Source: Halalkalicoccus jeotgali B3 (GTDB lineage Archaea; Halobacteriota; Halobacteria; Halobacteriales; Halalkalicoccaceae). From it: a stretch of 64,000 bases of DNA. The position numbers and the translations under genes were made by a program. Location of the stretch: NCBI RefSeq assembly GCF_000196895.1, contig NC_014297.1:434001-498000 (forward strand), read 5' to 3'. Below are positions 1 to 64,000 of the stretch, piece by piece; positions within the stretch are counted from its first letter, which is position 1; every line of letters begins with the position of its first letter. The notes beneath the pieces were generated by a model. That model was not told the DNA's origin. It saw nothing but the letters and a program-made list of their open reading frames with translations, and made no database searches.

Positions 1-1
1 C

Positions 2-229
<228 letters not shown>

Positions 230-282
230 CCACGAGACGAACGCGGGCGAGGAGTTATGTCGCCGGGTTCGGACGGTCGAGT

Positions 283-2400
283 ATGAACACCGAGCGGATG
301 GCGGCGCTGCTCGCGCCCGATTCGATCGCGGTCGTCGGCGCGAGCCCCGACTCGTGGTACGCCTCGAACCTGATCGAGAACCTCGCCGAGTACGGCTTCG
401 ACGGCGAGGTTTACTACGTCAACCCGAGCCGTGAGGAGGTCTGGGGCGAGCCGTGTCACGATTCGATCAGTGACGTGCCGGTCGTCGATCTGGTGGTGGT
501 AAGCGTCCCCCGCAAGTACGTCCTCGGGGTCGTCGAGGACGCCGGCGAGATGGGGGTCCCGAGCGCGCTGGTCATCACCGCCGGCTTCGCCGAGGCTGAC
601 GACGAAGGTGCGGCCCTCGAAGCGAAACTGGGCGAATTGGGAGAGACGTACGGCATGGCGATCTGTGGGCCCAATACCATCGGACTGGCGAACACCCACG
701 ACGAAACGGTGATCACCTCGACCTGCTCGCGAAAACCCGGCGCGGGCTCCATCGGGCTAGTGAGCCAGTCCGGCGCGCTCGCGTTTACGACCTTCTACGA
801 GCGAGCCGCCGACGAGGACATCGATTTCGCCTATATCGTCGCGACCGGCAACGAGGCGGGTCTCTCGATGGCCGACTACGTCGAGTTCATGGCCGATTCC
901 GACCGGGTCGAGGCGATCTGTGCGTACATCGAGGGGATCGACGACCCCCGGCGGTTCGTCGAGAGCGCGAGCGAGGCGGTCCGAGGGGGGACGCCGGTCC
1001 TCGCGACGAAGGTCGGCCGGTCCGCCGTCGCCGAGCAGGCCTCCCTCTCGCATACGGGCTCGGTGACGGGCGACGCCGCCGCCTGGGACGCCGCCTTCGA
1101 GCGCGCGGGGGTCGAGCGGGTCCCAGACATCCCCGATCTGCTCGGCAGGTCGCGCGCCCATACGGCGTTCGACCCGCCGGAGAGCGCGAACGTCTGTCTC
1201 GCCTCGACCAGCGGCGGGCTCGCGAGCCTCCTTGCGGATATGGCCGCCGAACGCGACCTCTCCCTGCCGCCGCTGTCGGGTGACACCGAGCAGGCGTTGC
1301 TCGACATGGAGGACTTACTCACCTTCGGTGCGATGTACAACCCCGCCGACATTCGTGGGTATGGCGCGGACGTCCTCCCCGAGATCGCGGAGGTCCTGTT
1401 CGCCGACGACGCCTTCGACGCCTACGTCTTTGCGGTCGGACTGCCGGCGGTCGGCGAGCGCGCCGAGGAAATCGCGGACGCCATGCTCCGGGTGCGCGAG
1501 ATGGCCGACGACCCCGTGCTCTTCCTCTGGACCGGCCGGAAGGCGAGCGAGGACGACTCGCCGCTTCCGTACGAGCGGGTGCGCCGGGAGACGCCGCTGT
1601 ACTACGACCCCGGCCGGTGTCTCGACGCGCTTTCCTCGCTGGTCCGCTTTGGCGAGCGAACCGGCCAGGGCACGCCACGACCGCTGACCGACGTACCGGC
1701 GGTCGAGACGCCAACACTCCCCGCCGGGCGGGTGTTGACGTGGACGGAGGGCGCGACACTGCTCGAAGCAGGTGGGATCGAGCCCGCCGAGACCCGACTC
1801 GTGACGAGCACCGGGGAAGCGACCGACCACGCGAACGCGATGGGCGGGCCGGTCGTCCTGAAGGTCGACTCCAGAGACCTCCCCCATCGTAGCGACGCGG
1901 GTGCGGTCGCAGTTGGCGTGGAGCCAGCAGACGCAGCCGACGAGTACGAGCGGGTGATCGGAAACGCTCGCGAGCATCTGGCCGACGCCGATCCCGCCAT
2001 CGAGGGCGTGCTCGTTCAGACGATGGCGGCCCTCGACGCTTCGACGGAGGTGCTGGTCGGCGTCTCGACCGACGAGAGTTTCGGGCCCGTCCTGACGGTC
2101 GCGCCGGGTGGGGAACTCGTCGAACTGTTCGGCCCCGACGCCGGCATCACCTTGCTCCCGCCGGTCGAGCCCGCCGAAGTCCGTACGGCTATCGCCGATA
2201 CCCCACTCGGCGAGCTCTTGAGCGGGTATCGCGGCCGGTCAGCGGGCGATCTCGATGCCCTCGCGAGTCTCGTGAGTCGGGTCGGCGACCTCGCGGTCGG
2301 CGCGCGCGAACCGCGAATCGAGGAGCTCGATCTGAATCCCGTGCTCGTGGGTCCTGATGGCGTCTCGGTCGTCGATATCCTCGTACGCACCGGGCGCTGA
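283..2400 (+). CDS. Acetate/acyl-CoA ligase (ADP-forming), fused alpha-beta
   Basis: A 705-residue protein with the architecture of archaeal ADP-forming acyl-CoA synthetases, which convert acyl-CoA, ADP and phosphate to acid, CoA and ATP. Residues about 1-130 form the CoA-binding Rossmann domain (AVVGAS near residue 17). The next two domains are succinyl-CoA-ligase-like and include LSHTGS, whose histidine is the phosphorylated residue in the family. From about residue 480 comes an ATP-grasp beta part ending in EELDLNPVLV. The reading frame stays open to an ATG at 217, but that extension is arginine-rich and unlike the rest, so MNTERMAALL at 283 is preferred. It ends directly against the stop of the convergent flavin oxidoreductase. 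The substrate (acetate, or a branched or aryl acid) cannot be told from sequence. Confidence 0.9.
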   Translation: MNTERMAALLAPDSIAVVGASPDSWYASNLIENLAEYGFDGEVYYVNPSREEVWGEPCHDSISDVPVVDLVVVSVPRKYVLGVVEDAGEMGVPSALVITAGFAEADDEGAALEAKLGELGETYGMAICGPNTIGLANTHDETVITSTCSRKPGAGSIGLVSQSGALAFTTFYERAADEDIDFAYIVATGNEAGLSMADYVEFMADSDRVEAICAYIEGIDDPRRFVESASEAVRGGTPVLATKVGRSAVAEQASLSHTGSVTGDAAAWDAAFERAGVERVPDIPDLLGRSRAHTAFDPPESANVCLASTSGGLASLLADMAAERDLSLPPLSGDTEQALLDMEDLLTFGAMYNPADIRGYGADVLPEIAEVLFADDAFDAYVFAVGLPAVGERAEEIADAMLRVREMADDPVLFLWTGRKASEDDSPLPYERVRRETPLYYDPGRCLDALSSLVRFGERTGQGTPRPLTDVPAVETPTLPAGRVLTWTEGATLLEAGGIEPAETRLVTSTGEATDHANAMGGPVVLKVDSRDLPHRSDAGAVAVGVEPADAADEYERVIGNAREHLADADPAIEGVLVQTMAALDASTEVLVGVSTDESFGPVLTVAPGGELVELFGPDAGITLLPPVEPAEVRTAIADTPLGELLSGYRGRSAGDLDALASLVSRVGDLAVGAREPRIEELDLNPVLVGPDGVSVVDILVRTGR

Positions 2401-3390
2401 CTACAGGTTCGGAAGCACCTCCTCGCCCATCAGTTCGAGCGACTCACAGACCCGTTCGTAGGGGAGCCCGGGCCAGTGTGAGCGCACGAGGACGTGGCTC
2501 GCGTCGAGCTCCTCCTCGTAGCGTTCGAGCTCCGCACAGACCTCCGCGGGTGTCCCGAGGACGAACCGGTCCTCGGCGAGTTCCTCGAAGGGGCGGTGGA
2601 GGTCTTCGGTGTCCTCCATCGCCTCGTCCTGTCCCCACGAGACGTACCGCCGATACTTCTCTTCCAGATGCTCGCGGGCGACCCAAACGGCTTCCTCGCG
2701 GGTCGGTGCGACGAACGCCTCACGGATCACCGGTACCTCCGAACCCTCCCCGCGTTCAGCACGGATCGGGTCGTAGCACCGCTCTTTCTGCTCGGCGATC
2801 TCCCCGACCGTCGCATGGGGATTGACCAGCCACGCGTCGGCGATGCGGGCGGCGCGCTCGACCGCCCGATCCGCGTTCGCGGCCAGCCAGATTGGGATCG
2901 ACTCTGGAGGCCGGATCGGGATCGTCGCGTCCTCGACGGTGTAGAACTCGCCGTCGTGGGTGACACTTTCCTCGGTCAGCAGTCGCTCGGTCAGATCGAG
3001 CCCTTCGATCAGACGTGGGACGCGCTCGGCCTTTGGGACCCCGAAGGCCTCGAACTCGACGTCGCGATAGCCCGCCCCGACCCCGAAGGCCGTCGGGCCG
3101 TCGTGGAGCGCGTCGATGGTCGCGATCTGTTCTGCGATCTCGACGGGGTGATGAAAGGGCAGGAGGACGATCCCGGTCGCGATCTCCATGTCCTCGACCT
3201 CGCCGGTGAGGCGCGCGAGGAAGGGCAACAGCTGTAGCTGCGTGAAATCCGAGAGGTAGTGTTGGCCCGCCATCACCTGATCGAAGCCCGCCGCCTCCGC
3301 GGTCCTCGCGATTCGGAGCATCCCCTCGCGGAGCTCTCGGCCCGTCTCGCTCGCGACGGTCTGTGGGTTGACGTAGACGCCGAATTTCAT
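2401..3390 (-). CDS. LLM-class flavin-dependent (probably F420) oxidoreductase
   Basis: A 329-residue protein of the bacterial-luciferase-like TIM-barrel family. It opens with MKFGVYVNPQ, has the early AGFDQVMAGQHY segment typical of the fold, and a TGIVLLPFHHPVEIAEQ strand-loop where family members bind flavin or F420. Archaeal members usually use coenzyme F420; the physiological substrate is unknown. Length is normal for the family. Its stop codon abuts the stop of the convergent acyl-CoA ligase with no spacer. The peroxiredoxin gene is divergent, 101 bases upstream. Confidence 0.85.
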   Translation of the reverse strand: MKFGVYVNPQTVASETGRELREGMLRIARTAEAAGFDQVMAGQHYLSDFTQLQLLPFLARLTGEVEDMEIATGIVLLPFHHPVEIAEQIATIDALHDGPTAFGVGAGYRDVEFEAFGVPKAERVPRLIEGLDLTERLLTEESVTHDGEFYTVEDATIPIRPPESIPIWLAANADRAVERAARIADAWLVNPHATVGEIAEQKERCYDPIRAERGEGSEVPVIREAFVAPTREEAVWVAREHLEEKYRRYVSWGQDEAMEDTEDLHRPFEELAEDRFVLGTPAEVCAELERYEEELDASHVLVRSHWPGLPYERVCESLELMGEEVLPNL

Positions 3391-3491
3391 GCCACGGAAT
3401 GGCTCGCTCGCCGTTTAAGCGTTCGGACGGCGGGCGATACGACGGTTCGGTCCACCGGCAGTCCTAAGAGGCGACCCGACGACCGGGCATC

Positions 3492-3989
3492 ATGATCGAG
3501 ACAGGCGAGTCGGCGCCCGATTTCACGGTCCCGATCGCCCGCGGCGAGGCGTACAACGATGTCGGCGAGTTCACGCTCTCGAAGCACCTCGGGGACGGTC
3601 CCGTCGTCCTCGCCTTCTTCCCGGCGGCCTTTACCAGTGGGTGTACCGAGGAGATGTGTACCTTCCGCGATTCGTTGAGCGCCTTCGAAGAGGTCGATGC
3701 CAGCGTCTACGGCATCAGCACCGACCTCCCCTTTGCCCAAAACGAGTTCATCCGCCAGGAAGGGCTTACCTTTCCACTGCTGAGTGACTACGAGCACGAG
3801 GTCATCCGCGCCTACGATGTCGTCCGAGAGGGGTTTTACGACGTGATGTCCGTCGCCGAGCGCTCGGTGTTCGTCATCGACGGAGACGGGGAGATCGTCT
3901 ACCGGTGGGTCGAAACCGGCAACGAGCGGGACTTCCCCGCGCTCGTCGAGGAGATCCGCGAGACCGTCGAGGCGGTCGCGGCCGACTGA
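3492..3989 (+). CDS. Peroxiredoxin (AhpC/TSA family)
   Basis: A 165-residue thioredoxin-fold peroxidase that reduces hydrogen peroxide or organic hydroperoxides. The family motif PxxxTxxC is present as PAAFTSGC, putting the peroxidatic cysteine at residue 51. A second cysteine at 56 (EEMC) could act as resolving cysteine, as in PrxQ/BCP-type enzymes. It starts MIETGESAPDF, the usual N-terminus. It is transcribed divergently from the flavin oxidoreductase and convergently with the E1 alpha gene, leaving six bases at the 3' end. Confidence 0.92.
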   Translation: MIETGESAPDFTVPIARGEAYNDVGEFTLSKHLGDGPVVLAFFPAAFTSGCTEEMCTFRDSLSAFEEVDASVYGISTDLPFAQNEFIRQEGLTFPLLSDYEHEVIRAYDVVREGFYDVMSVAERSVFVIDGDGEIVYRWVETGNERDFPALVEEIRETVEAVAAD

Positions 3990-3995
3990 CCGACC

Positions 3996-5108
3996 TCACT
4001 CGTCGGCCAGCAACGCCTCGTCGCCGTGGTCCTCGCGCAGGCGATCGAGGGACTCGCGCTGTTCGTCGAGCCGCGGGGTCGGTTCCGCGAAGGCGAATTC
4101 GAACATCTCGCTCGGGTCGGCCTCGTACTCCTCGGCCCGGTCGATCAGGTCCGTGATCGACGCTTCGATCCCCTCCTCCATCTCGGCGATCCGGTCGTCG
4201 TCGAGCACTCCCTCGTCCCGAAGAAACCGTTCAAAACGGTCGATCGGGTCCTTCTGGCGCCACTCCTCGACCTCCGCGTCGTCGCGGTACATCGAGGGGT
4301 CGTCGGCGGTGGTGTGAGCGCCGTAGCGGTACTGAACCGCCTCGATCAGCGTCGGACGGGCCTCGCTTTCGTCGGGATCGAGCGCCTTCTGTCGGGCGGC
4401 CTTTGTCACTGCGTACATCGCGAGCGGGTCCATGCCGTCGACCTGCACGCCCTCGAACCCGTAGGCCGCCGCCTTCCCCGCGAGGGTCTCGCTCATCGTC
4501 TGGCGTTCCCTCGGAATCGAAATCGCCCACCCGTTGTTGTTACAGACGAAGACCGACGGGGTGTCGAACACCCCCGCGAAGTTCATCGCCTCGTGGAAGT
4601 CGCCCTCGCTCGTCGCGCCGTCCCCGAAGTGTGCGACGGTCGCTTTGTCGTCCCCGTCGAGTTTCGCGGCCCACGCGTAGCCGACGGCGTGGGGGAGGTG
4701 GTCGCCGATGGTGATGTTCAGCGGGAGCACGTCGAGGTCGGCAAGACGGGCGTTGCCGGCCTCGTGGCCCATCCAATAGAGGAGATACTCCCAGGGCATT
4801 CCCCTGGGAACGAGCGCGCCGTGCTCGCGGTACTGATAGGAGAGCACGTCGCCGTCGGCCAGTGCGTAGGTACTGCCGATCTGTGCGCCCTCCTGGCCGG
4901 CAAGCGACGAATAGGTCCCCATGCGCCCCTGGCGCTGGAGGCTGATCATGCGCTCGTCGAAGCGCCGACAGAAGCGCATGTCTCGATACATTCGCTCCAG
5001 CGTCTCGGGTGGGAGATCGGGAACGAGATCGGGCGCACGGACGCTCCCGTCGGGAGCGAGCACCTCGATTCGGTCCTCGGGTGCCCGCCGTAGTAGGGGT
5101 CGTGCCAT
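3996..5108 (-). CDS. pdhA: Pyruvate/2-oxoacid dehydrogenase E1 component, alpha subunit
   Basis: A 370-residue thiamine-diphosphate enzyme subunit that decarboxylates pyruvate or a branched 2-oxoacid and reductively acylates E2. The thiamine-binding motif runs from GDG at residues 162-164 to NNN at 190-192. The QGRMGTYSSLAGQEGAQ segment matches the haloarchaeal PdhA type. The frame is open to an ATG at 5171, but MARPLLRRAPEDRIEVL at 5108 matches family N-termini. No beta, E2 or E3 gene follows directly, so its partners lie elsewhere unless it pairs with the E1 beta at 9836. It differs clearly from the second E1 alpha at 8793. Confidence 0.85.
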   Translation of the reverse strand: MARPLLRRAPEDRIEVLAPDGSVRAPDLVPDLPPETLERMYRDMRFCRRFDERMISLQRQGRMGTYSSLAGQEGAQIGSTYALADGDVLSYQYREHGALVPRGMPWEYLLYWMGHEAGNARLADLDVLPLNITIGDHLPHAVGYAWAAKLDGDDKATVAHFGDGATSEGDFHEAMNFAGVFDTPSVFVCNNNGWAISIPRERQTMSETLAGKAAAYGFEGVQVDGMDPLAMYAVTKAARQKALDPDESEARPTLIEAVQYRYGAHTTADDPSMYRDDAEVEEWRQKDPIDRFERFLRDEGVLDDDRIAEMEEGIEASITDLIDRAEEYEADPSEMFEFAFAEPTPRLDEQRESLDRLREDHGDEALLADE

Positions 5109-5593
5109 CGTGTCGGTACGGTCGGGGAGCGGAACCATAAAAACGCCCGCCCGTGGTCTCGGAAAAGCCACATTCGGATATCAGAAATCTTTATTATGGT
5201 GCGTGCTATACAACCACATACGCCTGCCGCCCGGGCGACGCGCGGTGGGTAACAGACCGATCGCATCGCGTTCCGACTACCACGGAAACACACTATCGAT
5301 CGAAAACAAGCCAACCACGCGCCAAACAGGTATCGCTCGCTCACTGCCGTATCGCCCGCCAAACAGGTATCGCCCGTTGATTACTGCGTCACGGCGGTCC
5401 GACTTCGGTCCTCCCTGTCGGGTCCGCCGACTCCGTGTTCTCCCGATAGCACCGCATCAACCCCTCGGTAGTGACGGTCGGCGTTCCCGGCCGGCGATCG
5501 ACCGGCCCGAGACGTTTCGAGGGTTCGCTGAGCGACGGATTTTTGGTTCCGTTCGTCCGAGAGTCCGGGTATCGCGAAACAGGGAGCCGATAC
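5109..5593. other. Divergent intergenic region between E1 alpha and the BASS transporter
   Basis: No convincing gene is seen. On the minus strand an AT-rich stretch near 5183-5195 could be the TATA element for E1 alpha. A 16-base direct repeat lies at 5321-5373. An in-frame ATG for the transporter occurs at 5471, but the arginine-rich extension it would add is not convincing as protein. Confidence 0.5.
5321..5373. repeat. Pair of 16-bp direct repeats, 37 bp apart
   Basis: GCCAAACAGGTATCGC occurs at 5321-5336 and again, identically, at 5358-5373. Spacing of 37 bp is about 3.5 helical turns. It lies between the divergent E1 alpha and BASS transporter genes and could be a regulator site. Function is inferred from position only. 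Confidence 0.55.
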
Positions 5594-6499
5594 GTGAACC
5601 GACCGTGGAACCGATACGTCGCGCGGGCGAGACGCTTCGAGAACGTGTGGCTCGTCCTCGGGGCGGTCGCCCTCGGGGTCCTCGTTCCGGGGCCGGGCGA
5701 GTACGCGGACGTCCTCGTTACCCCGCTCGTGGTCTTTCTGATCTACGGCTCGCTTCGCGGGATCGAGGTGGCGACCGTCGAGTACCGCTCTTACGGGCTC
5801 GTGATCTGCTGTTCGCTCGTCGTCTCGTACGTCCTGTTGCCCTTCGGGGGGATCCGGGTCGCCGGGGCGTTCCTGACCGGGGACGCCCTGCTCGGGATGG
5901 CGATCGTTCTCGCCGCGCCGACGACGGCCGGCAGCGCGATTATCTGGACCCGGCTGGCCGGGGGTGACTCGGAGGTGGCCGCGCTCGTCTCGATCAGCTC
6001 GCTCGCCGTCGCACCGCTTGTCACTCCCGTCGTGCTTTCCTCGCTTCTGGATCGACGGGTTGCGGTCCCCGCCGAGACCATGGTGATCGACCTGCTGGTC
6101 ATCGTCCTCGGGGGTGTCGCGCTCGCGGTCGTGCTCCCCGATCGCCTGATCAGTGACGTCGCCGTCGACCGGGCCTCCGGTCTCGCGATCCTGTGTCTGA
6201 TCTACTCGAGCATCGCGAGCGTCGACATCGGGGCCATCGACCCGACGGGCCTGGCCGTCGTGATGGCACTCGTGGTGTCGCTGCTCGGCGCCGGGTTCGT
6301 CCTCGTGCGATCCGTCGGCGTCAGGATGGGCATCGACCGCTCGACGTACCTCCCGCTGTTTTTCACCGCCGGGCTGAAGAACCTGGGTATCGCGCTGTTG
6401 ATCGCCTTCGCCTACCGCTCCGTGATGGTTGTCGTCGTGATCGTCACCTACTACGTCCTCCAGCAGCTCGTCGGCGCCCTCATCGCCGACCTCGCGTGA
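5594..6499 (+). CDS. BASS-family (bile acid:sodium symporter-like) membrane transporter
   Basis: About ten hydrophobic segments begin at FENVWLVLGAV and run to the C-terminus. The protein has the paired helices and small-residue-rich LAAPTTAGSA and FTAGLKNLGIALL segments characteristic of the BASS/NCS fold, in which the GLKN region lies at the crossing helices that bind sodium. Substrates in the family include organic anions such as pyruvate, pantothenate or sulfonates. I place the start at GTG 5594, which leaves the usual short N-terminus. An ATG at 5471 adds 41 arginine-rich residues and is the alternative. It is a single gene, followed on the same strand by an esterase 72 bases downstream. 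Confidence 0.75.
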   Translation: MNRPWNRYVARARRFENVWLVLGAVALGVLVPGPGEYADVLVTPLVVFLIYGSLRGIEVATVEYRSYGLVICCSLVVSYVLLPFGGIRVAGAFLTGDALLGMAIVLAAPTTAGSAIIWTRLAGGDSEVAALVSISSLAVAPLVTPVVLSSLLDRRVAVPAETMVIDLLVIVLGGVALAVVLPDRLISDVAVDRASGLAILCLIYSSIASVDIGAIDPTGLAVVMALVVSLLGAGFVLVRSVGVRMGIDRSTYLPLFFTAGLKNLGIALLIAFAYRSVMVVVVIVTYYVLQQLVGALIADLA

Positions 6500-6571
6500 G
6501 GATCGTCGTCCGCACTCGATGGCTCTCCCATACATTGTTAATAGATAGCACGTGTGAGTGATAGCAGAGCC

Positions 6572-7522
6572 ATGGCGACCGAACTCCATCCGCAGGCTGA
6601 GGAACTGCTTCACGACCTTTCGGCGAGTGGCGTCCCGCCGCTGTATCGCCAATCGGTCGCCGAGGCCCGCGATACGTACCTCGAGTTGACCGTCACGGAT
6701 GGGGAGCCGGAACCGGTCGAACGGGTCCTCGAGACGGCCTTCGAGGGCCCGAACGGGTCGGTGCCGGTTCGGGCATATGATCCCGGCGACGACGGCGAGA
6801 CGCCCCGGTCGGCGCTCGTCTTCTATCACGGCGGAGGCTGGGTCGTCGGCGATCTCGACACCCACGACCTCGCCGCGCGTGCGCTCGCGAACGCGGCCGG
6901 GTGTGTCGTCGTCTCGGTCGACTACCGTCGCGCGCCCGAACACCCGTTTCCCGCGGCCCTCGAAGACTGCTACGGTGCACTCGAGTGGTTCGCCGATGAC
7001 CCCGATCTCGGGGTGGCGATCGACCCCGGCCGGATCGCCGTCGGCGGCGACAGTGCCGGAGGGACCCTCGCGGCGGGCGTCGCGTTGCTGGCGCGCGACC
7101 GCGACGGCCCCGACATCGCGCGCCAACTGCTCGCCTACCCCGTGACCGACCACGCCTTCGACACCGATTCGTACACCGAGAACGCGAGCGGCTACTTCAT
7201 CACCCGCGGGGACATGGAACGGTTCTGGAACGAGTACCTGGAGGTCGATTTCGACGGTGCCCACCCGTACGTCTCCCCGCTTTGCGTTTCCGATCTCGCC
7301 GGGGTGGCACCGGCGACGGTCCTAACTGCAGGATTTGACCCGCTTCGCGACGAGGGGCGGGCCTACGCCGACCGCCTTGAGAACGCCGGCGTCCCGGTAA
7401 CCCGACTCGAGTATCCCGACATGATCCACGGCTTTCTCACGATGCTCGCCGACCCCGAGTGGGACCGGGCCCGGGAGGCGATCGATGCCCTCGCGAACGA
7501 CCTGCGTGACCTCGGGGACTGA
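6572..7522 (+). CDS. Alpha/beta-hydrolase esterase (hormone-sensitive lipase family)
   Basis: A 316-residue esterase. The oxyanion-hole motif HGGGW is at residues 86-90 and the nucleophile motif GDSAGG places the catalytic serine at 161. The acid is probably the Asp in AGFDPLRDE and the histidine that in DMIHGF, completing the triad of the HSL family that hydrolyses short acyl esters. A TATA-like TTGTTAATAGA lies about 30 bases before ATG 6572, supporting this start over GTG 6554. It has no signal peptide and is probably cytoplasmic. Confidence 0.9.
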   Translation: MATELHPQAEELLHDLSASGVPPLYRQSVAEARDTYLELTVTDGEPEPVERVLETAFEGPNGSVPVRAYDPGDDGETPRSALVFYHGGGWVVGDLDTHDLAARALANAAGCVVVSVDYRRAPEHPFPAALEDCYGALEWFADDPDLGVAIDPGRIAVGGDSAGGTLAAGVALLARDRDGPDIARQLLAYPVTDHAFDTDSYTENASGYFITRGDMERFWNEYLEVDFDGAHPYVSPLCVSDLAGVAPATVLTAGFDPLRDEGRAYADRLENAGVPVTRLEYPDMIHGFLTMLADPEWDRAREAIDALANDLRDLGD

Positions 7523-7537
7523 TCCCGAGTCTCGGCG

Positions 7538-8605
7538 TCAGTCGAGCCGAACGCGCTCGCCCGATTCGGCCGACTCGTAGACGGCTTCGAGCAGTTCGAG
7601 GTCCGCGATGCCGACCCCGGCGTCGGGTTCGGGGTCAGTCCCAGTGAGCACCGCGTAGCCGAAGTGATCGAACTCCTCCGTGACCTCGTCGACGGTCGGC
7701 CCGGTCACCGTCGCCTCCCAGTCGTCGCGTTCGACCGTGAGATCCCGGTCGACGTTGAACCAGAACGCAGGCTCGATTCGGAGCGTTCCCTCGGTGCCGG
7801 TGACCTCGACCCAATCGTTGTACGCGCCGGTGAAGCTCGTCGAACACGACGCGGTGACGTCGTTCTCGAACCGGACGGTGTAGTTCGCGCGCTCCTCGAC
7901 GCCCTCGTCGAACGCCTCGTGATCGGAGACGGTTTCGCCCTGGACGGCGACGGCCTCGCCGTCGGCGAAGAAGCGTGCGGCCGTCGCGGTGTAGACCCCC
8001 GCGTCCATCAGCGCGCCGCCGCCCGCGAGCTCGCGATCGATGCGCCATTGGTCGGGCCCACCCATTTCCAGCACCGGGAAGGAGAACTGGACATGGACCT
8101 CGGTCACGTCGCCGACGACGCCGTCGCGCACGAGTTCGCGGGCGCGCCGGAAGTCCGGCTCCATCCGCGGGCGGTAGGCGACCATCAGCGCCACGCCCGC
8201 CGCCTCACAGACCTCCCGCAGGCGCTCGGCGCGCTCGACGGACTTCTCGATGGGCTTCTCCGTGATGACGTCCTTTTCGAGTTCGGCGGCCGTCTCGACG
8301 TATTCGAGGTGGCGTCCGGTCGGCGTCGAGACGTATACCGCGTCGTAGCCCTCCTCGGCCTCGCCCTCGTGGAACTCCTCGTAGGAGAGGACGCGCTCGG
8401 CATCGACCTCCTCGGCGACCCGTTCGCCCTTCTCGGGCGAGCCGGTGACCAGCACCGTCGTCTCGCAGAACTCGCCTTTCTCGATGCCGGGAAGCGCCTG
8501 CTCTCGGGCGAACCCGCCGAGACCGACGACGGCGAGTCGCACCGTCCCGTCGGGCGATTCGTCCTGCCAGTCGCGGCGCGTGAACTCGTCGAGATAGGAT
8601 CGCAT
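7538..8605 (-). CDS. gfo6: Gfo/Idh/MocA-family sugar dehydrogenase (D-xylose 1-dehydrogenase-like)
   Basis: A 355-residue NAD(P)-dependent oxidoreductase. Residues about 22-130 form a Rossmann domain with VVGLGGFA and the family lysine in TEKP (Lys 117). The C-terminal half is the alpha/beta substrate domain and includes the PDQWRID stretch. The N-terminus (EFTRRDWQ) and C-terminus (SGERVRLD) closely resemble haloarchaeal D-xylose dehydrogenase/Gfo6 proteins as I recall them. The frame is open to 8755, but ATG 8605 gives the family N-terminus. It is convergent with the esterase (15 bases). Substrate specificity is inferred. Confidence 0.82.
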   Translation of the reverse strand: MRSYLDEFTRRDWQDESPDGTVRLAVVGLGGFAREQALPGIEKGEFCETTVLVTGSPEKGERVAEEVDAERVLSYEEFHEGEAEEGYDAVYVSTPTGRHLEYVETAAELEKDVITEKPIEKSVERAERLREVCEAAGVALMVAYRPRMEPDFRRARELVRDGVVGDVTEVHVQFSFPVLEMGGPDQWRIDRELAGGGALMDAGVYTATAARFFADGEAVAVQGETVSDHEAFDEGVEERANYTVRFENDVTASCSTSFTGAYNDWVEVTGTEGTLRIEPAFWFNVDRDLTVERDDWEATVTGPTVDEVTEEFDHFGYAVLTGTDPEPDAGVGIADLELLEAVYESAESGERVRLD

Positions 8606-8792
8606 CCCCTGACCATTGGAGCGCCCTCTCGGAAAGCGTGACGCTCGCGGCGAGCCGTTTCCGGAGGACAGCCATTTATGAACGCGGAGCTCCCCATCGT
8701 GGTTTCCTGCTCCGCACGCGACCGACCCGCCTCGATTCACGACAATAGGTAGCACCCAACAGTTATTATCGATCGTTACGTTTTACTTCGCG

Positions 8793-9836
8793 ATGCCAAC
8801 CATCGATCTGGAGACCGAGACCGGACGCGAGGAGGCGTTGCGGCGGATGCTCACGATCCGACAGTTCGACACGACGGCGGGCGAACGGTTCGCCGACGGC
8901 GAAATACCGGGGTTCGTCCACCTCTACATCGGCGAGGAGGCGGTGGGGGTGGGCGCGTGTGCTGCCCTGGAAGACGACGACTACATCACGAGCACCCATC
9001 GGGGCCACGGCCACTGTATCGCGAAGGGGCTCGACCCCAAACCCATGATGGCCGAACTCTACGGCAAACGCGAGGGCTACTGCAACGGGAAGGGCGGCTC
9101 GATGCACATCGCGGACGTCGACGCCGGCATGCTCGGAGCGAACGGGATCGTCGGGGCGGGCCCGCCGCTGGGGACGGGCGCGGCGCTGACGATCGACCGG
9201 AAGGACGAGGACCGGGTCGCACTGTCGTTTCTGGGCGACGGGGCGGTCGCCCAGGGGCAGGTCCACTCGGCGGCGAACCTCGCGGCGACGTGGGACCTCC
9301 CCGTGATCTTCCTCGTCGAGAACAACGGTTACGGCGAGGGGACGCCGGCCGAGATGCAACACAACGTCGAGAACCTGAGCGCCACCGCCGGCGCGTACAA
9401 CGTCCCGGGGATCACCGTCGACGGGATGGACATTACCGCGGTCAACGAGGCGGTGACGGAGGCCCGCGAACGGGCCCGCGCCGGGGACGGCCCGACGTTC
9501 ATCGAGGCCGAGACCTATCGGTTCCACGGCCACTTCGAGGGCGACGAGGAGCTGTATCGGGAGGACGACGAGGTCGAACGCTGGCAGGCCCGCGACCCCA
9601 TCGAGACGTTCGCCCAGCGCCTGATCGACCGGGACGAACTCACAGACGAGGAGTACGAGGCCCTCCAGTCGGAAGTCGAGACGACCATCGAGGAGGCCCT
9701 CGAATACGCCCAGAGCGCGGAGGAGCCCGCCCCCGAGGAAGCCTACGACGACATGTTCGCCGCCGAGGTACCCGAAATCACGGAGTTCGCACGGCGGGTG
9801 CGTGCGGACGGGAGCGGTCACGGGGGTGAGCGCTGA
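8793..9836 (+). CDS. acoA: Acetoin/pyruvate-type dehydrogenase E1 alpha subunit (AcoA-like)
   Basis: A 347-residue thiamine-diphosphate subunit. The thiamine motif runs from GDG (148-150) to NN (177-178), and the HRGHGHCIAKG and GKGGSMH segments are typical of AcoA/TPP-dependent acetoin dehydrogenase alpha and of related PDH E1 alpha. A TATA-like TTATTAT at 8763-8769 sits about 25-30 bases before the ATG. The stop overlaps the E1 beta start by one base (TGATG), so the two are translationally coupled. With AcoX downstream, acetoin or a related short 2-oxo substrate is the best guess. Confidence 0.85.
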   Translation: MPTIDLETETGREEALRRMLTIRQFDTTAGERFADGEIPGFVHLYIGEEAVGVGACAALEDDDYITSTHRGHGHCIAKGLDPKPMMAELYGKREGYCNGKGGSMHIADVDAGMLGANGIVGAGPPLGTGAALTIDRKDEDRVALSFLGDGAVAQGQVHSAANLAATWDLPVIFLVENNGYGEGTPAEMQHNVENLSATAGAYNVPGITVDGMDITAVNEAVTEARERARAGDGPTFIEAETYRFHGHFEGDEELYREDDEVERWQARDPIETFAQRLIDRDELTDEEYEALQSEVETTIEEALEYAQSAEEPAPEEAYDDMFAAEVPEITEFARRVRADGSGHGGER

Positions 9837-10837
9837 TGGCCAGCGCCGGCCTCGAGGCCGAACAGACGGAGACGATGACGGTGCGGGAGGCGATCCGCGA
9901 GACGCTGCGCGAGGAGTTGGCCCGCGACGAGGACGTCTTCCTGATGGGCGAGGACATCGCGACGATGGGCGGCGTCCTCGACGTCACCGGCGACCTCCAC
10001 GAGCAGTTCGGCAAGGACCGCGTGCGGGATACGCCCATCGGCGAGTCGGGGTTCATGGGCGCGGCGACGGGTGCGGCCGCCACCGGCTCGCGTCCCGTCG
10101 TCGAGATCATGTTCTCGGATTTCGTGGGGGTCGCGATGGAACAGATCATGAACCAGATGGCGAAGATGCGCTACATGTTCGGCGGGAAGACCGAGATGCC
10201 CGTCACCGTCCGCACCACCGAGGGCGGCGGTATGGGTGCGGCCAGCCAGCACTCGGGGACCGTCCACTCCTGGATCGCCCACTTCCCCGGGTTGCTGGCC
10301 GTCGCCCCCGGAACGCCCGCCGCCGCCAAAGGACTCCTCAAGTCGGCGATCCGCTCGGACGATCCCGTCTTCTTCTTCGAGAACAAGATGATCTACGAGC
10401 AGTCGGGCGAGGTGCCCACCGACGAGGACTTCACGATCCCGCTGGGCGAGGCCAGCGTCGAGCGCGAGGGCGCGGACGTAACCGTGGTCGCGACCCAGCG
10501 ACTCGTCGGCGAGTCGCTATCGGTGGCCGACGACCTCGAGGGTGATACCGACGTCGAGGTGATCGACCTCCGGTCGCTGTACCCGCTCGATACCGACACC
10601 ATCGCCGAGAGCCTCGCGAAGACCGGTCGGCTCGTGGTCGCCGACGAGAGCCCGCTTTCGTATGGCGTCCACGCGGAGGTGATGGCTCGCGCGGTCGAGG
10701 ACGCCTTCTACAGCCTCGACGCGCCGATCCAGCGGGTGGGCGTGCCCGATACGCACATCCCCTTTAGCCCCTCGCTCGAACGCGAGGTCGTCCCCGACAG
10801 CGCCCAAGTCAGGGAGGCCATCGAGCGGATCGCCTAA
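9836..10837 (+). CDS. acoB: Acetoin/pyruvate-type dehydrogenase E1 beta subunit (AcoB-like)
   Basis: A 333-residue transketolase pyrimidine-binding plus C-terminal domain protein that completes the heterotetrameric E1 with the upstream alpha subunit. Conserved segments are MGEDIATMGG, DTPIGESGF, the EIMFSDF stretch and FFENKMIY. The C-terminal transketolase domain starts at about residue 200 with the TVVATQRLV strand. It overlaps the alpha stop by one base and is followed after two bases by the AcoX-like gene, giving a three-gene operon. Confidence 0.88.
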   Translation: MASAGLEAEQTETMTVREAIRETLREELARDEDVFLMGEDIATMGGVLDVTGDLHEQFGKDRVRDTPIGESGFMGAATGAAATGSRPVVEIMFSDFVGVAMEQIMNQMAKMRYMFGGKTEMPVTVRTTEGGGMGAASQHSGTVHSWIAHFPGLLAVAPGTPAAAKGLLKSAIRSDDPVFFFENKMIYEQSGEVPTDEDFTIPLGEASVEREGADVTVVATQRLVGESLSVADDLEGDTDVEVIDLRSLYPLDTDTIAESLAKTGRLVVADESPLSYGVHAEVMARAVEDAFYSLDAPIQRVGVPDTHIPFSPSLEREVVPDSAQVREAIERIA

Positions 10838-10839
10838 CG

Positions 10840-11826
10840 GTGGGCGAGACGGTCGGACTGATTGTCAATCCCGCCGCCGGGCGCGACATCCGGCGACTGA
10901 CCGGCGGCGCGAGCGTCGTCGACAACTACGCGAAGCGCCGGGTCGCAGAGTGCGTCCTCGAGGGCCTGACTAGCGTTCCCGACCCGCCGACAGCGCTCGT
11001 AATGCCCGATACGGCGCGGATCGCCGCGAGCGCCGCCGAGGAGGTCCCGGACGCCGAGACAGCGCTGCTCGATCTCGCCATCGAGGGGTCCGCCGCCGAC
11101 ACCCGCCGGGCCGCGGCGCGCTTTCGCGAGGAGGCCGACGCGATCGTCGTCCTCGGGGGCGACGGGACGAGCCGCGACACCGCCCTCGAATGCGGTGAGG
11201 TCCCACTCGTTTCGGTCTCGACGGGGACGAACAACGTTGTCCCCACGGCGGTCGACGGCACGGTCGCCGGGGCGGCCGCCGCGCTCGTCGCGACCGGCGC
11301 GGTCGAGGAGCAAGACGTCACGTATCGCCACGGAATGGTCGAGGCCCACACGGCATCGGGCGAGACCGTCACCGGGCTGGCGTCGGTCGAACTCTCGAAC
11401 CGGTCGTTTATCGGAACCCGGGCGACGCTCGACCCCGCGGACCTCGCCGGCGGGATCGTCTCGCGGGCGAACCCCGCCGACATCGGCCTCAGCAGCGTCG
11501 CGGGTGCGATCGCGTCGCTCGCACCCGACGATTCGGGGGCGATCGGGCTCCGACTCGTCGATCCCGACCTGGCCCCACGGACCGGCCGGGCGATCGTCGC
11601 GCCCGGCGTCGTCGCCGGGGTGGGAATCGAGGACCAGCGCCACCTCGCCGAGGGGGAGTCGATGACCGTCGACGTCGAGGAGGGCGTCGTCGGAGCCGAC
11701 GGCGAGCGCGAACTCGAACTCGTCGACGAACTCGTCGAATTCCGCTCGGCCGAGCGGGGCCCGCGGCTCGTCTCCGTGGCGACACTCTTCGAGGCCGCCG
11801 CCGGTACCGGCGTCTTCGAGGACTGA
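10840..11826 (+). CDS. acoX: AcoX-like NAD-kinase-fold protein
   Basis: A 328-residue protein starting at GTG 10840, two bases after the E1 beta stop. It has the NAD/diacylglycerol-kinase fold: GLIVNPAAGRD at the start, the phosphate-loop motif VVLGGDGTSRD near residue 105, and STGTNN, the typical ATP/NAD pocket. AcoX proteins of this kind accompany acetoin dehydrogenase genes in bacteria, and their precise biochemical role is not settled. The context here (acoA-acoB-acoX) supports that name better than a housekeeping NAD kinase. Confidence 0.8.
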   Translation: MGETVGLIVNPAAGRDIRRLTGGASVVDNYAKRRVAECVLEGLTSVPDPPTALVMPDTARIAASAAEEVPDAETALLDLAIEGSAADTRRAAARFREEADAIVVLGGDGTSRDTALECGEVPLVSVSTGTNNVVPTAVDGTVAGAAAALVATGAVEEQDVTYRHGMVEAHTASGETVTGLASVELSNRSFIGTRATLDPADLAGGIVSRANPADIGLSSVAGAIASLAPDDSGAIGLRLVDPDLAPRTGRAIVAPGVVAGVGIEDQRHLAEGESMTVDVEEGVVGADGERELELVDELVEFRSAERGPRLVSVATLFEAAAGTGVFED

Positions 11827-11843
11827 CGACCCGAAAACCGAGT

Positions 11844-13202
11844 CTACCGCCGATACGTCCGCAGGACGAGTTCCGGGATGTCCCCGATCCGTTCGAGCAA
11901 CGTCTCGAGGAACGCTTCGGCGTCCCCATCGTCGAGAACGCGCGGGTCGTAGGCCAGCGACAGCGACAGACACCGTTCGAGCGAGACGCCGTTCTCGGCG
12001 GGTGTAGCTCGCCGGCGCGAACTGTCGACCAGCAGTCCGGCGACCGTCGGAGCCGTGGGAAGCGACTCGACGCCGCCCTCGAACTCCTCTTCGAGTGCGA
12101 GCGCGAACGTCGCGTGCTTGTCCGAGGCGTCGCTTGCGCCCGAGGTGGCTCCGCGCCGGGCCGCGACGAGGTCCGCGAACGACCGGTCCTCGACGCCCTC
12201 GATCACGGGCGTGAGCAGTTCCCCGTCGGATTCGGCCGCGAGCGCGACGTCCTGTCGGGACCTGAGCTGGTGAGTGTCGTCCGCGAACGTCCCGTTGAAC
12301 GCCGGATGGGCCTCGAGTGCCGCCGAGACTGCCACGAGCAACACGTCCAGTTGGGAGGTCTCGAGGTCGAAGGCTCGCTCGGCGAGGTCGGTCGTCTCGA
12401 TCAGGGTATCGGCCGTCTCGCCCGCGACCACGAGCGTCGCGGTGCGATACCGGTCCCGACTCTCGGCCCGTTCGTCCCCGGTGACCGTGGGTTCGGCGGT
12501 CGCCGGCGCGTCCTCGACTGCGGCCTCGACGTCGTCTTCGGTGATCGCACCCCCCGGTCCCGAGCCCTCGACGACGCTCGGATCGACCCCGAGTTCCTCG
12601 GCGCGGCGTCTCGCCCGGGGTGAGGCTTTGACCTGCTCGGTCGCCGTCCGAGCGCTCTCGCCCCCGGACGCCGCCGCCTCGACGTCGTCCTCGGTGATCG
12701 CTCCCCCCGGTCCCGAGCCCTCGATGGTGGCGAGCGCGACGTCGAGTTCCGACGCCCGGCGCTCGGCACGGGGCGAGGCCTTCGGTTTCTCGCCCGTCTG
12801 CTGGGAACTCGACGTCGCGCTCGTGGTTCCGTCGGCGTCCGCGGTCGCTTCGACCGGCTCCTCCGGCTCGGCCGGTTCGGCGGTATCCCCCGAATCCGCC
12901 GATTCAGCCGAGGCCGCCTGCTCCCCGTCCTCGAACTCCTCTGTGAGCGAGCCGATGTCCTCCTCGGCGCCGGCGACGATCCCGATGGGCGTTCCCGGCG
13001 GAACCGTTTCGCCCTCCTCGAGGTCGATCAGCCGGAGGACACCGTCCTCTCGGGCCTCGATCTCGCCGATACTCTTTTCGGACTCGATCTCCGCGATCAC
13101 GTCGCCCTCCTCGACGGGATCGTCCTCCCCGATGTGCCATTCGAGGAGCGTTCCCCGTTCCATTTCGAGCCCTAGCTTCGGCATCTTGACAACGTATCCC
13201 AT
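11844..13202 (-). CDS. Lipoyl E2 acyltransferase-like protein with degenerate catalytic site
   Basis: A 452-residue protein. Residues 1-78 are a lipoyl domain with the modified lysine in EIESEKS (Lys 43). Two peripheral-subunit-binding domains follow at about 141-176 and 192-228, each starting KASPRA and containing GSGPGGAITEDDV, joined by acidic Ala/Glu/Thr-rich linkers. Residues about 245-452 correspond to the acyltransferase domain. There the usual DHRVxDG active-site motif reads DPRVLDDGD (residues 419-427), so the catalytic histidine is a proline, and the GTFT motif has become HATFALAL. The gene is convergent with acoABX (17 bases). It may carry lipoyl groups and bind E1/E3 without normal acyl transfer. 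No E3 gene is in the window. Confidence 0.82.
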   Translation of the reverse strand: MGYVVKMPKLGLEMERGTLLEWHIGEDDPVEEGDVIAEIESEKSIGEIEAREDGVLRLIDLEEGETVPPGTPIGIVAGAEEDIGSLTEEFEDGEQAASAESADSGDTAEPAEPEEPVEATADADGTTSATSSSQQTGEKPKASPRAERRASELDVALATIEGSGPGGAITEDDVEAAASGGESARTATEQVKASPRARRRAEELGVDPSVVEGSGPGGAITEDDVEAAVEDAPATAEPTVTGDERAESRDRYRTATLVVAGETADTLIETTDLAERAFDLETSQLDVLLVAVSAALEAHPAFNGTFADDTHQLRSRQDVALAAESDGELLTPVIEGVEDRSFADLVAARRGATSGASDASDKHATFALALEEEFEGGVESLPTAPTVAGLLVDSSRRRATPAENGVSLERCLSLSLAYDPRVLDDGDAEAFLETLLERIGDIPELVLRTYRR

Positions 13203-13472
13203 GGCAACACCCGACGGGTTCCGTCGATAAAAATCCCGCTCCCGGGACCGTCGTCCATCGTGATGTGATCGCCGCCTCGGTCACCGGTGGCGGTAGACTT
13301 ATCCTCGGGTGTACTAAGCTATCAAACAGCTACTGCTATCTGTATCGAGAATTGAGAACACGACCTATCCGAACCCTCGATTGCGTGAGAACCACGCGTT
13401 CGGGACGCCGGACCCGCTTCTGTGTTCCTCCTCGACGGTGGTCGTCGGGTTTCGATCCCGTGTTCGTTTCGG

Positions 13473-14573
13473 TCAGTCCTCCCGATACCGCTCGACGTCC
13501 TCGAAGGCCATCCCGTGTCCCGGACGGGCCGGCGGCCGGATCCGACCGTCGTCCACCGCGACCGGGTCCGCGAGTAGTTCGTCGAGCACAGTCGAGTGAT
13601 GTTCGATGTACGGGACGTTGTCGGCCGCACACGCGAGGTGAGCATGGAGCGGCTCGATGTAGTGGGGTGAGACGGCGAGTCCGGACGTGGCCGCCAGATC
13701 CGCGACGATCATCCAGGGCGTGATCCCGCCGACCCGACAGACGTCGGGCTGGAGGTAATCGACGGCGTTCTGCTCGGTCAGCTGGCGGAACTGCGTCTCG
13801 TTGTAGAGGTTTTCGCCGGCGGCGATCGGGACGTCGACGTGGCGACGGAGGTCGGCGTACGCGGCGTAGTCCCCCTTGGGCAACGGCTCCTCGAACCACG
13901 TCATCGCGACGTCATCGAGTCGGTTCGCGAACCGTCGTGCTTCCGGAAGCGTATACGAGCAGTTCCCGTCGAGCATCAGATCAAGGTCCGCCGGCAGTGC
14001 GTCTCGAACGGTCCGTACCCGTTCGACGTCGCGGTCGATTGACGATCCGACCTTCATCTTCATCCCGGCGAACCCGTCGTTGGCGATCTCGCGTGCGTTC
14101 TCGACGAGCGTATCGGCGTCGTACTGGAGCCAGCCACCGTCGGTCTCGTACATCGGAACCGGCTCGCGGGTTCCGCCGAGCAGTTCACACAGGGGGAGAT
14201 CGGCCCGCTTGCCAAGGAGGTCCCAGACCGCGATGTCGACCGCCCCGATGGCGAATTCGCTGATCCCCTCGCGACCGATGAACGTCGTCTCGCCCCGGAG
14301 GGCCTCGCGGACGGTGCGCGGAGCGACCGGTTGTCCTTCCAGTCGTGGGATGAGTTCGTCGTCAAGGAATCGCTTGGTCGCAGCCCCGCCGCGGCCGATC
14401 GTGTAAGTGAACCCGAGGCCGCGGTGGCCCTCGTCGGATTCGACAGTGAGCGAAACGATCTCGAGGACGTCGAACGACTGGGTCGCGTCCTCGAGCGTCT
14501 GCTCGTTCGGGATTCGATAGAGGCTGGTCTCGGCCGTTCGGATGGTCCCGGCTCCCGCCGTCGGCTCGCTCAT
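13473..14573 (-). CDS. Mandelate racemase/muconate-lactonizing (enolase superfamily) enzyme
   Basis: A 366-residue enzyme of the mandelate-racemase subgroup, which abstracts the alpha proton of an acid substrate for racemisation or dehydration. Visible active-site residues are the KxK pair in MKMKV (Lys 172 and 174), the metal ligands Asp 202 (in LDGN), Glu 228 (in FEEP) and Glu 254 (in AGEN), and the general acid/base His 304 (in SPHYIEPLHAH). Asn 204 after Asp 202 matches the D-x-N pattern of mandelate racemase. Given its place beside lactate and hexuronate genes, a sugar-acid dehydratase is likely, but the substrate is not readable from sequence. Confidence 0.85.
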   Translation of the reverse strand: MSEPTAGAGTIRTAETSLYRIPNEQTLEDATQSFDVLEIVSLTVESDEGHRGLGFTYTIGRGGAATKRFLDDELIPRLEGQPVAPRTVREALRGETTFIGREGISEFAIGAVDIAVWDLLGKRADLPLCELLGGTREPVPMYETDGGWLQYDADTLVENAREIANDGFAGMKMKVGSSIDRDVERVRTVRDALPADLDLMLDGNCSYTLPEARRFANRLDDVAMTWFEEPLPKGDYAAYADLRRHVDVPIAAGENLYNETQFRQLTEQNAVDYLQPDVCRVGGITPWMIVADLAATSGLAVSPHYIEPLHAHLACAADNVPYIEHHSTVLDELLADPVAVDDGRIRPPARPGHGMAFEDVERYRED

Positions 14574-14648
14574 TTCCGTCGGGGACGCATCGGTGGTACA
14601 AAACAGTTTGCAACCCTGTCGGCGGGCCCGGTTCGCTCCGTTTGGGCC

Positions 14649-16862
14649 CTAGCGGTCGACGGGATCGAGCAGTTCGATGGGATGGCGCGACTCCGCGGTG
14701 AGAAGCGAGTCGAGCTGTTCCATACAGGACGTCCCGCTGGCGACGACGGTTCGCTCGTTTTCGACCGGTTCGAACTGTGTCGCGAGCGTTTCACCGACGT
14801 CCATGCTGAGTTCGTAGTATTCGCTCTTGTAGCCGAAGCTCCCGGCCATCCCACAGCATTCGACGTCGGAGGTCAGAACGTCGTACCCGAGCCGCTCGAG
14901 GACTGTCTCGGTGTACGATTCGAGGCCGAGCGTTCGTTGCTGGCAGTGGCTGTGGTACGCGACGCCGTTGCCGTCGCCGTCGGGTAACGCCGCGATATCC
15001 GCGCCGTTCTCTAGGAGTCCGTACACGAACTCCAGTATCTCGTAGCTCCCCTCGTCGATCCGTTCGTGCGCCGCCGCGGGAAGCAGCTTCTCGTATTCCC
15101 GTCGGAACATCGCCAGATCGCTCGGTTCGATGACGACCACGTCGTAGCCGTCTTCCAGGTAGAAAAGCAGCGACTCGGCGACGCTCCTCGCTTTCCCTTC
15201 TGCGGTCGCGATCATCCCCTGTGACAGCGGTGCGCGTCCGGACCCGCCGACGTCCGGAACGACGACCTCACAACCCAATGCCTCCAGAACGCGAACGGCG
15301 GCCTTGCCGCGCGCCGTCTGGACGTAGTTCGTATAGACGTCCGGATACAGGACGACACGGCGTAGTGGATCCTCGACGTGTGTGTCCCGCGAGCGGGCCC
15401 ACTTTCGCAGCGTCGTGCGCTCGAACGTCGGCAGGTCGCGTCGAGCGTCGATCCCGACGGTCGATTCCATCGCTTTTCGGGCCACGCCGCTGGAAGCGAC
15501 GAGATTCGAGAGGGGGGCCGTCGCGCTGCCGATCTTCGCTGCGGTCTCGAAGTTCCCGAAAAAGCGTTTGCGAAGCGGCGTTCCGCTCTCTTCCTCGTCG
15601 GGGACGAGCCCGTCGACCAGCAGGTCCTCGAAGCCGGGGTCCTTGCCGCGGTTGATGCGGTCGCGCACGACCGTGTTGATCCACGGGATGTCGATCTTCA
15701 CCGGACAGGCGTTCACACAGCGCGAACAGCCCGTACAGAGGTCGTTGAACTCCTCGGCGACGTCCAGACCCTCGATGCCGGCCTCCCAGCCCGTGGCGAT
15801 GCCACCCGTGTACGTCTCCCCGCCGAAGGCGTGCCCGCCGACCGACTGGAAGTTCGCACACGAGTTCGCACAGGCCCCACACCGGATGCAGTACAGCGTC
15901 TCGCGCAACTCCTCGTCCTGTCGCATCGCACGCCGCCCGTTGTCGATGAGCACGAGGTGAAAGTCCCGATCCGCGTCGTTGCCCCCGAACTCCGGTTCCT
16001 CGGCCCGGTCGAAGTCGATCGTCGGTGTCTCGACCGGCGGCGTCAGCAACGAGAGGTACTGGGGGATGTCCTGTCCGGTCGCCGACCGCGAGATGAGCTC
16101 CGCGAACGGTTCCAACTCGGCGACCGATGGGATGATCTTCTCGATGCCGGCGACGGCGACGTGCGTATCGGGGATCGAGGCGCACTTGCGCGCGTTGCCC
16201 TCGTTGGTCACCAGCGCGATCGAGCCGCTCTCGGCCATGACGAAGTTCGCCCCGGTGATGCCGATATCGGCCTCGTCGATGCGCTCGCCGAGGAACTCCC
16301 GCGCGAACGCCGTCAGTTTCTGTGCGGAGTCGAGTGGCTCCTCGGGGTCGAACTCCCGTTCGAACAGCGCCGTGATCTCCTCGCGGGACTTGTGCAGCGA
16401 GGGCCCGACGATGTGGGAGGGGGACTCCTCGGCGACTTGAATGACGAACTCTCCGAGGTCAGTCTCCCAGACGCCACAACCGTTCGCCTCGAGGGACTCG
16501 TTCAGATCGATCTCCTCGGTCGTCATCGACTTCGATTTCACGACGCTGTCTGCGTCCTTCTCGGCCAGTACGGTTCGGATATATCGGTTCGCGTCCGCGG
16601 CGTCGTCGGCGACGTAGACCGTCCCGCCGTTTTCCTCGACGGCCCGTCTGGTCCGGTCGAGGAGCTCCGGCAGCCGGTCGATCGACTCTTCTTTTATCTC
16701 CCGCGCCTGGGTTCGATACCGTTCGTGGGTCTCCGCCCCGACGGTCTCGACGGCATCGTAGCGTGCGGCGTTGAACAGCCGCGTGTTCTCCTTGATCTCC
16801 TCGCTCTCGGTTCGCAGCAGGGTGCGGATGCGCTCTGCATCCGATCGGGTCGACTCACTCAT
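14649..16862 (-). CDS. LutB-LutA fusion: iron-sulfur L-lactate/glycolate oxidation protein
   Basis: A 737-residue fusion. Residues about 60-290 are the LUD domain of LutB. Two 4Fe-4S clusters follow, with cysteines 325, 328, 331, 335 and 376, 379, 382, 386. The C-terminal 230 residues are a LutA/GlpC-like CCG domain with HSHCQQRTLG and ECCGMAGSFGYK. The first CCG half is degenerate (DVGGSGRAPL). In bacteria LutA, LutB and LutC together oxidise L-lactate to pyruvate, so this protein plus the upstream LutC would form a two-gene version. Its start overlaps the LutC stop by eight bases. Confidence 0.85.
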   Translation of the reverse strand: MSESTRSDAERIRTLLRTESEEIKENTRLFNAARYDAVETVGAETHERYRTQAREIKEESIDRLPELLDRTRRAVEENGGTVYVADDAADANRYIRTVLAEKDADSVVKSKSMTTEEIDLNESLEANGCGVWETDLGEFVIQVAEESPSHIVGPSLHKSREEITALFEREFDPEEPLDSAQKLTAFAREFLGERIDEADIGITGANFVMAESGSIALVTNEGNARKCASIPDTHVAVAGIEKIIPSVAELEPFAELISRSATGQDIPQYLSLLTPPVETPTIDFDRAEEPEFGGNDADRDFHLVLIDNGRRAMRQDEELRETLYCIRCGACANSCANFQSVGGHAFGGETYTGGIATGWEAGIEGLDVAEEFNDLCTGCSRCVNACPVKIDIPWINTVVRDRINRGKDPGFEDLLVDGLVPDEEESGTPLRKRFFGNFETAAKIGSATAPLSNLVASSGVARKAMESTVGIDARRDLPTFERTTLRKWARSRDTHVEDPLRRVVLYPDVYTNYVQTARGKAAVRVLEALGCEVVVPDVGGSGRAPLSQGMIATAEGKARSVAESLLFYLEDGYDVVVIEPSDLAMFRREYEKLLPAAAHERIDEGSYEILEFVYGLLENGADIAALPDGDGNGVAYHSHCQQRTLGLESYTETVLERLGYDVLTSDVECCGMAGSFGYKSEYYELSMDVGETLATQFEPVENERTVVASGTSCMEQLDSLLTAESRHPIELLDPVDR

Positions 16863-17367
16863 CGTCCCTGACGATCACGATATGAACCCGCTCTGGACCG
16901 TGCACGCCTTGGACGAGCGCTCCCATGTCGCCCGTCGAACTGGGTCCGGTGGCGAGAACGAACGACTGGCGTCCCGCCGCGAACTCGGAGCGGAGCCACT
17001 CAAAGGCCTCCGAGAGGGTCGATCGGATCTCGCTTTCCTTGACGACGACCACGTGAAACTCCGGATACAACGCCACGAACTCGTCGCCGTCGGTGCTCGA
17101 TTCGACGACGACGGTCCCGAGCGAGGCGATACTCAGTCGCGAACCGGTGACTCCCGTCGTCGCCTCGCGTAGCTGTGAGGGGGACGGTCCGAGCGTCACC
17201 GGCAGCCCCGAGAGGGAGTGTCCGTCGAAGGCGAGTTCGGCACCGACCGCCGGAGGTTCGATGATCTCGGCGAGTTCGGTTTCGAACTCCTCGGGCGTGA
17301 CGACCGTCGAGGGCGTGTCTAATCGCGACAGTGATTCCTGGAACTGCTGTACTGAACCCGCACTCAT
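16855..17367 (-). CDS. lutC: LUD-domain protein, LutC-like
   Basis: A 170-residue LUD-domain protein. The conserved tail FVLATGPSSTGDMGALVQGVHGPERVHIV is typical of LutC; the Gly-Pro-Ser-Ser-Thr-Gly-Asp loop is the family signature. ATG 17367 is chosen because a TATA-like element (minus strand, 17392-17399) lies about 25-30 bases upstream, as in a leaderless transcript; an upstream GTG at 17379 is the alternative. It is the first gene of the two-gene lactate operon and overlaps the LutB-LutA fusion by eight bases. Confidence 0.85.
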   Translation of the reverse strand: MSAGSVQQFQESLSRLDTPSTVVTPEEFETELAEIIEPPAVGAELAFDGHSLSGLPVTLGPSPSQLREATTGVTGSRLSIASLGTVVVESSTDGDEFVALYPEFHVVVVKESEIRSTLSEAFEWLRSEFAAGRQSFVLATGPSSTGDMGALVQGVHGPERVHIVIVRDDE

Positions 17368-17464
17368 ACTAGCCGACACGGAGCCCCTAGAGATAAATCT
17401 TGCAGTATTTTTCTCGATGGATACCCGTGACGAATCCGGGTTCAGTACCGATCGACGGTTTCGC

Positions 17465-17893
17465 CTATTCGGGTGTCGTGAGCGTGACGACGGGCCGATC
17501 CGCGTTCAGCAGGATCGACTGCGTGACGCTTCCGAACAGCGCCTTTCCGACCGGCGAGCGCGACCGACCGCCGATGACGATGTACCGGGCGTCGACTTCC
17601 GCCGCGTATTCGACGACCTTTTTGCCGGGGTTGCCGACCCGACCCACCACCTCGTAGTCGGCCGAAACGACCTCGTCGAGCCCCTCCGCTGCTCGGCCGG
17701 CGGCGTTGTCCTCTACGGACCCCGTGTCCGTCTCCCGGGTGCCCGATTGTTTCTCGACGATTCGCGTATACTCCGTCTCCTCGGTGACGTGCACGAGATG
17801 AAGGCGGTCGTCGAACGCTCGCGCCAGTTCGTCCGCCCGTGCGGCGATCTCTCTCGACTGGTCCGAATCGCTGATCGCTGCGACGATGACCAT
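17465..17893 (-). CDS. Universal stress protein (UspA family)
   Basis: A 142-residue single-domain UspA protein. The ATP-binding signature G-2x-G-9x-G-S is present in GGRSRSPVGKALFGSVTQSI near the C-terminus. Start ATG 17893 is preferred over 17911: a TATA-like TTTATAC (minus strand, 17916-17923) sits about 26 bases upstream, giving a leaderless transcript. A separate gene between the lactate and hexuronate operons. Confidence 0.9.
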   Translation of the reverse strand: MVIVAAISDSDQSREIAARADELARAFDDRLHLVHVTEETEYTRIVEKQSGTRETDTGSVEDNAAGRAAEGLDEVVSADYEVVGRVGNPGKKVVEYAAEVDARYIVIGGRSRSPVGKALFGSVTQSILLNADRPVVTLTTPE

Positions 17894-17964
17894 ACGAGCA
17901 AGGCTCTCCAATTCCGTATAAACCTTCTCCTCACGCGGATTCGAGCCTTCCTGACCGAACCGAT

Positions 17965-18990
17965 TCAGTTCACCGAGAGTAAGCCCTTGATCACGTCGGG
18001 CGTTTTGGCACGCTCGAAGGCGTCGCCGATCCGTTCGAGCGGCATCTCGACGTCGATCGTCCCCGTCGCGTCGACCTCGTTCGCGCCGAGCAGCGAGAGT
18101 GCCGTCGGATACGTATTCGCGAACCGATAGCTTCCCCGAATATCGATCTGCCGTCGGACCGTCTCGAAGGCGTCCATCGGCACCGTCTCGCCGGGCGCCA
18201 ACCCGACCAGCACCGCGGTACCGCCGGGTCGTGGCGCGTCGAGTGCCGCTTCGATCGCCGGCGGCGCCCCGGTGGCTTCGATCACCACGTCGACACCGCC
18301 GTCGAACTCCTCGCGGAGCGTGTCCCCGACGTCCTCGGTGCGACTGTCGATGGCGAGGTCCGCCCCGCGATCGGTGGCCCGGTCCAGTTTCGAGGGCACG
18401 ATGTCGGCGACGGCCACGGTCGCCGCGCCGGCCGCCCGTGCGACGTCCATCGTTAGCAGTCCGATCGGTCCGACACCCATGACGAGCACCGAATCGCCCA
18501 CGTCGAGGTCGGCCCGGCGCACGGCCTGGATCCCGACACTCACAGGCTCACAGAGCGCGCCCTCGCGAGTGGAGACCGTCGGCGGGAGTTCGTGGACGAA
18601 CTCCGCCGGCCACGAGACGTACTCCCTGAAGGCCCCGTCGGTCCCGGGTGTCGCCATGAACTCGACGTCCGGACACAGGTTGTACCGACCGTCCCGACAG
18701 TACCGACAGTGCCCGCAGGGGACGCCGGGTTCTATCGCGACCTCGTCGCCGACGGCCACGCGGTCGACGTCCCGACCGACGGCGACGACCTGGCCCGCGC
18801 TCTCGTGGCCGAGTACCAACGGCTCGTCGATGCTGCGCTCGCCCATCCGCCCGTGATCGTACCAGTGGACGTCCGACCCGCAGATCCCGACGTCGCTCAC
18901 CTCGACGAGGACGTCCGTCGGACCCGGAGCGGGACGCTCCCTGTCTCGCAGTTCGAACCGCCCCGCGTCGACGAGTTCGGCCGCCTTCAT
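17965..18990 (-). CDS. Zinc-dependent medium-chain alcohol/polyol dehydrogenase
   Basis: A 341-residue MDR-family dehydrogenase resembling sorbitol/xylitol and threonine dehydrogenases. Catalytic zinc ligands are Cys 37 (GICGSD), His 62 and Glu 63 (GHE). The structural zinc site has cysteines 92, 95, 98 and 106. The Rossmann dinucleotide motif is VMGVGPIGLL. It is the last gene of the altronate-dehydratase operon, ten bases after it. That context suggests it interconverts a keto-sugar acid and its polyol acid (for example tagaturonate/altronate or fructuronate/mannonate), which is inference. Confidence 0.88.
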   Translation of the reverse strand: MKAAELVDAGRFELRDRERPAPGPTDVLVEVSDVGICGSDVHWYDHGRMGERSIDEPLVLGHESAGQVVAVGRDVDRVAVGDEVAIEPGVPCGHCRYCRDGRYNLCPDVEFMATPGTDGAFREYVSWPAEFVHELPPTVSTREGALCEPVSVGIQAVRRADLDVGDSVLVMGVGPIGLLTMDVARAAGAATVAVADIVPSKLDRATDRGADLAIDSRTEDVGDTLREEFDGGVDVVIEATGAPPAIEAALDAPRPGGTAVLVGLAPGETVPMDAFETVRRQIDIRGSYRFANTYPTALSLLGANEVDATGTIDVEMPLERIGDAFERAKTPDVIKGLLSVN

Positions 18991-19000
18991 GCTGATCGTC

Positions 19001-20137
19001 TCATTGTGAGGGTCCGACGCGACTTATGGCGAACTTCGTCAGTCCGTGTCTCTCTGCGGCGGTTTGGCCACCGTCGGCCACGCGAGCGAGTTCGTCGAGG
19101 ACGTCGTCGGGGTCGCTCTCGCGGGCGTCGAGGTCGATGTCCGCCGCGAGCGCCTCGGCGGTCGTCCCGTCGCCGGTCACCTTCAGCACCGGCACCACTG
19201 GGTGGCCCGTCGGGATCCCGTCGGCCGTGACATGCACGACCACGGACGCACCGGCCGCCGCGAGCGCCGTCGCCGCCTCCTCGAAGCGCGACGGGGAGTC
19301 GACCAGCACCAGCCCCTCGTCGACGGTCGCCCGAGCGCCGTAGGGAACGAACTCCTCGACGGAAGCGGTCCCCCACGTCCCGACGACCGACTCGAACTCG
19401 GTGCTTGCGGCGTGGCGGACGACCCGCTGGGCGTTCCCGGGCTGGCGCGCTTCGCGCCCGCAGGCCTCGCGGATCCCCGCGGCGACCTCGTCGTTTTCGC
19501 CCCGGTCTGCGGCGGCCTCCGTATGGGGGGCGAGTCGCTCGGTGCCGGCGACGACGACGCGCGCACCGAGATCGAGGAGGGCGTCGACGGTCTCGCCGAC
19601 GAGCGGGTCCGCGACCTCGCGGGTCGATCGATCGAGATCCGAACTCACGACGCCGACGGTCAGATCGCCGAGGGTCACGTCGCTCCGTTCGTCGGTGAGG
19701 GACGTCCGCGCGAGATCCGCGGTCGCCTCGGCGCCCGCCTCGATACATGCTTCGGTCCCGCCGGCATCTTGGATGGCCGTCTGACGGACCGGCACCCCCT
19801 CGGTGGCGATCCGCTCTGCGAACGGTTCGCTCTGGAGGTGCTCACAACCGAGGCCGACGACCGTCGTGCCCGCGACGTTGGGGTTCCGTGCGAGGTTCAG
19901 CAGGGTTCGCTCGGTCTGCTCGTGATCGGCACCGATCTGGGCACAGCCGTGGTCGTGGGGCGTGCAGATGGCGCTCTCGTTGGCGTCCGCGATACGTTCG
20001 GCCACGATATGCGAACAGATCACCGACGGGGCGACGAGGACCCGGTTTCGGACGCCGACTCGACCGTCCTCGCGCTCGAATCCCGCAAACCGGGCCCCAC
20101 TGGGGGTATGAACTCCGTCCGCGGCTGGCGTCGTCAT
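19001..20137 (-). CDS. Altronate dehydratase large-domain protein (UxaA C-terminal family), copy 2
   Basis: A 378-residue protein of the UxaA/GarD C-terminal family, which in bacteria dehydrates altronate or galactarate to a 2-keto-3-deoxy acid. Family features include the N-terminal GFEREDGRVGVRNRVLV stretch, the CTPHDHGCAQIG segment, GLGCEHLQSEP and PVVPVLKVTGDG. ATG 20137 overlaps the stop of the small UxaA subunit by one base. It is only distantly similar to copy 1 at 20442 and lacks some of its cysteine-containing motifs, so the two may form a heteromer or handle different sugar acids. Confidence 0.8.
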   Translation of the reverse strand: MTTPAADGVHTPSGARFAGFEREDGRVGVRNRVLVAPSVICSHIVAERIADANESAICTPHDHGCAQIGADHEQTERTLLNLARNPNVAGTTVVGLGCEHLQSEPFAERIATEGVPVRQTAIQDAGGTEACIEAGAEATADLARTSLTDERSDVTLGDLTVGVVSSDLDRSTREVADPLVGETVDALLDLGARVVVAGTERLAPHTEAAADRGENDEVAAGIREACGREARQPGNAQRVVRHAASTEFESVVGTWGTASVEEFVPYGARATVDEGLVLVDSPSRFEEAATALAAAGASVVVHVTADGIPTGHPVVPVLKVTGDGTTAEALAADIDLDARESDPDDVLDELARVADGGQTAAERHGLTKFAISRVGPSQ

Positions 20138-20445
20138 CAGATCACCTCCGCGTCGGCGCGGTCGCCCCGCCCACGCGCGCTCTCGCAGTTGTGCGTGTGA
20201 ACCCACTCGCCGGGAGCGATCGTCTCGACTGCCTCGCCGATCGGCTCGCCGTACTTGCGAACGACGTCGCCAGGTTGGATCGGTTCCAGTGCGACCTTGT
20301 GGCCGAACTCGACGTCCTCTTGCAGTTCGATCGCCGTCCCGCCCCAGGGAATCTCCGTGCCCGTTTCGAGGTCGTCGATGGCCGTAACGACGTTGTCCGT
20401 TTCCGCCATGTGCAACCCGACGTCGCCGAGTACTTCTCCTTTCAT
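20137..20445 (-). CDS. Altronate dehydratase small (SAF-domain) subunit
   Basis: A 102-residue protein corresponding to the N-terminal SAF domain of bacterial UxaA. The motif HMAETDNVVTAIDDLETG is at its start, GHKVAL in the middle, and GEWVHTHNCES near the end. The His-Asn-Cys-Glu region helps form the substrate/metal site at the domain interface in the family. It is sandwiched between two large-domain genes, overlapping the upstream one by four bases (ATGA) and the downstream one by one base. Confidence 0.85.
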   Translation of the reverse strand: MKGEVLGDVGLHMAETDNVVTAIDDLETGTEIPWGGTAIELQEDVEFGHKVALEPIQPGDVVRKYGEPIGEAVETIAPGEWVHTHNCESARGRGDRADAEVI

Positions 20446-21629
20446 GCGTTCCCCCGCAGTTCCGCCAGTTCGTTTGGCTGGAGTTCGTTGATCGCGAACT
20501 CCTCCAAGCGACGCTGTTCGGCGGCCGTCCGTTTGCCGCTGGCGACCGCCAGAAGGGTCTCGTAGATCCGCTCGCCGACCGCGTCGATGGATTCGCCGTC
20601 GATGATCGTACTGGCGTTTACGTCCATGTTCGAGGCGAGCCGATCCGCGGTTTTCGGGTTCCCGGTCACCTTGATCACCGGCGCGAGCGGGTTTCCGGTG
20701 GTCGATCCCCGTCCCGTGGTGAACGCGACGATCTGTGCGCCGCCGGCGACCTTCCCGACGACGCTCTCGATGTCGTATCCGGGGGTGTCCATCAGTACCA
20801 ACCCGCCGCCGACCGGGAGCGATTCGGCGTACTCGACGATCCCGCGGACGGGCGTGGTCCCGCCCTTTACGATCGCCCCGAGGCTCTTTTCCTCGATGGT
20901 CGTCAACCCGCCGTCCTGGTTTCCGGGTGTGGGCTGTGCGCCCCGGAGGTCGACGCCCATCAGCTGTGCGGCCGATTCGCGCCGCTCGACCCGCTCCAGT
21001 AATCGATCGCGGACCTCGTCGTCGACACACCGCTCGGCAAGGAGGTGTTCTGCGCCGATGAACTCGGGAGTCTCCGAGAAACTCGCGGTGCCGCCGTCCC
21101 GAACCAGCCGATCGCACGCGGCGCCGACCGCGGGGTTCGCCGCGATCCCGCTGGTCGCATCCGAGCCGCCACATTCGACGCCGAAGACGAGCTCGCTCGC
21201 GTCCCGCTCTTCGCGTCTCGCGTCGGCGATCCCGTCCCAGAGTTCGCGAGCGTGATCGACGCCCGTTCCGACGGCCGCCGCCGTCCCTCCGGCCTCACGG
21301 ATCGTGAGCGTCTCGACGTTCCGTCCCGTCGCCGCGATCGCATCGGCGATCCCGTCGGCGTCGATCGTTTCCGTTCCGAGCGCGACGACGAGTGCCGCCC
21401 CGACGTTCGGATTCTGCCCGATGCCCGATAACGTGCGCTCGATCTGCTCGCACGCCCCGTCCGGCGGGTCGATCCCCATCTGGTGGGGCGTCGAACGGAC
21501 GTTTTCGACTGTACGGTCGGCGATCGCGTCCGCGACCGCCGAGGCCGCGACTGAGGTGGGTATCACGGCGACGTAGTTGCGGACCCCTGCGGGACCCGTC
21601 GGTCGTGGATACCCGTCGAACGTTGCCAT
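20442..21629 (-). CDS. uxaA: Altronate dehydratase large-domain protein (UxaA C-terminal family), copy 1
   Basis: A 395-residue protein, the canonical large part of altronate dehydratase (D-altronate to 2-keto-3-deoxygluconate). Visible features: YPRPTGPAGVRNYVAVIPT at the N-terminus, GVECGGSDATSGIAANPAVG in the middle and TGRGSTTGNPLAPVIKVTGNP near the end. The open frame runs on to 22433 across the DctM gene, but ATG 21629 gives the family N-terminus. It is the first gene of the four-gene uxaA-SAF-uxaA2-adh operon. The 152 bases upstream separate it from dctM. Confidence 0.88.
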   Translation of the reverse strand: MATFDGYPRPTGPAGVRNYVAVIPTSVAASAVADAIADRTVENVRSTPHQMGIDPPDGACEQIERTLSGIGQNPNVGAALVVALGTETIDADGIADAIAATGRNVETLTIREAGGTAAAVGTGVDHARELWDGIADARREERDASELVFGVECGGSDATSGIAANPAVGAACDRLVRDGGTASFSETPEFIGAEHLLAERCVDDEVRDRLLERVERRESAAQLMGVDLRGAQPTPGNQDGGLTTIEEKSLGAIVKGGTTPVRGIVEYAESLPVGGGLVLMDTPGYDIESVVGKVAGGAQIVAFTTGRGSTTGNPLAPVIKVTGNPKTADRLASNMDVNASTIIDGESIDAVGERIYETLLAVASGKRTAAEQRRLEEFAINELQPNELAELRGNA

Positions 21630-21781
21630 GACACAAGGTTCTCGCCAACCGACAAAAACGTTTGCGTCGGTGATCTCCTGTTGAAAGGAAATTGACTCCT
21701 CGAACTCGTTCGTGGACGCGGACGCGTATCCGGGTTCGAACGCCGGATTCGTTCCCGATCGCGAGAGGAAACGTGAGTCGA

Positions 21782-23086
21782 TCAGGACCCGACCAGCTCG
21801 GTCGCCGGGTACGTGACGATCTCCGGGATGAAGATCGTGAGCAACAACACCAGCAGGATCGGCACGTAATACGGCAGTACCGCCTTCATCGTCTCCTCGA
21901 GGGTCGCGTCGGTCACCTTCTCGAGGACGAAGAGGATGACGCCGAACGGCGGCGTCAGTAGACCAAGCATCAGCGTCAGGATCATCACGATACCGAAGTG
22001 GATCGGATCGATGCCGGTGAGCTGGAGGATCGGCATGAAGATCGGCACGAGGATCGTGATCGCGGCGATCGTTTCCATGAACGTCCCGACGACGAGCAGG
22101 AGGCCGACCAACAGGAGGATCACGACGGTGGGATCGGTCGAGAAGGCCGTGATCGAATCGGCCATCAGGATCGGCAGCCGGAGCTGGAGGGCAACGAGCC
22201 CGTACAGGGACGCGATGCCGACGATAAACGTCAGCGCGAACGTCTCGACCATCCCGTACTGCAGCTCCTTGAAGAGGCCGCCGAGGGTGAGTTCTCTGTA
22301 GACGAACATCCCGAGGAAGACGGTGTACACGACCGCTATCGCACCCGCTTCCGTGGCGGTAAACGTCCCCGTGACGATCCCGCCGATGATGAGGATCGGG
22401 GCGAGCAGCGGGAACACCGCCTCCTTCAGGCACGTCCAGAAGTCCCCGAGGTCGAACGAGTCCTCGGTCTCGTAGCCCCGCACGTAGACGAACAACAGGA
22501 CCAGCGCCATGAGGAAGACGCCGATCAGGATCCCCGGGATGATCCCACCGAGGAACAACTCCCCGATCGACTGCTCGGCCAGCACGGCGTAGATGATGAT
22601 CGGGACGCTCGGCGGGATGATCGGGCCGATGATCGCCGACGATCCCGTGACCCCGAGCGAGATGTCCTTCTCGTAGCCCTGATCGCGCATCGCGGCGTAC
22701 TCGACGCGACCGAGCCCGGCGGCGTCGGCGACGGCCAGCCCCGACATCCCCGAGAAGATCATGCTCGCGACGATGTTGACGTGGGCCAGACCGCCGCGGA
22801 ACTGCCCGACCATGGAGTTGGCCAGATCGAAGATCCGCGGTGTCATCCCGATGCGATTCATCAACCGTCCCAACAGGAGGTAGAACGGGATCGCCAACAG
22901 CGTGAAGCTGTTGAGCCCGTAGAGCATCTGCTGGGCGATAACGCTATAGTTGAGCCCGTTCCCGAGCGGGGAGATCATGACCACTATGCACGTCGCCCCC
23001 ATGGCGATCCCGACGGGGACGCCGAGCGCGTACAACACGAGGAGCGTCCCGAGGAACAGGGCCCCGATGACGAGTAGCTCACTCAT
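21782..23086 (-). CDS. dctM: TRAP transporter large permease subunit (DctM)
   Basis: A 434-residue membrane protein with about twelve hydrophobic segments, typical for DctM, the sodium-coupled transport subunit of TRAP transporters. Family segments include FYLLLGRLMNRIG, MSGLAVADAAGLG, SSAIIGPIIPPSVPII and the late FGVILFV stretch. It overlaps the DctQ stop by eight bases. Between the hexuronate-degradation genes, its cargo is likely a hexuronate or aldonate (inferred). Confidence 0.93.
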   Translation of the reverse strand: MSELLVIGALFLGTLLVLYALGVPVGIAMGATCIVVMISPLGNGLNYSVIAQQMLYGLNSFTLLAIPFYLLLGRLMNRIGMTPRIFDLANSMVGQFRGGLAHVNIVASMIFSGMSGLAVADAAGLGRVEYAAMRDQGYEKDISLGVTGSSAIIGPIIPPSVPIIIYAVLAEQSIGELFLGGIIPGILIGVFLMALVLLFVYVRGYETEDSFDLGDFWTCLKEAVFPLLAPILIIGGIVTGTFTATEAGAIAVVYTVFLGMFVYRELTLGGLFKELQYGMVETFALTFIVGIASLYGLVALQLRLPILMADSITAFSTDPTVVILLLVGLLLVVGTFMETIAAITILVPIFMPILQLTGIDPIHFGIVMILTLMLGLLTPPFGVILFVLEKVTDATLEETMKAVLPYYVPILLVLLLTIFIPEIVTYPATELVGS

Positions 23087-23633
23087 CGGCCATCCCCTCC
23101 TCGAAGCGCCCGTGCACGGTGCCGTTGGCGATCCCCTTCAGCAGCGTTACCACGTCGATGACGGCGTAGATCAGCATGAGGACGACGCCGACGGTGATCC
23201 CCAGATAGATGTGGCCGGCCGTGACGACCCCGATCCCGCCGATCGACGTCGTCCAGTCGCCGATCGCGTTCGTACTCGTCCCCAAGAACGCGACCCACAG
23301 GAACCCGATGACGATCAGATCCCCCAGCAGTTGGACCGCAAGCCCGAGCCGCGGGTTCCACTTCGTGAGTCGTTCGAGGAGGAACTGGATCGCGATGTGT
23401 TCGCTGTTTCGGATGGCCACAGCAGCACCCAGATACGTCGCGATAATCAGTATGAACCGCGCCGCCGGTTCGGTCCAGTGGAGGTACCCGAACGTCGGGA
23501 GGTCCAACAGCCGAACAAAGATCTGAATCGTCGTCAGGATGATCGTCGTCGCGAACAGTCCGGTCGCACTATAGAGGACGACCTTATCGAAGAGATGGTC
23601 CGTCTTCAGTTCGAGTGATTGATCGATTTCCAT
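23079..23633 (-). CDS. dctQ: TRAP transporter small permease subunit (DctQ)
   Basis: A 184-residue protein with four hydrophobic segments, as expected of DctQ. The segment WTEPAARFILIIATYLGAAVAIRNSEHI matches the conserved DctQ helix pair: Trp-Thr-Glu, then Gly-Ala-Ala and the Glu-His pair. It is encoded between the binding protein and DctM; its stop overlaps the DctM start by eight bases. Confidence 0.92.
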   Translation of the reverse strand: MEIDQSLELKTDHLFDKVVLYSATGLFATTIILTTIQIFVRLLDLPTFGYLHWTEPAARFILIIATYLGAAVAIRNSEHIAIQFLLERLTKWNPRLGLAVQLLGDLIVIGFLWVAFLGTSTNAIGDWTTSIGGIGVVTAGHIYLGITVGVVLMLIYAVIDVVTLLKGIANGTVHGRFEEGMADE

Positions 23634-23685
23634 TATTAATGACTATCAATTGTCTTCCGTTGCTCACCTATGAGGCGCCGCTACG

Positions 23686-24714
23686 TCACATGTTCCGGAC
23701 GGTATCCCAATCGAAGGCCCAAGTGCTCTCGAACAACTGCTCGACGGCTGGGGCCGCCGCCTGATTGAACGCCTCGGTATCGACGTCCTCGACGATCTCC
23801 ATCCCCTGTTCGCCGAGCTCGTTGATGAGTTCTTCCTCGCGCTCCTGGGAGGTCTGTGCGGCCGACTGTGTCGCCTCCTGACCGACCTCCATGATGAGGT
23901 CCTGCTGGGACTGATCCAGACCCTGATAGAAATTCTCGTTGATGTAGATGTTCCCGTTGGCGATCAGGTGGCCGGTCAGACTCAGGTGGCTCTGTACCTC
24001 GTGGAGGTTGAACGAACTGATCTGCTCTGCGCCACCCTCGGAGGCGTCGGCAACGCCCTGTTCGAGTGCGCTGTACAGTTCGTCAAGCGCGACCGGCGTG
24101 GGCGATGCGCCGATGGCTTCCCACGTTTGGACCCACGGGTCCAGTTCCGGCAGCCGGAGGTTGAGCCCCGCGACGTCCTCGGGCGTCCGAATCGGCGTGT
24201 TCGACGTGAAGTGTCGTGCGCCGCGATAGACCTGTTGGCCGATCGGCCGTTGGTTCCCGTTCTCGATGAGCGCGTCGTGGCCCTCCTGCATCTGATCGCT
24301 CTCGAGTACCGAGAGCAGTTGGTCGTAACCCGGGAGGACGAACGGACAGCCGAAAAACCAGTACTCCGGTGCGAACTGGTAGTAGGGGAAACTCCCCGCC
24401 GAGTGCGCTTCGACACCACCTTCACTGACGATCTCGCCGATCTCGTCCTCCGACCCGTAGGAGCCACCGGGGCTGATCTCGACGGAGATATCCCCATCTG
24501 ACTCCTCTTCGATCTGTTCCTTGAAGTTCTCGGCCGCCTGAACCAGAATGTGGCCCGGTTCGAACGTGCTGGCGATTGTCATACTGGTGCCGCCGCCACC
24601 GCCACCACCGCTGCCACCGCCCAATCCTGCACACCCGGCGGTCGCCGCGATCGCTCCTGCCCCGAGACTCGTAATCAACGATCGTCTCCCGATTCCTGGG
24701 CCTCTATCTCCCAT
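23686..24714 (-). CDS. dctP: TRAP transporter substrate-binding lipoprotein (DctP)
   Basis: A 342-residue solute-binding protein. Its N-terminus has a twin-arginine motif (Arg 10-11) and a lipobox ending at Cys 28 (ATAGC), followed by a Gly/Ser-rich tether, the haloarchaeal pattern for membrane-anchored binding proteins. The mature part is DctP-like: the helix NFKEQIEEESDGDISVEI, then RHFTSNTPIRTPEDVAGLNLR, which contains the family arginine that grips the carboxylate of the ligand, and ALEQGVADASEGG. First gene of the dctPQM operon. The 5' promoter holds a TATA-like CTTAATG with an inverted repeat just upstream. Confidence 0.92.
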   Translation of the reverse strand: MGDRGPGIGRRSLITSLGAGAIAATAGCAGLGGGSGGGGGGGTSMTIASTFEPGHILVQAAENFKEQIEEESDGDISVEISPGGSYGSEDEIGEIVSEGGVEAHSAGSFPYYQFAPEYWFFGCPFVLPGYDQLLSVLESDQMQEGHDALIENGNQRPIGQQVYRGARHFTSNTPIRTPEDVAGLNLRLPELDPWVQTWEAIGASPTPVALDELYSALEQGVADASEGGAEQISSFNLHEVQSHLSLTGHLIANGNIYINENFYQGLDQSQQDLIMEVGQEATQSAAQTSQEREEELINELGEQGMEIVEDVDTEAFNQAAAPAVEQLFESTWAFDWDTVRNM

Positions 24715-24740
24715 GATTCATCACAGAGGTTTGGCCTATC

Positions 24741-24770
24741 CATTAAGAAGGTATTCTTTAAGGAGAATAT
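24741..24770 (-). promoter_or_regulatory. dctP promoter: TATA-like element plus TATTCT-n6-AGAATA inverted repeat
   Basis: On the minus strand CTTAATG at 24741-24748 lies about 27-34 bases before the dctP ATG. Just upstream, 24752-24769 reads TATTCT, six bases, AGAATA, an inverted repeat that overlaps the position expected for the BRE. It could be a regulator site. Short AT-rich arms make chance occurrence possible. Confidence 0.45.
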
Positions 24771-24868
24771 TACCACTTCAAGATGTGTTCCCGTCGCGCT
24801 CGCTGCCCGGCGATCGGGTTCGGGTAGTGAGACAGTGGACACTCCCGGTTGGACCGTTTCGGTGCGGA

Positions 24869-25657
24869 TTACACCCGCCCTTCGTGGTATCGCCACGCGT
24901 CGGACGTCCAGCCGCCGTCAGCGCGAAGGACTTCGCCCGTGACGAACGTATCGCCCCGGGCGAGGAACGTCACGCAGCTCGCCATCTCCTCGACGGTACC
25001 GAAGCGAGCCATCGGGGTTCGGCGCCGGATGTCCTCGTCGGTGTACCCCGCCGAGTCCTGTGTCTGATCCGTGATGTCCGTCTGGATGAATCCCGGTGCG
25101 AGCGCGTTTACACTGATGTCGTCCGGTGCCCACTCGACGGCGAGGGTCCGCGTGAGGTTGATGACGCCCGCTTTCGCCGAGCAGTAGGGCGCTCTCATGT
25201 GGTATCCCATCTGGCCCATCATCGACGCGATGTTGACGATGGCACCGCCGTTAGCCTGCTCTCGCATCCGCCGACCCGCGATCTGGCAGGCGATGAAGAC
25301 GCCGGTCAGATCGACGTCAATGACCCGACGCCAGTCTTCGAGATCCAGTTCGGCCGCCGGCCCGATCTTCGTCATTCCGGCGTTGTTCACGAGGATATCC
25401 ACGGCGCCGAACTGATCGACGGTCGCCTCGACCATCGCCTCGACGTCCGCGGGGTCGCTCACGTCGGCCTGAACGGCGACGGCGGTCCCGCCGTCGGCCT
25501 CGATCTCCTCGACGACCTCCGTCGCTCGTTGCTCGGACGATCGGTAGTTGATCACGACTGTGGCACCGTGGTCCGCAAGCGTGGTTGCGATACCGCTCCC
25601 GATCCCTCTTGATGCGCCAGTAACGATGGCGGTCTTGCCCTCGAACATCTCGCTCAT
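24869..25657 (-). CDS. SDR-family NAD(P)-dependent oxidoreductase
   Basis: A 262-residue classical short-chain dehydrogenase. The cofactor motif TGASRGIG is at residues 13-20, NNAG follows at about 91, and the catalytic Tyr and Lys lie in PYCSAKAG. Length and the C-terminal RADGGW are typical of the FabG/glucose-dehydrogenase-like group. It is transcribed divergently from the mannonate dehydratase and lies upstream of the TRAP operon. This suggests a fructuronate or tagaturonate reductase-like role supplying mannonate or altronate. That role is inferred from context. Confidence 0.88.
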   Translation of the reverse strand: MSEMFEGKTAIVTGASRGIGSGIATTLADHGATVVINYRSSEQRATEVVEEIEADGGTAVAVQADVSDPADVEAMVEATVDQFGAVDILVNNAGMTKIGPAAELDLEDWRRVIDVDLTGVFIACQIAGRRMREQANGGAIVNIASMMGQMGYHMRAPYCSAKAGVINLTRTLAVEWAPDDISVNALAPGFIQTDITDQTQDSAGYTDEDIRRRTPMARFGTVEEMASCVTFLARGDTFVTGEVLRADGGWTSDAWRYHEGRV

Positions 25658-25806
25658 GTGGCGTTCCTCAGTGAATCGTCCGATCCGGTATTTCTATCTT
25701 GTCCCTTCGATCCCGTCGTCCACTCTACGGGGAACTAACTGGAACGGAGCCCGCTCAGGACTCCGGAAACCCGCACTAGCTTGCAGTGAGAGAAAGGTAT
25801 TTGACT

Positions 25807-26790
25807 ATGGTTGCAATTCGTGAGGCCATGGTCAACCTCGCGGTAGTCTTACCACCGCAACCCGACGAGAGGTGGCAACTCGCCAAACAGATCGGCGTCA
25901 CGGACGTGGTCGTCCACACGCTCGAGATCGGCGACGGGAAGACGTCCTGGAGCTATCACGACTTGCTCCATCTGAAAAACTGGTACGAGGACGCCGGTCT
26001 CGAGATCAGCGTCATCGAGGGGAGCGTTCCAATCAGCGATCGTATCAGGCTCGGGTTGGACGGGCGTGACGAGGACATCGAGGAGTTCAAGGAGTTTCTG
26101 CGGGACTGCGGTCGCGTCGGGATTCCGGTCGTCTGCTATGATTGGATGGTCGGGATCCGCTGGGCGCGCACGGAGGCCCACGTCGAGGCCCGCGGTGGTT
26201 CGCTCGTGACGGCCTACTCTACCGACCGGATGCACAGAGAGCACGTCGAACCGGTCGTCGATGCTTCACGCGAACAGCTCTGGGACGCTCTCGAGTACTT
26301 CCTCCAGGAGGTCGGACCCGTTGCGGAGGAAGCCGGTGTAAAACTCGGACTCCATCCGGATGACCCGCCACGGGAGTCCCTCGGAGGGATCCCACGGATC
26401 ATCAACAGCCCCGAAGCATACGAACGCGTCATCGACTGCTACAACAGCGAATACAACGGTATCACGTTTTGCCAGGGGAACTTCGCCGCGATGGGGGTCG
26501 ATCTGCCCGAGACGATCCGGCAGTTCGGCGATCGCATCAATTTCGTCCATTTCCGCGACGTCGAGGGCGATGCGGATGGGTTCGTCGAAACCTGGCACGA
26601 CGAAGGGCCACACGACATGCTCGCCGCGATGCAGGCATACGAGGAGGCGATCGACGATGACGTGCCGATGCGGCCCGATCACGTCCCGACGATGGCCGGT
26701 GAGGACAACTCCAACCCGGGCTACCACATGAACGGACGGCTCTTCGCTATCGGCTACATGCGCGGGCTGCTCGAACAATCCGTTCAGTAA
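25807..26790 (+). CDS. uxuA: Mannonate dehydratase (UxuA-like)
   Basis: A 327-residue TIM-barrel enzyme, somewhat shorter than the bacterial UxuA of about 394 residues. UxuA dehydrates D-mannonate to 2-keto-3-deoxy-D-gluconate. Motifs match the family: HPDDPPRESLGGIPRI, the TFCQGNFAAMG segment with its metal-ligand Cys, FVHFRDVEGD, MRPDHVPTMAGE and GYHMNGRLFAIGYMRGL. ATG 25807 is chosen; GTG 25786 and ATG 25828 are alternatives. It is divergent from the SDR gene and followed by the IclR regulator. Confidence 0.9.
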   Translation: MVAIREAMVNLAVVLPPQPDERWQLAKQIGVTDVVVHTLEIGDGKTSWSYHDLLHLKNWYEDAGLEISVIEGSVPISDRIRLGLDGRDEDIEEFKEFLRDCGRVGIPVVCYDWMVGIRWARTEAHVEARGGSLVTAYSTDRMHREHVEPVVDASREQLWDALEYFLQEVGPVAEEAGVKLGLHPDDPPRESLGGIPRIINSPEAYERVIDCYNSEYNGITFCQGNFAAMGVDLPETIRQFGDRINFVHFRDVEGDADGFVETWHDEGPHDMLAAMQAYEEAIDDDVPMRPDHVPTMAGEDNSNPGYHMNGRLFAIGYMRGLLEQSVQ

Positions 26791-26932
26791 GGCTGCACCG
26801 TCGCTCCGTTCGAGATCGCGGTCGGCTCACCGTCGACAGTATCATCTCTTCTTCTCGCTTTCTCCTCTGCTCACCTCCCTGCTGTCACCTCTGAACCACC
26901 AACTGGCCTGTCTTGTGTCACGTTACCTTTCC

Positions 26933-26978
26933 ACAATATATCTGTACGTCATGATATCTGTCCAATATTGTTGGACAG
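26933..26978 (+). promoter_or_regulatory. iclR promoter with perfect CTGTCCAA-n5-TTGGACAG operator
   Basis: A TATA-like ACAATATATC at about 26934-26943 is followed by a perfect inverted repeat at 26958-26978 (eight-base arms CTGTCCAA and TTGGACAG around TATTG). The repeat covers the predicted transcription start of the IclR gene, a position suited to autorepression. I did not find a second copy in the other hexuronate promoters by eye. Confidence 0.65.
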
Positions 26979-27021
26979 ACTTAGAAACTACTATGCGGGT
27001 GAGAAACATGGGGGGTACGCA

Positions 27022-27795
27022 ATGAGCACCGACTCATCGAACGAGCCGAATCGGATTCAAGCGGTCAAGAACGGCTTCGAAATCATCGAGGCTGTGAGCG
27101 ACCTCGGGGAATGTGGGGTAAAAGAGTTGGCCGACTACATGGACCTGCCCAAGAGCACGGTACACGTATATCTCAAAACGCTCGAGGAGACCGAGTACGT
27201 GATCAATCGCGACGGTACGTATCGGCTCGGGTTTCGGTTTCTGAACGTCGGTGGGAGGATCCGCCACGACAACAGCTACTATCAGGCGGGTCGCAACGAG
27301 CTCGACGACCTCGCTCAGACGACCGGTGAAGTCGCAACCCTCGGCTGTGGGGAAGGGGGATATCGTGTCATGCTGTACTGGACGGAACCGCCGGATGCCA
27401 TCTTCAACAACGTTCCGACCGGCGAGTACACCCGAATGCACTGGACCGCACTGGGAAAGGCGATACTCGCACAGAAATCCACGGATGAGCTACAGGAGAT
27501 ACTCAATCGCCGGGGCCTCCCACGGGCGACCGAACGCACCATCACGGATCGCGATGCGTTGCTGGACGAGATCGAATCGGTTCGGAAGACGGGGTACGCC
27601 GTCGAGAACGAGGAGCGCGTCCGGGGTGTCAAATCCGTCGCCGTTCCCGTCGTCAGCGACGACCAGACGACGCCTGCGGCGATTTCGGTCGCGGGCCCGA
27701 AACACAACTTCGACCAGGATCGTATCGAAGAGGAACTCCTCCCGGCGTTGCAGAACACCGCGAACGTCATCGAACTCAAAACCAAGCACTATTAG
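27022..27795 (+). CDS. IclR-family transcriptional regulator
   Basis: A 257-residue regulator. The N-terminal winged helix-turn-helix includes CGVKELADYMDLPKSTVHVYLKTL, and the C-terminal effector domain begins at about residue 80 with RHDNSYYQAGRNELDDL and includes YTRMHWTALGKAILA, a conserved IclR ligand-pocket stretch. ATG 27022 is preceded by GGGGGT, a possible ribosome site. In haloarchaea IclR-type proteins regulate sugar pathways. Here it most likely controls the hexuronate genes and, through the palindrome in its own promoter, itself. Confidence 0.9.
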   Translation: MSTDSSNEPNRIQAVKNGFEIIEAVSDLGECGVKELADYMDLPKSTVHVYLKTLEETEYVINRDGTYRLGFRFLNVGGRIRHDNSYYQAGRNELDDLAQTTGEVATLGCGEGGYRVMLYWTEPPDAIFNNVPTGEYTRMHWTALGKAILAQKSTDELQEILNRRGLPRATERTITDRDALLDEIESVRKTGYAVENEERVRGVKSVAVPVVSDDQTTPAAISVAGPKHNFDQDRIEEELLPALQNTANVIELKTKHY

Positions 27796-28330
27796 CTGAC
27801 TGGCGCGCACCGCCCGTCGACGTCGCGGTAGGACCCTAAAGCGAATCCATAATCGTTGAATTCGTTTTCGCTTCGATTAGTTTTCCTACTCCCTACCGTT
27901 CGCAGTGTCGCTACAGCTAGTCACTTCTGAAAATTACGACAGTATTTGTGTAAATCAGATTGCTTCTACTTCGTTTTCGGCCCGGCTCCCGCTTGCAGCA
28001 CTTCCTGATGAATGACCTTCGCCGATCGGTCGTCTGGCGGCCCGTCTGTGAGTGGCTGTGATCGAACAAATGTGATAAACTCACCAGTAGTACTCTTTCA
28101 TTTCCATTTCACTTACTTAACTCTTTATCCAGCGCTACCTCATCGCGGTTGGCTTGTCGACCACGAGATGCCTGTGTCCGGGGGTCGTTCGCTCCGTGGG
28201 TCGTATCGGCCATCGCAACAGGTTCGCAAAACGCCTTGCGGAGAGAACACCCTCTTACTGGCCGTCGACTGTCCAACCGTTCTGGATTGGACGCGTTCTC
28301 TGTCGTTCCGAGCGGTATCGACGTCCTGGA
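27796..28330. other. Intergenic region without a supported gene
   Basis: About 535 bases between the IclR stop and the stop of the convergent epimerase gene. The first 330 bases are of intermediate GC with T-rich stretches that could terminate transcription. The rest is open in several frames but shows no haloarchaeal amino-acid bias or recognisable motif. No RNA gene is evident. Confidence 0.5.
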
Positions 28331-29248
28331 CTACTTGTACGGTGCACAAACGCGACGGATCCCCTCTCGGAAATCGATCGTGGGTTCCCAGCCCGTGGCC
28401 TCGTTGATCTTCGAGTAGTCCGCACACGTATCGTGGACGTAGACGCTGTCGGGAATCGGATTCTCGACGTACTCTGGGTCGATCTCGGTGCCGAGCTCCT
28501 CGTTCAGGAGCTCGACGACTGTGTTGAAATCGTAGGCTTCGCCCGTTCCGAGGTTGTACACGCCCGTCAGTTCGTGTTCGGCGGCGAGTTCGATGCCACG
28601 AACGATGTCGGAAACATGGGTAAAGTCGCGCGTCTGGGTGCCGTCGCCGTAGATCACCGGCGCCTCGTCACTCGCGAGATCGTCGGCGAACTGCGCGATC
28701 ACGTTCGCGTACTCCTTTTTGTGACCCTCGGCCCCGCCGTAGCCCTGGTAGACCGAGAAGAACCGGAGCCCGGCCATCGACATATCGTAATGGTTCGCGA
28801 AGTACTCGGCGTACCGCTCGCGGGCGAGTTTCGAGGCTTCGTAGCCCGTGTTGACCTCGACGGGCATGTCCTCCGGGGAGGGCTCGGTCTGGTTGCCGTA
28901 GATCGAGGACGTGGAAGCATACACCACGGTATCGCAGCCGTCCTCGCGAGCCTGCTCGACGGTGTTGACGAACCCCTCGACGTTGACGCGCGCACCGCGT
29001 GTGGGCTCGTCCTCGTGCATCGCATACGAGGACAGCGCCGCGAGGTGAAAGACGACGTCGACGTCGGTCGGCAGATCGTCCTCGAGGACGCTCGATTCGT
29101 GAAACTCCACCGCGGAATCGAGGTTCTCGGGCGTCCCGAGATAGCAGTCGTCGATCGCGATGACGTCGTTGTCCTCGGCCAGGTGGTTCGCGAGGGTCGA
29201 ACCGATGAAACCCGCACCGCCCGTTACCAATACGCGCTGGTTGATCAC
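28331..29248 (-). CDS. NAD-dependent nucleotide-sugar epimerase/dehydratase
   Basis: A 305-residue extended short-chain dehydrogenase. The dinucleotide motif TGGAGFIGS is at residues 9-17, the catalytic serine region is ASTSSIYG, and the catalytic pair is Tyr-x-x-x-Lys in YEASK. The family acts on UDP-glucose, UDP-galactose or dTDP-sugars. It starts at GTG 29248; a TATA-like TTTATA (minus strand, around 29274) lies 26 bases upstream, so the message is probably leaderless. A single gene, likely in surface glycan or glycoprotein sugar supply. Confidence 0.88.
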   Translation of the reverse strand: MINQRVLVTGGAGFIGSTLANHLAEDNDVIAIDDCYLGTPENLDSAVEFHESSVLEDDLPTDVDVVFHLAALSSYAMHEDEPTRGARVNVEGFVNTVEQAREDGCDTVVYASTSSIYGNQTEPSPEDMPVEVNTGYEASKLARERYAEYFANHYDMSMAGLRFFSVYQGYGGAEGHKKEYANVIAQFADDLASDEAPVIYGDGTQTRDFTHVSDIVRGIELAAEHELTGVYNLGTGEAYDFNTVVELLNEELGTEIDPEYVENPIPDSVYVHDTCADYSKINEATGWEPTIDFREGIRRVCAPYK

Positions 29249-29500
29249 GGAGGACCGTGCTCGCTGTCAGAATATAAATCCTTCTATGTTGAGTGGTTTC
29301 TGTATTGATATACTCTCCATTGAGTCGAATTAAGCACGGAATGTGACTAAATAGCCACTCAAGGCGTCGACTCTGGCCCCTTGTTCCCGGAGGCCGTACA
29401 TTCTCTCCGGTTCTTATCGCCATTCGGATATTTCGACAATCGAGTGGTTGGGACCGGGCTCCGGTATTCCTTTGGCCGTCGATCGATTGCTGTCGCCCGT

Positions 29501-30973
29501 ATGTGGCTCTGGTCCGGCGAGGGGTACTGGATCGTCCGCTTGCTCTTCCAGCGTGCGCTCGCGTTGCTCTATCTGCTCGCCTTTCTCGTCGCCGCGAACC
29601 AGTTCCGGCCCCTCGCGGGCGAAGACGGCCTGTTGCCGCTCTCGCGGTACGTCGAGAACGCCTCGTTTCGAGAGCGCCCGAGCCTCTTCTATTTCTATCC
29701 GAGCGACCGCGTGATCGCGATCGCAGCGTGGACCGGCGTTGGCCTGTCCCTCCTCGCGCTCGTCGCCACACCCTACTGGCTGCCCGATCCCTACGCGACG
29801 CCCGCCTCGATGGCGCTGTGGGCGGGGCTGTGGCTGTTGTATCTCTCCTTTGTCAACGCGGGCCAGACCTTCTACGGCTACGGTTGGGAGTCGATGCTGC
29901 TCGAGACCGGCTTTCTCGCGGTCTTTCTCGGTGCCGGCGGTGTTGCTCCGCCGTTCGTGGTGTTCGTCCTGTTGCAGTGGGTACTCTTCAGAAATATGTT
30001 CGGGGCGGGGCTGATCAAACTGCGTGGCGACGAGTGTTGGCGCGATCTGACTTGCATGGAGTATCACTACGAGACCCAGCCGATCCCCAATCCCGTGAGC
30101 TGGTTCGCTCACCACCGCTCGAAGGCCTTTCACCGCCTCGAGACGCTCGGCAACCACGTCGTCGAACTCGCAGTCCCCTTCCTGTACTTCGCGCCCCAAC
30201 CCGCCGCGGCGCTGGCGGGCGTGGCGACGATCGGCTTTCAGGGCTGGTTGATGATCACCGGCAACTTCGCGTGGCTCAACGCTCTGACGATCGTCTTGGC
30301 GATCGCGACGTTCAGCGACGGTGTTCTCAGTACCGTCCTGCCGGTCACGGCCCCGGCGGTCGCCCCGACACCCTTGTATCTCGAAGTAGCGGCCGTGCTC
30401 GTCGCGCTCGCTGTCGTCGGACTGAGCGTCCGACCGACGATGAACATGCTCTCGGAAGGGCAGGTGATGAACACGTCGTTCGATCCCCTACATCTGGTCA
30501 ACACGTACGGTGCGTTCGGGTCGATCACGAGAGATCGATACGAGCTCGTCATCGAGGGCACCGCCGACGAGGTACTCACCGACGGGACGAAGTGGCGCGC
30601 CTACGAGTTCAAGGGCAAACCGACCGATCCCGAACAGCGTCCGCGGCAGGTCGCGCCCTATCACCTCCGGCTCGACTGGCAGCTGTGGTTCGCCGCTATG
30701 TCGCCGTCTCCCTACCGGAGTCCGTGGTTTCCGCGATTGCTGGGTAAGCTCCTCGAAGGCGACGAGGCGACGCTCGACCTCCTTGCGGAGAATCCCTTCG
30801 AGGAACCGCCGGAGTACGTCCGTGCGATTCGCTATCGCTATGGGTATACGACCCCGGAAGAGCGCGACGAGACGGGCCGATGGTGGGAGCGCGAACGTGT
30901 CGGGACGTACGTCGAACCGGTCTCACGCGAGGATTTCGAGGGCCGGGGTCGCCGTCGCCAGCGGCTGCGATGA
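29501..30973 (+). CDS. Lipase-maturation-factor-like integral membrane protein
   Basis: A 490-residue protein with about eight hydrophobic segments in the first 330 residues, followed by a soluble tail. Family marks of LMF1/LMF2 are the intramembrane motif GYGWESMLLETGF, the LQWVLFRNMFGAGLIKLRGD segment and the tail stretches YEFKGKP and PYHLRLDWQLWFAA. In animals LMF1 helps lipases fold in the endoplasmic reticulum; in haloarchaea the function is unknown. ATG 29501 starts the family N-terminus MWLWSGEGYWIVRLLFQRAL. A DCC-family thiol oxidoreductase lies convergent, 26 bases away, and could act with it on exported disulfide proteins. Confidence 0.82.
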   Translation: MWLWSGEGYWIVRLLFQRALALLYLLAFLVAANQFRPLAGEDGLLPLSRYVENASFRERPSLFYFYPSDRVIAIAAWTGVGLSLLALVATPYWLPDPYATPASMALWAGLWLLYLSFVNAGQTFYGYGWESMLLETGFLAVFLGAGGVAPPFVVFVLLQWVLFRNMFGAGLIKLRGDECWRDLTCMEYHYETQPIPNPVSWFAHHRSKAFHRLETLGNHVVELAVPFLYFAPQPAAALAGVATIGFQGWLMITGNFAWLNALTIVLAIATFSDGVLSTVLPVTAPAVAPTPLYLEVAAVLVALAVVGLSVRPTMNMLSEGQVMNTSFDPLHLVNTYGAFGSITRDRYELVIEGTADEVLTDGTKWRAYEFKGKPTDPEQRPRQVAPYHLRLDWQLWFAAMSPSPYRSPWFPRLLGKLLEGDEATLDLLAENPFEEPPEYVRAIRYRYGYTTPEERDETGRWWERERVGTYVEPVSREDFEGRGRRRQRLR

Positions 30974-30999
30974 CCCGGCTGCCGGGCCGAGCGAATCAG

Positions 31000-31389
31000 T
31001 CAGCGCTCGTCGTTCGATTTTTGCCGAACGGGTGGTGTCTTCGAGAGCAGCCGTCCCCAGACGCTACGGTTGTCCGCGACTCGCCGGTAGGAGCGTTCAC
31101 GTAGTCGCTCGTAGTCCTCGAAGTTCCGCAGGAACTGCGAGAGGGGTCGGACTGGCTGTCCGATCCCGGTTCGCGTGAACGCCTCCTCGATCGAGGCGCC
31201 ACACGAGTAGACACCATCGTCGGTAATGAAATGCGAGCAGTTTTCGTAGGTATCGGGCAGCCGCTCGCGTAGTTCCGGCGTGAGGTCAGTGAACCCGACG
31301 ACGCGGACATCCGAGCGGTCGCTGAAGAACTCCGCCCACCACGTACAGAAGCCACAGTCGTCGTCGTAGACGAGGGTTGCGTCGGTCAT
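31000..31389 (-). CDS. DCC-family thiol-disulfide oxidoreductase (DUF393)
   Basis: A 129-residue protein with the family signature YDDDCGFC at residues 8-15, giving a CxxC redox pair (Cys 12, Cys 15), and the usual downstream GASIEEAF and RPLSQF segments. No signal peptide. Related DCC domains frequently occur next to, or fused with, HTTM or LMF-type membrane proteins, consistent with the neighbour here. Confidence 0.85.
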   Translation of the reverse strand: MTDATLVYDDDCGFCTWWAEFFSDRSDVRVVGFTDLTPELRERLPDTYENCSHFITDDGVYSCGASIEEAFTRTGIGQPVRPLSQFLRNFEDYERLRERSYRRVADNRSVWGRLLSKTPPVRQKSNDER

Positions 31390-31534
31390 ACTCGTTGTAG
31401 GAGTCCAACGCCACTAACGTTTGCTCTCCGTACTGCAGACGAGGACTGAAGTGGGCTTCGAGCGGTTTCGACTCAGATCGACCCCATCGTGACGGCGACC
31501 CGAATGCTTACTGTTGTCGTCCCCAACGGCGGGT

Positions 31535-31705
31535 ATGGAACGGTTCGTCCAATTGACCGTCAGCGGTGGTGTGGCTCTTCTTTGTGGCCTTTGGATCGGA
31601 GCGTTTTCCGCTGCATACTCAGGAGCGTGGCTGCTCGGAGCGATCCTCGCCCTCCTCGGACTCGGGGCGCTGACCCGTGGTATTGGACGCGAAATCGAGC
31701 TATGA
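31535..31705 (+). CDS. Small two-helix membrane protein
   Basis: A 56-residue protein with two hydrophobic segments (about residues 7-27 and 30-47) and a charged C-terminus GIGREIEL. ATG 31535 sits about 28 bases after a weak TATA-like TGCTTACT, consistent with a leaderless message. I do not recognise the family; such short two-helix proteins are common in haloarchaea. Confidence 0.5.
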   Translation: MERFVQLTVSGGVALLCGLWIGAFSAAYSGAWLLGAILALLGLGALTRGIGREIEL

Positions 31706-31729
31706 AAGCTAATTCATCCCCATGCTGAC

Positions 31730-32480
31730 CCGGTTCGACGGACCCATCTCTCCGACTGCATCCAATAGTATCGCGGATCGTTTTATCGCCTCGTGGGGAC
31801 AAGACCACTCGGCTCAAGCTCGCCGGTACTGGACCAATAAGCGGGCTTCATGGTATCAATATCAAAGAAGTCACATCCCGCGTCAGTGCCGTCGATCGCT
31901 CGCTTGATGGCGTCGGTGATAATCTGGCTCAGGTCGTACTTGGCGGCCTCAATGGCGGTGTACCACTTCATACCAGCTTCGCACCTCTCCTCATAAGTGT
32001 CGGGCCCGGACCAAAACCCGCGGGGCCGATCAACGTAATAGTTCTTGCTGGCCCTCAGGCCGTCGTTGTAGATGCACTTGCCCACGCGCCGTGATCATGT
32101 TCGAAGCTAGTAATCCCGTCGTCGCTGGTGTCAGCATACCAGTCGAGGTGGACGAGGCCGATGTTATCGTAACCACTGCCTTGGTCCAATCCTTCATATC
32201 GGGATACGAAATCCAGTAATCGCCACCGATGATAATTGGCGTTGCGCCTGTTCGGCGATCCCGCCGATGGTGGCCTCGATGTCGAGCTGGCTTTCCCGGA
32301 TTTCGCCGGGCGCGATTGTCGCATCGCCTTGATGTAGGGATATATAGGGAGAGATCCGTCCAGGTCACCTGGACGGCCCGTAGCGCGTATCCAGGCGGAT
32401 AGTAGCTAGCCGATGATGCTGACGTCCGCGTCCTCTTCTGTTAATCGGTCATAGTCGACCTCCGGTAAATTTCAGGAATG
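31730..32480 (-). pseudogene. Decayed agmatinase/arginase-family ureohydrolase
   Basis: Fragments of one ureohydrolase appear in order in different minus-strand frames. At about 32420 there is EEDADVSIIG (family N-terminal strand), then an in-frame stop. At about 32300 comes GDATIAPGEIRESQLDIEATIGGIAE, here split: APGEIRESQ then LDIEATIGGI. Then GATPIIIGGDYWISYPD at about 32220, NIGLVHLDWYADTSDDG at about 32140, WSGPDTYEERCEAGMKW near 32000, and DFFDIDTMKPAY near 31860. At least three frameshifts and one stop are needed to join them. Metal-ligand histidines are also lost: GGDH is GGDY, and DAHTD is DWYAD. The gene is not functional. Confidence 0.8.
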
Positions 32481-32717
32481 GCGAGGTCTCGCTGAAGATT
32501 GATTCGCTCGCTTTCTTGTATGTGTCACCGTAGATGCCTTCACCGTTTTTCCAATCAGATCTATAATCAAATCCTTCCCTTTTGCATTCTAAGCACGTTC
32601 ACGCCCTTCTTGGATCACTACCGGAATGTAGATCTCTCCAAAATTCGTTTCGCTCCGAGTTCTCTTCGGACTTACAAGCCGTTAGATTCGTAACGATGGG
32701 GGTGAAATTGGAATCAA

Positions 32718-32993
32718 ATGCCGACTCATCGCCGCCGCCGATTCATCCATGGACAGACGGCTTGGATGCTCGCGTCGGTTCTCGCGCTCACACTGTTAGG
32801 TACACTTACCGTCGAGCTCTTTTTTGTCCTTTCGCTGATCGGCTTTCTCGTCGTCACCGAATTGACTGCGCCGTTTGCGGTTACTCCGCAATGGCGGACG
32901 CGACTCAAGTGGCTCATTGGTCTCGGCCTGCTCGTCTTCGGTGCGATCGTCGTCCGACGGATTATCGAAATCCTTCCATCGGGGGTACTGTAG
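32718..32993 (+). CDS. Small membrane protein heading a MoxR operon
   Basis: A 91-residue protein with two hydrophobic regions (about 15-50 and 65-85) and a basic N-terminus. Its stop is immediately followed by the ATG of the DUF4350 gene, so the two are co-expressed. No known domain is recognised. In its position, haloarchaeal MoxR operons usually carry membrane proteins that work with DUF4350, DUF58 or DUF4129 proteins. Confidence 0.65.
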   Translation: MPTHRRRRFIHGQTAWMLASVLALTLLGTLTVELFFVLSLIGFLVVTELTAPFAVTPQWRTRLKWLIGLGLLVFGAIVVRRIIEILPSGVL

Positions 32994-34070
32994 ATGTCCT
33001 GGCTTCAGGATTGGTCATACCCGCGACTGCTATTTTATACGCTTGCAGCTGTCCTCCTGATCGGCCTGCTCGTCGGCGCGAGCACCTCAGGCGTGGCTTT
33101 CGGCACTTACACCCACGACTGGGACGGGACATCGGAGCTCCGCTCGGAGGCACGGGCCGCGGGCGCAGAACCGATCGTCGCGACTGACACGAGTAGGTAT
33201 GAGGACGTCGAGGCTAACGGCACCGTCGCAATCGCGATCGCTGCCGAAGAGTCCTACGGGCCTGAGGATCGCGCGCGCCTCAATGACTTCGTCAGGCGCG
33301 GGGGAACGCTGGTGATCGCCGACGATATCGGGCAGACGAACCAGCTCCTCCAAGAGTTAGGCTCGAGTACCCGTATCGATGGAGCCCTGTTGCGTGACGA
33401 ACGCGAGTACTACCGCTCGCCAGCCCTGCCTGTCGCGATTGAAACGGCCGATCACCCCTACGTCAATAACAGCGACTCGTTCACACTGAACTACGGGACA
33501 GCGCTCGACCCCAACGGTGCCGAGGTGCTGATTCAGACCTCGGAGTACGCCTATCTCGACAGCACCCCTAATGGGGCGTTCGACGAGAACGAGACTCTCG
33601 GTCCTCGGCCGATCATGACGACCGAATCCGTCGGACAGGGGGAGCTCGTCGTGGTCAGTGACTCCAGCGCGCTGATCAACGCCATGCTTGAACGGCCCGG
33701 CAACCGGGCGTTTGTCGGGACGCTGTTCGACGCTCACGACCGGGTGCTGATCGACCAGTCTCGATCCGATGGACTGCCGCCGCTCGCGCTCGCGCTGCTG
33801 GCGCTTCGCGAGTCCGCGTTCTTGCAATTGGCGCTCGCTGTGGGACTCGTCGGTATGGTTGCGCTCGTGGACACGCGACCGGGCTGGGTGCGTGGATTTG
33901 GACATCGCTTCGGCCAATCAACCCGTCCCAATCATGTCGAACCAGACCTCGGGGCGTCTGACCTGCGGGCGGTTCTTGCCACCCAGTACCCTGAATGGGA
34001 TTCGGATCGTCGCGAACGTATTATACAAACAATTATGAATGGACGAAAAAAAGGAGACAACAATGACTGA
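32994..34070 (+). CDS. DUF4350 domain membrane protein
   Basis: A 358-residue protein. An N-terminal membrane helix (residues about 12-32) is followed by a ThuA/GATase-like extracellular or cytoplasmic domain (YGPEDRARLNDFVRRGGTLVIADD is the DUF4350 core), a second hydrophobic segment near residue 270 and a short soluble tail. DUF4350 proteins accompany MoxR ATPases in archaea and bacteria; their role is unknown. The stop overlaps the MoxR start by eight bases, and a Shine-Dalgarno-like AAGGAG lies inside the end of this gene. Confidence 0.82.
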   Translation: MSWLQDWSYPRLLFYTLAAVLLIGLLVGASTSGVAFGTYTHDWDGTSELRSEARAAGAEPIVATDTSRYEDVEANGTVAIAIAAEESYGPEDRARLNDFVRRGGTLVIADDIGQTNQLLQELGSSTRIDGALLRDEREYYRSPALPVAIETADHPYVNNSDSFTLNYGTALDPNGAEVLIQTSEYAYLDSTPNGAFDENETLGPRPIMTTESVGQGELVVVSDSSALINAMLERPGNRAFVGTLFDAHDRVLIDQSRSDGLPPLALALLALRESAFLQLALAVGLVGMVALVDTRPGWVRGFGHRFGQSTRPNHVEPDLGASDLRAVLATQYPEWDSDRRERIIQTIMNGRKKGDNND

Positions 34071-35067
34071 TCCCGCTGCGATGTATGAGAACCTTCGCGA
34101 GGAAATGGGGACGGTACTCATCGGCAACGAAGCGATTATCGAGCAGTTGACGGTCGCGCTGCTGTCGAATGGGCACGTCCTTCTCGAGGGAGTCCCGGGG
34201 GTTGCGAAGACGACGATGGCGAACCTGTTTGCTCGCGCCTCGGGGCTCGACTACAACCGGATCCAGATGACGCCCGACGTCCTGCCGGCCGACGTGACCG
34301 GTACACACGTCTATCACGACCAGACCGGCGAGTTCTCGCTCCAACGGGGCCCGATCTTCGCAAACTTCGTCGTCGCTGACGAGATTAACCGTGCGACGCC
34401 AAAAACCCAGAGTGCACTCTTGGAGGCGATGCAGGAACGGACCGCTACGATCGAGGGACAGACGCTTGACCTCCCGGAACCGTTCATCGTGGTCGCGACC
34501 CAGAACCCCATCGAGATGGAAGGGACCTTCGAACTGCCTGAGGCCCAGCGCGATCGCTTTCTCTTCAAACTGGTCGTCGACCTCCCAACTCGTGAAGACG
34601 AGTCGGCGCTGCTTGATCGGTTCGATTCGGCGCCAGAACTGGGGCCTGAGGCGATCGACCAGGTCGTCACTCCAACGGGGATCCTCGAGGCCCGACAGGT
34701 TGTATCGAACGTCCACGTCGACGAGCGCGTCAAGGGATATATTCTCGATCTCGTTGATGCGACACGAAACCACGGCGACATCGCTCACGGGACCTCCCCG
34801 CGGGCGTCGCTCGCGTTGCTCGACGCTGCGAAGGCTCGCGCGGCGATCCACGGCCGAGACTATGCTATTCCCGACGACGCCAAAACCCTCGTTCGACCAA
34901 CCTTCACCCACCGGCTCGTGCTCTCGACCGACGCTGAACTCAGTGGTGTCACGGCCGAAGACGCCCTCGAAGAAATCATGGCGACGGTCCAGCCGCCGGG
35001 AAGCGATGCTGAACGCGAACGCGAGAGTGCGGTCTCGGACGGCGGCCGATCGCGGATGGGCGAGTAG
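34063..35067 (+). CDS. MoxR-family AAA+ ATPase
   Basis: A 334-residue AAA+ chaperone-like ATPase. Walker A is GVPGVAKT at residues 43-50, Walker B lies in FVVADEINRA, sensor 1 in VVATQNPIEMEGT, and the PEAQRDRF arginine-finger region follows, all diagnostic of MoxR. MoxR proteins usually act with a DUF58 von-Willebrand-like protein on membrane or metal-enzyme maturation. Here no DUF58 gene follows: the next gene is convergent. ATG 34063 has AAGGAG seven bases before it. Confidence 0.92.
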   Translation: MTDPAAMYENLREEMGTVLIGNEAIIEQLTVALLSNGHVLLEGVPGVAKTTMANLFARASGLDYNRIQMTPDVLPADVTGTHVYHDQTGEFSLQRGPIFANFVVADEINRATPKTQSALLEAMQERTATIEGQTLDLPEPFIVVATQNPIEMEGTFELPEAQRDRFLFKLVVDLPTREDESALLDRFDSAPELGPEAIDQVVTPTGILEARQVVSNVHVDERVKGYILDLVDATRNHGDIAHGTSPRASLALLDAAKARAAIHGRDYAIPDDAKTLVRPTFTHRLVLSTDAELSGVTAEDALEEIMATVQPPGSDAERERESAVSDGGRSRMGE

Positions 35068-35122
35068 CCAGTCGTTTACTTGTCAATTTCATCTGACCGG
35101 CCGCCCTAGAATGAACCGCTAA

Positions 35123-35461
35123 CTATCCACCCAGGAGTATCGTCATAATCGACGCACTCACCATTCCGGCCGCGCCGAGGACGGTCAGGACCGCCATTGC
35201 CCGCCGCGTGTCGGCGGCGCTCCACTCACGGTCGAGCGTAGTATGCATACCCGCAAGCGACTCACTGAGCAACACTGTGCTGGCCCAGACTGTCAGCCCG
35301 AAGCCGAAAACGAGCGCCGAGAGTGAAAACGCAACGTCGCTGGCATCGCCTCGTGACCAACCGGCAATAATGAACACGATGACGAGTCCGCCACCGACGA
35401 CTGCACCCAGCAGGGCCGCACGCGCGAGGTCGGCAAGGTTCCGGTCGGCGTCATTAGCCAT
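35123..35461 (-). CDS. Small haloarchaeal membrane protein after dppC
   Basis: A 112-residue protein with three hydrophobic segments (about residues 15-35, 45-65 and 88-108). ATG 35461 (MANDADRNL) lies five bases after the dppC stop on the same strand, so it is the last gene of the peptide-transporter operon. It resembles haloarchaeal proteins of unknown function often found in that place (DUF7268-like, as I recall). The longer frame to 35551 would overlap dppC and is not preferred. Confidence 0.65.
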   Translation of the reverse strand: MANDADRNLADLARAALLGAVVGGGLVIVFIIAGWSRGDASDVAFSLSALVFGFGLTVWASTVLLSESLAGMHTTLDREWSAADTRRAMAVLTVLGAAGMVSASIMTILLGG

Positions 35462-35465
35462 CGTC

Positions 35466-36383
35466 TCAGTCGACGGTCTCGCGCATCCTGGGGTCGAGGG
35501 CGTCACGCATGCCATCGCCGAGTAGGTTGAATCCGAGCACCAGCAACGCAAGTACCAGCCCAGGGAAGAAGGACCACCACCACGCCCCCGAGAACAGGCC
35601 GTAGTTGACGCCGTTCGAGAGCATCATCCCCCACGACGGTGACCCCGGACTCGCGCCGAATCCGAGAAACGACAGCGCAGCGATGTCGATGATGGCCAGC
35701 CCGAAGTTCAGCGTCGACTGGACGGTGATGGGCGCAAGACAGTTCGGCAGGACGTGACGCACCAGTAGTCGCGGGTCGGTCGCGCCGAGCGCGTACGTGG
35801 CGTCGATGTATTCGTCTTCGAGGACCTTCAGGGCGGTTCCGCGAACGACGCGGGCGAATCGCGGCGTGTAGACGAGCGTGAGTGCCGCGACCGCACGCCA
35901 GAGCCCCAGCGAATCTGGAAAGACAGTCACGAGCGCAAGCGCCAGCAACAACGACGGGAACGACAACAGCACGTCCATCGTCCGCATGATGACGTTGTCC
36001 GTGAGGTCGCCGTAGTAGGCCGCAACGATGCCCAGTCCCACGCCGAGGACGGTCGACGCTGCGACAGTGACCGTCCCGAACTTCATCGCGTACCACGCCC
36101 CGTACAGCACGCGCGGGAAGATGTCCCGTGCCTGGCCGTCCGTCCCGAACCAGTACTGGGCGCTCGGGGCGGCTTCGGTCGGGTTCGTGTTGTACCGGGT
36201 CGCAGTCAGCGCCTGAATGTCGTAGGCGAATCGGGCGTACACCGCGACGACGAGCGCGCCGGCGATGATGAGAAGCCCGACGATGGCGAGCCGATTCGAC
36301 AGCAGTTTCGTGAGGAACGGACTCGCCCGCAGTCGCTCGACGATGCCGCGTCCCTCCGTCGTGGTTTGGGTTTCCGTGCTCAT
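35466..36383 (-). CDS. dppC: Dipeptide/oligopeptide ABC transporter permease (DppC/OppC-like)
   Basis: A 305-residue membrane protein of the binding-protein-dependent permease family with a cytoplasmic N-terminus and about six hydrophobic segments. The domain motif with Tyr-Gly-Asp-Leu is in AAYYGDLTDNVIMR, and the EAA-type loop lies in EDEYIDATYALGATDPRLLVRHVLPNC, which contacts the ATPase. It overlaps the DppB stop by four bases. Confidence 0.92.
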   Translation of the reverse strand: MSTETQTTTEGRGIVERLRASPFLTKLLSNRLAIVGLLIIAGALVVAVYARFAYDIQALTATRYNTNPTEAAPSAQYWFGTDGQARDIFPRVLYGAWYAMKFGTVTVAASTVLGVGLGIVAAYYGDLTDNVIMRTMDVLLSFPSLLLALALVTVFPDSLGLWRAVAALTLVYTPRFARVVRGTALKVLEDEYIDATYALGATDPRLLVRHVLPNCLAPITVQSTLNFGLAIIDIAALSFLGFGASPGSPSWGMMLSNGVNYGLFSGAWWWSFFPGLVLALLVLGFNLLGDGMRDALDPRMRETVD

Positions 36384-37393
36384 TGTTCGATCCGTGGGTC
36401 GAGAACTGAGTAGGTGACGTCGACGAGGAGGTTCACGAGCGTATATAGGACGGCAAACACTAGGACGGTCGCCTGTACGACCGGGTAGTCGCTCCGATTG
36501 ATGGCATCGACCAACAGCGTGCCGATGCCGTTGATCTCGAAGACGGTCTCGGTGAGGACCGCACCCCCCAGTAGCGAGCCGAACTGGATCCCGACGACCG
36601 TGATGACGGGAATGAAGGCGTTTCGCAGGCCGTGTTTCAGAATCGTGATCTTCGCGCCCTGGCCCTTCGAGCGGGCGGTTCGCATGTAGTCCTGGCGAAT
36701 GACCTCGAGCATCGACGAGCGCATCATCCGCGAGATGAGCGCCATCGAGTAGATACCGAGTACCACGACCGGCAACAGGAGATGAAGAACGGCCGACTGG
36801 AACGCCTCTAGATCCCCTTCGAGGAGCGTATCGACGAGGATGAACCCCGTGACCGAGTCGATGAAGTGTGCCGACCCGATGCGGCCACTCGTCGGGAGCA
36901 CGCCGAGAAACTGAGCGAACAGCAGGATCAACAGCGGGCCGCTCCAGTAGATCGGGATGCTGATGCCCCCGAGTGCACCGACGCGTGTCAAATGGTCGGT
37001 GATCGTGTCCTGCTTGATCGCGCTCAGGATTCCCAGCGGGACGCCGAAGGTTAGGCCCGCTATCTGGCCGAGAACGGCGAGTTCGATGGTGATCGGGAGG
37101 CGATCGGCGAGGATCTGACTGACCGGTGTGCCACGGTTCACCTGGTAGGAATCGCCGAAGTTGAACGTCGCGACGTCGCCGAGATACGTAACGTACTGCT
37201 GCCAGATCGGTTCGTTCAACCCGAGTTCCGCTCGGACCTGCTCGATGTACGCCTGACTCGCTCGATCACCTGCGATCGCGACCGCGGGATCGCCCGGCGA
37301 GAGATGGAGAATCGCGAAGACGAGCGTTGCCACGCCGAACAAAACGGGGACGAGCAACAGTATTCGTTTAGCGATAAACCGCTTCGAGACCAT
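36380..37393 (-). CDS. dppB: Dipeptide/oligopeptide ABC transporter permease (DppB/OppB-like)
   Basis: A 337-residue permease with six hydrophobic segments. The N-terminus KRILLLVPVLFGVATLVFAI and the HLSPGDPAV segment are typical of DppB. The EAA loop contact is in EVIRQDYMRTARSKGQGAK, and the C-terminus ends TYSVLDPRI. It overlaps dppC and follows the binding-protein gene after 60 bases. Confidence 0.93.
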   Translation of the reverse strand: MVSKRFIAKRILLLVPVLFGVATLVFAILHLSPGDPAVAIAGDRASQAYIEQVRAELGLNEPIWQQYVTYLGDVATFNFGDSYQVNRGTPVSQILADRLPITIELAVLGQIAGLTFGVPLGILSAIKQDTITDHLTRVGALGGISIPIYWSGPLLILLFAQFLGVLPTSGRIGSAHFIDSVTGFILVDTLLEGDLEAFQSAVLHLLLPVVVLGIYSMALISRMMRSSMLEVIRQDYMRTARSKGQGAKITILKHGLRNAFIPVITVVGIQFGSLLGGAVLTETVFEINGIGTLLVDAINRSDYPVVQATVLVFAVLYTLVNLLVDVTYSVLDPRIEQ

Positions 37394-37453
37394 TACACAG
37401 ACGAGCGGATTCGACTCGTAAAAAGGTCCCGTAACCGGCCGACTACTGGAGTA

Positions 37454-39100
37454 TTATTCCAGTTCGACGAGGTGCAGGAACGGACCGCCGATCGCCGAGA
37501 TGGTGTAGTTGCTCACGCGGTTGCTGACGCCGCGAACCTCGTCAGCGTAGTCGATGTAGACCCACGGGGCCTCCTCGTTGGCGATGGACGCCGCCTCGCT
37601 ATAGAGTGTGGCACGTTCCTCTTGGTCAGCCACCTGCTGGGCCTCTTCGACGACGCTCATGTACTCCTGGTTCGCCCAGGCCGAGCGGTTCGACGTGTTG
37701 TAGCCCTCTGTGTCCCACGAAACCCAGTCCTGTCCCTCCGGGACGTCGGTCTGGGGGTGCAACAGGACGTAACAGAAGTTGTCGGGGTCGGCGTTGTCGG
37801 TGTACCAGCCCGCAAGCGAGGCGTCGTGACGGCCCTCGCTGGTGTAGGTGAGGTAATCCGAGAACTGCCGGTCGTCGATCGTGACCTCGATTCCGATATC
37901 CGCGAGGTTCGTCCGGATAGTTTCTGCGGTCGGGAGCGGTGCAGGGTTGTAGCCACGGGCGTTCTGGAACGTCGTCAGTTCGAAGGCGAACCCGTCGCCG
38001 TATCCGGCCTCTTCCAGCAGTGTCTGGGCTTGCTCGGGATCGTACGGGTACGGGCTGAGGTCATCGTTGTGACCGAACAGCGCGGGTGGAATCGGCTGGT
38101 CCGCTTGCGTTGCAACCCCGGAGTAGATGTTCTCGACGATGGCTTGGGTGTCGATGGCATAGCTGATCGCCTGTCGGACTTGCCGATCGCGGAACTCCTC
38201 GACACGGGACATGTTGAACGACATATACCCGATGTTGATACCCTCGGCAGACTGGGCTTCTGCACCGTCGGCGCCGTCGATCTGCTCGATGGTGTCCGGA
38301 TCGAGCCCGTCGATGATCTCCAATTCGTCCTCTAGGAGCGCCTGTGCACGCGTGGAGTTCTGGCCGCGCGTCAGGAACAGCACCTCGTCGACGGTCGGTC
38401 CATCGCCCCAGTAGTCGTCGTAGGCGGTGAGTTGGATGCGGTTGTTGGCGTCGTCGAGCTCGCCCAGCTCGAAGGGACCGGTACCGATCATCTCCTGGTC
38501 AAGATCGACGTCGCCCTCGATGGCATCCTGTGAGAGGACGACCGCCGCGAACATCGCGAGGTTGCGTAGGAACGGCGCGTAGGGCTGTGTCAGCGTGACG
38601 TTCAGCTCGTAGTCGCCGTTTTTCTCGACGCTGTCGATCCAGTTGCCGAGCGTGAACGGTCCATAGGAGGAGGCATCCTCGAAGTAGTACTCGTAGTCCT
38701 CGTCGACGAACCGGCGGTACGTCGCGATGAAGTCGTCGGCGGTGAAGTCACTCCCGTCGTGAAACGTCACGCCCTCGCGGAGCGTCAGCGTGACGTTTTC
38801 GCCCTCCATCGTCCAGTCGGTTGCAAGGCTCTCGGTGAGTGTGGCCTCGCCGGGCTGGAAATCGACGAGTCCCTCGTAGGCCTGATTGGTTACCTTCGCT
38901 ACCTCGCCGCTGGTGGTGTTTTGCGGATCGAGGGAGTCAGAGTGAGCGCTGCGACCGTACCGAAGCGTACCGCCACCGTCGCCATCACCGCCCCCGCCGA
39001 GACAGCCGGCCATCGAACCCGTCGCGGTCGTCGCGACCGTCGCGGCCCCGGCACTTTTCAAGAAACTACGCCTAGAAACGTGACTGTCGTCACCATCCAT
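37454..39100 (-). CDS. dppA: Dipeptide/oligopeptide ABC transporter substrate-binding lipoprotein
   Basis: A 548-residue family-5 solute-binding protein. The twin-arginine pair is Arg 10-11 (SRRSFLK) and the lipobox cysteine is Cys 33 (SMAGC), followed by a Gly/Asp-rich tether. The mature part contains the SBP5 marks TLTLREGVTFHDGSDFTADD and RQAISYAID. ATG 39100 is chosen: a TATA-like ATTTATG (minus strand, about 39123-39129) lies 25 bases upstream, and the longer frame to 39163 adds no plausible sequence. It belongs to the dppABC operon, with the ATPase gene separate and immediately upstream. Confidence 0.92.
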   Translation of the reverse strand: MDGDDSHVSRRSFLKSAGAATVATTATGSMAGCLGGGGDGDGGGTLRYGRSAHSDSLDPQNTTSGEVAKVTNQAYEGLVDFQPGEATLTESLATDWTMEGENVTLTLREGVTFHDGSDFTADDFIATYRRFVDEDYEYYFEDASSYGPFTLGNWIDSVEKNGDYELNVTLTQPYAPFLRNLAMFAAVVLSQDAIEGDVDLDQEMIGTGPFELGELDDANNRIQLTAYDDYWGDGPTVDEVLFLTRGQNSTRAQALLEDELEIIDGLDPDTIEQIDGADGAEAQSAEGINIGYMSFNMSRVEEFRDRQVRQAISYAIDTQAIVENIYSGVATQADQPIPPALFGHNDDLSPYPYDPEQAQTLLEEAGYGDGFAFELTTFQNARGYNPAPLPTAETIRTNLADIGIEVTIDDRQFSDYLTYTSEGRHDASLAGWYTDNADPDNFCYVLLHPQTDVPEGQDWVSWDTEGYNTSNRSAWANQEYMSVVEEAQQVADQEERATLYSEAASIANEEAPWVYIDYADEVRGVSNRVSNYTISAIGGPFLHLVELE

Positions 39101-39192
39101 GATCCGGATTCCTCTATCTACATAAATAATACTACCGAACCGAACCGGACGGAGGAATACCACGAAACCGTGACGTCCTCGATTGTTTCAGC

Positions 39193-41913
39193 TCAGTACA
39201 GATGGCACGCTGTGGGGTGGTCGTCCTCGCCGCGAGCGGGATCGTCACGCTCACAGACGCTCTCGAACGTCTCTTCGAGGACGGCCTCGGCCGCCTGCCA
39301 GTCACCGTCCTCGAGGTGGTGAAACGACTCCTTGACGGTCTCGCGGGCCTCCCCCGAAAGGGGCCCATCGAAGAACTGCGCGGAGAGGACGCTCGCGAAC
39401 CCGTTTCCGCCGTCTGCGACCGCGCGACTGTCGGCATCGGTCGGGGTGGCGGCCGATTTTCGGGCGGCCTCCAGGTCGATGTCGCGGGCTTCGACGCGCT
39501 GTCGGTAGAACATGACCTCCCGATAGCGTTCCTGTTCGATCTCGATGTCATCGGGCGGGATGATCGCAGGACACCGGGTTCGGAAGCTACACCCCGATGG
39601 TGGGTCGATGGGTGAGGGGACGTCGCCCTGAAGGATGGTCCGCTCGTCGGTATCGGCGAGCGGATCGGGCTCGGGGATCGCCGAGAGCAACGCGTTGGTA
39701 TACGGGTGTTTCGGGTTCGCGAACAGGTCGTCGGTGTCCGCAATCTCCATGATCTCCCCGAGATACATCACGGCAACGCGATCGGAGATGTGTCTGACGA
39801 CCGAGAGGTCGTGAGCGATAAATAGGTACGTGAGGCCGAACTCCTCCTGGAGGTCCTCCATGAGGTTGATGATCTGTGCCTGCACGGAGACGTCGAGGGC
39901 CGAGACGGGCTCGTCGGCGACGATGAAATCCGGATCGACGGCGAGCGCCCGCGCGATACCGACCCGTTGGCGTTGTCCGCCGGACAGTTCGTGTGGGTAG
40001 CGACCGTACTGGCTCGTATCGAGACCCACCTCTTCTAAGAGTTCGAGCACCCGTTGGCGGCGGCGCCCTTCGGCGAGGCCGTGGATCTTCAAGGGTTCCA
40101 TGACGGTCTGGCCGACCGTCATCCGGGGGTCGAGACTCGACATCGGGTCCTGGAAGACCATCTGCATGTCCTTGCGCTTCTTGCGGAGTTCGGACTTCGA
40201 GAGGTCTCCGAGGTCCGCACCCGCGAACACGACCGTCCCGTCGGTCGGCGGGTCGAGATGGAGAATGGCCCGCCCCGCGGTCGATTTCCCACAGCCCGAT
40301 TCGCCGACGAGGCCGAGGGTTTCGCCTTCGTGAACCTCGAGATCGAGGCCGTCGACGGCCTTTACGCTCGGTTTCTCGCCGGGGAACAGCCGATCGAGGT
40401 AACCCGCTTCCTGTTCGTAGTACTTGCGAAGCCCATTGATCTCGACGAGAGGCTCGCCGATGTCGTGGCCGGTGTCGCTTGCGACGCCCGTCGATCCGTA
40501 CCCGCTCGTATCGAACTCCTCGAGGATGCACTTCGAGCGGTGGTCGACTTCTTCGGGTCCGTGTTGGAGAAACGGTATCTCTCCCCCAGTGCACTCCTCT
40601 TTCGCCCACGGACAGCGCGGTGCGAAATGGCATCCATCGGGCAGGTCGATGAGGTCGGGGACGTTGCCCTCGATCGGTGTGAGGCGGTCTTTCTCCTCGG
40701 TCGGAATGGACTCGAGAAGCGTGTACGTATAGGGGTGGCTCGGGTTGTGGAAGATCTCCTCGACGGGGCCCTCCTCGACGATCTCGCCGGCGTACATAAC
40801 CGCAACCCGGTCGCAGGTCTCGGCGACAACCCCTAGATCGTGGGTAATCATCAGGACCGACATTCCGAACTCGTCCTGCAGATCGTCGATGAGATCGAGG
40901 ATCTGGGCCTGAATGGTCACGTCCAGTGCCGTCGTCGGTTCGTCGGCGATGAGCAGGTCCGGGCGGCACGCGAGTGCGGTGGCGATCAGCACGCGCTGGC
41001 GCATCCCACCGGAGAACTCGTGGGGGTACTCCTCGAGGCGGGCGGTGGCCTCGGGGATTCCGACTTCGGTGAGTATCTCGACGACGTCGGCCATCACTTT
41101 CTCGTCGTCCGTGCGGCCGCCGACCTTCGGGAGGATCTCCCGGATCGCGTTGGGCCACGTGTCGGATTTCCGGCCGCCGTACCGGTGGAGGCGAAGCGAC
41201 TCGGCGACCTGTTCGCCGACCGTGACCGCCGGGTTGAGCGAGGTCATCGGGTCCTGAAAGATCATCCCCATCGACCCGCCGCGCACGTGGCGCATCGCTT
41301 CCTCGGGTGTGGCCGTCAGATCGACTACGCCCTCCTCGATACTCGTTTCCGTCGGCGACGCGCCGTCCCGGATGCGTGTGAGTGCGTCCTCGTCGACGTA
41401 GACGAAACCCTCCGTCGCCTCGTCGACGGCGTTATCGAGTTCGTCGGCAACGACCAGCGGCGTCACCCGTTCTTCGAGTCGGGTCGCAGCGTCACGGAGA
41501 TCGTCCGCCAACCCCGCGGGATCGGCTCGATTGGCGAGGTCGTCGGCGATTCTTCGCAGTTCCGCTCTGGCGGTGTCGGTACCGGTGTTGGTGCGAAGGT
41601 CGCCGGCGATCTCACGGATCGCCTCGACGAGTTCGAACGGGTACGACACGAGGGCACCGTCGAACTCCGCGATGAGTTCTGCGGCCAACTCGGCCGTCCG
41701 AAACGTCACGCGCCCGTCAACGACTTCTCCGGGATCGTCCACGAGGTCCATCGCCGAGAGGGCGGTGACGCTCTTTCCCGATCCGGACTCGCCGACGAGA
41801 CCGACGGTCTCGCCTTCCTCAATAGTGAGGTCGATGCCGTCGACGGCCTTTACCGCGCCGTGTTTCGTCTTGAACTGTGTTTTCAGATCGGTGAGAGATA
41901 AGATATCAGGCAC
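39193..41913 (-). CDS. Fused dipeptide/oligopeptide ABC transporter ATPase (DppD-DppF) with insertion
   Basis: A 906-residue protein with two nucleotide-binding domains in one chain. Domain 1 has Walker A GESGSGKS (41-48), Q-loop Gln 220, signature FSGGMRQR (298-305) and Walker B LLIADEP (318-324). Domain 2 begins near residue 515 and has [17 protein letters not shown] and FIVADEP. Each is followed by the oligopeptide C-terminal Cys-rich segment ([14 protein letters not shown] and [10 protein letters not shown]). Between Walker A and the Q-loop of domain 1 sits an extra helical stretch of about 125 residues (about 75-205). It shares the transport system with dppABC directly downstream on the same strand. 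Confidence 0.9.
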
Positions 41914-41994
41914 TGAGAGCTATTCACGGAGCGGCGAAGAAATAGCTTGCGGGCTTGGACAACGCTTATTCGCGCCGGCGTTCGCGGTGGACAC

Positions 41995-42474
41995 ATGAGC
42001 GACAACGCTACCGGTGGCGATCCATCACCCGTACAGACGACGGCCGGCTGGCAGGCCGTCGTTGAGGACATGGCCGCGACCTCCCAGGAGTACCGCGAGC
42101 GCGGCTGGACCACGCTCGAACTCCACCCCGGTGATTCGGTACTCGTCGACTCGGAGTTCCGGACGGGTCTGGACGTCCTGCTTCCCGGTCCCGAGTACGA
42201 TGAGCTCGAATCCCTTCTTGACGACTGCTCGTTTACCGATTCGGAGGTGTTTCGAGCCGAACGGGAGGGATTGGTCTATCTGCTCGTCGTCGAGAAGGAC
42301 CCGGATCGGGAGGTCGCCGTCTTCGTGCCCGCGTACTACGATCTCCAATCCGCCCGAAGTACGCTCGAGACGATCGACGCCGCCGGCGAACTACGCCTGT
42401 TCTGCCGACGGCTGAACGACGACTACGTGGAGTTCGTCCACGATGAGCCATCGCCGTTTCTTCCCGACGTCTAA
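41995..42474 (+). CDS. Conserved haloarchaeal protein of unknown function
   Basis: A 159-residue acidic soluble protein without signal peptide or membrane helices. It starts MSDNATGGD and contains YRERGWTTLELHPGDSVLV, a pattern I have seen in small conserved haloarchaeal proteins (DUF7529-like, uncertain). A TATA-like GCTTATT lies about 27 bases before ATG 41995. It is divergent from the dppDF gene and convergent with the SLC13-type permease. Confidence 0.7.
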   Translation: MSDNATGGDPSPVQTTAGWQAVVEDMAATSQEYRERGWTTLELHPGDSVLVDSEFRTGLDVLLPGPEYDELESLLDDCSFTDSEVFRAEREGLVYLLVVEKDPDREVAVFVPAYYDLQSARSTLETIDAAGELRLFCRRLNDDYVEFVHDEPSPFLPDV

Positions 42475-42509
42475 GGGGAGTTGCTTCTTGGATGGCAAGG
42501 GAGACTGCT

Positions 42510-44381
42510 CTACACACGGACGCCCCAGAAAAACGCGATCCCGAGGACCGTAACCACCGATAGGAGTAACTGTAACGGCGCACCTACCCGGAGGAAGTCC
42601 GAGAACTTGTAGCCTCCAGGTCCGTAGACGAAGAGGTTCGTCTGATATCCCACCGGCGTCATAAACGCCGTCGAGGCGGCAAACGTCACGGCAAGAACGA
42701 ACGCGAATGCGTTCGCCCCGATCGACTGCGCAGTACTGGCAGCGACGGGAATCATCAACACGACGCTGGCATTATTGCTGATGACGCTTGTCAACAGGCC
42801 GGTGGCGAGATAGAACACCCACAGGACGCCGATTGCAGGGAGGAACGTCGCTGTCGAGGCGACGCCGTCCCCGAGAACCGCTGCGGCCCCCGTCTGCTGG
42901 AGGGCGATTCCGAGCGGAATGACGCCTGCGAGCAGGAAGATGACGTTCCACTCGACGGACGTATACAGTTCGTTCGGTTTGAGGACGCCCGTTACGATCA
43001 TCATTACGACCCCTGATAATGCCGATACGACGATCGGGATGACGTTCAACGCCGGCAGCGCGACGACGCCAGCGATGATGCCGACCGCGAACGGGATCTT
43101 CTCGGTCCGATAGGTCGTCTCGTCGAACTCGTGGGCGACGATGAAGTCCTCGTTCTGGACGAGTCGGGTGAGGCTATCAGGTGGTGCTTGGACGAGGAGT
43201 GTGTCCCCGACGCGAACCCGGATGTCCTCGAACCGATCGCGGACCACGTCCCCGCGGGTTCGGAATGCGAGAACGTTCGCGTTGTAGCGCCGTCGGAAGG
43301 TCGAACTCGCGATGGTTTCCCCGACGAGGAACGACCCCGATGGAATGACCACCTCGACGAGGACGGGTTCTTCCCCGTCCGGATAGAATTCGGCGTCGGC
43401 TTTGGGTCCGCCCGCGAACGTGAGCCCCTCCGCGTCCATGATGCGCTCGAGCGTGTCCCGGTTCGTTCTGAGACGAAGCGTGTCGTTTTCGTGAATCTCC
43501 TTTCGAGCAAGCGGTTCGTCGAACCGCTCGCCGTAGCGGATCAGCTGAAGGACGTCGATACCGAGGTTCTCATCCCCCAAGACTTCCCCTACCGTCTTCC
43601 CGATCAACGACGAATCCGCGGGAATAACGACGTCTGCGAGGTATTCTTGCAGGACGTACTCCTCGACGAGGTCCTCGTCGGCCGGTACACGTTCGGGGAG
43701 CAACCGGACACCGACCGTCATGAGGTAGACCGCTCCGACCGCAAAGACGATCACGCCGAGTTTGGTAAACTCGAACATCCCGAACGCGTGCAGTCCGAGG
43801 GCAGGTGATTCAGCACCGATCTGGGCTGCGATATCGCTCGCGAGAATGTTCGTCGATGTCCCGATGAGCGTCAGCGTTCCCCCGAGCATCGAGGCGAACG
43901 AGAGGGGCATGAGCAGCTTCGACGGTGAGGTCTTGCCTTCGTGTGCGAGGTCGGCAATGACGGGAACCAGTATGGCGACGACCGGCGTGTTGTTGATGAC
44001 TCCCGAGACCGGCCCGGTGACGCCGATGGTCGCAGCGAGTTGCTTGCGTCGGTCGAAGCCGGCGAATGCGGCCATTCTCTGTCCGATCCTCTGGACGATG
44101 CCGGTCCGGTTGATGCCGCTACTCAGAATGAGCATCGCCAGTACGGTGATGGTGGCCGGGCTGGCAAAGCCCGCGATCCCCTCTCGGGGGGTGATCTGCG
44201 TCCACGGTTCGAGTACCATCAACAGGACCATGATCAGGATGGCGGTGACGTCGATCGGATACCACTCGGTTGCAAACAGTACGAGCGCGAGGAGAATGAT
44301 GGCGAAGACGACGAGCATATCGACCGTCACAGCGTCCAAAACCCCACTCTGCAGTATCAGCGGAGGAACAAAGAGAGACAT
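42510..44381 (-). CDS. SLC13/DASS-type permease with two TrkA-C (RCK_C) domains
   Basis: A 623-residue transporter. Two blocks of hydrophobic segments (residues about 15-200 and 395-620) flank a cytoplasmic part (about 205-385) made of two TrkA_C domains (VVIPADSSLIGKTVGEVLG and VVIPSGSFLVGETIA mark their starts). The membrane motifs GVINNTPVVAILVP and TSTNILAS in the first half and ISNNASVVLMIPVA in the second match the DASS/SLC13 fold, which moves sulfate or dicarboxylates with sodium. ATG 44381 is preferred; the 85-residue longer frame to 44636 has no coding character. Confidence 0.85.
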   Translation of the reverse strand: MSLFVPPLILQSGVLDAVTVDMLVVFAIILLALVLFATEWYPIDVTAILIMVLLMVLEPWTQITPREGIAGFASPATITVLAMLILSSGINRTGIVQRIGQRMAAFAGFDRRKQLAATIGVTGPVSGVINNTPVVAILVPVIADLAHEGKTSPSKLLMPLSFASMLGGTLTLIGTSTNILASDIAAQIGAESPALGLHAFGMFEFTKLGVIVFAVGAVYLMTVGVRLLPERVPADEDLVEEYVLQEYLADVVIPADSSLIGKTVGEVLGDENLGIDVLQLIRYGERFDEPLARKEIHENDTLRLRTNRDTLERIMDAEGLTFAGGPKADAEFYPDGEEPVLVEVVIPSGSFLVGETIASSTFRRRYNANVLAFRTRGDVVRDRFEDIRVRVGDTLLVQAPPDSLTRLVQNEDFIVAHEFDETTYRTEKIPFAVGIIAGVVALPALNVIPIVVSALSGVVMMIVTGVLKPNELYTSVEWNVIFLLAGVIPLGIALQQTGAAAVLGDGVASTATFLPAIGVLWVFYLATGLLTSVISNNASVVLMIPVAASTAQSIGANAFAFVLAVTFAASTAFMTPVGYQTNLFVYGPGGYKFSDFLRVGAPLQLLLSVVTVLGIAFFWGVRV

Positions 44382-44650
44382 ACTACTACGAAACAGCACC
44401 GAGAGAAAAGGGTTGATATCCCGACCGGTGGTTCCGTTGGAACCCGTAACGCAGTAGCGCTCACCCCACTGGGTACGGAGGATATTTAAGAGGTGTACGT
44501 GCCTTGAGCACCGTGGCTGTTGAATACCAGCCAGTCCTGCGCGCGTATTGCACATACGGGTCTCCTTATGTCCAAACAGTCTCGAGAGAGGCGTTCTCAG
44601 CGCGTCCGCAGAAACGCAGCTCCCTGTGGATCGCAACGGGACTCTATGAC

Positions 44651-45535
44651 CTACGCCGAGGAGAGTTCGCGCTCAAGGTCCCGAAGCCGCGCGATCCGGT
44701 TCTCGACGGCGGGATGGGTTTTACACCAGCGGGTGAGCCGGTCGGTCGTATCGATGTCGTCGAAGAACAGCGCGTTCATGCCGGCGTGTTCGCGGAGGTC
44801 CTCCTCGGGCATCTCGCGGGTCGTGGCGCTGATTGTGCGGAGTGCGGCCGCCAGAGCGCTTGGATCCCCGGTGATGCTCACCGCGCCCCGGTCGGCGGTG
44901 TACTCCCGGTAGCGCGAGAGCAGGCGGGTGATGAAAAACGAGAGCACCCACACGACGAGCGAGGCGATGATCGCCACCATCACCGTCGCCCCCTCGCCGC
45001 CGTCGCCGCCACTGCCGTCGTCGAACACCCACCCCCAGCGAACGATGTAAAAAGCGGTCGCCGACAGCGCACTCGCTGCGGTCATGATGACCATGTCCCG
45101 GTTCTGAATGTGGGCGAGTTCGTGTGCGAGAACGGCGTCGAGTTCGTCTCCATCGAGGCTCTCGAGAAGCCCCGTCGTGACGCAGACGACGGCCCTGTTC
45201 TTCGAGCGACCGGCGGCGAACGCGTTGGGCAGATCCGTCGGCGCGACGGCGACGGCGGGCATCGGTAGTCCGGCCTGCTGGCTCAGGCGCGTCACCCGTC
45301 GATGAAGCTCTGGGTACTCGGCGGCGGTGACGACCTCGCCGCCCATCGCCTTCAGCGCGACCTTGTAGCCGTACAGCAACTGGGCGGTCGAGACGGCGAG
45401 GACCCCGAGAGCGATGGCGGAGATACTGCTGAAATAGAGCGAGAGGACGCCGATAAACCCGATGTAGAGACCGATAAACAGAAGCATAACGCCGGCCATT
45501 CGCAGACGGAGGCCCCACTGGTTCTGCCAATTCAT
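44651..45535 (-). CDS. htpX: HtpX-like M48 zinc metalloprotease
   Basis: A 294-residue membrane protease that degrades damaged membrane proteins. Two N-terminal hydrophobic segments precede the zinc motif HELAH (His 138, Glu 139, His 142); two more lie after it, and the third zinc ligand is probably the Glu in YREYTADRGAV. Length and layout match archaeal HtpX. No neighbour is functionally linked. Confidence 0.92.
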   Translation of the reverse strand: MNWQNQWGLRLRMAGVMLLFIGLYIGFIGVLSLYFSSISAIALGVLAVSTAQLLYGYKVALKAMGGEVVTAAEYPELHRRVTRLSQQAGLPMPAVAVAPTDLPNAFAAGRSKNRAVVCVTTGLLESLDGDELDAVLAHELAHIQNRDMVIMTAASALSATAFYIVRWGWVFDDGSGGDGGEGATVMVAIIASLVVWVLSFFITRLLSRYREYTADRGAVSITGDPSALAAALRTISATTREMPEEDLREHAGMNALFFDDIDTTDRLTRWCKTHPAVENRIARLRDLERELSSA

Positions 45536-45719
45536 AGTTCATTATACGTGTTTGTAATATATAACTCATAGGTCAAACGGTCCCAACTCCGTTGGCGACG
45601 ATGACCCACCACCTCGACGAGTCGCTCACAGCGGTATCGACGTTTAGTTCTATCTCCCGATATGTCCTGAAGGGACGACAGCATGGACGACGATCGGACA
45701 CCTCGGTGAGCGATGCGGA

Positions 45720-46247
45720 TCAGTTATTGTAGCGATACCACAGGACGCCGTTGATCACGAGTCCGGTCAGAAACAGCGCCCACGTCGCCCACACCGACTG
45801 ATACCACAGCACGTCGATAAAGGCAATCGGCCCCTTGTGGATCGGCCAGAGTGGTTCGATACGCGTCGACACATCCGGTGCGGAAAGGATGTCCGCAAAG
45901 AGATGCGCGAGACCGGTGACGAACACGACGATCACGCCGATCGCTGTCGCTCGCTTTTGTGCATCCGGTGAGAACCATGTCGTCCCGCCGAGCAGTTTCT
46001 TCACGACGAGTCCCCAGAGCGGCCCGATAATCGCCGCGAAGATCGCTACCGCGAGAACGGTATGAAACACGCCGTGGTGGTGGATTCCCACGATCTGATT
46101 CGAAATCACCAGATCCACGTCGGGTAGCATCCCGAACCAGAAGCCGGTGGACACGATTGCTAGTGCCGTTTTCGGCGTGTCGGTGAAAAACCATACAGGG
46201 GCAAGCCAGATGAGCGCCATTCCGAGATGGCCGAGGACATCAACCAT
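45720..46247 (-). CDS. Membrane-bound metal-dependent hydrolase (DUF457/YdjM-like)
   Basis: A 175-residue protein with about four hydrophobic segments. Conserved polar residues match the YdjM/DUF457 pattern: GMLPDVDLV, HHHGVFHTVLA and GLAHLFADILSA, supplying Asp and His that could bind metal. ATG 46247 has a TATA-like ATAATATA (minus strand, about 46269-46277) 25 bases upstream, so the message is probably leaderless; the frame to 46286 would begin upstream of that start. The substrate is unknown. Confidence 0.78.
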   Translation of the reverse strand: MVDVLGHLGMALIWLAPVWFFTDTPKTALAIVSTGFWFGMLPDVDLVISNQIVGIHHHGVFHTVLAVAIFAAIIGPLWGLVVKKLLGGTTWFSPDAQKRATAIGVIVVFVTGLAHLFADILSAPDVSTRIEPLWPIHKGPIAFIDVLWYQSVWATWALFLTGLVINGVLWYRYNN

Positions 46248-46503
46248 GCATATCGCTATCGTTCCCGCTATATTATCTATTTTCATACTGAGCTATCAAA
46301 TTATATATGTGTTGTGGCGCATTTCACGTGGTGTTCCGATCCGCCGGACCTGGACATGTCACATTTCCCGTGCAAGCTGTTCCAGGCGAACCAACGCCTG
46401 CCAGCAGGAGCGTATCGCACCGAGGAGTCGCTGCGGGTCCGGATCCACCTTGTGACGGCCGCTCGTGCAGTCGTGGCCCGCTTTCTCCATCAGCACTCCC
46501 CTG

Positions 46504-46555
46504 TTTAGGCCAGCCTAATAATCGAAACACCTTTATCTATTTAGGCTGGCCTAAA
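46504..46555 (+). promoter_or_regulatory. Promoter with two TTTAGGC-type palindromes (predicted iron-regulator operators)
   Basis: Site 1 at 46505-46518 is TTAGGC-CA-GCCTAA. Site 2 at 46540-46555 is TTTAGGC-TG-GCCTAAA. Both have perfect arms and their centres are 36 bp apart. A TATA-like CTTTATC at 46531-46537 lies between them. Site 2 covers the predicted start of transcription four bases before ATG 46559. The motif resembles the TTAGG...CCTAA sites of DtxR/IdeR-family iron regulators, which haloarchaea use (Idr, SirR type). Confidence 0.8.
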
Positions 46556-46558
46556 TAT

Positions 46559-47710
46559 ATGCGAACACGATCCGGTAGACGGGCGGGACCGACGCGACGC
46601 GAGTACGTGAAATACGGCGGGGCGGTCGCCGGCGGCGGATTGCTCGCGGGCTGTATTGACGGGAATGGATCCGAACCCACGGGGACCGGGACCGACGACG
46701 GTTCGGGTGGGGAGTCGTACTCGGTGACGATGGAACCGGTCGGCACTGTCGAGTTCGACACCGTCCCCGAGACGTGGTTTCCCTATACCGGTGATTACGC
46801 GGACATGGGTGTCGCGCTCGGACAGGGCGACGGTCTCTCGGCCATCGGCATCCGTGCTCGCTTCGGCTCGCATCTATACAACGAATTACCGGACGTCTCG
46901 GTCGATTTGGGCGAGCTCACCGAGCTGTGGCAGGACGGCACCGGCAAGGAGATCTATTACGAGATCGACGCCGACCTCCACGTCATCGACCCGAACTTCA
47001 TGGTGAACCGGTTGGAGTGGAGCGAGGACGACGTCGAAGAGATCGAGACCAATGTCGCCCCGTTTTTCGGTAACACGGTCTTCTCGCGGGTGTACGACTG
47101 GCACGACTACGCCGATTACACGATGTACGAGGCCTTCGGAAAGCTCGCGGAGGTGTTTCAGGAGCAAGAACGCTACGAGGCGTTTGCGGCATACCACGAC
47201 GAGGTCCTCACGGACGTCCAAGGGCGGCTTCCCGATGAAACGCCCGAGGTCGCGGTGCTCTACCCGGCGAGCGTCCCACCGGAGTCGTTCTATCCGTATC
47301 TGATCGGGAACGGGACCCAGTCGAAACACTGGACCGACCTGCACGTCGGGGATGCCCTCGCACGGAACGACATCACGGACGCACAGGCAGGCGGGGGTGA
47401 GATCGATTACGAGACGCTGTTGGATATCGACCCGGACGCGCTCGCGATCAGACTGCAGGGCGAGATCACTGACGAGTACTTCGAGCAGGAGATCGTTGCC
47501 CATCTCCGGGATCACGACGTCGCGAGCGACCTCCAGGCGGTCCGAAACGACCGCGTAATATACGGCGGGCTGACCTACCAAGGTCCGATCATCCACCTGT
47601 TTCAACTCGAAGAGGCCGCACAGGGACTCTATCCCGAAGAGTTCAGCGACGAGGACCTCTTCGACCGCCAGCAAGTCAACGACATCGTCACTGGAAACCT
47701 CGACGGATGA
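46559..47710 (+). CDS. Iron-siderophore-type ABC transporter substrate-binding lipoprotein
   Basis: A 383-residue lipoprotein with twin arginines at 13-14 (TRREYVKYGG) and lipobox cysteine 32 (LLAGC). The mature part has the class-III periplasmic-binding-protein layout of FhuD/FepB/BtuF proteins, with YSVTMEPVGTVEF and the central RYEAFAAYHDEVL helix. It is 4 bases from an operator palindrome and overlaps the flavoprotein gene by four bases. No permease or ATPase gene is in the window. A paralog lies at 48739. Iron or siderophore as cargo is inferred from family and the palindromes. Confidence 0.85.
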   Translation: MRTRSGRRAGPTRREYVKYGGAVAGGGLLAGCIDGNGSEPTGTGTDDGSGGESYSVTMEPVGTVEFDTVPETWFPYTGDYADMGVALGQGDGLSAIGIRARFGSHLYNELPDVSVDLGELTELWQDGTGKEIYYEIDADLHVIDPNFMVNRLEWSEDDVEEIETNVAPFFGNTVFSRVYDWHDYADYTMYEAFGKLAEVFQEQERYEAFAAYHDEVLTDVQGRLPDETPEVAVLYPASVPPESFYPYLIGNGTQSKHWTDLHVGDALARNDITDAQAGGGEIDYETLLDIDPDALAIRLQGEITDEYFEQEIVAHLRDHDVASDLQAVRNDRVIYGGLTYQGPIIHLFQLEEAAQGLYPEEFSDEDLFDRQQVNDIVTGNLDG

Positions 47711-48627
47711 GTGACACTGATACCGTCTCGGACAGCGCGTTCGACTACGACGTCGTTATCGTCGGCGGTGGGCCCGCGGGTTGCTCGGCCGGCGTGTTCA
47801 CCGCCCGATACGGGCTCGAAACGGCAATCTTCGACCGCGGGCGGTCCTCCATCCAACGATGTGGGTATCTGGAGAACTACCTCGGCTTCCCGGCGGGCAT
47901 CGATATCGAGACGTTCTACGAGTTGATCCACGATCACGCCGAGGAAGTCGGCTGCGAGGTCGTCCCGGAGCTAGTCGAGGCGGTCTCGTCCGACGAAAGG
48001 GGCTTTGTCGTCGAAACGCAGGACGGGGACCCAGTCACGACCGAGCGTGTCGTGGCGGCTGCCAGATACGACGCCGAGTTCCTCCGCCCGCTCGACGAGG
48101 GGACGATGTTCGAGACGTACGACCACGACGGGGAGACCCACGAGCGCTTCGACCGCGAGTACCCGGACGAGGGCGGATCGACGCCGATAGCGGGTCTGTA
48201 CGTGGCCGCACCAGCACACGACGCGGAAGCGCAGGCGATCATGTCTGCCGGGCACGGGGCCCGCGTCGCCCGAACGGTTCTCGCGGACGTACGCCGCTCG
48301 CGTGGGTTCCCCGACGAGGTCGCCGCCCACTGGGACTGGATCCGCAGCGACAGGGACCTGACCGACGAGTGGGCCGACCGCGAGACGTGGCGCGAGTGGT
48401 TCGACGGGCGAGTGCCCGCCGATCACGCCCTCAACGAGGAGCACTTCGTCGAACTCCGTGAGCGGGAGATCGACCGACGGTTCGAGACGTACCTCTCGGA
48501 CGAGGCAATCGAGCAGCGAATCGAGCGCGGTCATCGCCGACTCCTCGATCACCTGGACGACGATCTCGTCCTCGAGAAGGCACGCGAGATCAAAACCGAG
48601 CGGGAGGGGACGAAAACGAACGGTTGA
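47707..48627 (+). CDS. FAD-dependent oxidoreductase (thioredoxin-reductase-like) in iron locus
   Basis: A 306-residue flavoprotein. The FAD-binding Rossmann motif VVIVGGGPAGCSAGVF starts at residue 16, and GLYVAAPAHDAEAQAIMSAGHG is the second FAD-contact region seen in thioredoxin-reductase-like proteins. The CxxC redox motif of real thioredoxin reductases is absent, and the C-terminal 120 residues are a charged helical extension. It overlaps the binding-protein stop by four bases (ATGA), so translation is coupled. A role as ferric-siderophore reductase or in releasing iron is a plausible inference, not shown. Confidence 0.75.
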   Translation: MSDTDTVSDSAFDYDVVIVGGGPAGCSAGVFTARYGLETAIFDRGRSSIQRCGYLENYLGFPAGIDIETFYELIHDHAEEVGCEVVPELVEAVSSDERGFVVETQDGDPVTTERVVAAARYDAEFLRPLDEGTMFETYDHDGETHERFDREYPDEGGSTPIAGLYVAAPAHDAEAQAIMSAGHGARVARTVLADVRRSRGFPDEVAAHWDWIRSDRDLTDEWADRETWREWFDGRVPADHALNEEHFVELREREIDRRFETYLSDEAIEQRIERGHRRLLDHLDDDLVLEKAREIKTEREGTKTNG

Positions 48628-48683
48628 CCGCACACTACGGGACGAACGTTGTCCCCACCCCCTCGTCAGTATAGCTCTATGAG

Positions 48684-48737
48684 TTTAGGATGGCCTAAAA
48701 ATCGGAGCAGTTATGGTATTTTAGGCATGCCTAAAAT
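48684..48737 (+). promoter_or_regulatory. Promoter with two TTTAGG-type palindromes, one a perfect 20-mer
   Basis: Site 3 at 48684-48699 is TTTAGG-ATGG-CCTAAA. Site 4 at 48718-48737 is a perfect 20-base palindrome, ATTTTAGGCA followed by its complement. Their centres are 36 bp apart, the same as at 46504-46555, and in both promoters the second centre lies 11.5 bp before the start codon. A TATA-like TTATGG (48711-48716) lies between the sites. Confidence 0.82.
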
Positions 48738-48738
48738 C

Positions 48739-49947
48739 ATGGTGAAGGACGGCATGATACGCGAGGCGGTGACTCGGCGGGATACTATCAGATACGGTGG
48801 GACAGTCGTCGGGGCTGGACTGCTTGCGGGTTGTACGGGCGATGATGATCAGGCGTCGTCGCAGTCGGGGTCCGACGCACAGTCGGACTCGGGTACGACC
48901 GGCGATGAGTCCTACTCGGTAACGATGTCGCCGGTCGGCACCGTCGAGTTCACAGCGCCGCCGGCAAACGTACTCACGATCCTGCCCCATCACGCTGATA
49001 TGGCGCTCGCAGCTGGACACGGCGACGCCGTCTCGTCGATGCTGTACAATCCCGAGTACAACGATACTATCTGGAACAAGTTCCTCGAACGACTCCCCGG
49101 CGTCTCCGTCGATTGGGCCGATCTTCCGGGGACGTGGAATCCGAGCAAGGAACTGCTCTACGAACTCAATAGCGATCTCCATCTGGCTGATCCCGCCTAC
49201 ATGACGACGATGCAGAGCTGGGCTACCGACGACATTGAGGAGATCAGCGCGAACGTCGCACCGTGGTTCGGGAACACGTTCAGCAACGCGAACAAGGAAC
49301 CTCCGGCGGGGTGGGCCGATGGCTACCAGTACTTCACACTCTGGGAAATCTTCGAGAAAGTCACACAAGTCTTTCAGGCCCACGCGCGCTACGAGGCGCT
49401 CGCCAAGATCCACACTGAGATGCTCTCGGAGATCGAGACACGGCTCCCGCCCGAAAATGAGCGCCCGACCGCAGCGATGATCATCCTCATCGAATCCGAA
49501 GACAGCATGTACGTCTACGCGCTGAACGGCCCGGGTTTTCTGACGGCCCACACCCGGCCGCTCGGTGCGACGGACGTGTTCGCCGACGTGCCGACCGAAT
49601 CGACTGTCGATTTCGAGGCACTCATCGAGGCTGATCCGGACGTCATCCTCTGTCTCGCTGGGATGTCCGAACCGAGACACGTACGGAAGACCCGCGAGCG
49701 CCTCGCGAGTAATCCGGCCACACGATCCCTGTCGGCCGTTCGAAACGGCCGTATCCACACGCAAGGCGGACGGAATCAGGGCCCGGTGATGAATCTCTTC
49801 CAGATCGAGATGACTGCCAAGCAACTCTACCCCGATGTCTTCGGCGAGTGGCCGCTGTATACCGAGGGATCCTATCCCGAACTCCCTGCCGAGGAGCAAC
49901 TGTTCGACCGTCAGCGGGTCGCGGATATCATCACTGGCGAGATATAA
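48739..49947 (+). CDS. Second iron-siderophore-type substrate-binding lipoprotein
   Basis: A 402-residue paralog of the 46559 gene. Arg 13-14 and lipobox Cys 32 fall at the same positions when ATG 48739 is used, and the start has the same distance from the operator centre, so this start is well supported; ATG 48727 and 48754 are alternatives. The mature part shares SVTMSPVGTVEF, the DLHLADPAYM turn and the C-terminal QLYPDVFGEW...LFDRQRVADIITG pattern. It probably binds a related ferric chelate. The gene is monocistronic, without an associated permease. Confidence 0.85.
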   Translation: MVKDGMIREAVTRRDTIRYGGTVVGAGLLAGCTGDDDQASSQSGSDAQSDSGTTGDESYSVTMSPVGTVEFTAPPANVLTILPHHADMALAAGHGDAVSSMLYNPEYNDTIWNKFLERLPGVSVDWADLPGTWNPSKELLYELNSDLHLADPAYMTTMQSWATDDIEEISANVAPWFGNTFSNANKEPPAGWADGYQYFTLWEIFEKVTQVFQAHARYEALAKIHTEMLSEIETRLPPENERPTAAMIILIESEDSMYVYALNGPGFLTAHTRPLGATDVFADVPTESTVDFEALIEADPDVILCLAGMSEPRHVRKTRERLASNPATRSLSAVRNGRIHTQGGRNQGPVMNLFQIEMTAKQLYPDVFGEWPLYTEGSYPELPAEEQLFDRQRVADIITGEI

Positions 49948-50078
49948 CGCTAGCGTACCGATTCCATCCCTATCCTATCTGTTTCGAGGACTGATCGGGA
50001 ACGAACGATCCGAGCAGTCGGATAGCAGCGATTCGTTGGGTTTTCCGAACTCACTAAGATATAGACGGGGCCTGGAAC

Positions 50079-51308
50079 TCACTGTCCCGACATAGTCACT
50101 CCAAGTATACCGGCGATCCGTCTCGCAAAGCCCGCTTCGATAACGACCGTGACGAGAATGGCGAGAAAGACGGTGCCGAGCAGTATGTTCGCCCCTGCAG
50201 GATCCGTGGGGGGTGCCTCCGTTTGTAGGCGAACGGCGAACAACGTCGCGACCGACGCCGGGATGATCCCTCGCGGACCGACGAAACTCATGAACAGTCG
50301 TTCGTTCGTCGTGAAACCGGCTCCGGCCGTCGAAACGAAGACAGCCAGCGGACGGATCACGACCATCAGGACTGTGACGACGACGAGTCCAGTGATCCCT
50401 AATGCGAACAGTTCCTCGAACTCGAGCAACGCCGCGAGCGTGATGAAGACGAACGAGAGAACTAGCGACGTTATGTCCCGTTTGAACCGCAGGATTCCCT
50501 TCTGATGGGGCAGGTCGAGGTTCCCGAGGACGAACCCCGCAGTGGCGGCGGCCACGATCCCGGCCTCCGAGAAGACCGAGTCCGCGGCGGCGAACGCGAT
50601 GACGGCACCGGCCAGTGCAAGCAACCGGGCCGTCTGTGGTGCGGCCTCTGCGGGGAGTTCGACCTCCGTGAGGAGATACCAGACGACGCCGGCGACGACG
50701 AGGCCGACGAGTACCCCCAGCGCGAGGCGCTGGACGAAGAGCCATACGTACCCTCGAGGTGCGAGATCTCGAGCCGTCATCGCCTTGAAGAGGACGATTG
50801 CCAGTACCGCGGCCGTCACGTCATTGACAATCCCCTCGACTTCGAGCGTCGTGGCGACTTCCTCGCGAACGGGAACCACTGCGAGAATCGGTGCGACGAC
50901 CGTCGGCCCGGTGGCAATCAACAACGCGCCGATGAGAAACGCGATGTCCCAGCTCGCCCCTAGTAAGAGACGCACGGTCAGAGCCGTTCCGACGAACGCG
51001 ATGCCCGCCCCGATGGTGATCATTCGATCGACCGCCTTCGACGCCTCCCTGATGGCCCTGTATTCGAGGTGAAACGTCCCCTCGAAGACGATGATGGCGA
51101 CGCTTACGCCGACGATGGTCGAGAGTGAATCACCGAAGGTGCCGGACGTTATCAGTCCAAGGCCCTCGGGACCGATGGCGACGCCCGCGAGGATGAGAAA
51201 CAACACGCTCGGAACCCGGTACTTCGCGGCGAGAAACTGTGCCGCCACGCCGAGGCCGACGATAGCTGCGATGAGGGCGATAACGTCGAGGCTGACGTGA
51301 ATGGACAC
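50079..51308 (-). CDS. Cation:proton antiporter (CPA family)
   Basis: A 409-residue membrane protein with about twelve hydrophobic segments and no soluble C-terminal domain. Family marks: FEGTFHLE near residue 76, ALLIATGPTVVAPI and VEGIVNDVTAAVLAI (the acidic and Asn pair of the transport site) and late FVGPRGIIPAS. It exchanges Na+ or K+ for protons and helps pH and ion balance. It starts at GTG 51308; no ATG occurs nearby in frame. Confidence 0.88.
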   Translation of the reverse strand: MSIHVSLDVIALIAAIVGLGVAAQFLAAKYRVPSVLFLILAGVAIGPEGLGLITSGTFGDSLSTIVGVSVAIIVFEGTFHLEYRAIREASKAVDRMITIGAGIAFVGTALTVRLLLGASWDIAFLIGALLIATGPTVVAPILAVVPVREEVATTLEVEGIVNDVTAAVLAIVLFKAMTARDLAPRGYVWLFVQRLALGVLVGLVVAGVVWYLLTEVELPAEAAPQTARLLALAGAVIAFAAADSVFSEAGIVAAATAGFVLGNLDLPHQKGILRFKRDITSLVLSFVFITLAALLEFEELFALGITGLVVVTVLMVVIRPLAVFVSTAGAGFTTNERLFMSFVGPRGIIPASVATLFAVRLQTEAPPTDPAGANILLGTVFLAILVTVVIEAGFARRIAGILGVTMSGQ

Positions 51309-51535
51309 CGGTTCATTACCCTCCGGGACAGGGAGTATCTCGATCCGTGTGCCCTACCCCGGACGGACGACGACTCCAAGGGTAATTCCCGAACTGTACG
51401 ACGGCCATGTAACCTACTCTACACCAGATCACAAATAGCTGCACCCTCGGTGACGGCCGTTATCGACTATCAGTGTGCGGTACTCCTTCTTCGGCGGAAA
51501 GAAAGACACGCCGTCTCGTATCGAGATCCGCTTAG

Positions 51536-52243
51536 CTACTGGATCTTTGCGCAGTCGTCGTCGGCATCCTCGCTCGCAACCACGCCGTCGCCGTCAGCAT
51601 CTCTCTCCTCGGGACACTCGTCCTCGCCATCCGACTCGGAGCCGCTGTCGTCCGCTGGAGCGTCCTCGCTGTTGGTGTCGTCGGTCCCGTCATCGATCTC
51701 ATCGGCCTCGTCGACCGAGGAGTCTTCACTCTCGTCGTCGTCAGCGTCATCGTCGCTACCGCCGTCTTCACCAGTGTCCGTCTCATCGTCATCCCCATCC
51801 TGTTCGGGAGCATCGGGCTCCTCTCTCGGGGCGACGAGGTTCTCCTCGGGATCGAGCAGCGCAATGGCGTCGGTCCCGTCGTTGTTGAGAACAGGGCCGT
51901 TGTAGGGATCGGCGAGTTCGTAGTCGGTATCGATCGTCGTTTCGTCACCTGTGGCGATAGTAACCTCGCCACCAGCAGGCAGTACGACGTCACCTGCGAG
52001 TTCTCTGATCTGATCGTTCCCTCCTTCCGCGTCGAAATTGATCTTGTAGCCGGTCAGATCGAGCTCCTCCTCACCGGTATTAGTGATAGTGAGATACTCC
52101 GCTTCGGGGCTCTGGCTGATCTCGACTGGAAGGTCTGTCTGGGCGGTCGCATGCCCACCAGCAGCGAGACCGGCCACTGCGATAGCGCCGGTTGTTTTGA
52201 GAATAGTCCGTCGGTTCATCGTTATTGGGCCCTTGTTTGCCAT
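51536..52243 (-). CDS. Tat-exported lamin-tail-domain protein with acidic tail
   Basis: A 235-residue secreted protein. A twin-arginine signal (NRRTILKTTG) ends near ATAQ. Residues about 38-125 form a lamin-tail (LTD) beta-sandwich: EYLTITNTGEEELDLTGYKI is the typical start. The rest is a run of Asp/Glu/Ser, about 90 residues, ending in the thrombospondin-type-3-like ADGDGV calcium motif, which suggests a calcium- or salt-adapted stalk. ATG 52243 is preceded by a TATA-like AATTAAG about 30 bases upstream; ATG 52219 is the alternative. LTD proteins are often attached to DNA- or surface-related enzymes; here it is alone. Confidence 0.78.
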   Translation of the reverse strand: MANKGPITMNRRTILKTTGAIAVAGLAAGGHATAQTDLPVEISQSPEAEYLTITNTGEEELDLTGYKINFDAEGGNDQIRELAGDVVLPAGGEVTIATGDETTIDTDYELADPYNGPVLNNDGTDAIALLDPEENLVAPREEPDAPEQDGDDDETDTGEDGGSDDDADDDESEDSSVDEADEIDDGTDDTNSEDAPADDSGSESDGEDECPEERDADGDGVVASEDADDDCAKIQ

Positions 52244-52890
52244 CCGTAGTATCTGTCTAACGCTCCTGGCTTAATTCTAAGCGAACTGGAAATCTCATAG
52301 ATCTAGTTTATTCCGGGTCGATGACGATTACGAGGGCGTACCGCTCTGTACCAATTGAGTTAGCCTCGTTAGACATATGAAGAGTTATCCTGAGATCGTC
52401 AACTTGACGTTCCTACTATCAAATTCCCGTCGTGAAGGGAAATCGATCATCAAATCTCTAAATAGTCATTCAAATCAATACTATATATGAATACGGGTCA
52501 GTGAACCCTCTCCGATTCAAGAGGAATTAAACCAGAATACTTCATTCAGCACAAACCGTTCGTATTCTCGGTTTCTAATAGCGAAAACTGTTGAATTCCA
52601 CCAGTGTACTTCTATTTATTGCTAGTCTTTAGCGGACAATTGATGGTATGTACTCCACCCCAAGTCATGTAGCACACGTGTTAAACTCACGAATATGCGA
52701 ACCGTCAGAACATCCTGAATAGAAGGTGAGAAACGGCGAATCGAACAGCAAGAACAGGCTGTCCCCCAAAGAGACAACTGGTGAGATTATCGTCCATCAA
52801 CGGCGTTTTTCTGCCCGAATTCGATTGAGGTTGGTCTTGATCGTATGCGGACATGCGACTATAAGCTGCTTTGATCGCCGGTTAATATGG
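52244..52890. other. AT-rich intergenic region without a supported gene
   Basis: About 650 bases where GC falls sharply relative to the left of the window. Short open frames (for example 52726-52908 on the plus strand) are not haloarchaeal-like in composition and show no motif. No repeat, RNA gene or transposase fragment is recognisable. It marks the left edge of the low-GC region. Confidence 0.5.
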
Positions 52891-53631
52891 TTATATTTGA
52901 GATGGTGATATCCGGGTAGTCTGGGTGAATGCATCAACATTTTCGTGAAAGCATTCATTAACAACAATGGCATCAGCACCGGCAGCCAGCACATCTGTTG
53001 CTTTTTGTGCGGAATCTATTCCGCCACTATATAACAATGCAGTATCTTCAAAATAGGTGGCAGCAGCTGTGGTATCCGCTGTTCCCCCAAACATCCCTGC
53101 ATAATCTACATGAAATATCGGGAAATCATAAAAAATCTCAGTTGCGAGTGCTGCTCCCCGAACTTGTGCTACTGACAGTGAGTCAGAAACTCCAGCGATA
53201 GACGCTGCTTTCGAATTCGTGTTTTGGATCACGTAACCTACAGGGACAAGCTTCTCGACCACGTCCATAACGGAGACATCCTGCCCAAGCAACGCTTCAA
53301 GATCAGAACCGAGTTGTGAGAGCATTCGGACATGATTCCCAACGAAATGATCGCGATCACCATTGAAGACTACCGGTACAACGATCCAGTCAACACTGGC
53401 AGTCGTCTCACCCGATATTTGGGCTGATGCATAGGGCTCTTGTACGAGTGGTAGGTCCGGAAACGACCCTCTTACTTGTTGAACAACGTTGTCTGTGGCC
53501 GTTTGTGTAACACCGTCGGAACCACCAATAATCACTAAATCTGTCTCCTCTAAGATCCCAATATCTGCTGGGAGCGGCTTCGTAGGGTCAATTTCAGTCA
53601 TATGGCTGGTCGACGCCCAGTCGATATTCAT
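52891..53631 (-). CDS. Geranylgeranylglyceryl-phosphate-synthase-like (PcrB/GGGPS family) protein, divergent
   Basis: A 246-residue TIM-barrel protein that aligns along its length with archaeal GGGPS, which joins geranylgeranyl diphosphate to glycerol-1-phosphate. Recognisable blocks are IDPTKPL (residues 14-20), IIGGSDGVT (34-42), WIVVPVVFN, GYVIQNTNS, FHVDYAGMFG (173-182) and YSGGID (201-206). Some active-site positions differ from what I recall of the family: EYSG becomes DYAG, GGGIR becomes SGGID, and TKxD becomes TEID. Codon use is AT-rich, unlike housekeeping genes. A paralog with altered activity is likely. Confidence 0.72.
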   Translation of the reverse strand: MNIDWASTSHMTEIDPTKPLPADIGILEETDLVIIGGSDGVTQTATDNVVQQVRGSFPDLPLVQEPYASAQISGETTASVDWIVVPVVFNGDRDHFVGNHVRMLSQLGSDLEALLGQDVSVMDVVEKLVPVGYVIQNTNSKAASIAGVSDSLSVAQVRGAALATEIFYDFPIFHVDYAGMFGGTADTTAAATYFEDTALLYSGGIDSAQKATDVLAAGADAIVVNECFHENVDAFTQTTRISPSQI

Positions 53632-54029
53632 ATAATTCTATTTACTCTGTAGCATATTATATGTTTTTGAATAGTAAATTCATGGCGAGAATATATTCCT
53701 CAGGAGAATCACTTATTACCGATAGGATCTATATGACTTTCCAACTGAGAAGCTTCTCATCGCCTTTTAATATCCATCAAATTATATATCAATATATCCC
53801 TTGTTGAAGTAGCTCAGTTCCGGATTTTGATAGTGCTGCAAGCGGTATTGCAGGTATTTCTCGTCGGATGGTAGGAATATACCTGACCTCAGTGCTGGTG
53901 ATCTTGATGTAGACGCTTCTATCACTGTTTACTATCGAGAAGTATATATAAATTAATAATTATATAATAATATTAAATATAATACAGTAAAATAAACTAC
54001 TAAGTACGCCTCTAATAGAAAATAAGACG
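53632..54029. other. AT-rich intergenic region (divergent promoters)
   Basis: About 400 bases of very AT-rich DNA between two divergent genes, with many TATA-like stretches (for example around 53930-53990). It probably holds the promoters of both neighbours. No gene or ordered repeat is recognised. Confidence 0.5.
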
Positions 54030-54875
54030 ATGCAAGAAGAACTTCCCCGACGAGCGTTTATTACGTCAACTGCTATTGGAATTGCTGCAATTGCTGGTTG
54101 CACACAGAGTGATTCAGAAGGGACGAACAGCGATAACTCTGCACCGGCCGACGACAACGAAACTACGACTTCCGAAGAGCCGTCCGTTCCTGAAGATGCA
54201 AATATTACTCTGTCGGTTCCTACAGCCGCCGATCTTGACGGCCTACAGTCTCCACTTATGGCGTTTTTCGATGCCGAGAACTTCACAGTAGAACCGGCGG
54301 GCGAACCCACCGATGGAGCAGGCCATTTCCACGTGATGGTTGATACAAGCCAAGTTGAACCGGGTGAAACGATTCCGAATGATGACCAGCACCTCCATTT
54401 CGGTGATGGTGCTGAACATACTGTATTAGATCTTGAGCCCGGCGAACACGAACTTACACTACAAATGGGTGATGGTGAGCACACGGCATTACCCTTGGTT
54501 GATACTCAGACTGTTACGGTCGAGGAGCGTGCTGCTGTGAGTTTGGATGCCCCCCAAGACGGTGATGTGGTTTCGACTGACGAGACAATTACCTTCAAAC
54601 CAGTTGTCGACAATTTTGTCATTGAACAGGCGGGTGAACTCACACAGAATGCGGGCCACCATCATCTTCTCGTGAACACGGATCCTGTTAGCACTGGGAC
54701 AGTTATTCCTTCTGATGATCAGCATATCCACTTCGGTAACGGAACAGAGATGCCAGAGATTGATGCAAGTGAATTAGGGGCCGGCGAATATGAACTTATC
54801 ATCCAGATTGCAAATGGCGTTCATGAGGCATATCCGCTTACTACGGACCCAATAACCATTACAATCGAAGAATAA
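54030..54875 (+). CDS. Lipoprotein with two DUF4399 domains
   Basis: A 281-residue secreted protein. N-terminus: twin arginines at 7-8 and lipobox cysteine 24 (AIAGC), then an acidic Thr/Ser tether. Residues about 58-165 and 170-281 are two copies of DUF4399, each with a His-rich motif (GHFHVMVD...DDQHLHFG in copy 1, GHHHLLVN...DDQHIHFG in copy 2) and an FxVEPAGE/FVIEQAGE strand. Paired histidines suggest metal (perhaps copper) binding, which is inference. The domain is known mostly from single-copy bacterial proteins. AT-rich codon use. Confidence 0.82.
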   Translation: MQEELPRRAFITSTAIGIAAIAGCTQSDSEGTNSDNSAPADDNETTTSEEPSVPEDANITLSVPTAADLDGLQSPLMAFFDAENFTVEPAGEPTDGAGHFHVMVDTSQVEPGETIPNDDQHLHFGDGAEHTVLDLEPGEHELTLQMGDGEHTALPLVDTQTVTVEERAAVSLDAPQDGDVVSTDETITFKPVVDNFVIEQAGELTQNAGHHHLLVNTDPVSTGTVIPSDDQHIHFGNGTEMPEIDASELGAGEYELIIQIANGVHEAYPLTTDPITITIEE

Positions 54876-54938
54876 CGCCGCTCTGTATTAATTGTTCTAT
54901 TTAGTTAGTAGTAATCAAAATATCATTCTTCATCTTAT

Positions 54939-55106
54939 CTAATTTTTGTTTTGTTCACGTTCTTCGTTTGCTCCCCACCGGCCGTGCGTATCTGGTGCCC
55001 ATCCATCAGGAATCTCACGGTCCGAGTTTTCAGGACACATTGCTTGGTGACCGTATGACGCTTGTTTGGTCAAAAAGCTCTTACCGCATAGTGTACACTC
55101 CACCAT
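54939..55106 (-). CDS. Small zinc-finger protein, copy 1
   Basis: A 55-residue protein. Cys-Thr-Leu-Cys, then His and Cys in YGHQAMC, form a C2HC zinc finger, followed by a polar tail. The start is placed at ATG 55106 by analogy with the twin gene at 55264; an ATG at 55148 would extend it. Its function is unknown; small zinc-finger proteins of this size often act as regulators in haloarchaea. Confidence 0.65.
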   Translation of the reverse strand: MVECTLCGKSFLTKQASYGHQAMCPENSDREIPDGWAPDTHGRWGANEEREQNKN

Positions 55107-55263
55107 CACGAACATACACTCCGCCTTGTAGATAGTCAATCTTACCATTAATATGTGATAGTGTCAATAGACAAAGATAATCATACGCGATAGGCTCTAG
55201 TCGGAAACCCTGCCGAAGTATCAATCAGGATGTAGTCACTTTCTTTGAAAGCAATAGAAGAAA

Positions 55264-55392
55264 TCAAATACCGTTGTCACAAGACGATTTATCTCGCACG
55301 GATTGTTCAGAGTTCTCGGGACACATTGATCGATGACCGTATTCAGCATAGGCTGTGAGAAATATTTTCCCACACTGGCTACATTCGTGCAT
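55264..55392 (-). CDS. Small zinc-finger protein, copy 2
   Basis: A 42-residue protein with the same layout as the 54939 gene: MHECSQCGKIFLTAYAEYG, then HRSMCPENS, so Cys-x-x-Cys, His and Cys are all kept and the PENS tail is identical. The two genes lie 157 bases apart in the same orientation and clearly arose by duplication. Its own tail after PENS is shorter and differs. Confidence 0.62.
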   Translation of the reverse strand: MHECSQCGKIFLTAYAEYGHRSMCPENSEQSVRDKSSCDNGI

Positions 55393-55637
55393 AGCTATTC
55401 TAATATCACTATATCTTTCTCCTGTTTATATTTTACTTAGATATACTCGAAGTATTATTAACACTCACTACTATCATATGACAGCCAATTGCGAATTATT
55501 GTAGATGGAGTCGCATGATGATATAGTTATCTTACTGCCATTATTGAATTGGAAATATAGTGGGTAGTATTTGCGACTAGATGTCTACCCACCAAAGATT
55601 TATTTATATTGCTATAGTGTTGGTATATAAGTTAATA

Positions 55638-55886
55638 ATGGAGAATTACGAGGATACAGACGGCTCTGCTAACAGTGCCAGTGTAAGTATAGAAGTGGTT
55701 GAACAGCTCGCTGCTGCAGAGAACACCGATCCTCGCGATCTCCCTCCTCTCTTTCCTATAATTGACCTTGAGCTCCTCGATACATTGATTGAATCTGGAT
55801 CGTCTAATATTATGGTTTGCTTCTCAGCTAATGGTCATAACATTACTGTCGTTGGTGATGGAACAGTTAATATTACACCGCGATAG
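55638..55886 (+). CDS. HalOD1 output-domain protein
   Basis: An 82-residue single-domain protein. The sequence SVSIEVVEQLAAAENTDPRDLPPL and the following IIDLELLDTLI match the HalOD1 domain, a haloarchaeal output module of signal-transduction proteins usually attached to sensors. ATG 55638 has a TATA-like TTTATATT about 30 bases upstream. The frame is open from 55581, but the upstream part is unlike the domain. Function as a stand-alone output domain is unknown. Confidence 0.7.
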   Translation: MENYEDTDGSANSASVSIEVVEQLAAAENTDPRDLPPLFPIIDLELLDTLIESGSSNIMVCFSANGHNITVVGDGTVNITPR

Positions 55887-55921
55887 ATGAATTGTGTCTA
55901 TGATTACTTGTAGTTATTGTT

Positions 55922-56281
55922 CTATGGCAATTTATCTTGAATAATGGTATGTTCCCACTTTTTTGTCGTTGTTAACAGGTCTTGCAGATCGTTATGGTCT
56001 CTTACTAATACAATTTCTTCGCTTTCTGAGTCATAGCTGATAAAGCCCATATCGACCAGCTTTGGAAGATCGACATGATGAAGGTGTGTCAATAACTCTA
56101 CTTCTGTTACGTCTTTGCCGACTGCTTCACCGAGAGTACAAAGTTCTGTAACCAGCTTATCAAGCGTGATTTCCTTTTGTTCTATTAGTAGATAGAGAGT
56201 CCATCGTCTATAGTGCGGCGTCAGCGTTCGTAGCACATCATCAAGCTCTGTCTCTTTGGTTGTGTTTGTCATTGTTTTCAT
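55922..56281 (-). CDS. Winged-helix DUF7344-like regulator
   Basis: A 119-residue protein with a winged helix-turn-helix pattern (LDDVLRTLTPHYRRWTLYLL, then helices to LPKLVDMGFISYDSESEEIVLV, a typical wing). The pattern ELDDVLRTLTPHYRRWTLYLL with HYRR resembles haloarchaeal DUF7344 transcription factors as I recall them. M1 or M4 could be the start. It is convergent with the HalOD1 gene, and its stop and start lie close to the beta-helix gene (five bases). Confidence 0.72.
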   Translation of the reverse strand: MKTMTNTTKETELDDVLRTLTPHYRRWTLYLLIEQKEITLDKLVTELCTLGEAVGKDVTEVELLTHLHHVDLPKLVDMGFISYDSESEEIVLVRDHNDLQDLLTTTKKWEHTIIQDKLP

Positions 56282-56285
56282 TCTC

Positions 56286-57509
56286 CTATTCTAGGGGTCG
56301 AAGGGCGATCTGCAACCCTCGCCGGCGCTCTTCATCCAGCAACGGCTTGCCTGCCAACGGCGCATCCAGATTCACCGGCGCCCCCACTCCCGGCTCATGC
56401 GGCGTTCCCACCCCATACTGGTTGTTCGCGAACGTCCAGTCCACCCACTCCTCGCCCACGTTCACCTGGCGATACGGCACCGGCTCGTAGCCCTCGTTCG
56501 CCACGTTCGCCACCGGCTCCGACCCCTCGATCTCATGCATGAACCGGTTGTTCTCCGTTACATACTCGTCTTCCGGATACCCACGGAACACGATCGCCTG
56601 GGCGTTCTGGCCCTGAATATTCTCCGTGAACGCGAACGTACACCGGCGGACTTCCACTCGATCGCCCGCCGTCAAATTCCCTTCATCCCCGTTCTCCGCC
56701 AGCGTATGCATATCCACCGCGTGCGACGTTGTGATCGGCCCGAACACCGAGTCCTCGAGCGTATACCCACACTCGGGATGGCCGAACCCGCTAATCGCGT
56801 GGCGCGTCGCGTTGAAATAACTCATCTCGATCCGCGGATGCCCGTTGAAAATGTCGATGACATACCCTGCTCCCACCATCATGCAATCATGTCCGTAGAT
56901 ATGATGGATATGTGGCGAGACGGGGAGTGACGCCGCCCCGACCGCAATCGCCTGGACGGGCCAGCCGTAGAGCTCGCAGTTATCGATCTCAATCTCGTCG
57001 CTCACCAGGCGGAGCCCACGAGCATAGCGCTCCTGGCGCATCGCCTGGCGATCGGCGTACGTCGCGCCATCGTCCAACGGGATATACCCTGGGTACGCAG
57101 GATTGTCGTTGTAATCGTAGAACGGCCCACGGTAGCGCACGCCGCTGATACGAGCATTCCCGCGAACGGTGATCACGCCACGACCGTTCGACCCGCCGTC
57201 CCAGGCGGGCGAATCGGCACCGCGATCGCTCGTATAGAGGAGGGCACCGGGTGAGCCGTCGTCCCCGCGATCGGAGATGATCGTCTGATCGGCGAGTTCG
57301 TAATCCCGTCCTGAGAGGTCGATGCGAGTATGGCCTTCGATGCCGATGACATCGGCGGTGCTGTTGAGTGCACTGACGAACGCGTCCTGGTCGTCGACGA
57401 TGACGTCGGCGTCGTCGAGGCTGATGTCGGCGTGGTAGCCGGTGCCGCCGGCGATTGGGCGATCGTGAAGGGCTTCTTGGATGCGTTGGTTGGTGAAGTA
57501 GTCTGGCAT
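56286..57509 (-). CDS. Right-handed beta-helix (pectin-lyase-like) protein
   Basis: A 407-residue protein whose middle (about residues 110-320) consists of repeating short beta-strands (GVITVRGNARISGVRYRG, VSDEIEIDNCELYGWPVQAIAVG, IEMSYFNATRHAISGF, VRRCTFAFTENIQGQN), the pattern of a parallel beta-helix as in pectate lyases and related carbohydrate-active proteins. No signal peptide or lyase active site is recognised. It is GC-rich, in contrast with the low-GC neighbours, and followed at 57565 (in gene order, preceded) by a Tat-exported gene on the same strand. Confidence 0.72.
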   Translation of the reverse strand: MPDYFTNQRIQEALHDRPIAGGTGYHADISLDDADVIVDDQDAFVSALNSTADVIGIEGHTRIDLSGRDYELADQTIISDRGDDGSPGALLYTSDRGADSPAWDGGSNGRGVITVRGNARISGVRYRGPFYDYNDNPAYPGYIPLDDGATYADRQAMRQERYARGLRLVSDEIEIDNCELYGWPVQAIAVGAASLPVSPHIHHIYGHDCMMVGAGYVIDIFNGHPRIEMSYFNATRHAISGFGHPECGYTLEDSVFGPITTSHAVDMHTLAENGDEGNLTAGDRVEVRRCTFAFTENIQGQNAQAIVFRGYPEDEYVTENNRFMHEIEGSEPVANVANEGYEPVPYRQVNVGEEWVDWTFANNQYGVGTPHEPGVGAPVNLDAPLAGKPLLDEERRRGLQIALRPLE

Positions 57510-57564
57510 GAGTGTTGTATGGTGTGGGTTGGTCTGAGGTAGTGTTGGAGTGCGATTTCAGCCG

Positions 57565-58233
57565 TTAGAGGTGAGCGTCCTCGTGGGCGGCGACGTGCAG
57601 ATCGAAGTAGTAGTACCAGTAGCGGTTACTCTCGTATCCGGGTTTCGCCCCACCGTAGAGCTCAAGGCCGTCGCGACTCTGACTTTCCCATCCGCTCCAC
57701 GCGCTGCGTCGCAGCGGGAAGCCCCCGTCGCGCGTGAGGAGGTACTCGCCGGGCTCAAGGGCCATATCGAGGTCGATCTCGTTGATCCCGGCGTCGACCG
57801 TAATATCACGTTCCTGGACGGGATCGAACTGGTTGTTGCCGTCATAGTTGGCGACGACGGCGGTGAAGGTACCGGATTGGTCGGCATCGACGGTGGCGCT
57901 GCCGAGATGGATGGGGTGGTCGGTTTCGAAGTGGATGCCCCAGCGGCTGGCGCCGTGTTGTTGGCCACGGACGGCGGAGCCGATGCGGCGGGCGGGGAAT
58001 TCGAGGGCGTCGGCAGCGCGTTCGAGGCGCCCGAGGACCTCGTCGAACGCGCGGAGGTCGACGTTCCCCTCGGTGGCGTTTTCGAGTTCGACGACGGGGT
58101 CGGTGGGTTCAGGTGAGGTTTGTGCGGCGGCGGTGGTGGTGGCGAGGCCGGCGGCGCCGAGAGCGCCGATGAAGGTACGGCGGGTCCAGTGATGATTCGA
58201 GTCGGTGGTGTCTGCGGGGGTTTGGTCAGCCAT
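57565..58233 (-). CDS. Tat-exported protein of unknown function
   Basis: A 222-residue protein with a twin-arginine signal (TRRTFIGALGAAGLATT) that ends near AAAQT. The mature part is mostly beta: IHFETDHPIHLGSATVDADQ and GTFTAVVANYDGNNQFDPVQ, suggesting a jelly-roll or Ig-like fold. ATG 58233 is preferred over 58260. It heads a two-gene unit with the beta-helix protein 55 bases downstream. I do not recognise the family. Confidence 0.68.
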   Translation of the reverse strand: MADQTPADTTDSNHHWTRRTFIGALGAAGLATTTAAAQTSPEPTDPVVELENATEGNVDLRAFDEVLGRLERAADALEFPARRIGSAVRGQQHGASRWGIHFETDHPIHLGSATVDADQSGTFTAVVANYDGNNQFDPVQERDITVDAGINEIDLDMALEPGEYLLTRDGGFPLRRSAWSGWESQSRDGLELYGGAKPGYESNRYWYYYFDLHVAAHEDAHL

Positions 58234-58761
58234 ATCTACGATTTGTGAAAGTAGAGACACACATATATTTTTAATCTGACTAAGGTCTCACTAAGGCGGT
58301 TACTAAGTGGTAACGTTGATCTCGACGGGGAGAAATAATCGCGTTTCAACAATACTAACAGCAATTTTAGCACTTCCTGTCAAGAAGAACTAATTGGTCG
58401 AGATAATCGCTATGCAACCAATTTACTCTCTATCAGCCGTAGGAATAACAATCACTCCTCTATCACTCTCCGTATCAATTACCTGTACCACATCGACTAA
58501 TTGATATCTAGAATTCTCTTATTATGTTAGCTATATAAAATGGAAAACAGCTGTGCGGCTACAGTGCGGTCCGAAACAACGTTCACCGATAGGGCGGATT
58601 TTGCTTGGTATCAGACGACAGTTATTGCTCTTGCTCCCGTCTATATCGTTGTGATGCTGACTCTTCAAGTGTTATTAGAACGATAGAGATTAAACTAGCT
58701 AAGAATAAGCAAAGGACCATAGTTCAAAGAAAGAGGAAAAGTTACCGCCGATGCAATCTGA
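58234..58761. other. AT-rich intergenic region without a supported gene
   Basis: About 530 bases between the start of the Tat-protein gene and the stop of the FtsX-like gene, low in GC. An open frame at 58605-58796 on the plus strand is basic and lacks haloarchaeal character. No repeat or RNA gene is recognised. Confidence 0.5.
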
Positions 58762-61700
58762 TTATCGAGATTCGTTCGGCTGACCCGTATCACTAGCCCC
58801 TGCATGGGGGTTGTTAGTTGATGTACCGGACCACATAGCGGTCGGTGAGAGGCGCAAAATGGGAAGAACTGCGAGTGCAGCGCTACAAACGGCGATCACT
58901 ATAGCACCAGCAAGTGATAGGAGAATGATTCCTGGTGGAACGTCAGTCATCAATTGAACACCAAAGACGCTCAGTAGGCCTAAGGCATTCAGAATGACGA
59001 GTGCGATAAGTGCACCCATTGCTGCGAGAACAACGGCTGGAATGGCCAGTTTGCAGGCATCAGTGACGATAATACGCAACACCCGCATTCGACGTGCTCC
59101 TGTGGATCGGTAGACCGCGATCGCCTTCCGGCGAGCATGAACTGCTTGCGTAAACGCTGCTGTTGTACTGCCGATCGTCATCAGACCGGCAAGAACGATC
59201 ATTGTCGCAAACAGTATCTGAATATTGCCTACGGTATTCTCAATGACCTGACCTAGCGCTGCGCCCGACTGGTATTGTGCTCCATCAGGGATCTGTTCGA
59301 GGGCGAACTCACCATCAAGTACTTCGTAGGGTTCTGTTGCGATCGTTTCCTCGTCTGCAGTCACTTCGATCTCGTATTCACCGGGAGGTATCTGCTGATC
59401 TGATTCACCAAGCGTCCGTTCTATCGTCCTGGATTCACCTGAAGCGAGTGTCACCGTTCGACCTTGCTCGCCGGTTGGTGATGACACACTGATGTCTTGT
59501 GTTCGGTCGACCGACCAGTGATTCATCAGTGTCACCGTTGTCTCAGGAGTGGTATTTGGCGTTCCTGTTCGTGGATCTACTGTAACGGTTGCTCCAAGTA
59601 GACGTTGCTGACCCTCTATAACCTGTATTTGGTGGTCGACTTCATCTTGACCGGCTGCCGTCGCTGTGAGATTGTACTCGCCTTCATTTTCCGGAAGTTC
59701 GACACGAGCTATCCCATTGGCGTTAGTCGTAGCTTCAGTGCCATCAATAGAGACGGTCGCATCCGAGACTGGTTCCTCGGTTGATGTCGTCACCGGGACG
59801 AGAAGGGTTTCGCCAGGCGATGCGTTAGCGGGCAGCGTCTCAGGAAGCATGAGTGAATCCGGAGCACTGACAGTAATGGTCCGTTCGTGACCCTGACTAG
59901 AAACGGTCTGTGACCCTGTCGACTCGAACGTATGGTTGATCTCAATTCGCTCTTCCTCATCGGGATCCAGGGTTACATCTCGTTCAATGGTTTGCTGGCC
60001 AGCATTAATCGTAAGTGTCTGTGAGACTGTCGACGATTCGTCGTTGTGCACGTGGACTGTGATTGGTACTGATTCGCCCTGAACGGCCGTCTCCGGAGTG
60101 TTTATTCCCTGGACGATACGTTCTTCGGGTGGAATTTGGGAGCTGTCAGGAGTGTCAAAGACAGCGTCAACGTTACCAGCAGTTCGAACGACATGGACTG
60201 TTCCCGAGTCAACCGACAGGTGATGACCGGTTTCGAGTGGGACGATGAGCTGACTGTCAGACAAGCTATTGGTTTGATAGACACCGACAATCGTGACACG
60301 AGCTACACCAGGACGATCGCTTCCACCAAGTGTTCGTGTGTCACCGATAGTCAGATCCTGGGATTCTGCAAGGTCCTGTCCAACAACGGCTTCATTCGGC
60401 GCAGTCGGCGCATGCCCCTTGACGAGTTCGGAGTCGGTGACGGCAGCGAAGTCGGAATAGTTCGCTCCTCGAGCAAGATACGGCTGCCCATCGTGTACCT
60501 GGGCAAGGACAATTTCTGGACTAGCGTCGATCCCTTCAGCGTGGAACGCATCCGCGACTTCTACATCAAGACGGCTATCGATCGGATGGGACGCGTCTGC
60601 CGATGTTAGCGTGCCGCTTTGAGTGCTCTGAAGCGGTGCGATTGCCGCCCCGAGCCCCCCAATGAGGAGAACGAGGAGAATGAAGACGGTAAGCGTTGCT
60701 CCTGTTGGAACGAGTATTCGCCAGTCCAGAAGCGTTGGCGAGAACGAGGACGGGAGACGTGTCGTAAGTCGCTGGACGAGGGGAGGATCTGAACGCTGTC
60801 CAGCATACGACTGAAGTGCAGTCGGTGGGGCGTTTACCGCTGGTCGAGCCGCGAGTATACCAGCAAAACAGCCTACTAGCACAAGTGTTGCGAGCATTGG
60901 AACGAGAATACTAAGGACAGAAGGCGTTAGCTGCGGCTCCAGGGTGATTGAGACGCCTGCCCACGTCGCAAGGGCGATCGAGAGATGAGTTACAACAACA
61001 CCAACAAGGAAGCCACTCAGGACGCCGACGAATGCAAGAAGGGTAGATCGAAGGCCAAAGAGAGAAAGAACGCGAAGGGGTGTTCCACCAGTCGAACGGA
61101 TGATTTCAATCGTCTCGATCCGTTCGCGGACGCTGATACGAGTCACACTATACAGAACAACCAGAATAATGACTGCGCCGGCAGCGGTCGCGACCGCTAG
61201 GAGCTGTAACACCTCGTGCATCCCTGCAAGGAGAAGCACGAGCGCCGAGATCAGTGGGACACCCATATCGGATTGGCCAGATGGGAAGAAGGAGGTAAAG
61301 TCTCCAGTCATTGTGCCACCGCTTTCAATAGTTATTGCCTCTGTGGGACCGAGTGTTTCAACCGTTGAACTGGAGGCCGTATACCACCAGGAAGGGAAGA
61401 TCGTCTTTTCCTCCTGCGGTATTGCCGTAACTGTCGTCGTCTCTTGTTGCCCCTCAAATTCTATTGTCTGTTCGTTGGAAACGGGACCGGAGACAGTCTC
61501 TGGATCGCCCGGTGGTGGAATAGTCGCCGTCTGCCATGATGTCGTCGCATCAGCAAGTTCACTTGGAGCATTTGGTGGGATTCCAATGACAGTGTGCTTT
61601 ATTCCATTTTCATCCTCGACAGTTGCAACTGGGAAGACAATCGCATCATCGCCAGCGGCTTCTTCGGCGTTAGCTAACGAGTCATGATGGGTAGCGGTCG

Positions 61701-61860
61701 TGGAGGTCGCTAAATCACTGCTAACGGTCGTGATGTGCGTCCCTGCAGTTAGGAGCAGCAGTGTCGTACCAACAAGAAATGCAGTGCTAACTGCAACGAT
61801 GACGACTGTTAGCCAGTCCCGACGTGACCATTGTCGGAGGAGAATGCGTTGATACCCCAT
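58762..61860 (-). CDS. FtsX/MacB-type ABC permease with Ig-like extracellular domains
   Basis: A 1032-residue permease. A helix at 16-38 anchors the N-terminus, followed by an extracellular region to about 205, and FtsX-type helices at about 205-345. A second extracellular region, about 395-860, follows a further helix and includes CARDB/Ig-like segments: GESVPITVHVHNDESSTVSQTL, PGETLLVPVTTSTEEPVSDATVSIDG and STATTNANGIARVELPE-type strands. The final FtsX-type helices are at about 885-1005. The adjacent ATPase gene (119 bases upstream) completes a MacB-like transporter that may export or remodel a lipoprotein or peptide. AT-rich codon use. Confidence 0.8.
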   Translation of the reverse strand: MGYQRILLRQWSRRDWLTVVIVAVSTAFLVGTTLLLLTAGTHITTVSSDLATSTTATHHDSLANAEEAAGDDAIVFPVATVEDENGIKHTVIGIPPNAPSELADATTSWQTATIPPPGDPETVSGPVSNEQTIEFEGQQETTTVTAIPQEEKTIFPSWWYTASSSTVETLGPTEAITIESGGTMTGDFTSFFPSGQSDMGVPLISALVLLLAGMHEVLQLLAVATAAGAVIILVVLYSVTRISVRERIETIEIIRSTGGTPLRVLSLFGLRSTLLAFVGVLSGFLVGVVVTHLSIALATWAGVSITLEPQLTPSVLSILVPMLATLVLVGCFAGILAARPAVNAPPTALQSYAGQRSDPPLVQRLTTRLPSSFSPTLLDWRILVPTGATLTVFILLVLLIGGLGAAIAPLQSTQSGTLTSADASHPIDSRLDVEVADAFHAEGIDASPEIVLAQVHDGQPYLARGANYSDFAAVTDSELVKGHAPTAPNEAVVGQDLAESQDLTIGDTRTLGGSDRPGVARVTIVGVYQTNSLSDSQLIVPLETGHHLSVDSGTVHVVRTAGNVDAVFDTPDSSQIPPEERIVQGINTPETAVQGESVPITVHVHNDESSTVSQTLTINAGQQTIERDVTLDPDEEERIEINHTFESTGSQTVSSQGHERTITVSAPDSLMLPETLPANASPGETLLVPVTTSTEEPVSDATVSIDGTEATTNANGIARVELPENEGEYNLTATAAGQDEVDHQIQVIEGQQRLLGATVTVDPRTGTPNTTPETTVTLMNHWSVDRTQDISVSSPTGEQGRTVTLASGESRTIERTLGESDQQIPPGEYEIEVTADEETIATEPYEVLDGEFALEQIPDGAQYQSGAALGQVIENTVGNIQILFATMIVLAGLMTIGSTTAAFTQAVHARRKAIAVYRSTGARRMRVLRIIVTDACKLAIPAVVLAAMGALIALVILNALGLLSVFGVQLMTDVPPGIILLSLAGAIVIAVCSAALAVLPILRLSPTAMWSGTSTNNPHAGASDTGQPNESR

Positions 61861-61979
61861 TTAGTCGCTCTTTTGGCTTTGATGTTGCTCGTCGATGCAA
61901 GAGACATACTGTTCATTACTGTTGGCAACCCCGTAGCGACGAACAGTGGCCGTGAGTATCTTCAGATACAGAAAAACCA

Positions 61980-62675
61980 TTAGTGAAGACTGGGTGGTGT
62001 TGAAAGTTGAGCCGATGACTGCTCGGTGAGCGCGCCGTCGTCAAGAATGAGAACTCGATCGAACCGATCTGCAAGACGGCGATCGTGGCTTATGACGACA
62101 AGTGCCATTTCTGTGCGGTCCCGGAGGTCAAATAGGAGATCAAGAACCTGAGCTGCTGTCTCAGGATCGAGCTGGCCAGTCGGCTCGTCAGCAAGAATAA
62201 CGTCAGGTTGGTTCGCCAATGCCCGTGCAATGGCGACGCGCTGTTTTTCACCGCCACTAAGTGTAGCTGGATATTGGTCGGCCAGATCGGTGATGTCTAA
62301 GGCGTCAAAGAGAGTATCCAGCCAGTCTTCGTCACGTTTACCTCGATGATCTTGAGGGACGGCAGCATTCTCACGTGCGGTTAGATCATCAATGAGTCGA
62401 AAGTCCTGAAAGACGAATCCGACCGTTTCGCGTCGAATCCGGGCTCGTGTGCGCTCCGAACTCTCGCTAACATCGTGTCCGTCGACGACGAGTGTCCCTG
62501 CAGTGGGCGAATCAAGTAACCCCAGTACGTTGAACAGAGTTGTCTTTCCAGATCCGCTCGGCCCTTGGATTAGAGTACTACTGTCGCGGTTGATCTGAAT
62601 AGAAACTCCATCCAGAATTTCGTCCCCTCCTCGCTGGATAAGTAGTCCATCCGCTTGGAGTAGTGCCTGGTTCAT
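61980..62675 (-). CDS. MacB/LolD-type ABC transporter ATPase
   Basis: A 231-residue ATPase. Walker A GPSGSGKT at residues 38-45, Q-loop Gln in VGFVFQDF, signature LSGGEKQR and Walker [13 protein letters not shown], and the H-loop in VISHDRR. The LolD/MacB group is indicated by the [15 protein letters not shown] and [16 protein letters not shown] stretches. It is 119 bases before the FtsX-like permease gene on the same strand. Confidence 0.9.
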
Positions 62676-62927
62676 TCGTATGTATTGTTAGACGGGGAGC
62701 TATGTATATTTGTTGACCAATATAGTCAATGTTCTTGAAGGTTTCCTACATCAATTTAATTCAGCCGCTACGGTATAAGAGCAGTTTCGAATCAGACTAA
62801 TCAGTTTTGAATTGTTTTGAGTAATTTATAGAATTTAGCAGTAGTTGTTGTGATTTAGGTGGATTCCTAATTAAGCAATAACCGCGCGCCTGAACAACTC
62901 CTAAGGTAGTCGGTTCGGATCAACGAT

Positions 62928-63038
62928 CTATTCGTCTATTTCGGTACCACAGACGCTACAAAAGTTTGTTTGCCATGGTACAGTGACGCGAATCTTGCGA
63001 GGCTCATCACACTCTGGACAGTAGAGTTCTTTAGCCAT
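62928..63038 (-). CDS. Zinc-ribbon microprotein
   Basis: A 36-residue protein: Cys-Pro-Glu-Cys near the start and Cys-Ser-Val-Cys-Gly near the end form a CxxC...CxxC zinc ribbon (MAKELYCPECDEPRKIRV...TNFCSVCGTEIDE). It is small, but the intact four-cysteine pattern and clean start and stop support it. Function unknown; similar ribbons occur in small haloarchaeal DNA- or RNA-binding proteins. Confidence 0.6.
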   Translation of the reverse strand: MAKELYCPECDEPRKIRVTVPWQTNFCSVCGTEIDE

Positions 63039-63308
63039 AGTATATCCCTCGATTCACCAGGCCCTGCTACTATTTGTACGCGTAAAATAGTATTGGAAAA
63101 AACCACCCGTATAATCAGTTGTATTAGACACCCTTCGTTCCGAACTATATTTCAGACCGGATTTTTGAAAATTCAGGGAGTATATCAAATCAACTGGGAA
63201 ATTAGTTGAAGGACTAGTAGGCTATTTGATTGTCAGTTTGTCAGATGTCTGTAGTTATTATAATTACGACCGAAAGAACAATAAACGGAATTCGAGAATG
63301 AAGTATAC

Positions 63309-64000
63309 ATGGAATTAGAAGATAGTCGACTCCTCATTACAGGAGGTGCTGGATTCATCGGTTCGCACCTCTCTGAGCAACTCCTTGCAGCCGGAAATGA
63401 AGTCGTTATTCTCGATAACTTTGCAAATAGCGAACCCGGAGATGTCCCCAACGAGGCAGAACTAGTTGAGGGCGATGTCACTGATCTCGCTGTTGTCAAC
63501 GAAGCTATTGATAGCGACATCGACGGCGTGTTCCACCTCGCAGCACGCAAATCGGTCAATGACGAGTGGCCGCGCCAGCAGTTCGAGGAGAACACTGCGA
63601 TGACCTATAATATTCTCAAGGCGATGGATCATTCTGATGTTTCTGAGATCGCTTTTACTTCCTCTTCGACAGTCTATGGGGAGGCCCCGCGTCCGACACC
63701 TGAGGACTACGCACCCGCAGAACCGATCAGTGTCTACGCGACGAGCAAGATCGCCGATGAAAGTCTGCTCTCGACGCACGCCCATACCCATGGAATGCGG
63801 GTGTGGACCTTTCGGTTCGCGAATATCGTCGGCCCGCGACTCCGTGGAGCGGTGATTCCCGACTTCGTCGAGAAGCTCCGGGCGAACCCCGAGACGCTGA
63901 CGATCCTCGGTAACGGTCGTCAGGAAAAGTCCTATATGTATATTGAGGACTGTCTGGACGCGATGAGCCACATCATTGAGCATACTGATCAACCAGTCAA
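63309..64000 (+). CDS. NAD-dependent epimerase/dehydratase (3' end outside window)
   Basis: The first 230 residues of an extended short-chain dehydrogenase. The dinucleotide motif ITGGAGFIGSHL is at residues 10-20, TSSSTVYGE carries the catalytic serine, and Tyr-Ala-Thr-Ser-Lys is the active-site pair. A TATA-like AATAAAC at about 63279-63285 lies about 25 bases before ATG 63309. It resembles nucleotide-sugar epimerases used in glycan assembly, and codon use returns toward the haloarchaeal norm along it. It continues beyond base 64000. Confidence 0.85.
   Translation, partial: MELEDSRLLITGGAGFIGSHLSEQLLAAGNEVVILDNFANSEPGDVPNEAELVEGDVTDLAVVNEAIDSDIDGVFHLAARKSVNDEWPRQQFEENTAMTYNILKAMDHSDVSEIAFTSSSTVYGEAPRPTPEDYAPAEPISVYATSKIADESLLSTHAHTHGMRVWTFRFANIVGPRLRGAVIPDFVEKLRANPETLTILGNGRQEKSYMYIEDCLDAMSHIIEHTDQPV

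Follow-up and report, generated by a model that had tools for sequence, protein, structure and literature searches.

In the 64,000-nucleotide stretch of the Halalkalicoccus jeotgali B3 genome that we analyzed (NC_014297.1, positions 434,001 to 498,000; below, the window), a gene on the reverse strand (11844..13202) encodes a 452-amino-acid protein, here called psE2, with a lipoyl domain, two E3-binding domains, and a degenerate E2 catalytic domain. The open reading frame starts with ATG and contains no internal stops. The lipoyl domain (PF00364, Biotin_lipoyl; 51 bits) spans residues 5 to 74 (12981..13190) and has the lipoyl lysine, Lys43 (13074-13076), in a conserved ESEKS motif. Two stretches match the E3_binding family (PF02817; 91 bits), the second at residues 191 to 226 (12525..12632) and the first at approximately residues 141 to 176 (12675..12782), with limits taken from the helices of a structural model. 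The acyltransferase domain (PF00198, 2-oxoacid_dh; 55 bits) lies at residues 281 to 445 (11868..12362) and matches profile positions 58 to 230 only; it is N-terminally incomplete, and the arm and helix normally marked by GMRxTIAxRL are lost or scrambled. The canonical DHRVxDG reads D-P420-R-V-L-D-D, with the Pro420 codon (11943..11945) where the catalytic His would be encoded, and GTFTxTN has become ATFALAL. All of these features are on the reverse strand. psE2 therefore has the lipoyl and subunit-binding domains of an active E2 and lacks its catalytic His and N-terminal arm. A preliminary description of the gene had reported the degenerate DHRVxDG, the altered GTFT, and the intact lipoyl lysine and two binding domains, and the reading frame and Pfam matches bear it out on each point (K43, P420, and ATFALAL). 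An AlphaFold model (pLDDT, 72.5; pTM, 0.45) keeps an E2-like fold and matches E2 cores with TM scores of about 0.6 to 0.74 (normalized by target length), as well as 7r5m, the core-binding domain of a fungal E3BP bound to an E2 core; since intact homologues were in the AlphaFold alignment, this fold is no independent proof. Two lipoate/biotin ligase family genes in the genome make lipoylation of psE2 plausible.

On the forward strand lie genes for an AcoA-like E1 alpha subunit (8793..9836; 49% identity to bacterial AcoA), an AcoB-like E1 beta subunit (9836..10837; 43 to 46% to bacterial AcoB), and an AcoX-like protein of the NAD kinase family (10840..11826; 33% to bacterial AcoX), the three adjacent to one another as in an AcoX-type complex. 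Also on this strand, 4.3 kb from psE2, is a gene encoding an alpha/beta hydrolase (6554..7522; PF07859, LipP1/HSL type) with intact HGGGW, GDSAGG, FDPLRDEG, and IHGF motifs, which we propose as an acyl-releasing partner. An opposite-strand Gfo/Idh gene stands between it and the E1 genes. The preliminary description was confined to positions 11844 to 13202, outside which the hydrolase gene falls, and did not connect it to psE2. The window neighbors past the hydrolase (enolase-superfamily, LUD, TRAP-type transporter, and ADH genes) are not conserved in relatives and give no clue to the substrate.

We surveyed 392 genomes of the order by means of E1 beta, reading up to 20 kb around the matches, and compared 89 loci with E1 alpha, E1 beta, and E2, nearly all from this survey. 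The homologues found in genome and contig searches sort into group A, a clade of E2s without the catalytic His (21 surveyed loci), and group B, their sister E2s (66 aligned). In the 76 loci bearing AcoX, the genes for E1 alpha, E1 beta, and AcoX stand together and, as mapped, are generally directed towards the E2 gene. The loci of the sister E2s share this plan, converging on an E2 with about 40 to 50% identity to psE2, but these E2s have an intact FDHRVVDGADA motif or one close to it, many carry a C-terminal OsmC domain, and their loci have no hydrolase.

An alignment of the catalytic domains shows that the loss of active-site residues is a trait of the whole clade. The catalytic His is present in 0/21 group A proteins versus 66/66 in group B, Asp(+4) in 5/21 versus 66/66, and the Ser/Thr of GTFTxS/T in 2/21 versus 66/66. 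In place of the His, group A has Thr (13 proteins), Ala (4), Pro (2), or Ser (2), giving the motifs YDTR, YDSR, YDAR, or YDPR in proteins mostly of 431 to 504 amino acids, with YDTN and YDTC as rare variants and YHPR in a gene truncated by a contig edge. Asp(-1) and Arg(+1) are retained in 20/21 and 19/21, respectively. Realignment gave no sign of a pocket His that would have overturned the preliminary reading: no replacement His is conserved near the motif in group A, and the sole conserved His of the group lies 124 alignment columns upstream of the motif and also occurs in 65/66 active-type E2s. In the E2 tree (FastTree), group A forms one clade (100, a starred branch), to be read with caution because its branches are long. 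The dN/dS ratio of the degenerate domain between close pairs is 0.15 to 0.44, indicating purifying selection.

The preliminary description took the His as required for acyl transfer. The residue does matter, but absolute need is an overstatement: in Escherichia coli E2o, complex activity was 2.1% with His375Ala, about 13% with the Gly replacement, and about 60% with His375Trp, while Asp379Ala left about 10%, a roughly 10-fold loss (PMC5986005). Since E2o tolerates some His replacements, His loss alone does not prove inactivity. The combined erosion of the His, Asp(+4), and Ser/Thr nevertheless makes it likely, judged from the residues, that psE2 is catalytically inactive.

A normal E2 was sought in the same genome and found (C1:30383), scoring 319 bits against Pfam 2-oxoacid_dh versus 55 for psE2. 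It belongs to a separate pyruvate dehydrogenase (PDH) operon, about 415 kb from psE2, that has E1 and E3 genes of its own; the psE2 locus itself has no active E2. The genome further contains four E1 alpha genes, one clear E3-type gene, and a second, weak Pyr_redox_dim match. An intact pyruvate dehydrogenase E2 was likewise present elsewhere in 22/22 psE2 genomes checked.

The hydrolase follows the loss of the His strictly. A homologue was found in 21/21 loci with a His-less E2 versus 0/68 with a His-bearing E2, 55 of which also encode AcoX (a naive Fisher test versus these 55, ignoring kinship, gives P = 3e-19), and its catalytic Ser, His, and Asp region is conserved in 21/21. Across the 392 genomes, the top 22 homologues of the hydrolase are exactly the members of the group A loci plus that of a partial locus in genome G132. 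The family as such is not rare, with paralogs being common (244 genomes at E ≤ 1e-70). In 8 loci the gene is upstream of E1 alpha and shares the E1 strand; in the other 13 it is upstream of psE2 and shares the psE2 strand. With two placements, always within the locus, the linkage has outlived rearrangement. Two plasmid records from outside the sample, which played no part in forming the hydrolase idea, also combine the hydrolase with a His-less E2: those of Halocatena marina (YDTRAVG) and Natrinema gelatinilyticum (YDTHAID). The psE2 of the latter (L153:7171-8514, reverse strand) has a His one residue past the lost one.

A tree of the concatenated E1 subunits requires 4 changes of the paired state, of which at least 3 fall on starred branches, and hydrolase presence and His loss always shift together on it; for example, the group A locus L058 stands beside three group B loci. 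Because psE2 apparently had one origin, it and the hydrolase probably moved together. A kinship-corrected sign test on the approximately 3 independent changes gives P = 0.25; as three independent pairs cannot reach significance, the association leans jointly on linkage, gene fusions, and precedent.

In three genomes (G040, G110, and G132), lipoyl domain, E3-binding domain, and hydrolase are encoded in a single open frame, as seen by Pfam for the G040 protein and by alignment for the other two; in G110, unknown bases between the lipoyl part and the E3-binding end mean that continuity there is only partly supported. G040 and G110 also retain a separate psE2 gene. Judged by their domains, these fusions are E2-shaped proteins with the hydrolase as the predicted catalytic domain. 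In G040, an amidohydrolase gene and a DUF59-type gene (by eye) adjoin the fusion (L058:12781-14280, reverse strand).

A comparable design exists in bacteria. We examined plasmid-borne acoXABC loci from Paraburkholderia phenoliruptrix and Chelatococcus, where AcoC consists of a lipoyl domain (PF00364) and a PF00561 hydrolase with no E2 catalytic domain and is annotated as an acetyltransferase subunit. Like the psE2 locus, proteobacterial AcoC (NF011457) adjoins AcoX, AcoA, and AcoB, and like the haloarchaeal system it pairs a lipoyl carrier with an alpha/beta hydrolase and has no working E2 catalytic domain. AcoC, however, is one protein in which no E3-binding domain was found, whereas the haloarchaeal hydrolase is of the PF07859 family and mostly a separate gene, as in the window, and its carrier keeps the E3-binding and dead E2 domains; lipoyl-hydrolase fusion is confined here to the PF07859 proteins of G040, G110, and G132. 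Against NF011457, psE2 scored 66 bits and the fusion 80 bits versus a curated cutoff of 307, and only the lipoyl-side part matched. BLAST detected no similarity between the haloarchaeal hydrolase and that of AcoC, which makes the arrangement look like a parallel replacement.

We propose, with a probability of roughly 0.6, that psE2 serves an AcoX-type complex as its lipoyl carrier and scaffold and that the co-encoded hydrolase of this complex releases or transfers the acyl group. The complex would be acetoin-dehydrogenase-like, made up of E1 alpha, E1 beta, AcoX, and psE2. The noncatalytic psE2 would carry the lipoyl arm, its two subunit-binding domains would bind E3 and/or E1, and its E2 core fold is probably kept as a scaffold. 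E1 would load an acyl group on the lipoyl arm, the catalytic Ser of the hydrolase (6554-7522) would take it off in place of the dead acyltransferase domain and pass it to CoA (as the AcoC annotation implies) or water, and E3 would reoxidize the lipoyl group. Human ABHD11 provides an example of an alpha/beta hydrolase that cleaves acyl-lipoyl thioesters of E2 (PMC12643935), and E3BP one of an E2 that lacks the His yet is maintained in a structural role (PMC10156792). The sequences themselves show the clade-wide loss of catalytic residues, the conserved carrier parts, the strict hydrolase linkage, and the lipoyl-hydrolase fusions, whereas lipoylation, acyl chemistry, acceptor, substrate, and assembly are inferred. 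The carrier or scaffold role suggested in the preliminary description gains support from the conserved clade, in which several active-site positions are eroded together while the lipoyl and E3-binding parts are intact, and its suspicion of an atypical 2-oxoacid dehydrogenase gains from the AcoX neighbor and the Aco-like E1 subunits. Its further suggestion of another chemistry probably holds for the complex, where the hydrolase tracks the loss and is fused to the carrier in three genomes, but not for psE2 itself.

Two readings give psE2 or the hydrolase a different part. Animal E3BP (protein X, PDHX) shares the domain order of E2 and is distinguished from it by the same missing His (PMC10156792). 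With its lipoyl and subunit-binding domains, E2 domain order, and E2 fold without the catalytic His (the domain being inactive as far as its residues tell), psE2 resembles E3BP and might likewise be a structural, lipoyl-bearing, E3-binding subunit, with the PDH E2 transferring the acyl group in trans and the hydrolase serving repair or being unrelated. The intact E2 in all 22 psE2 genomes and the match of the predicted structure to E2 cores and 7r5m are consistent with this. E3BP, however, works in a complex with its own active E2, whereas the psE2 locus has a hydrolase and the normal E2 belongs to a PDH operon some 415 kb off; the N-terminal arm of the psE2 catalytic domain is lost or scrambled; and the perfect hydrolase link and the lipoyl-hydrolase fusions would be left unexplained. 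We find this reading rather unlikely. PF07859 enzymes, common in haloarchaea, usually act as esterases, so the hydrolase could instead act on the substrate (an ester or lactone), or it could clear dead-end lipoyl adducts, with psE2 keeping a slow, His-free transfer. ABHD11, a lipoyl-adduct thioesterase, acts on acyl-lipoyl E2 as our hydrolase is proposed to do, but it is a repair enzyme of mitochondria, and no fusion of it to a lipoyl carrier is known. The residual activities of the His375 variants and the retained Asp(-1) and Arg(+1) would allow slow transfer, but psE2 lacks Asp(+4) in 16/21 and the Ser/Thr in 19/21, the Asp379Ala change alone costs E2o about 10-fold, and loci with a normal E2 never have the hydrolase, though adducts would arise there too. 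This makes such a role distinctly unlikely.

That psE2 is a dying E2, decaying or misannotated, is highly improbable. One relative, the psE2 of genome G331 (L091:6975-8460), is split over two frames by a frameshift or assembly error, but apart from it and the contig-edge L074 the relatives are full length and come from several haloarchaeal families, the degenerate domain is under purifying selection, and the two species outside the survey retain psE2 as well. For the window gene, the open reading frame, the full-length relatives, and the dN/dS values led us to reject frameshift or decay.

The carrier-plus-hydrolase reading bears on a step that is usually treated as fixed, as the E2 acyltransferase is taken for the core of 2-oxoacid dehydrogenase complexes. 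More tentatively, an HSL-type hydrolase may have replaced it in a lipoyl-dependent oxidative complex independently of bacterial AcoC, possibly freeing an acid rather than acyl-CoA. If so, the E2 step has been taken over by hydrolases on at least two occasions (AcoC and haloarchaea) and is swappable, and these loci offer concrete candidates for explaining the haloarchaeal 2-oxoacid complexes, whose substrates and role are a puzzle. Work on three E1 pairs of Haloferax excluded pyruvate and 2-oxoglutarate and identified no substrate (PMC8305020). Our search for literature joining haloarchaea, 2-oxoacid dehydrogenase, and lipoyl found none.

Two other candidates for the missing partner were rejected. 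OsmC is C-terminal on the E2 in many sister loci (L039-L046, L066-L068, and others) and occurs as a separate gene, beside E1 alpha, in just 4/21 psE2 loci (L065, L073, L091, and L094), a distribution that does not follow the loss. Since lipoyl proteins can reduce Ohr/OsmC peroxidases, the OsmC proteins of these loci may be peroxidases tied to the complex. Many loci have a small conserved glyoxalase/VOC gene (PF13669, with weak similarity to methylmalonyl-CoA epimerase) between AcoX and E2 (e.g., L054:9045-9554, reverse strand). Because it accompanies both E2 types, it does not follow the loss either, and it is absent from the window.

Elsewhere in the window, a second E1 alpha gene (3996-5171, reverse strand) has no adjacent E1 beta, and the next gene on its strand encodes a luciferase-like monooxygenase (PF00296; 2401-3390), as in L054. 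Judged by eye, a forward-strand gene at 217-2400 resembles one for an ADP-forming acyl-CoA synthetase, which could convert the acid to acyl-CoA if the hydrolase frees one; among the survey loci, genes like it were seen only in L054 and, partly, in L133.
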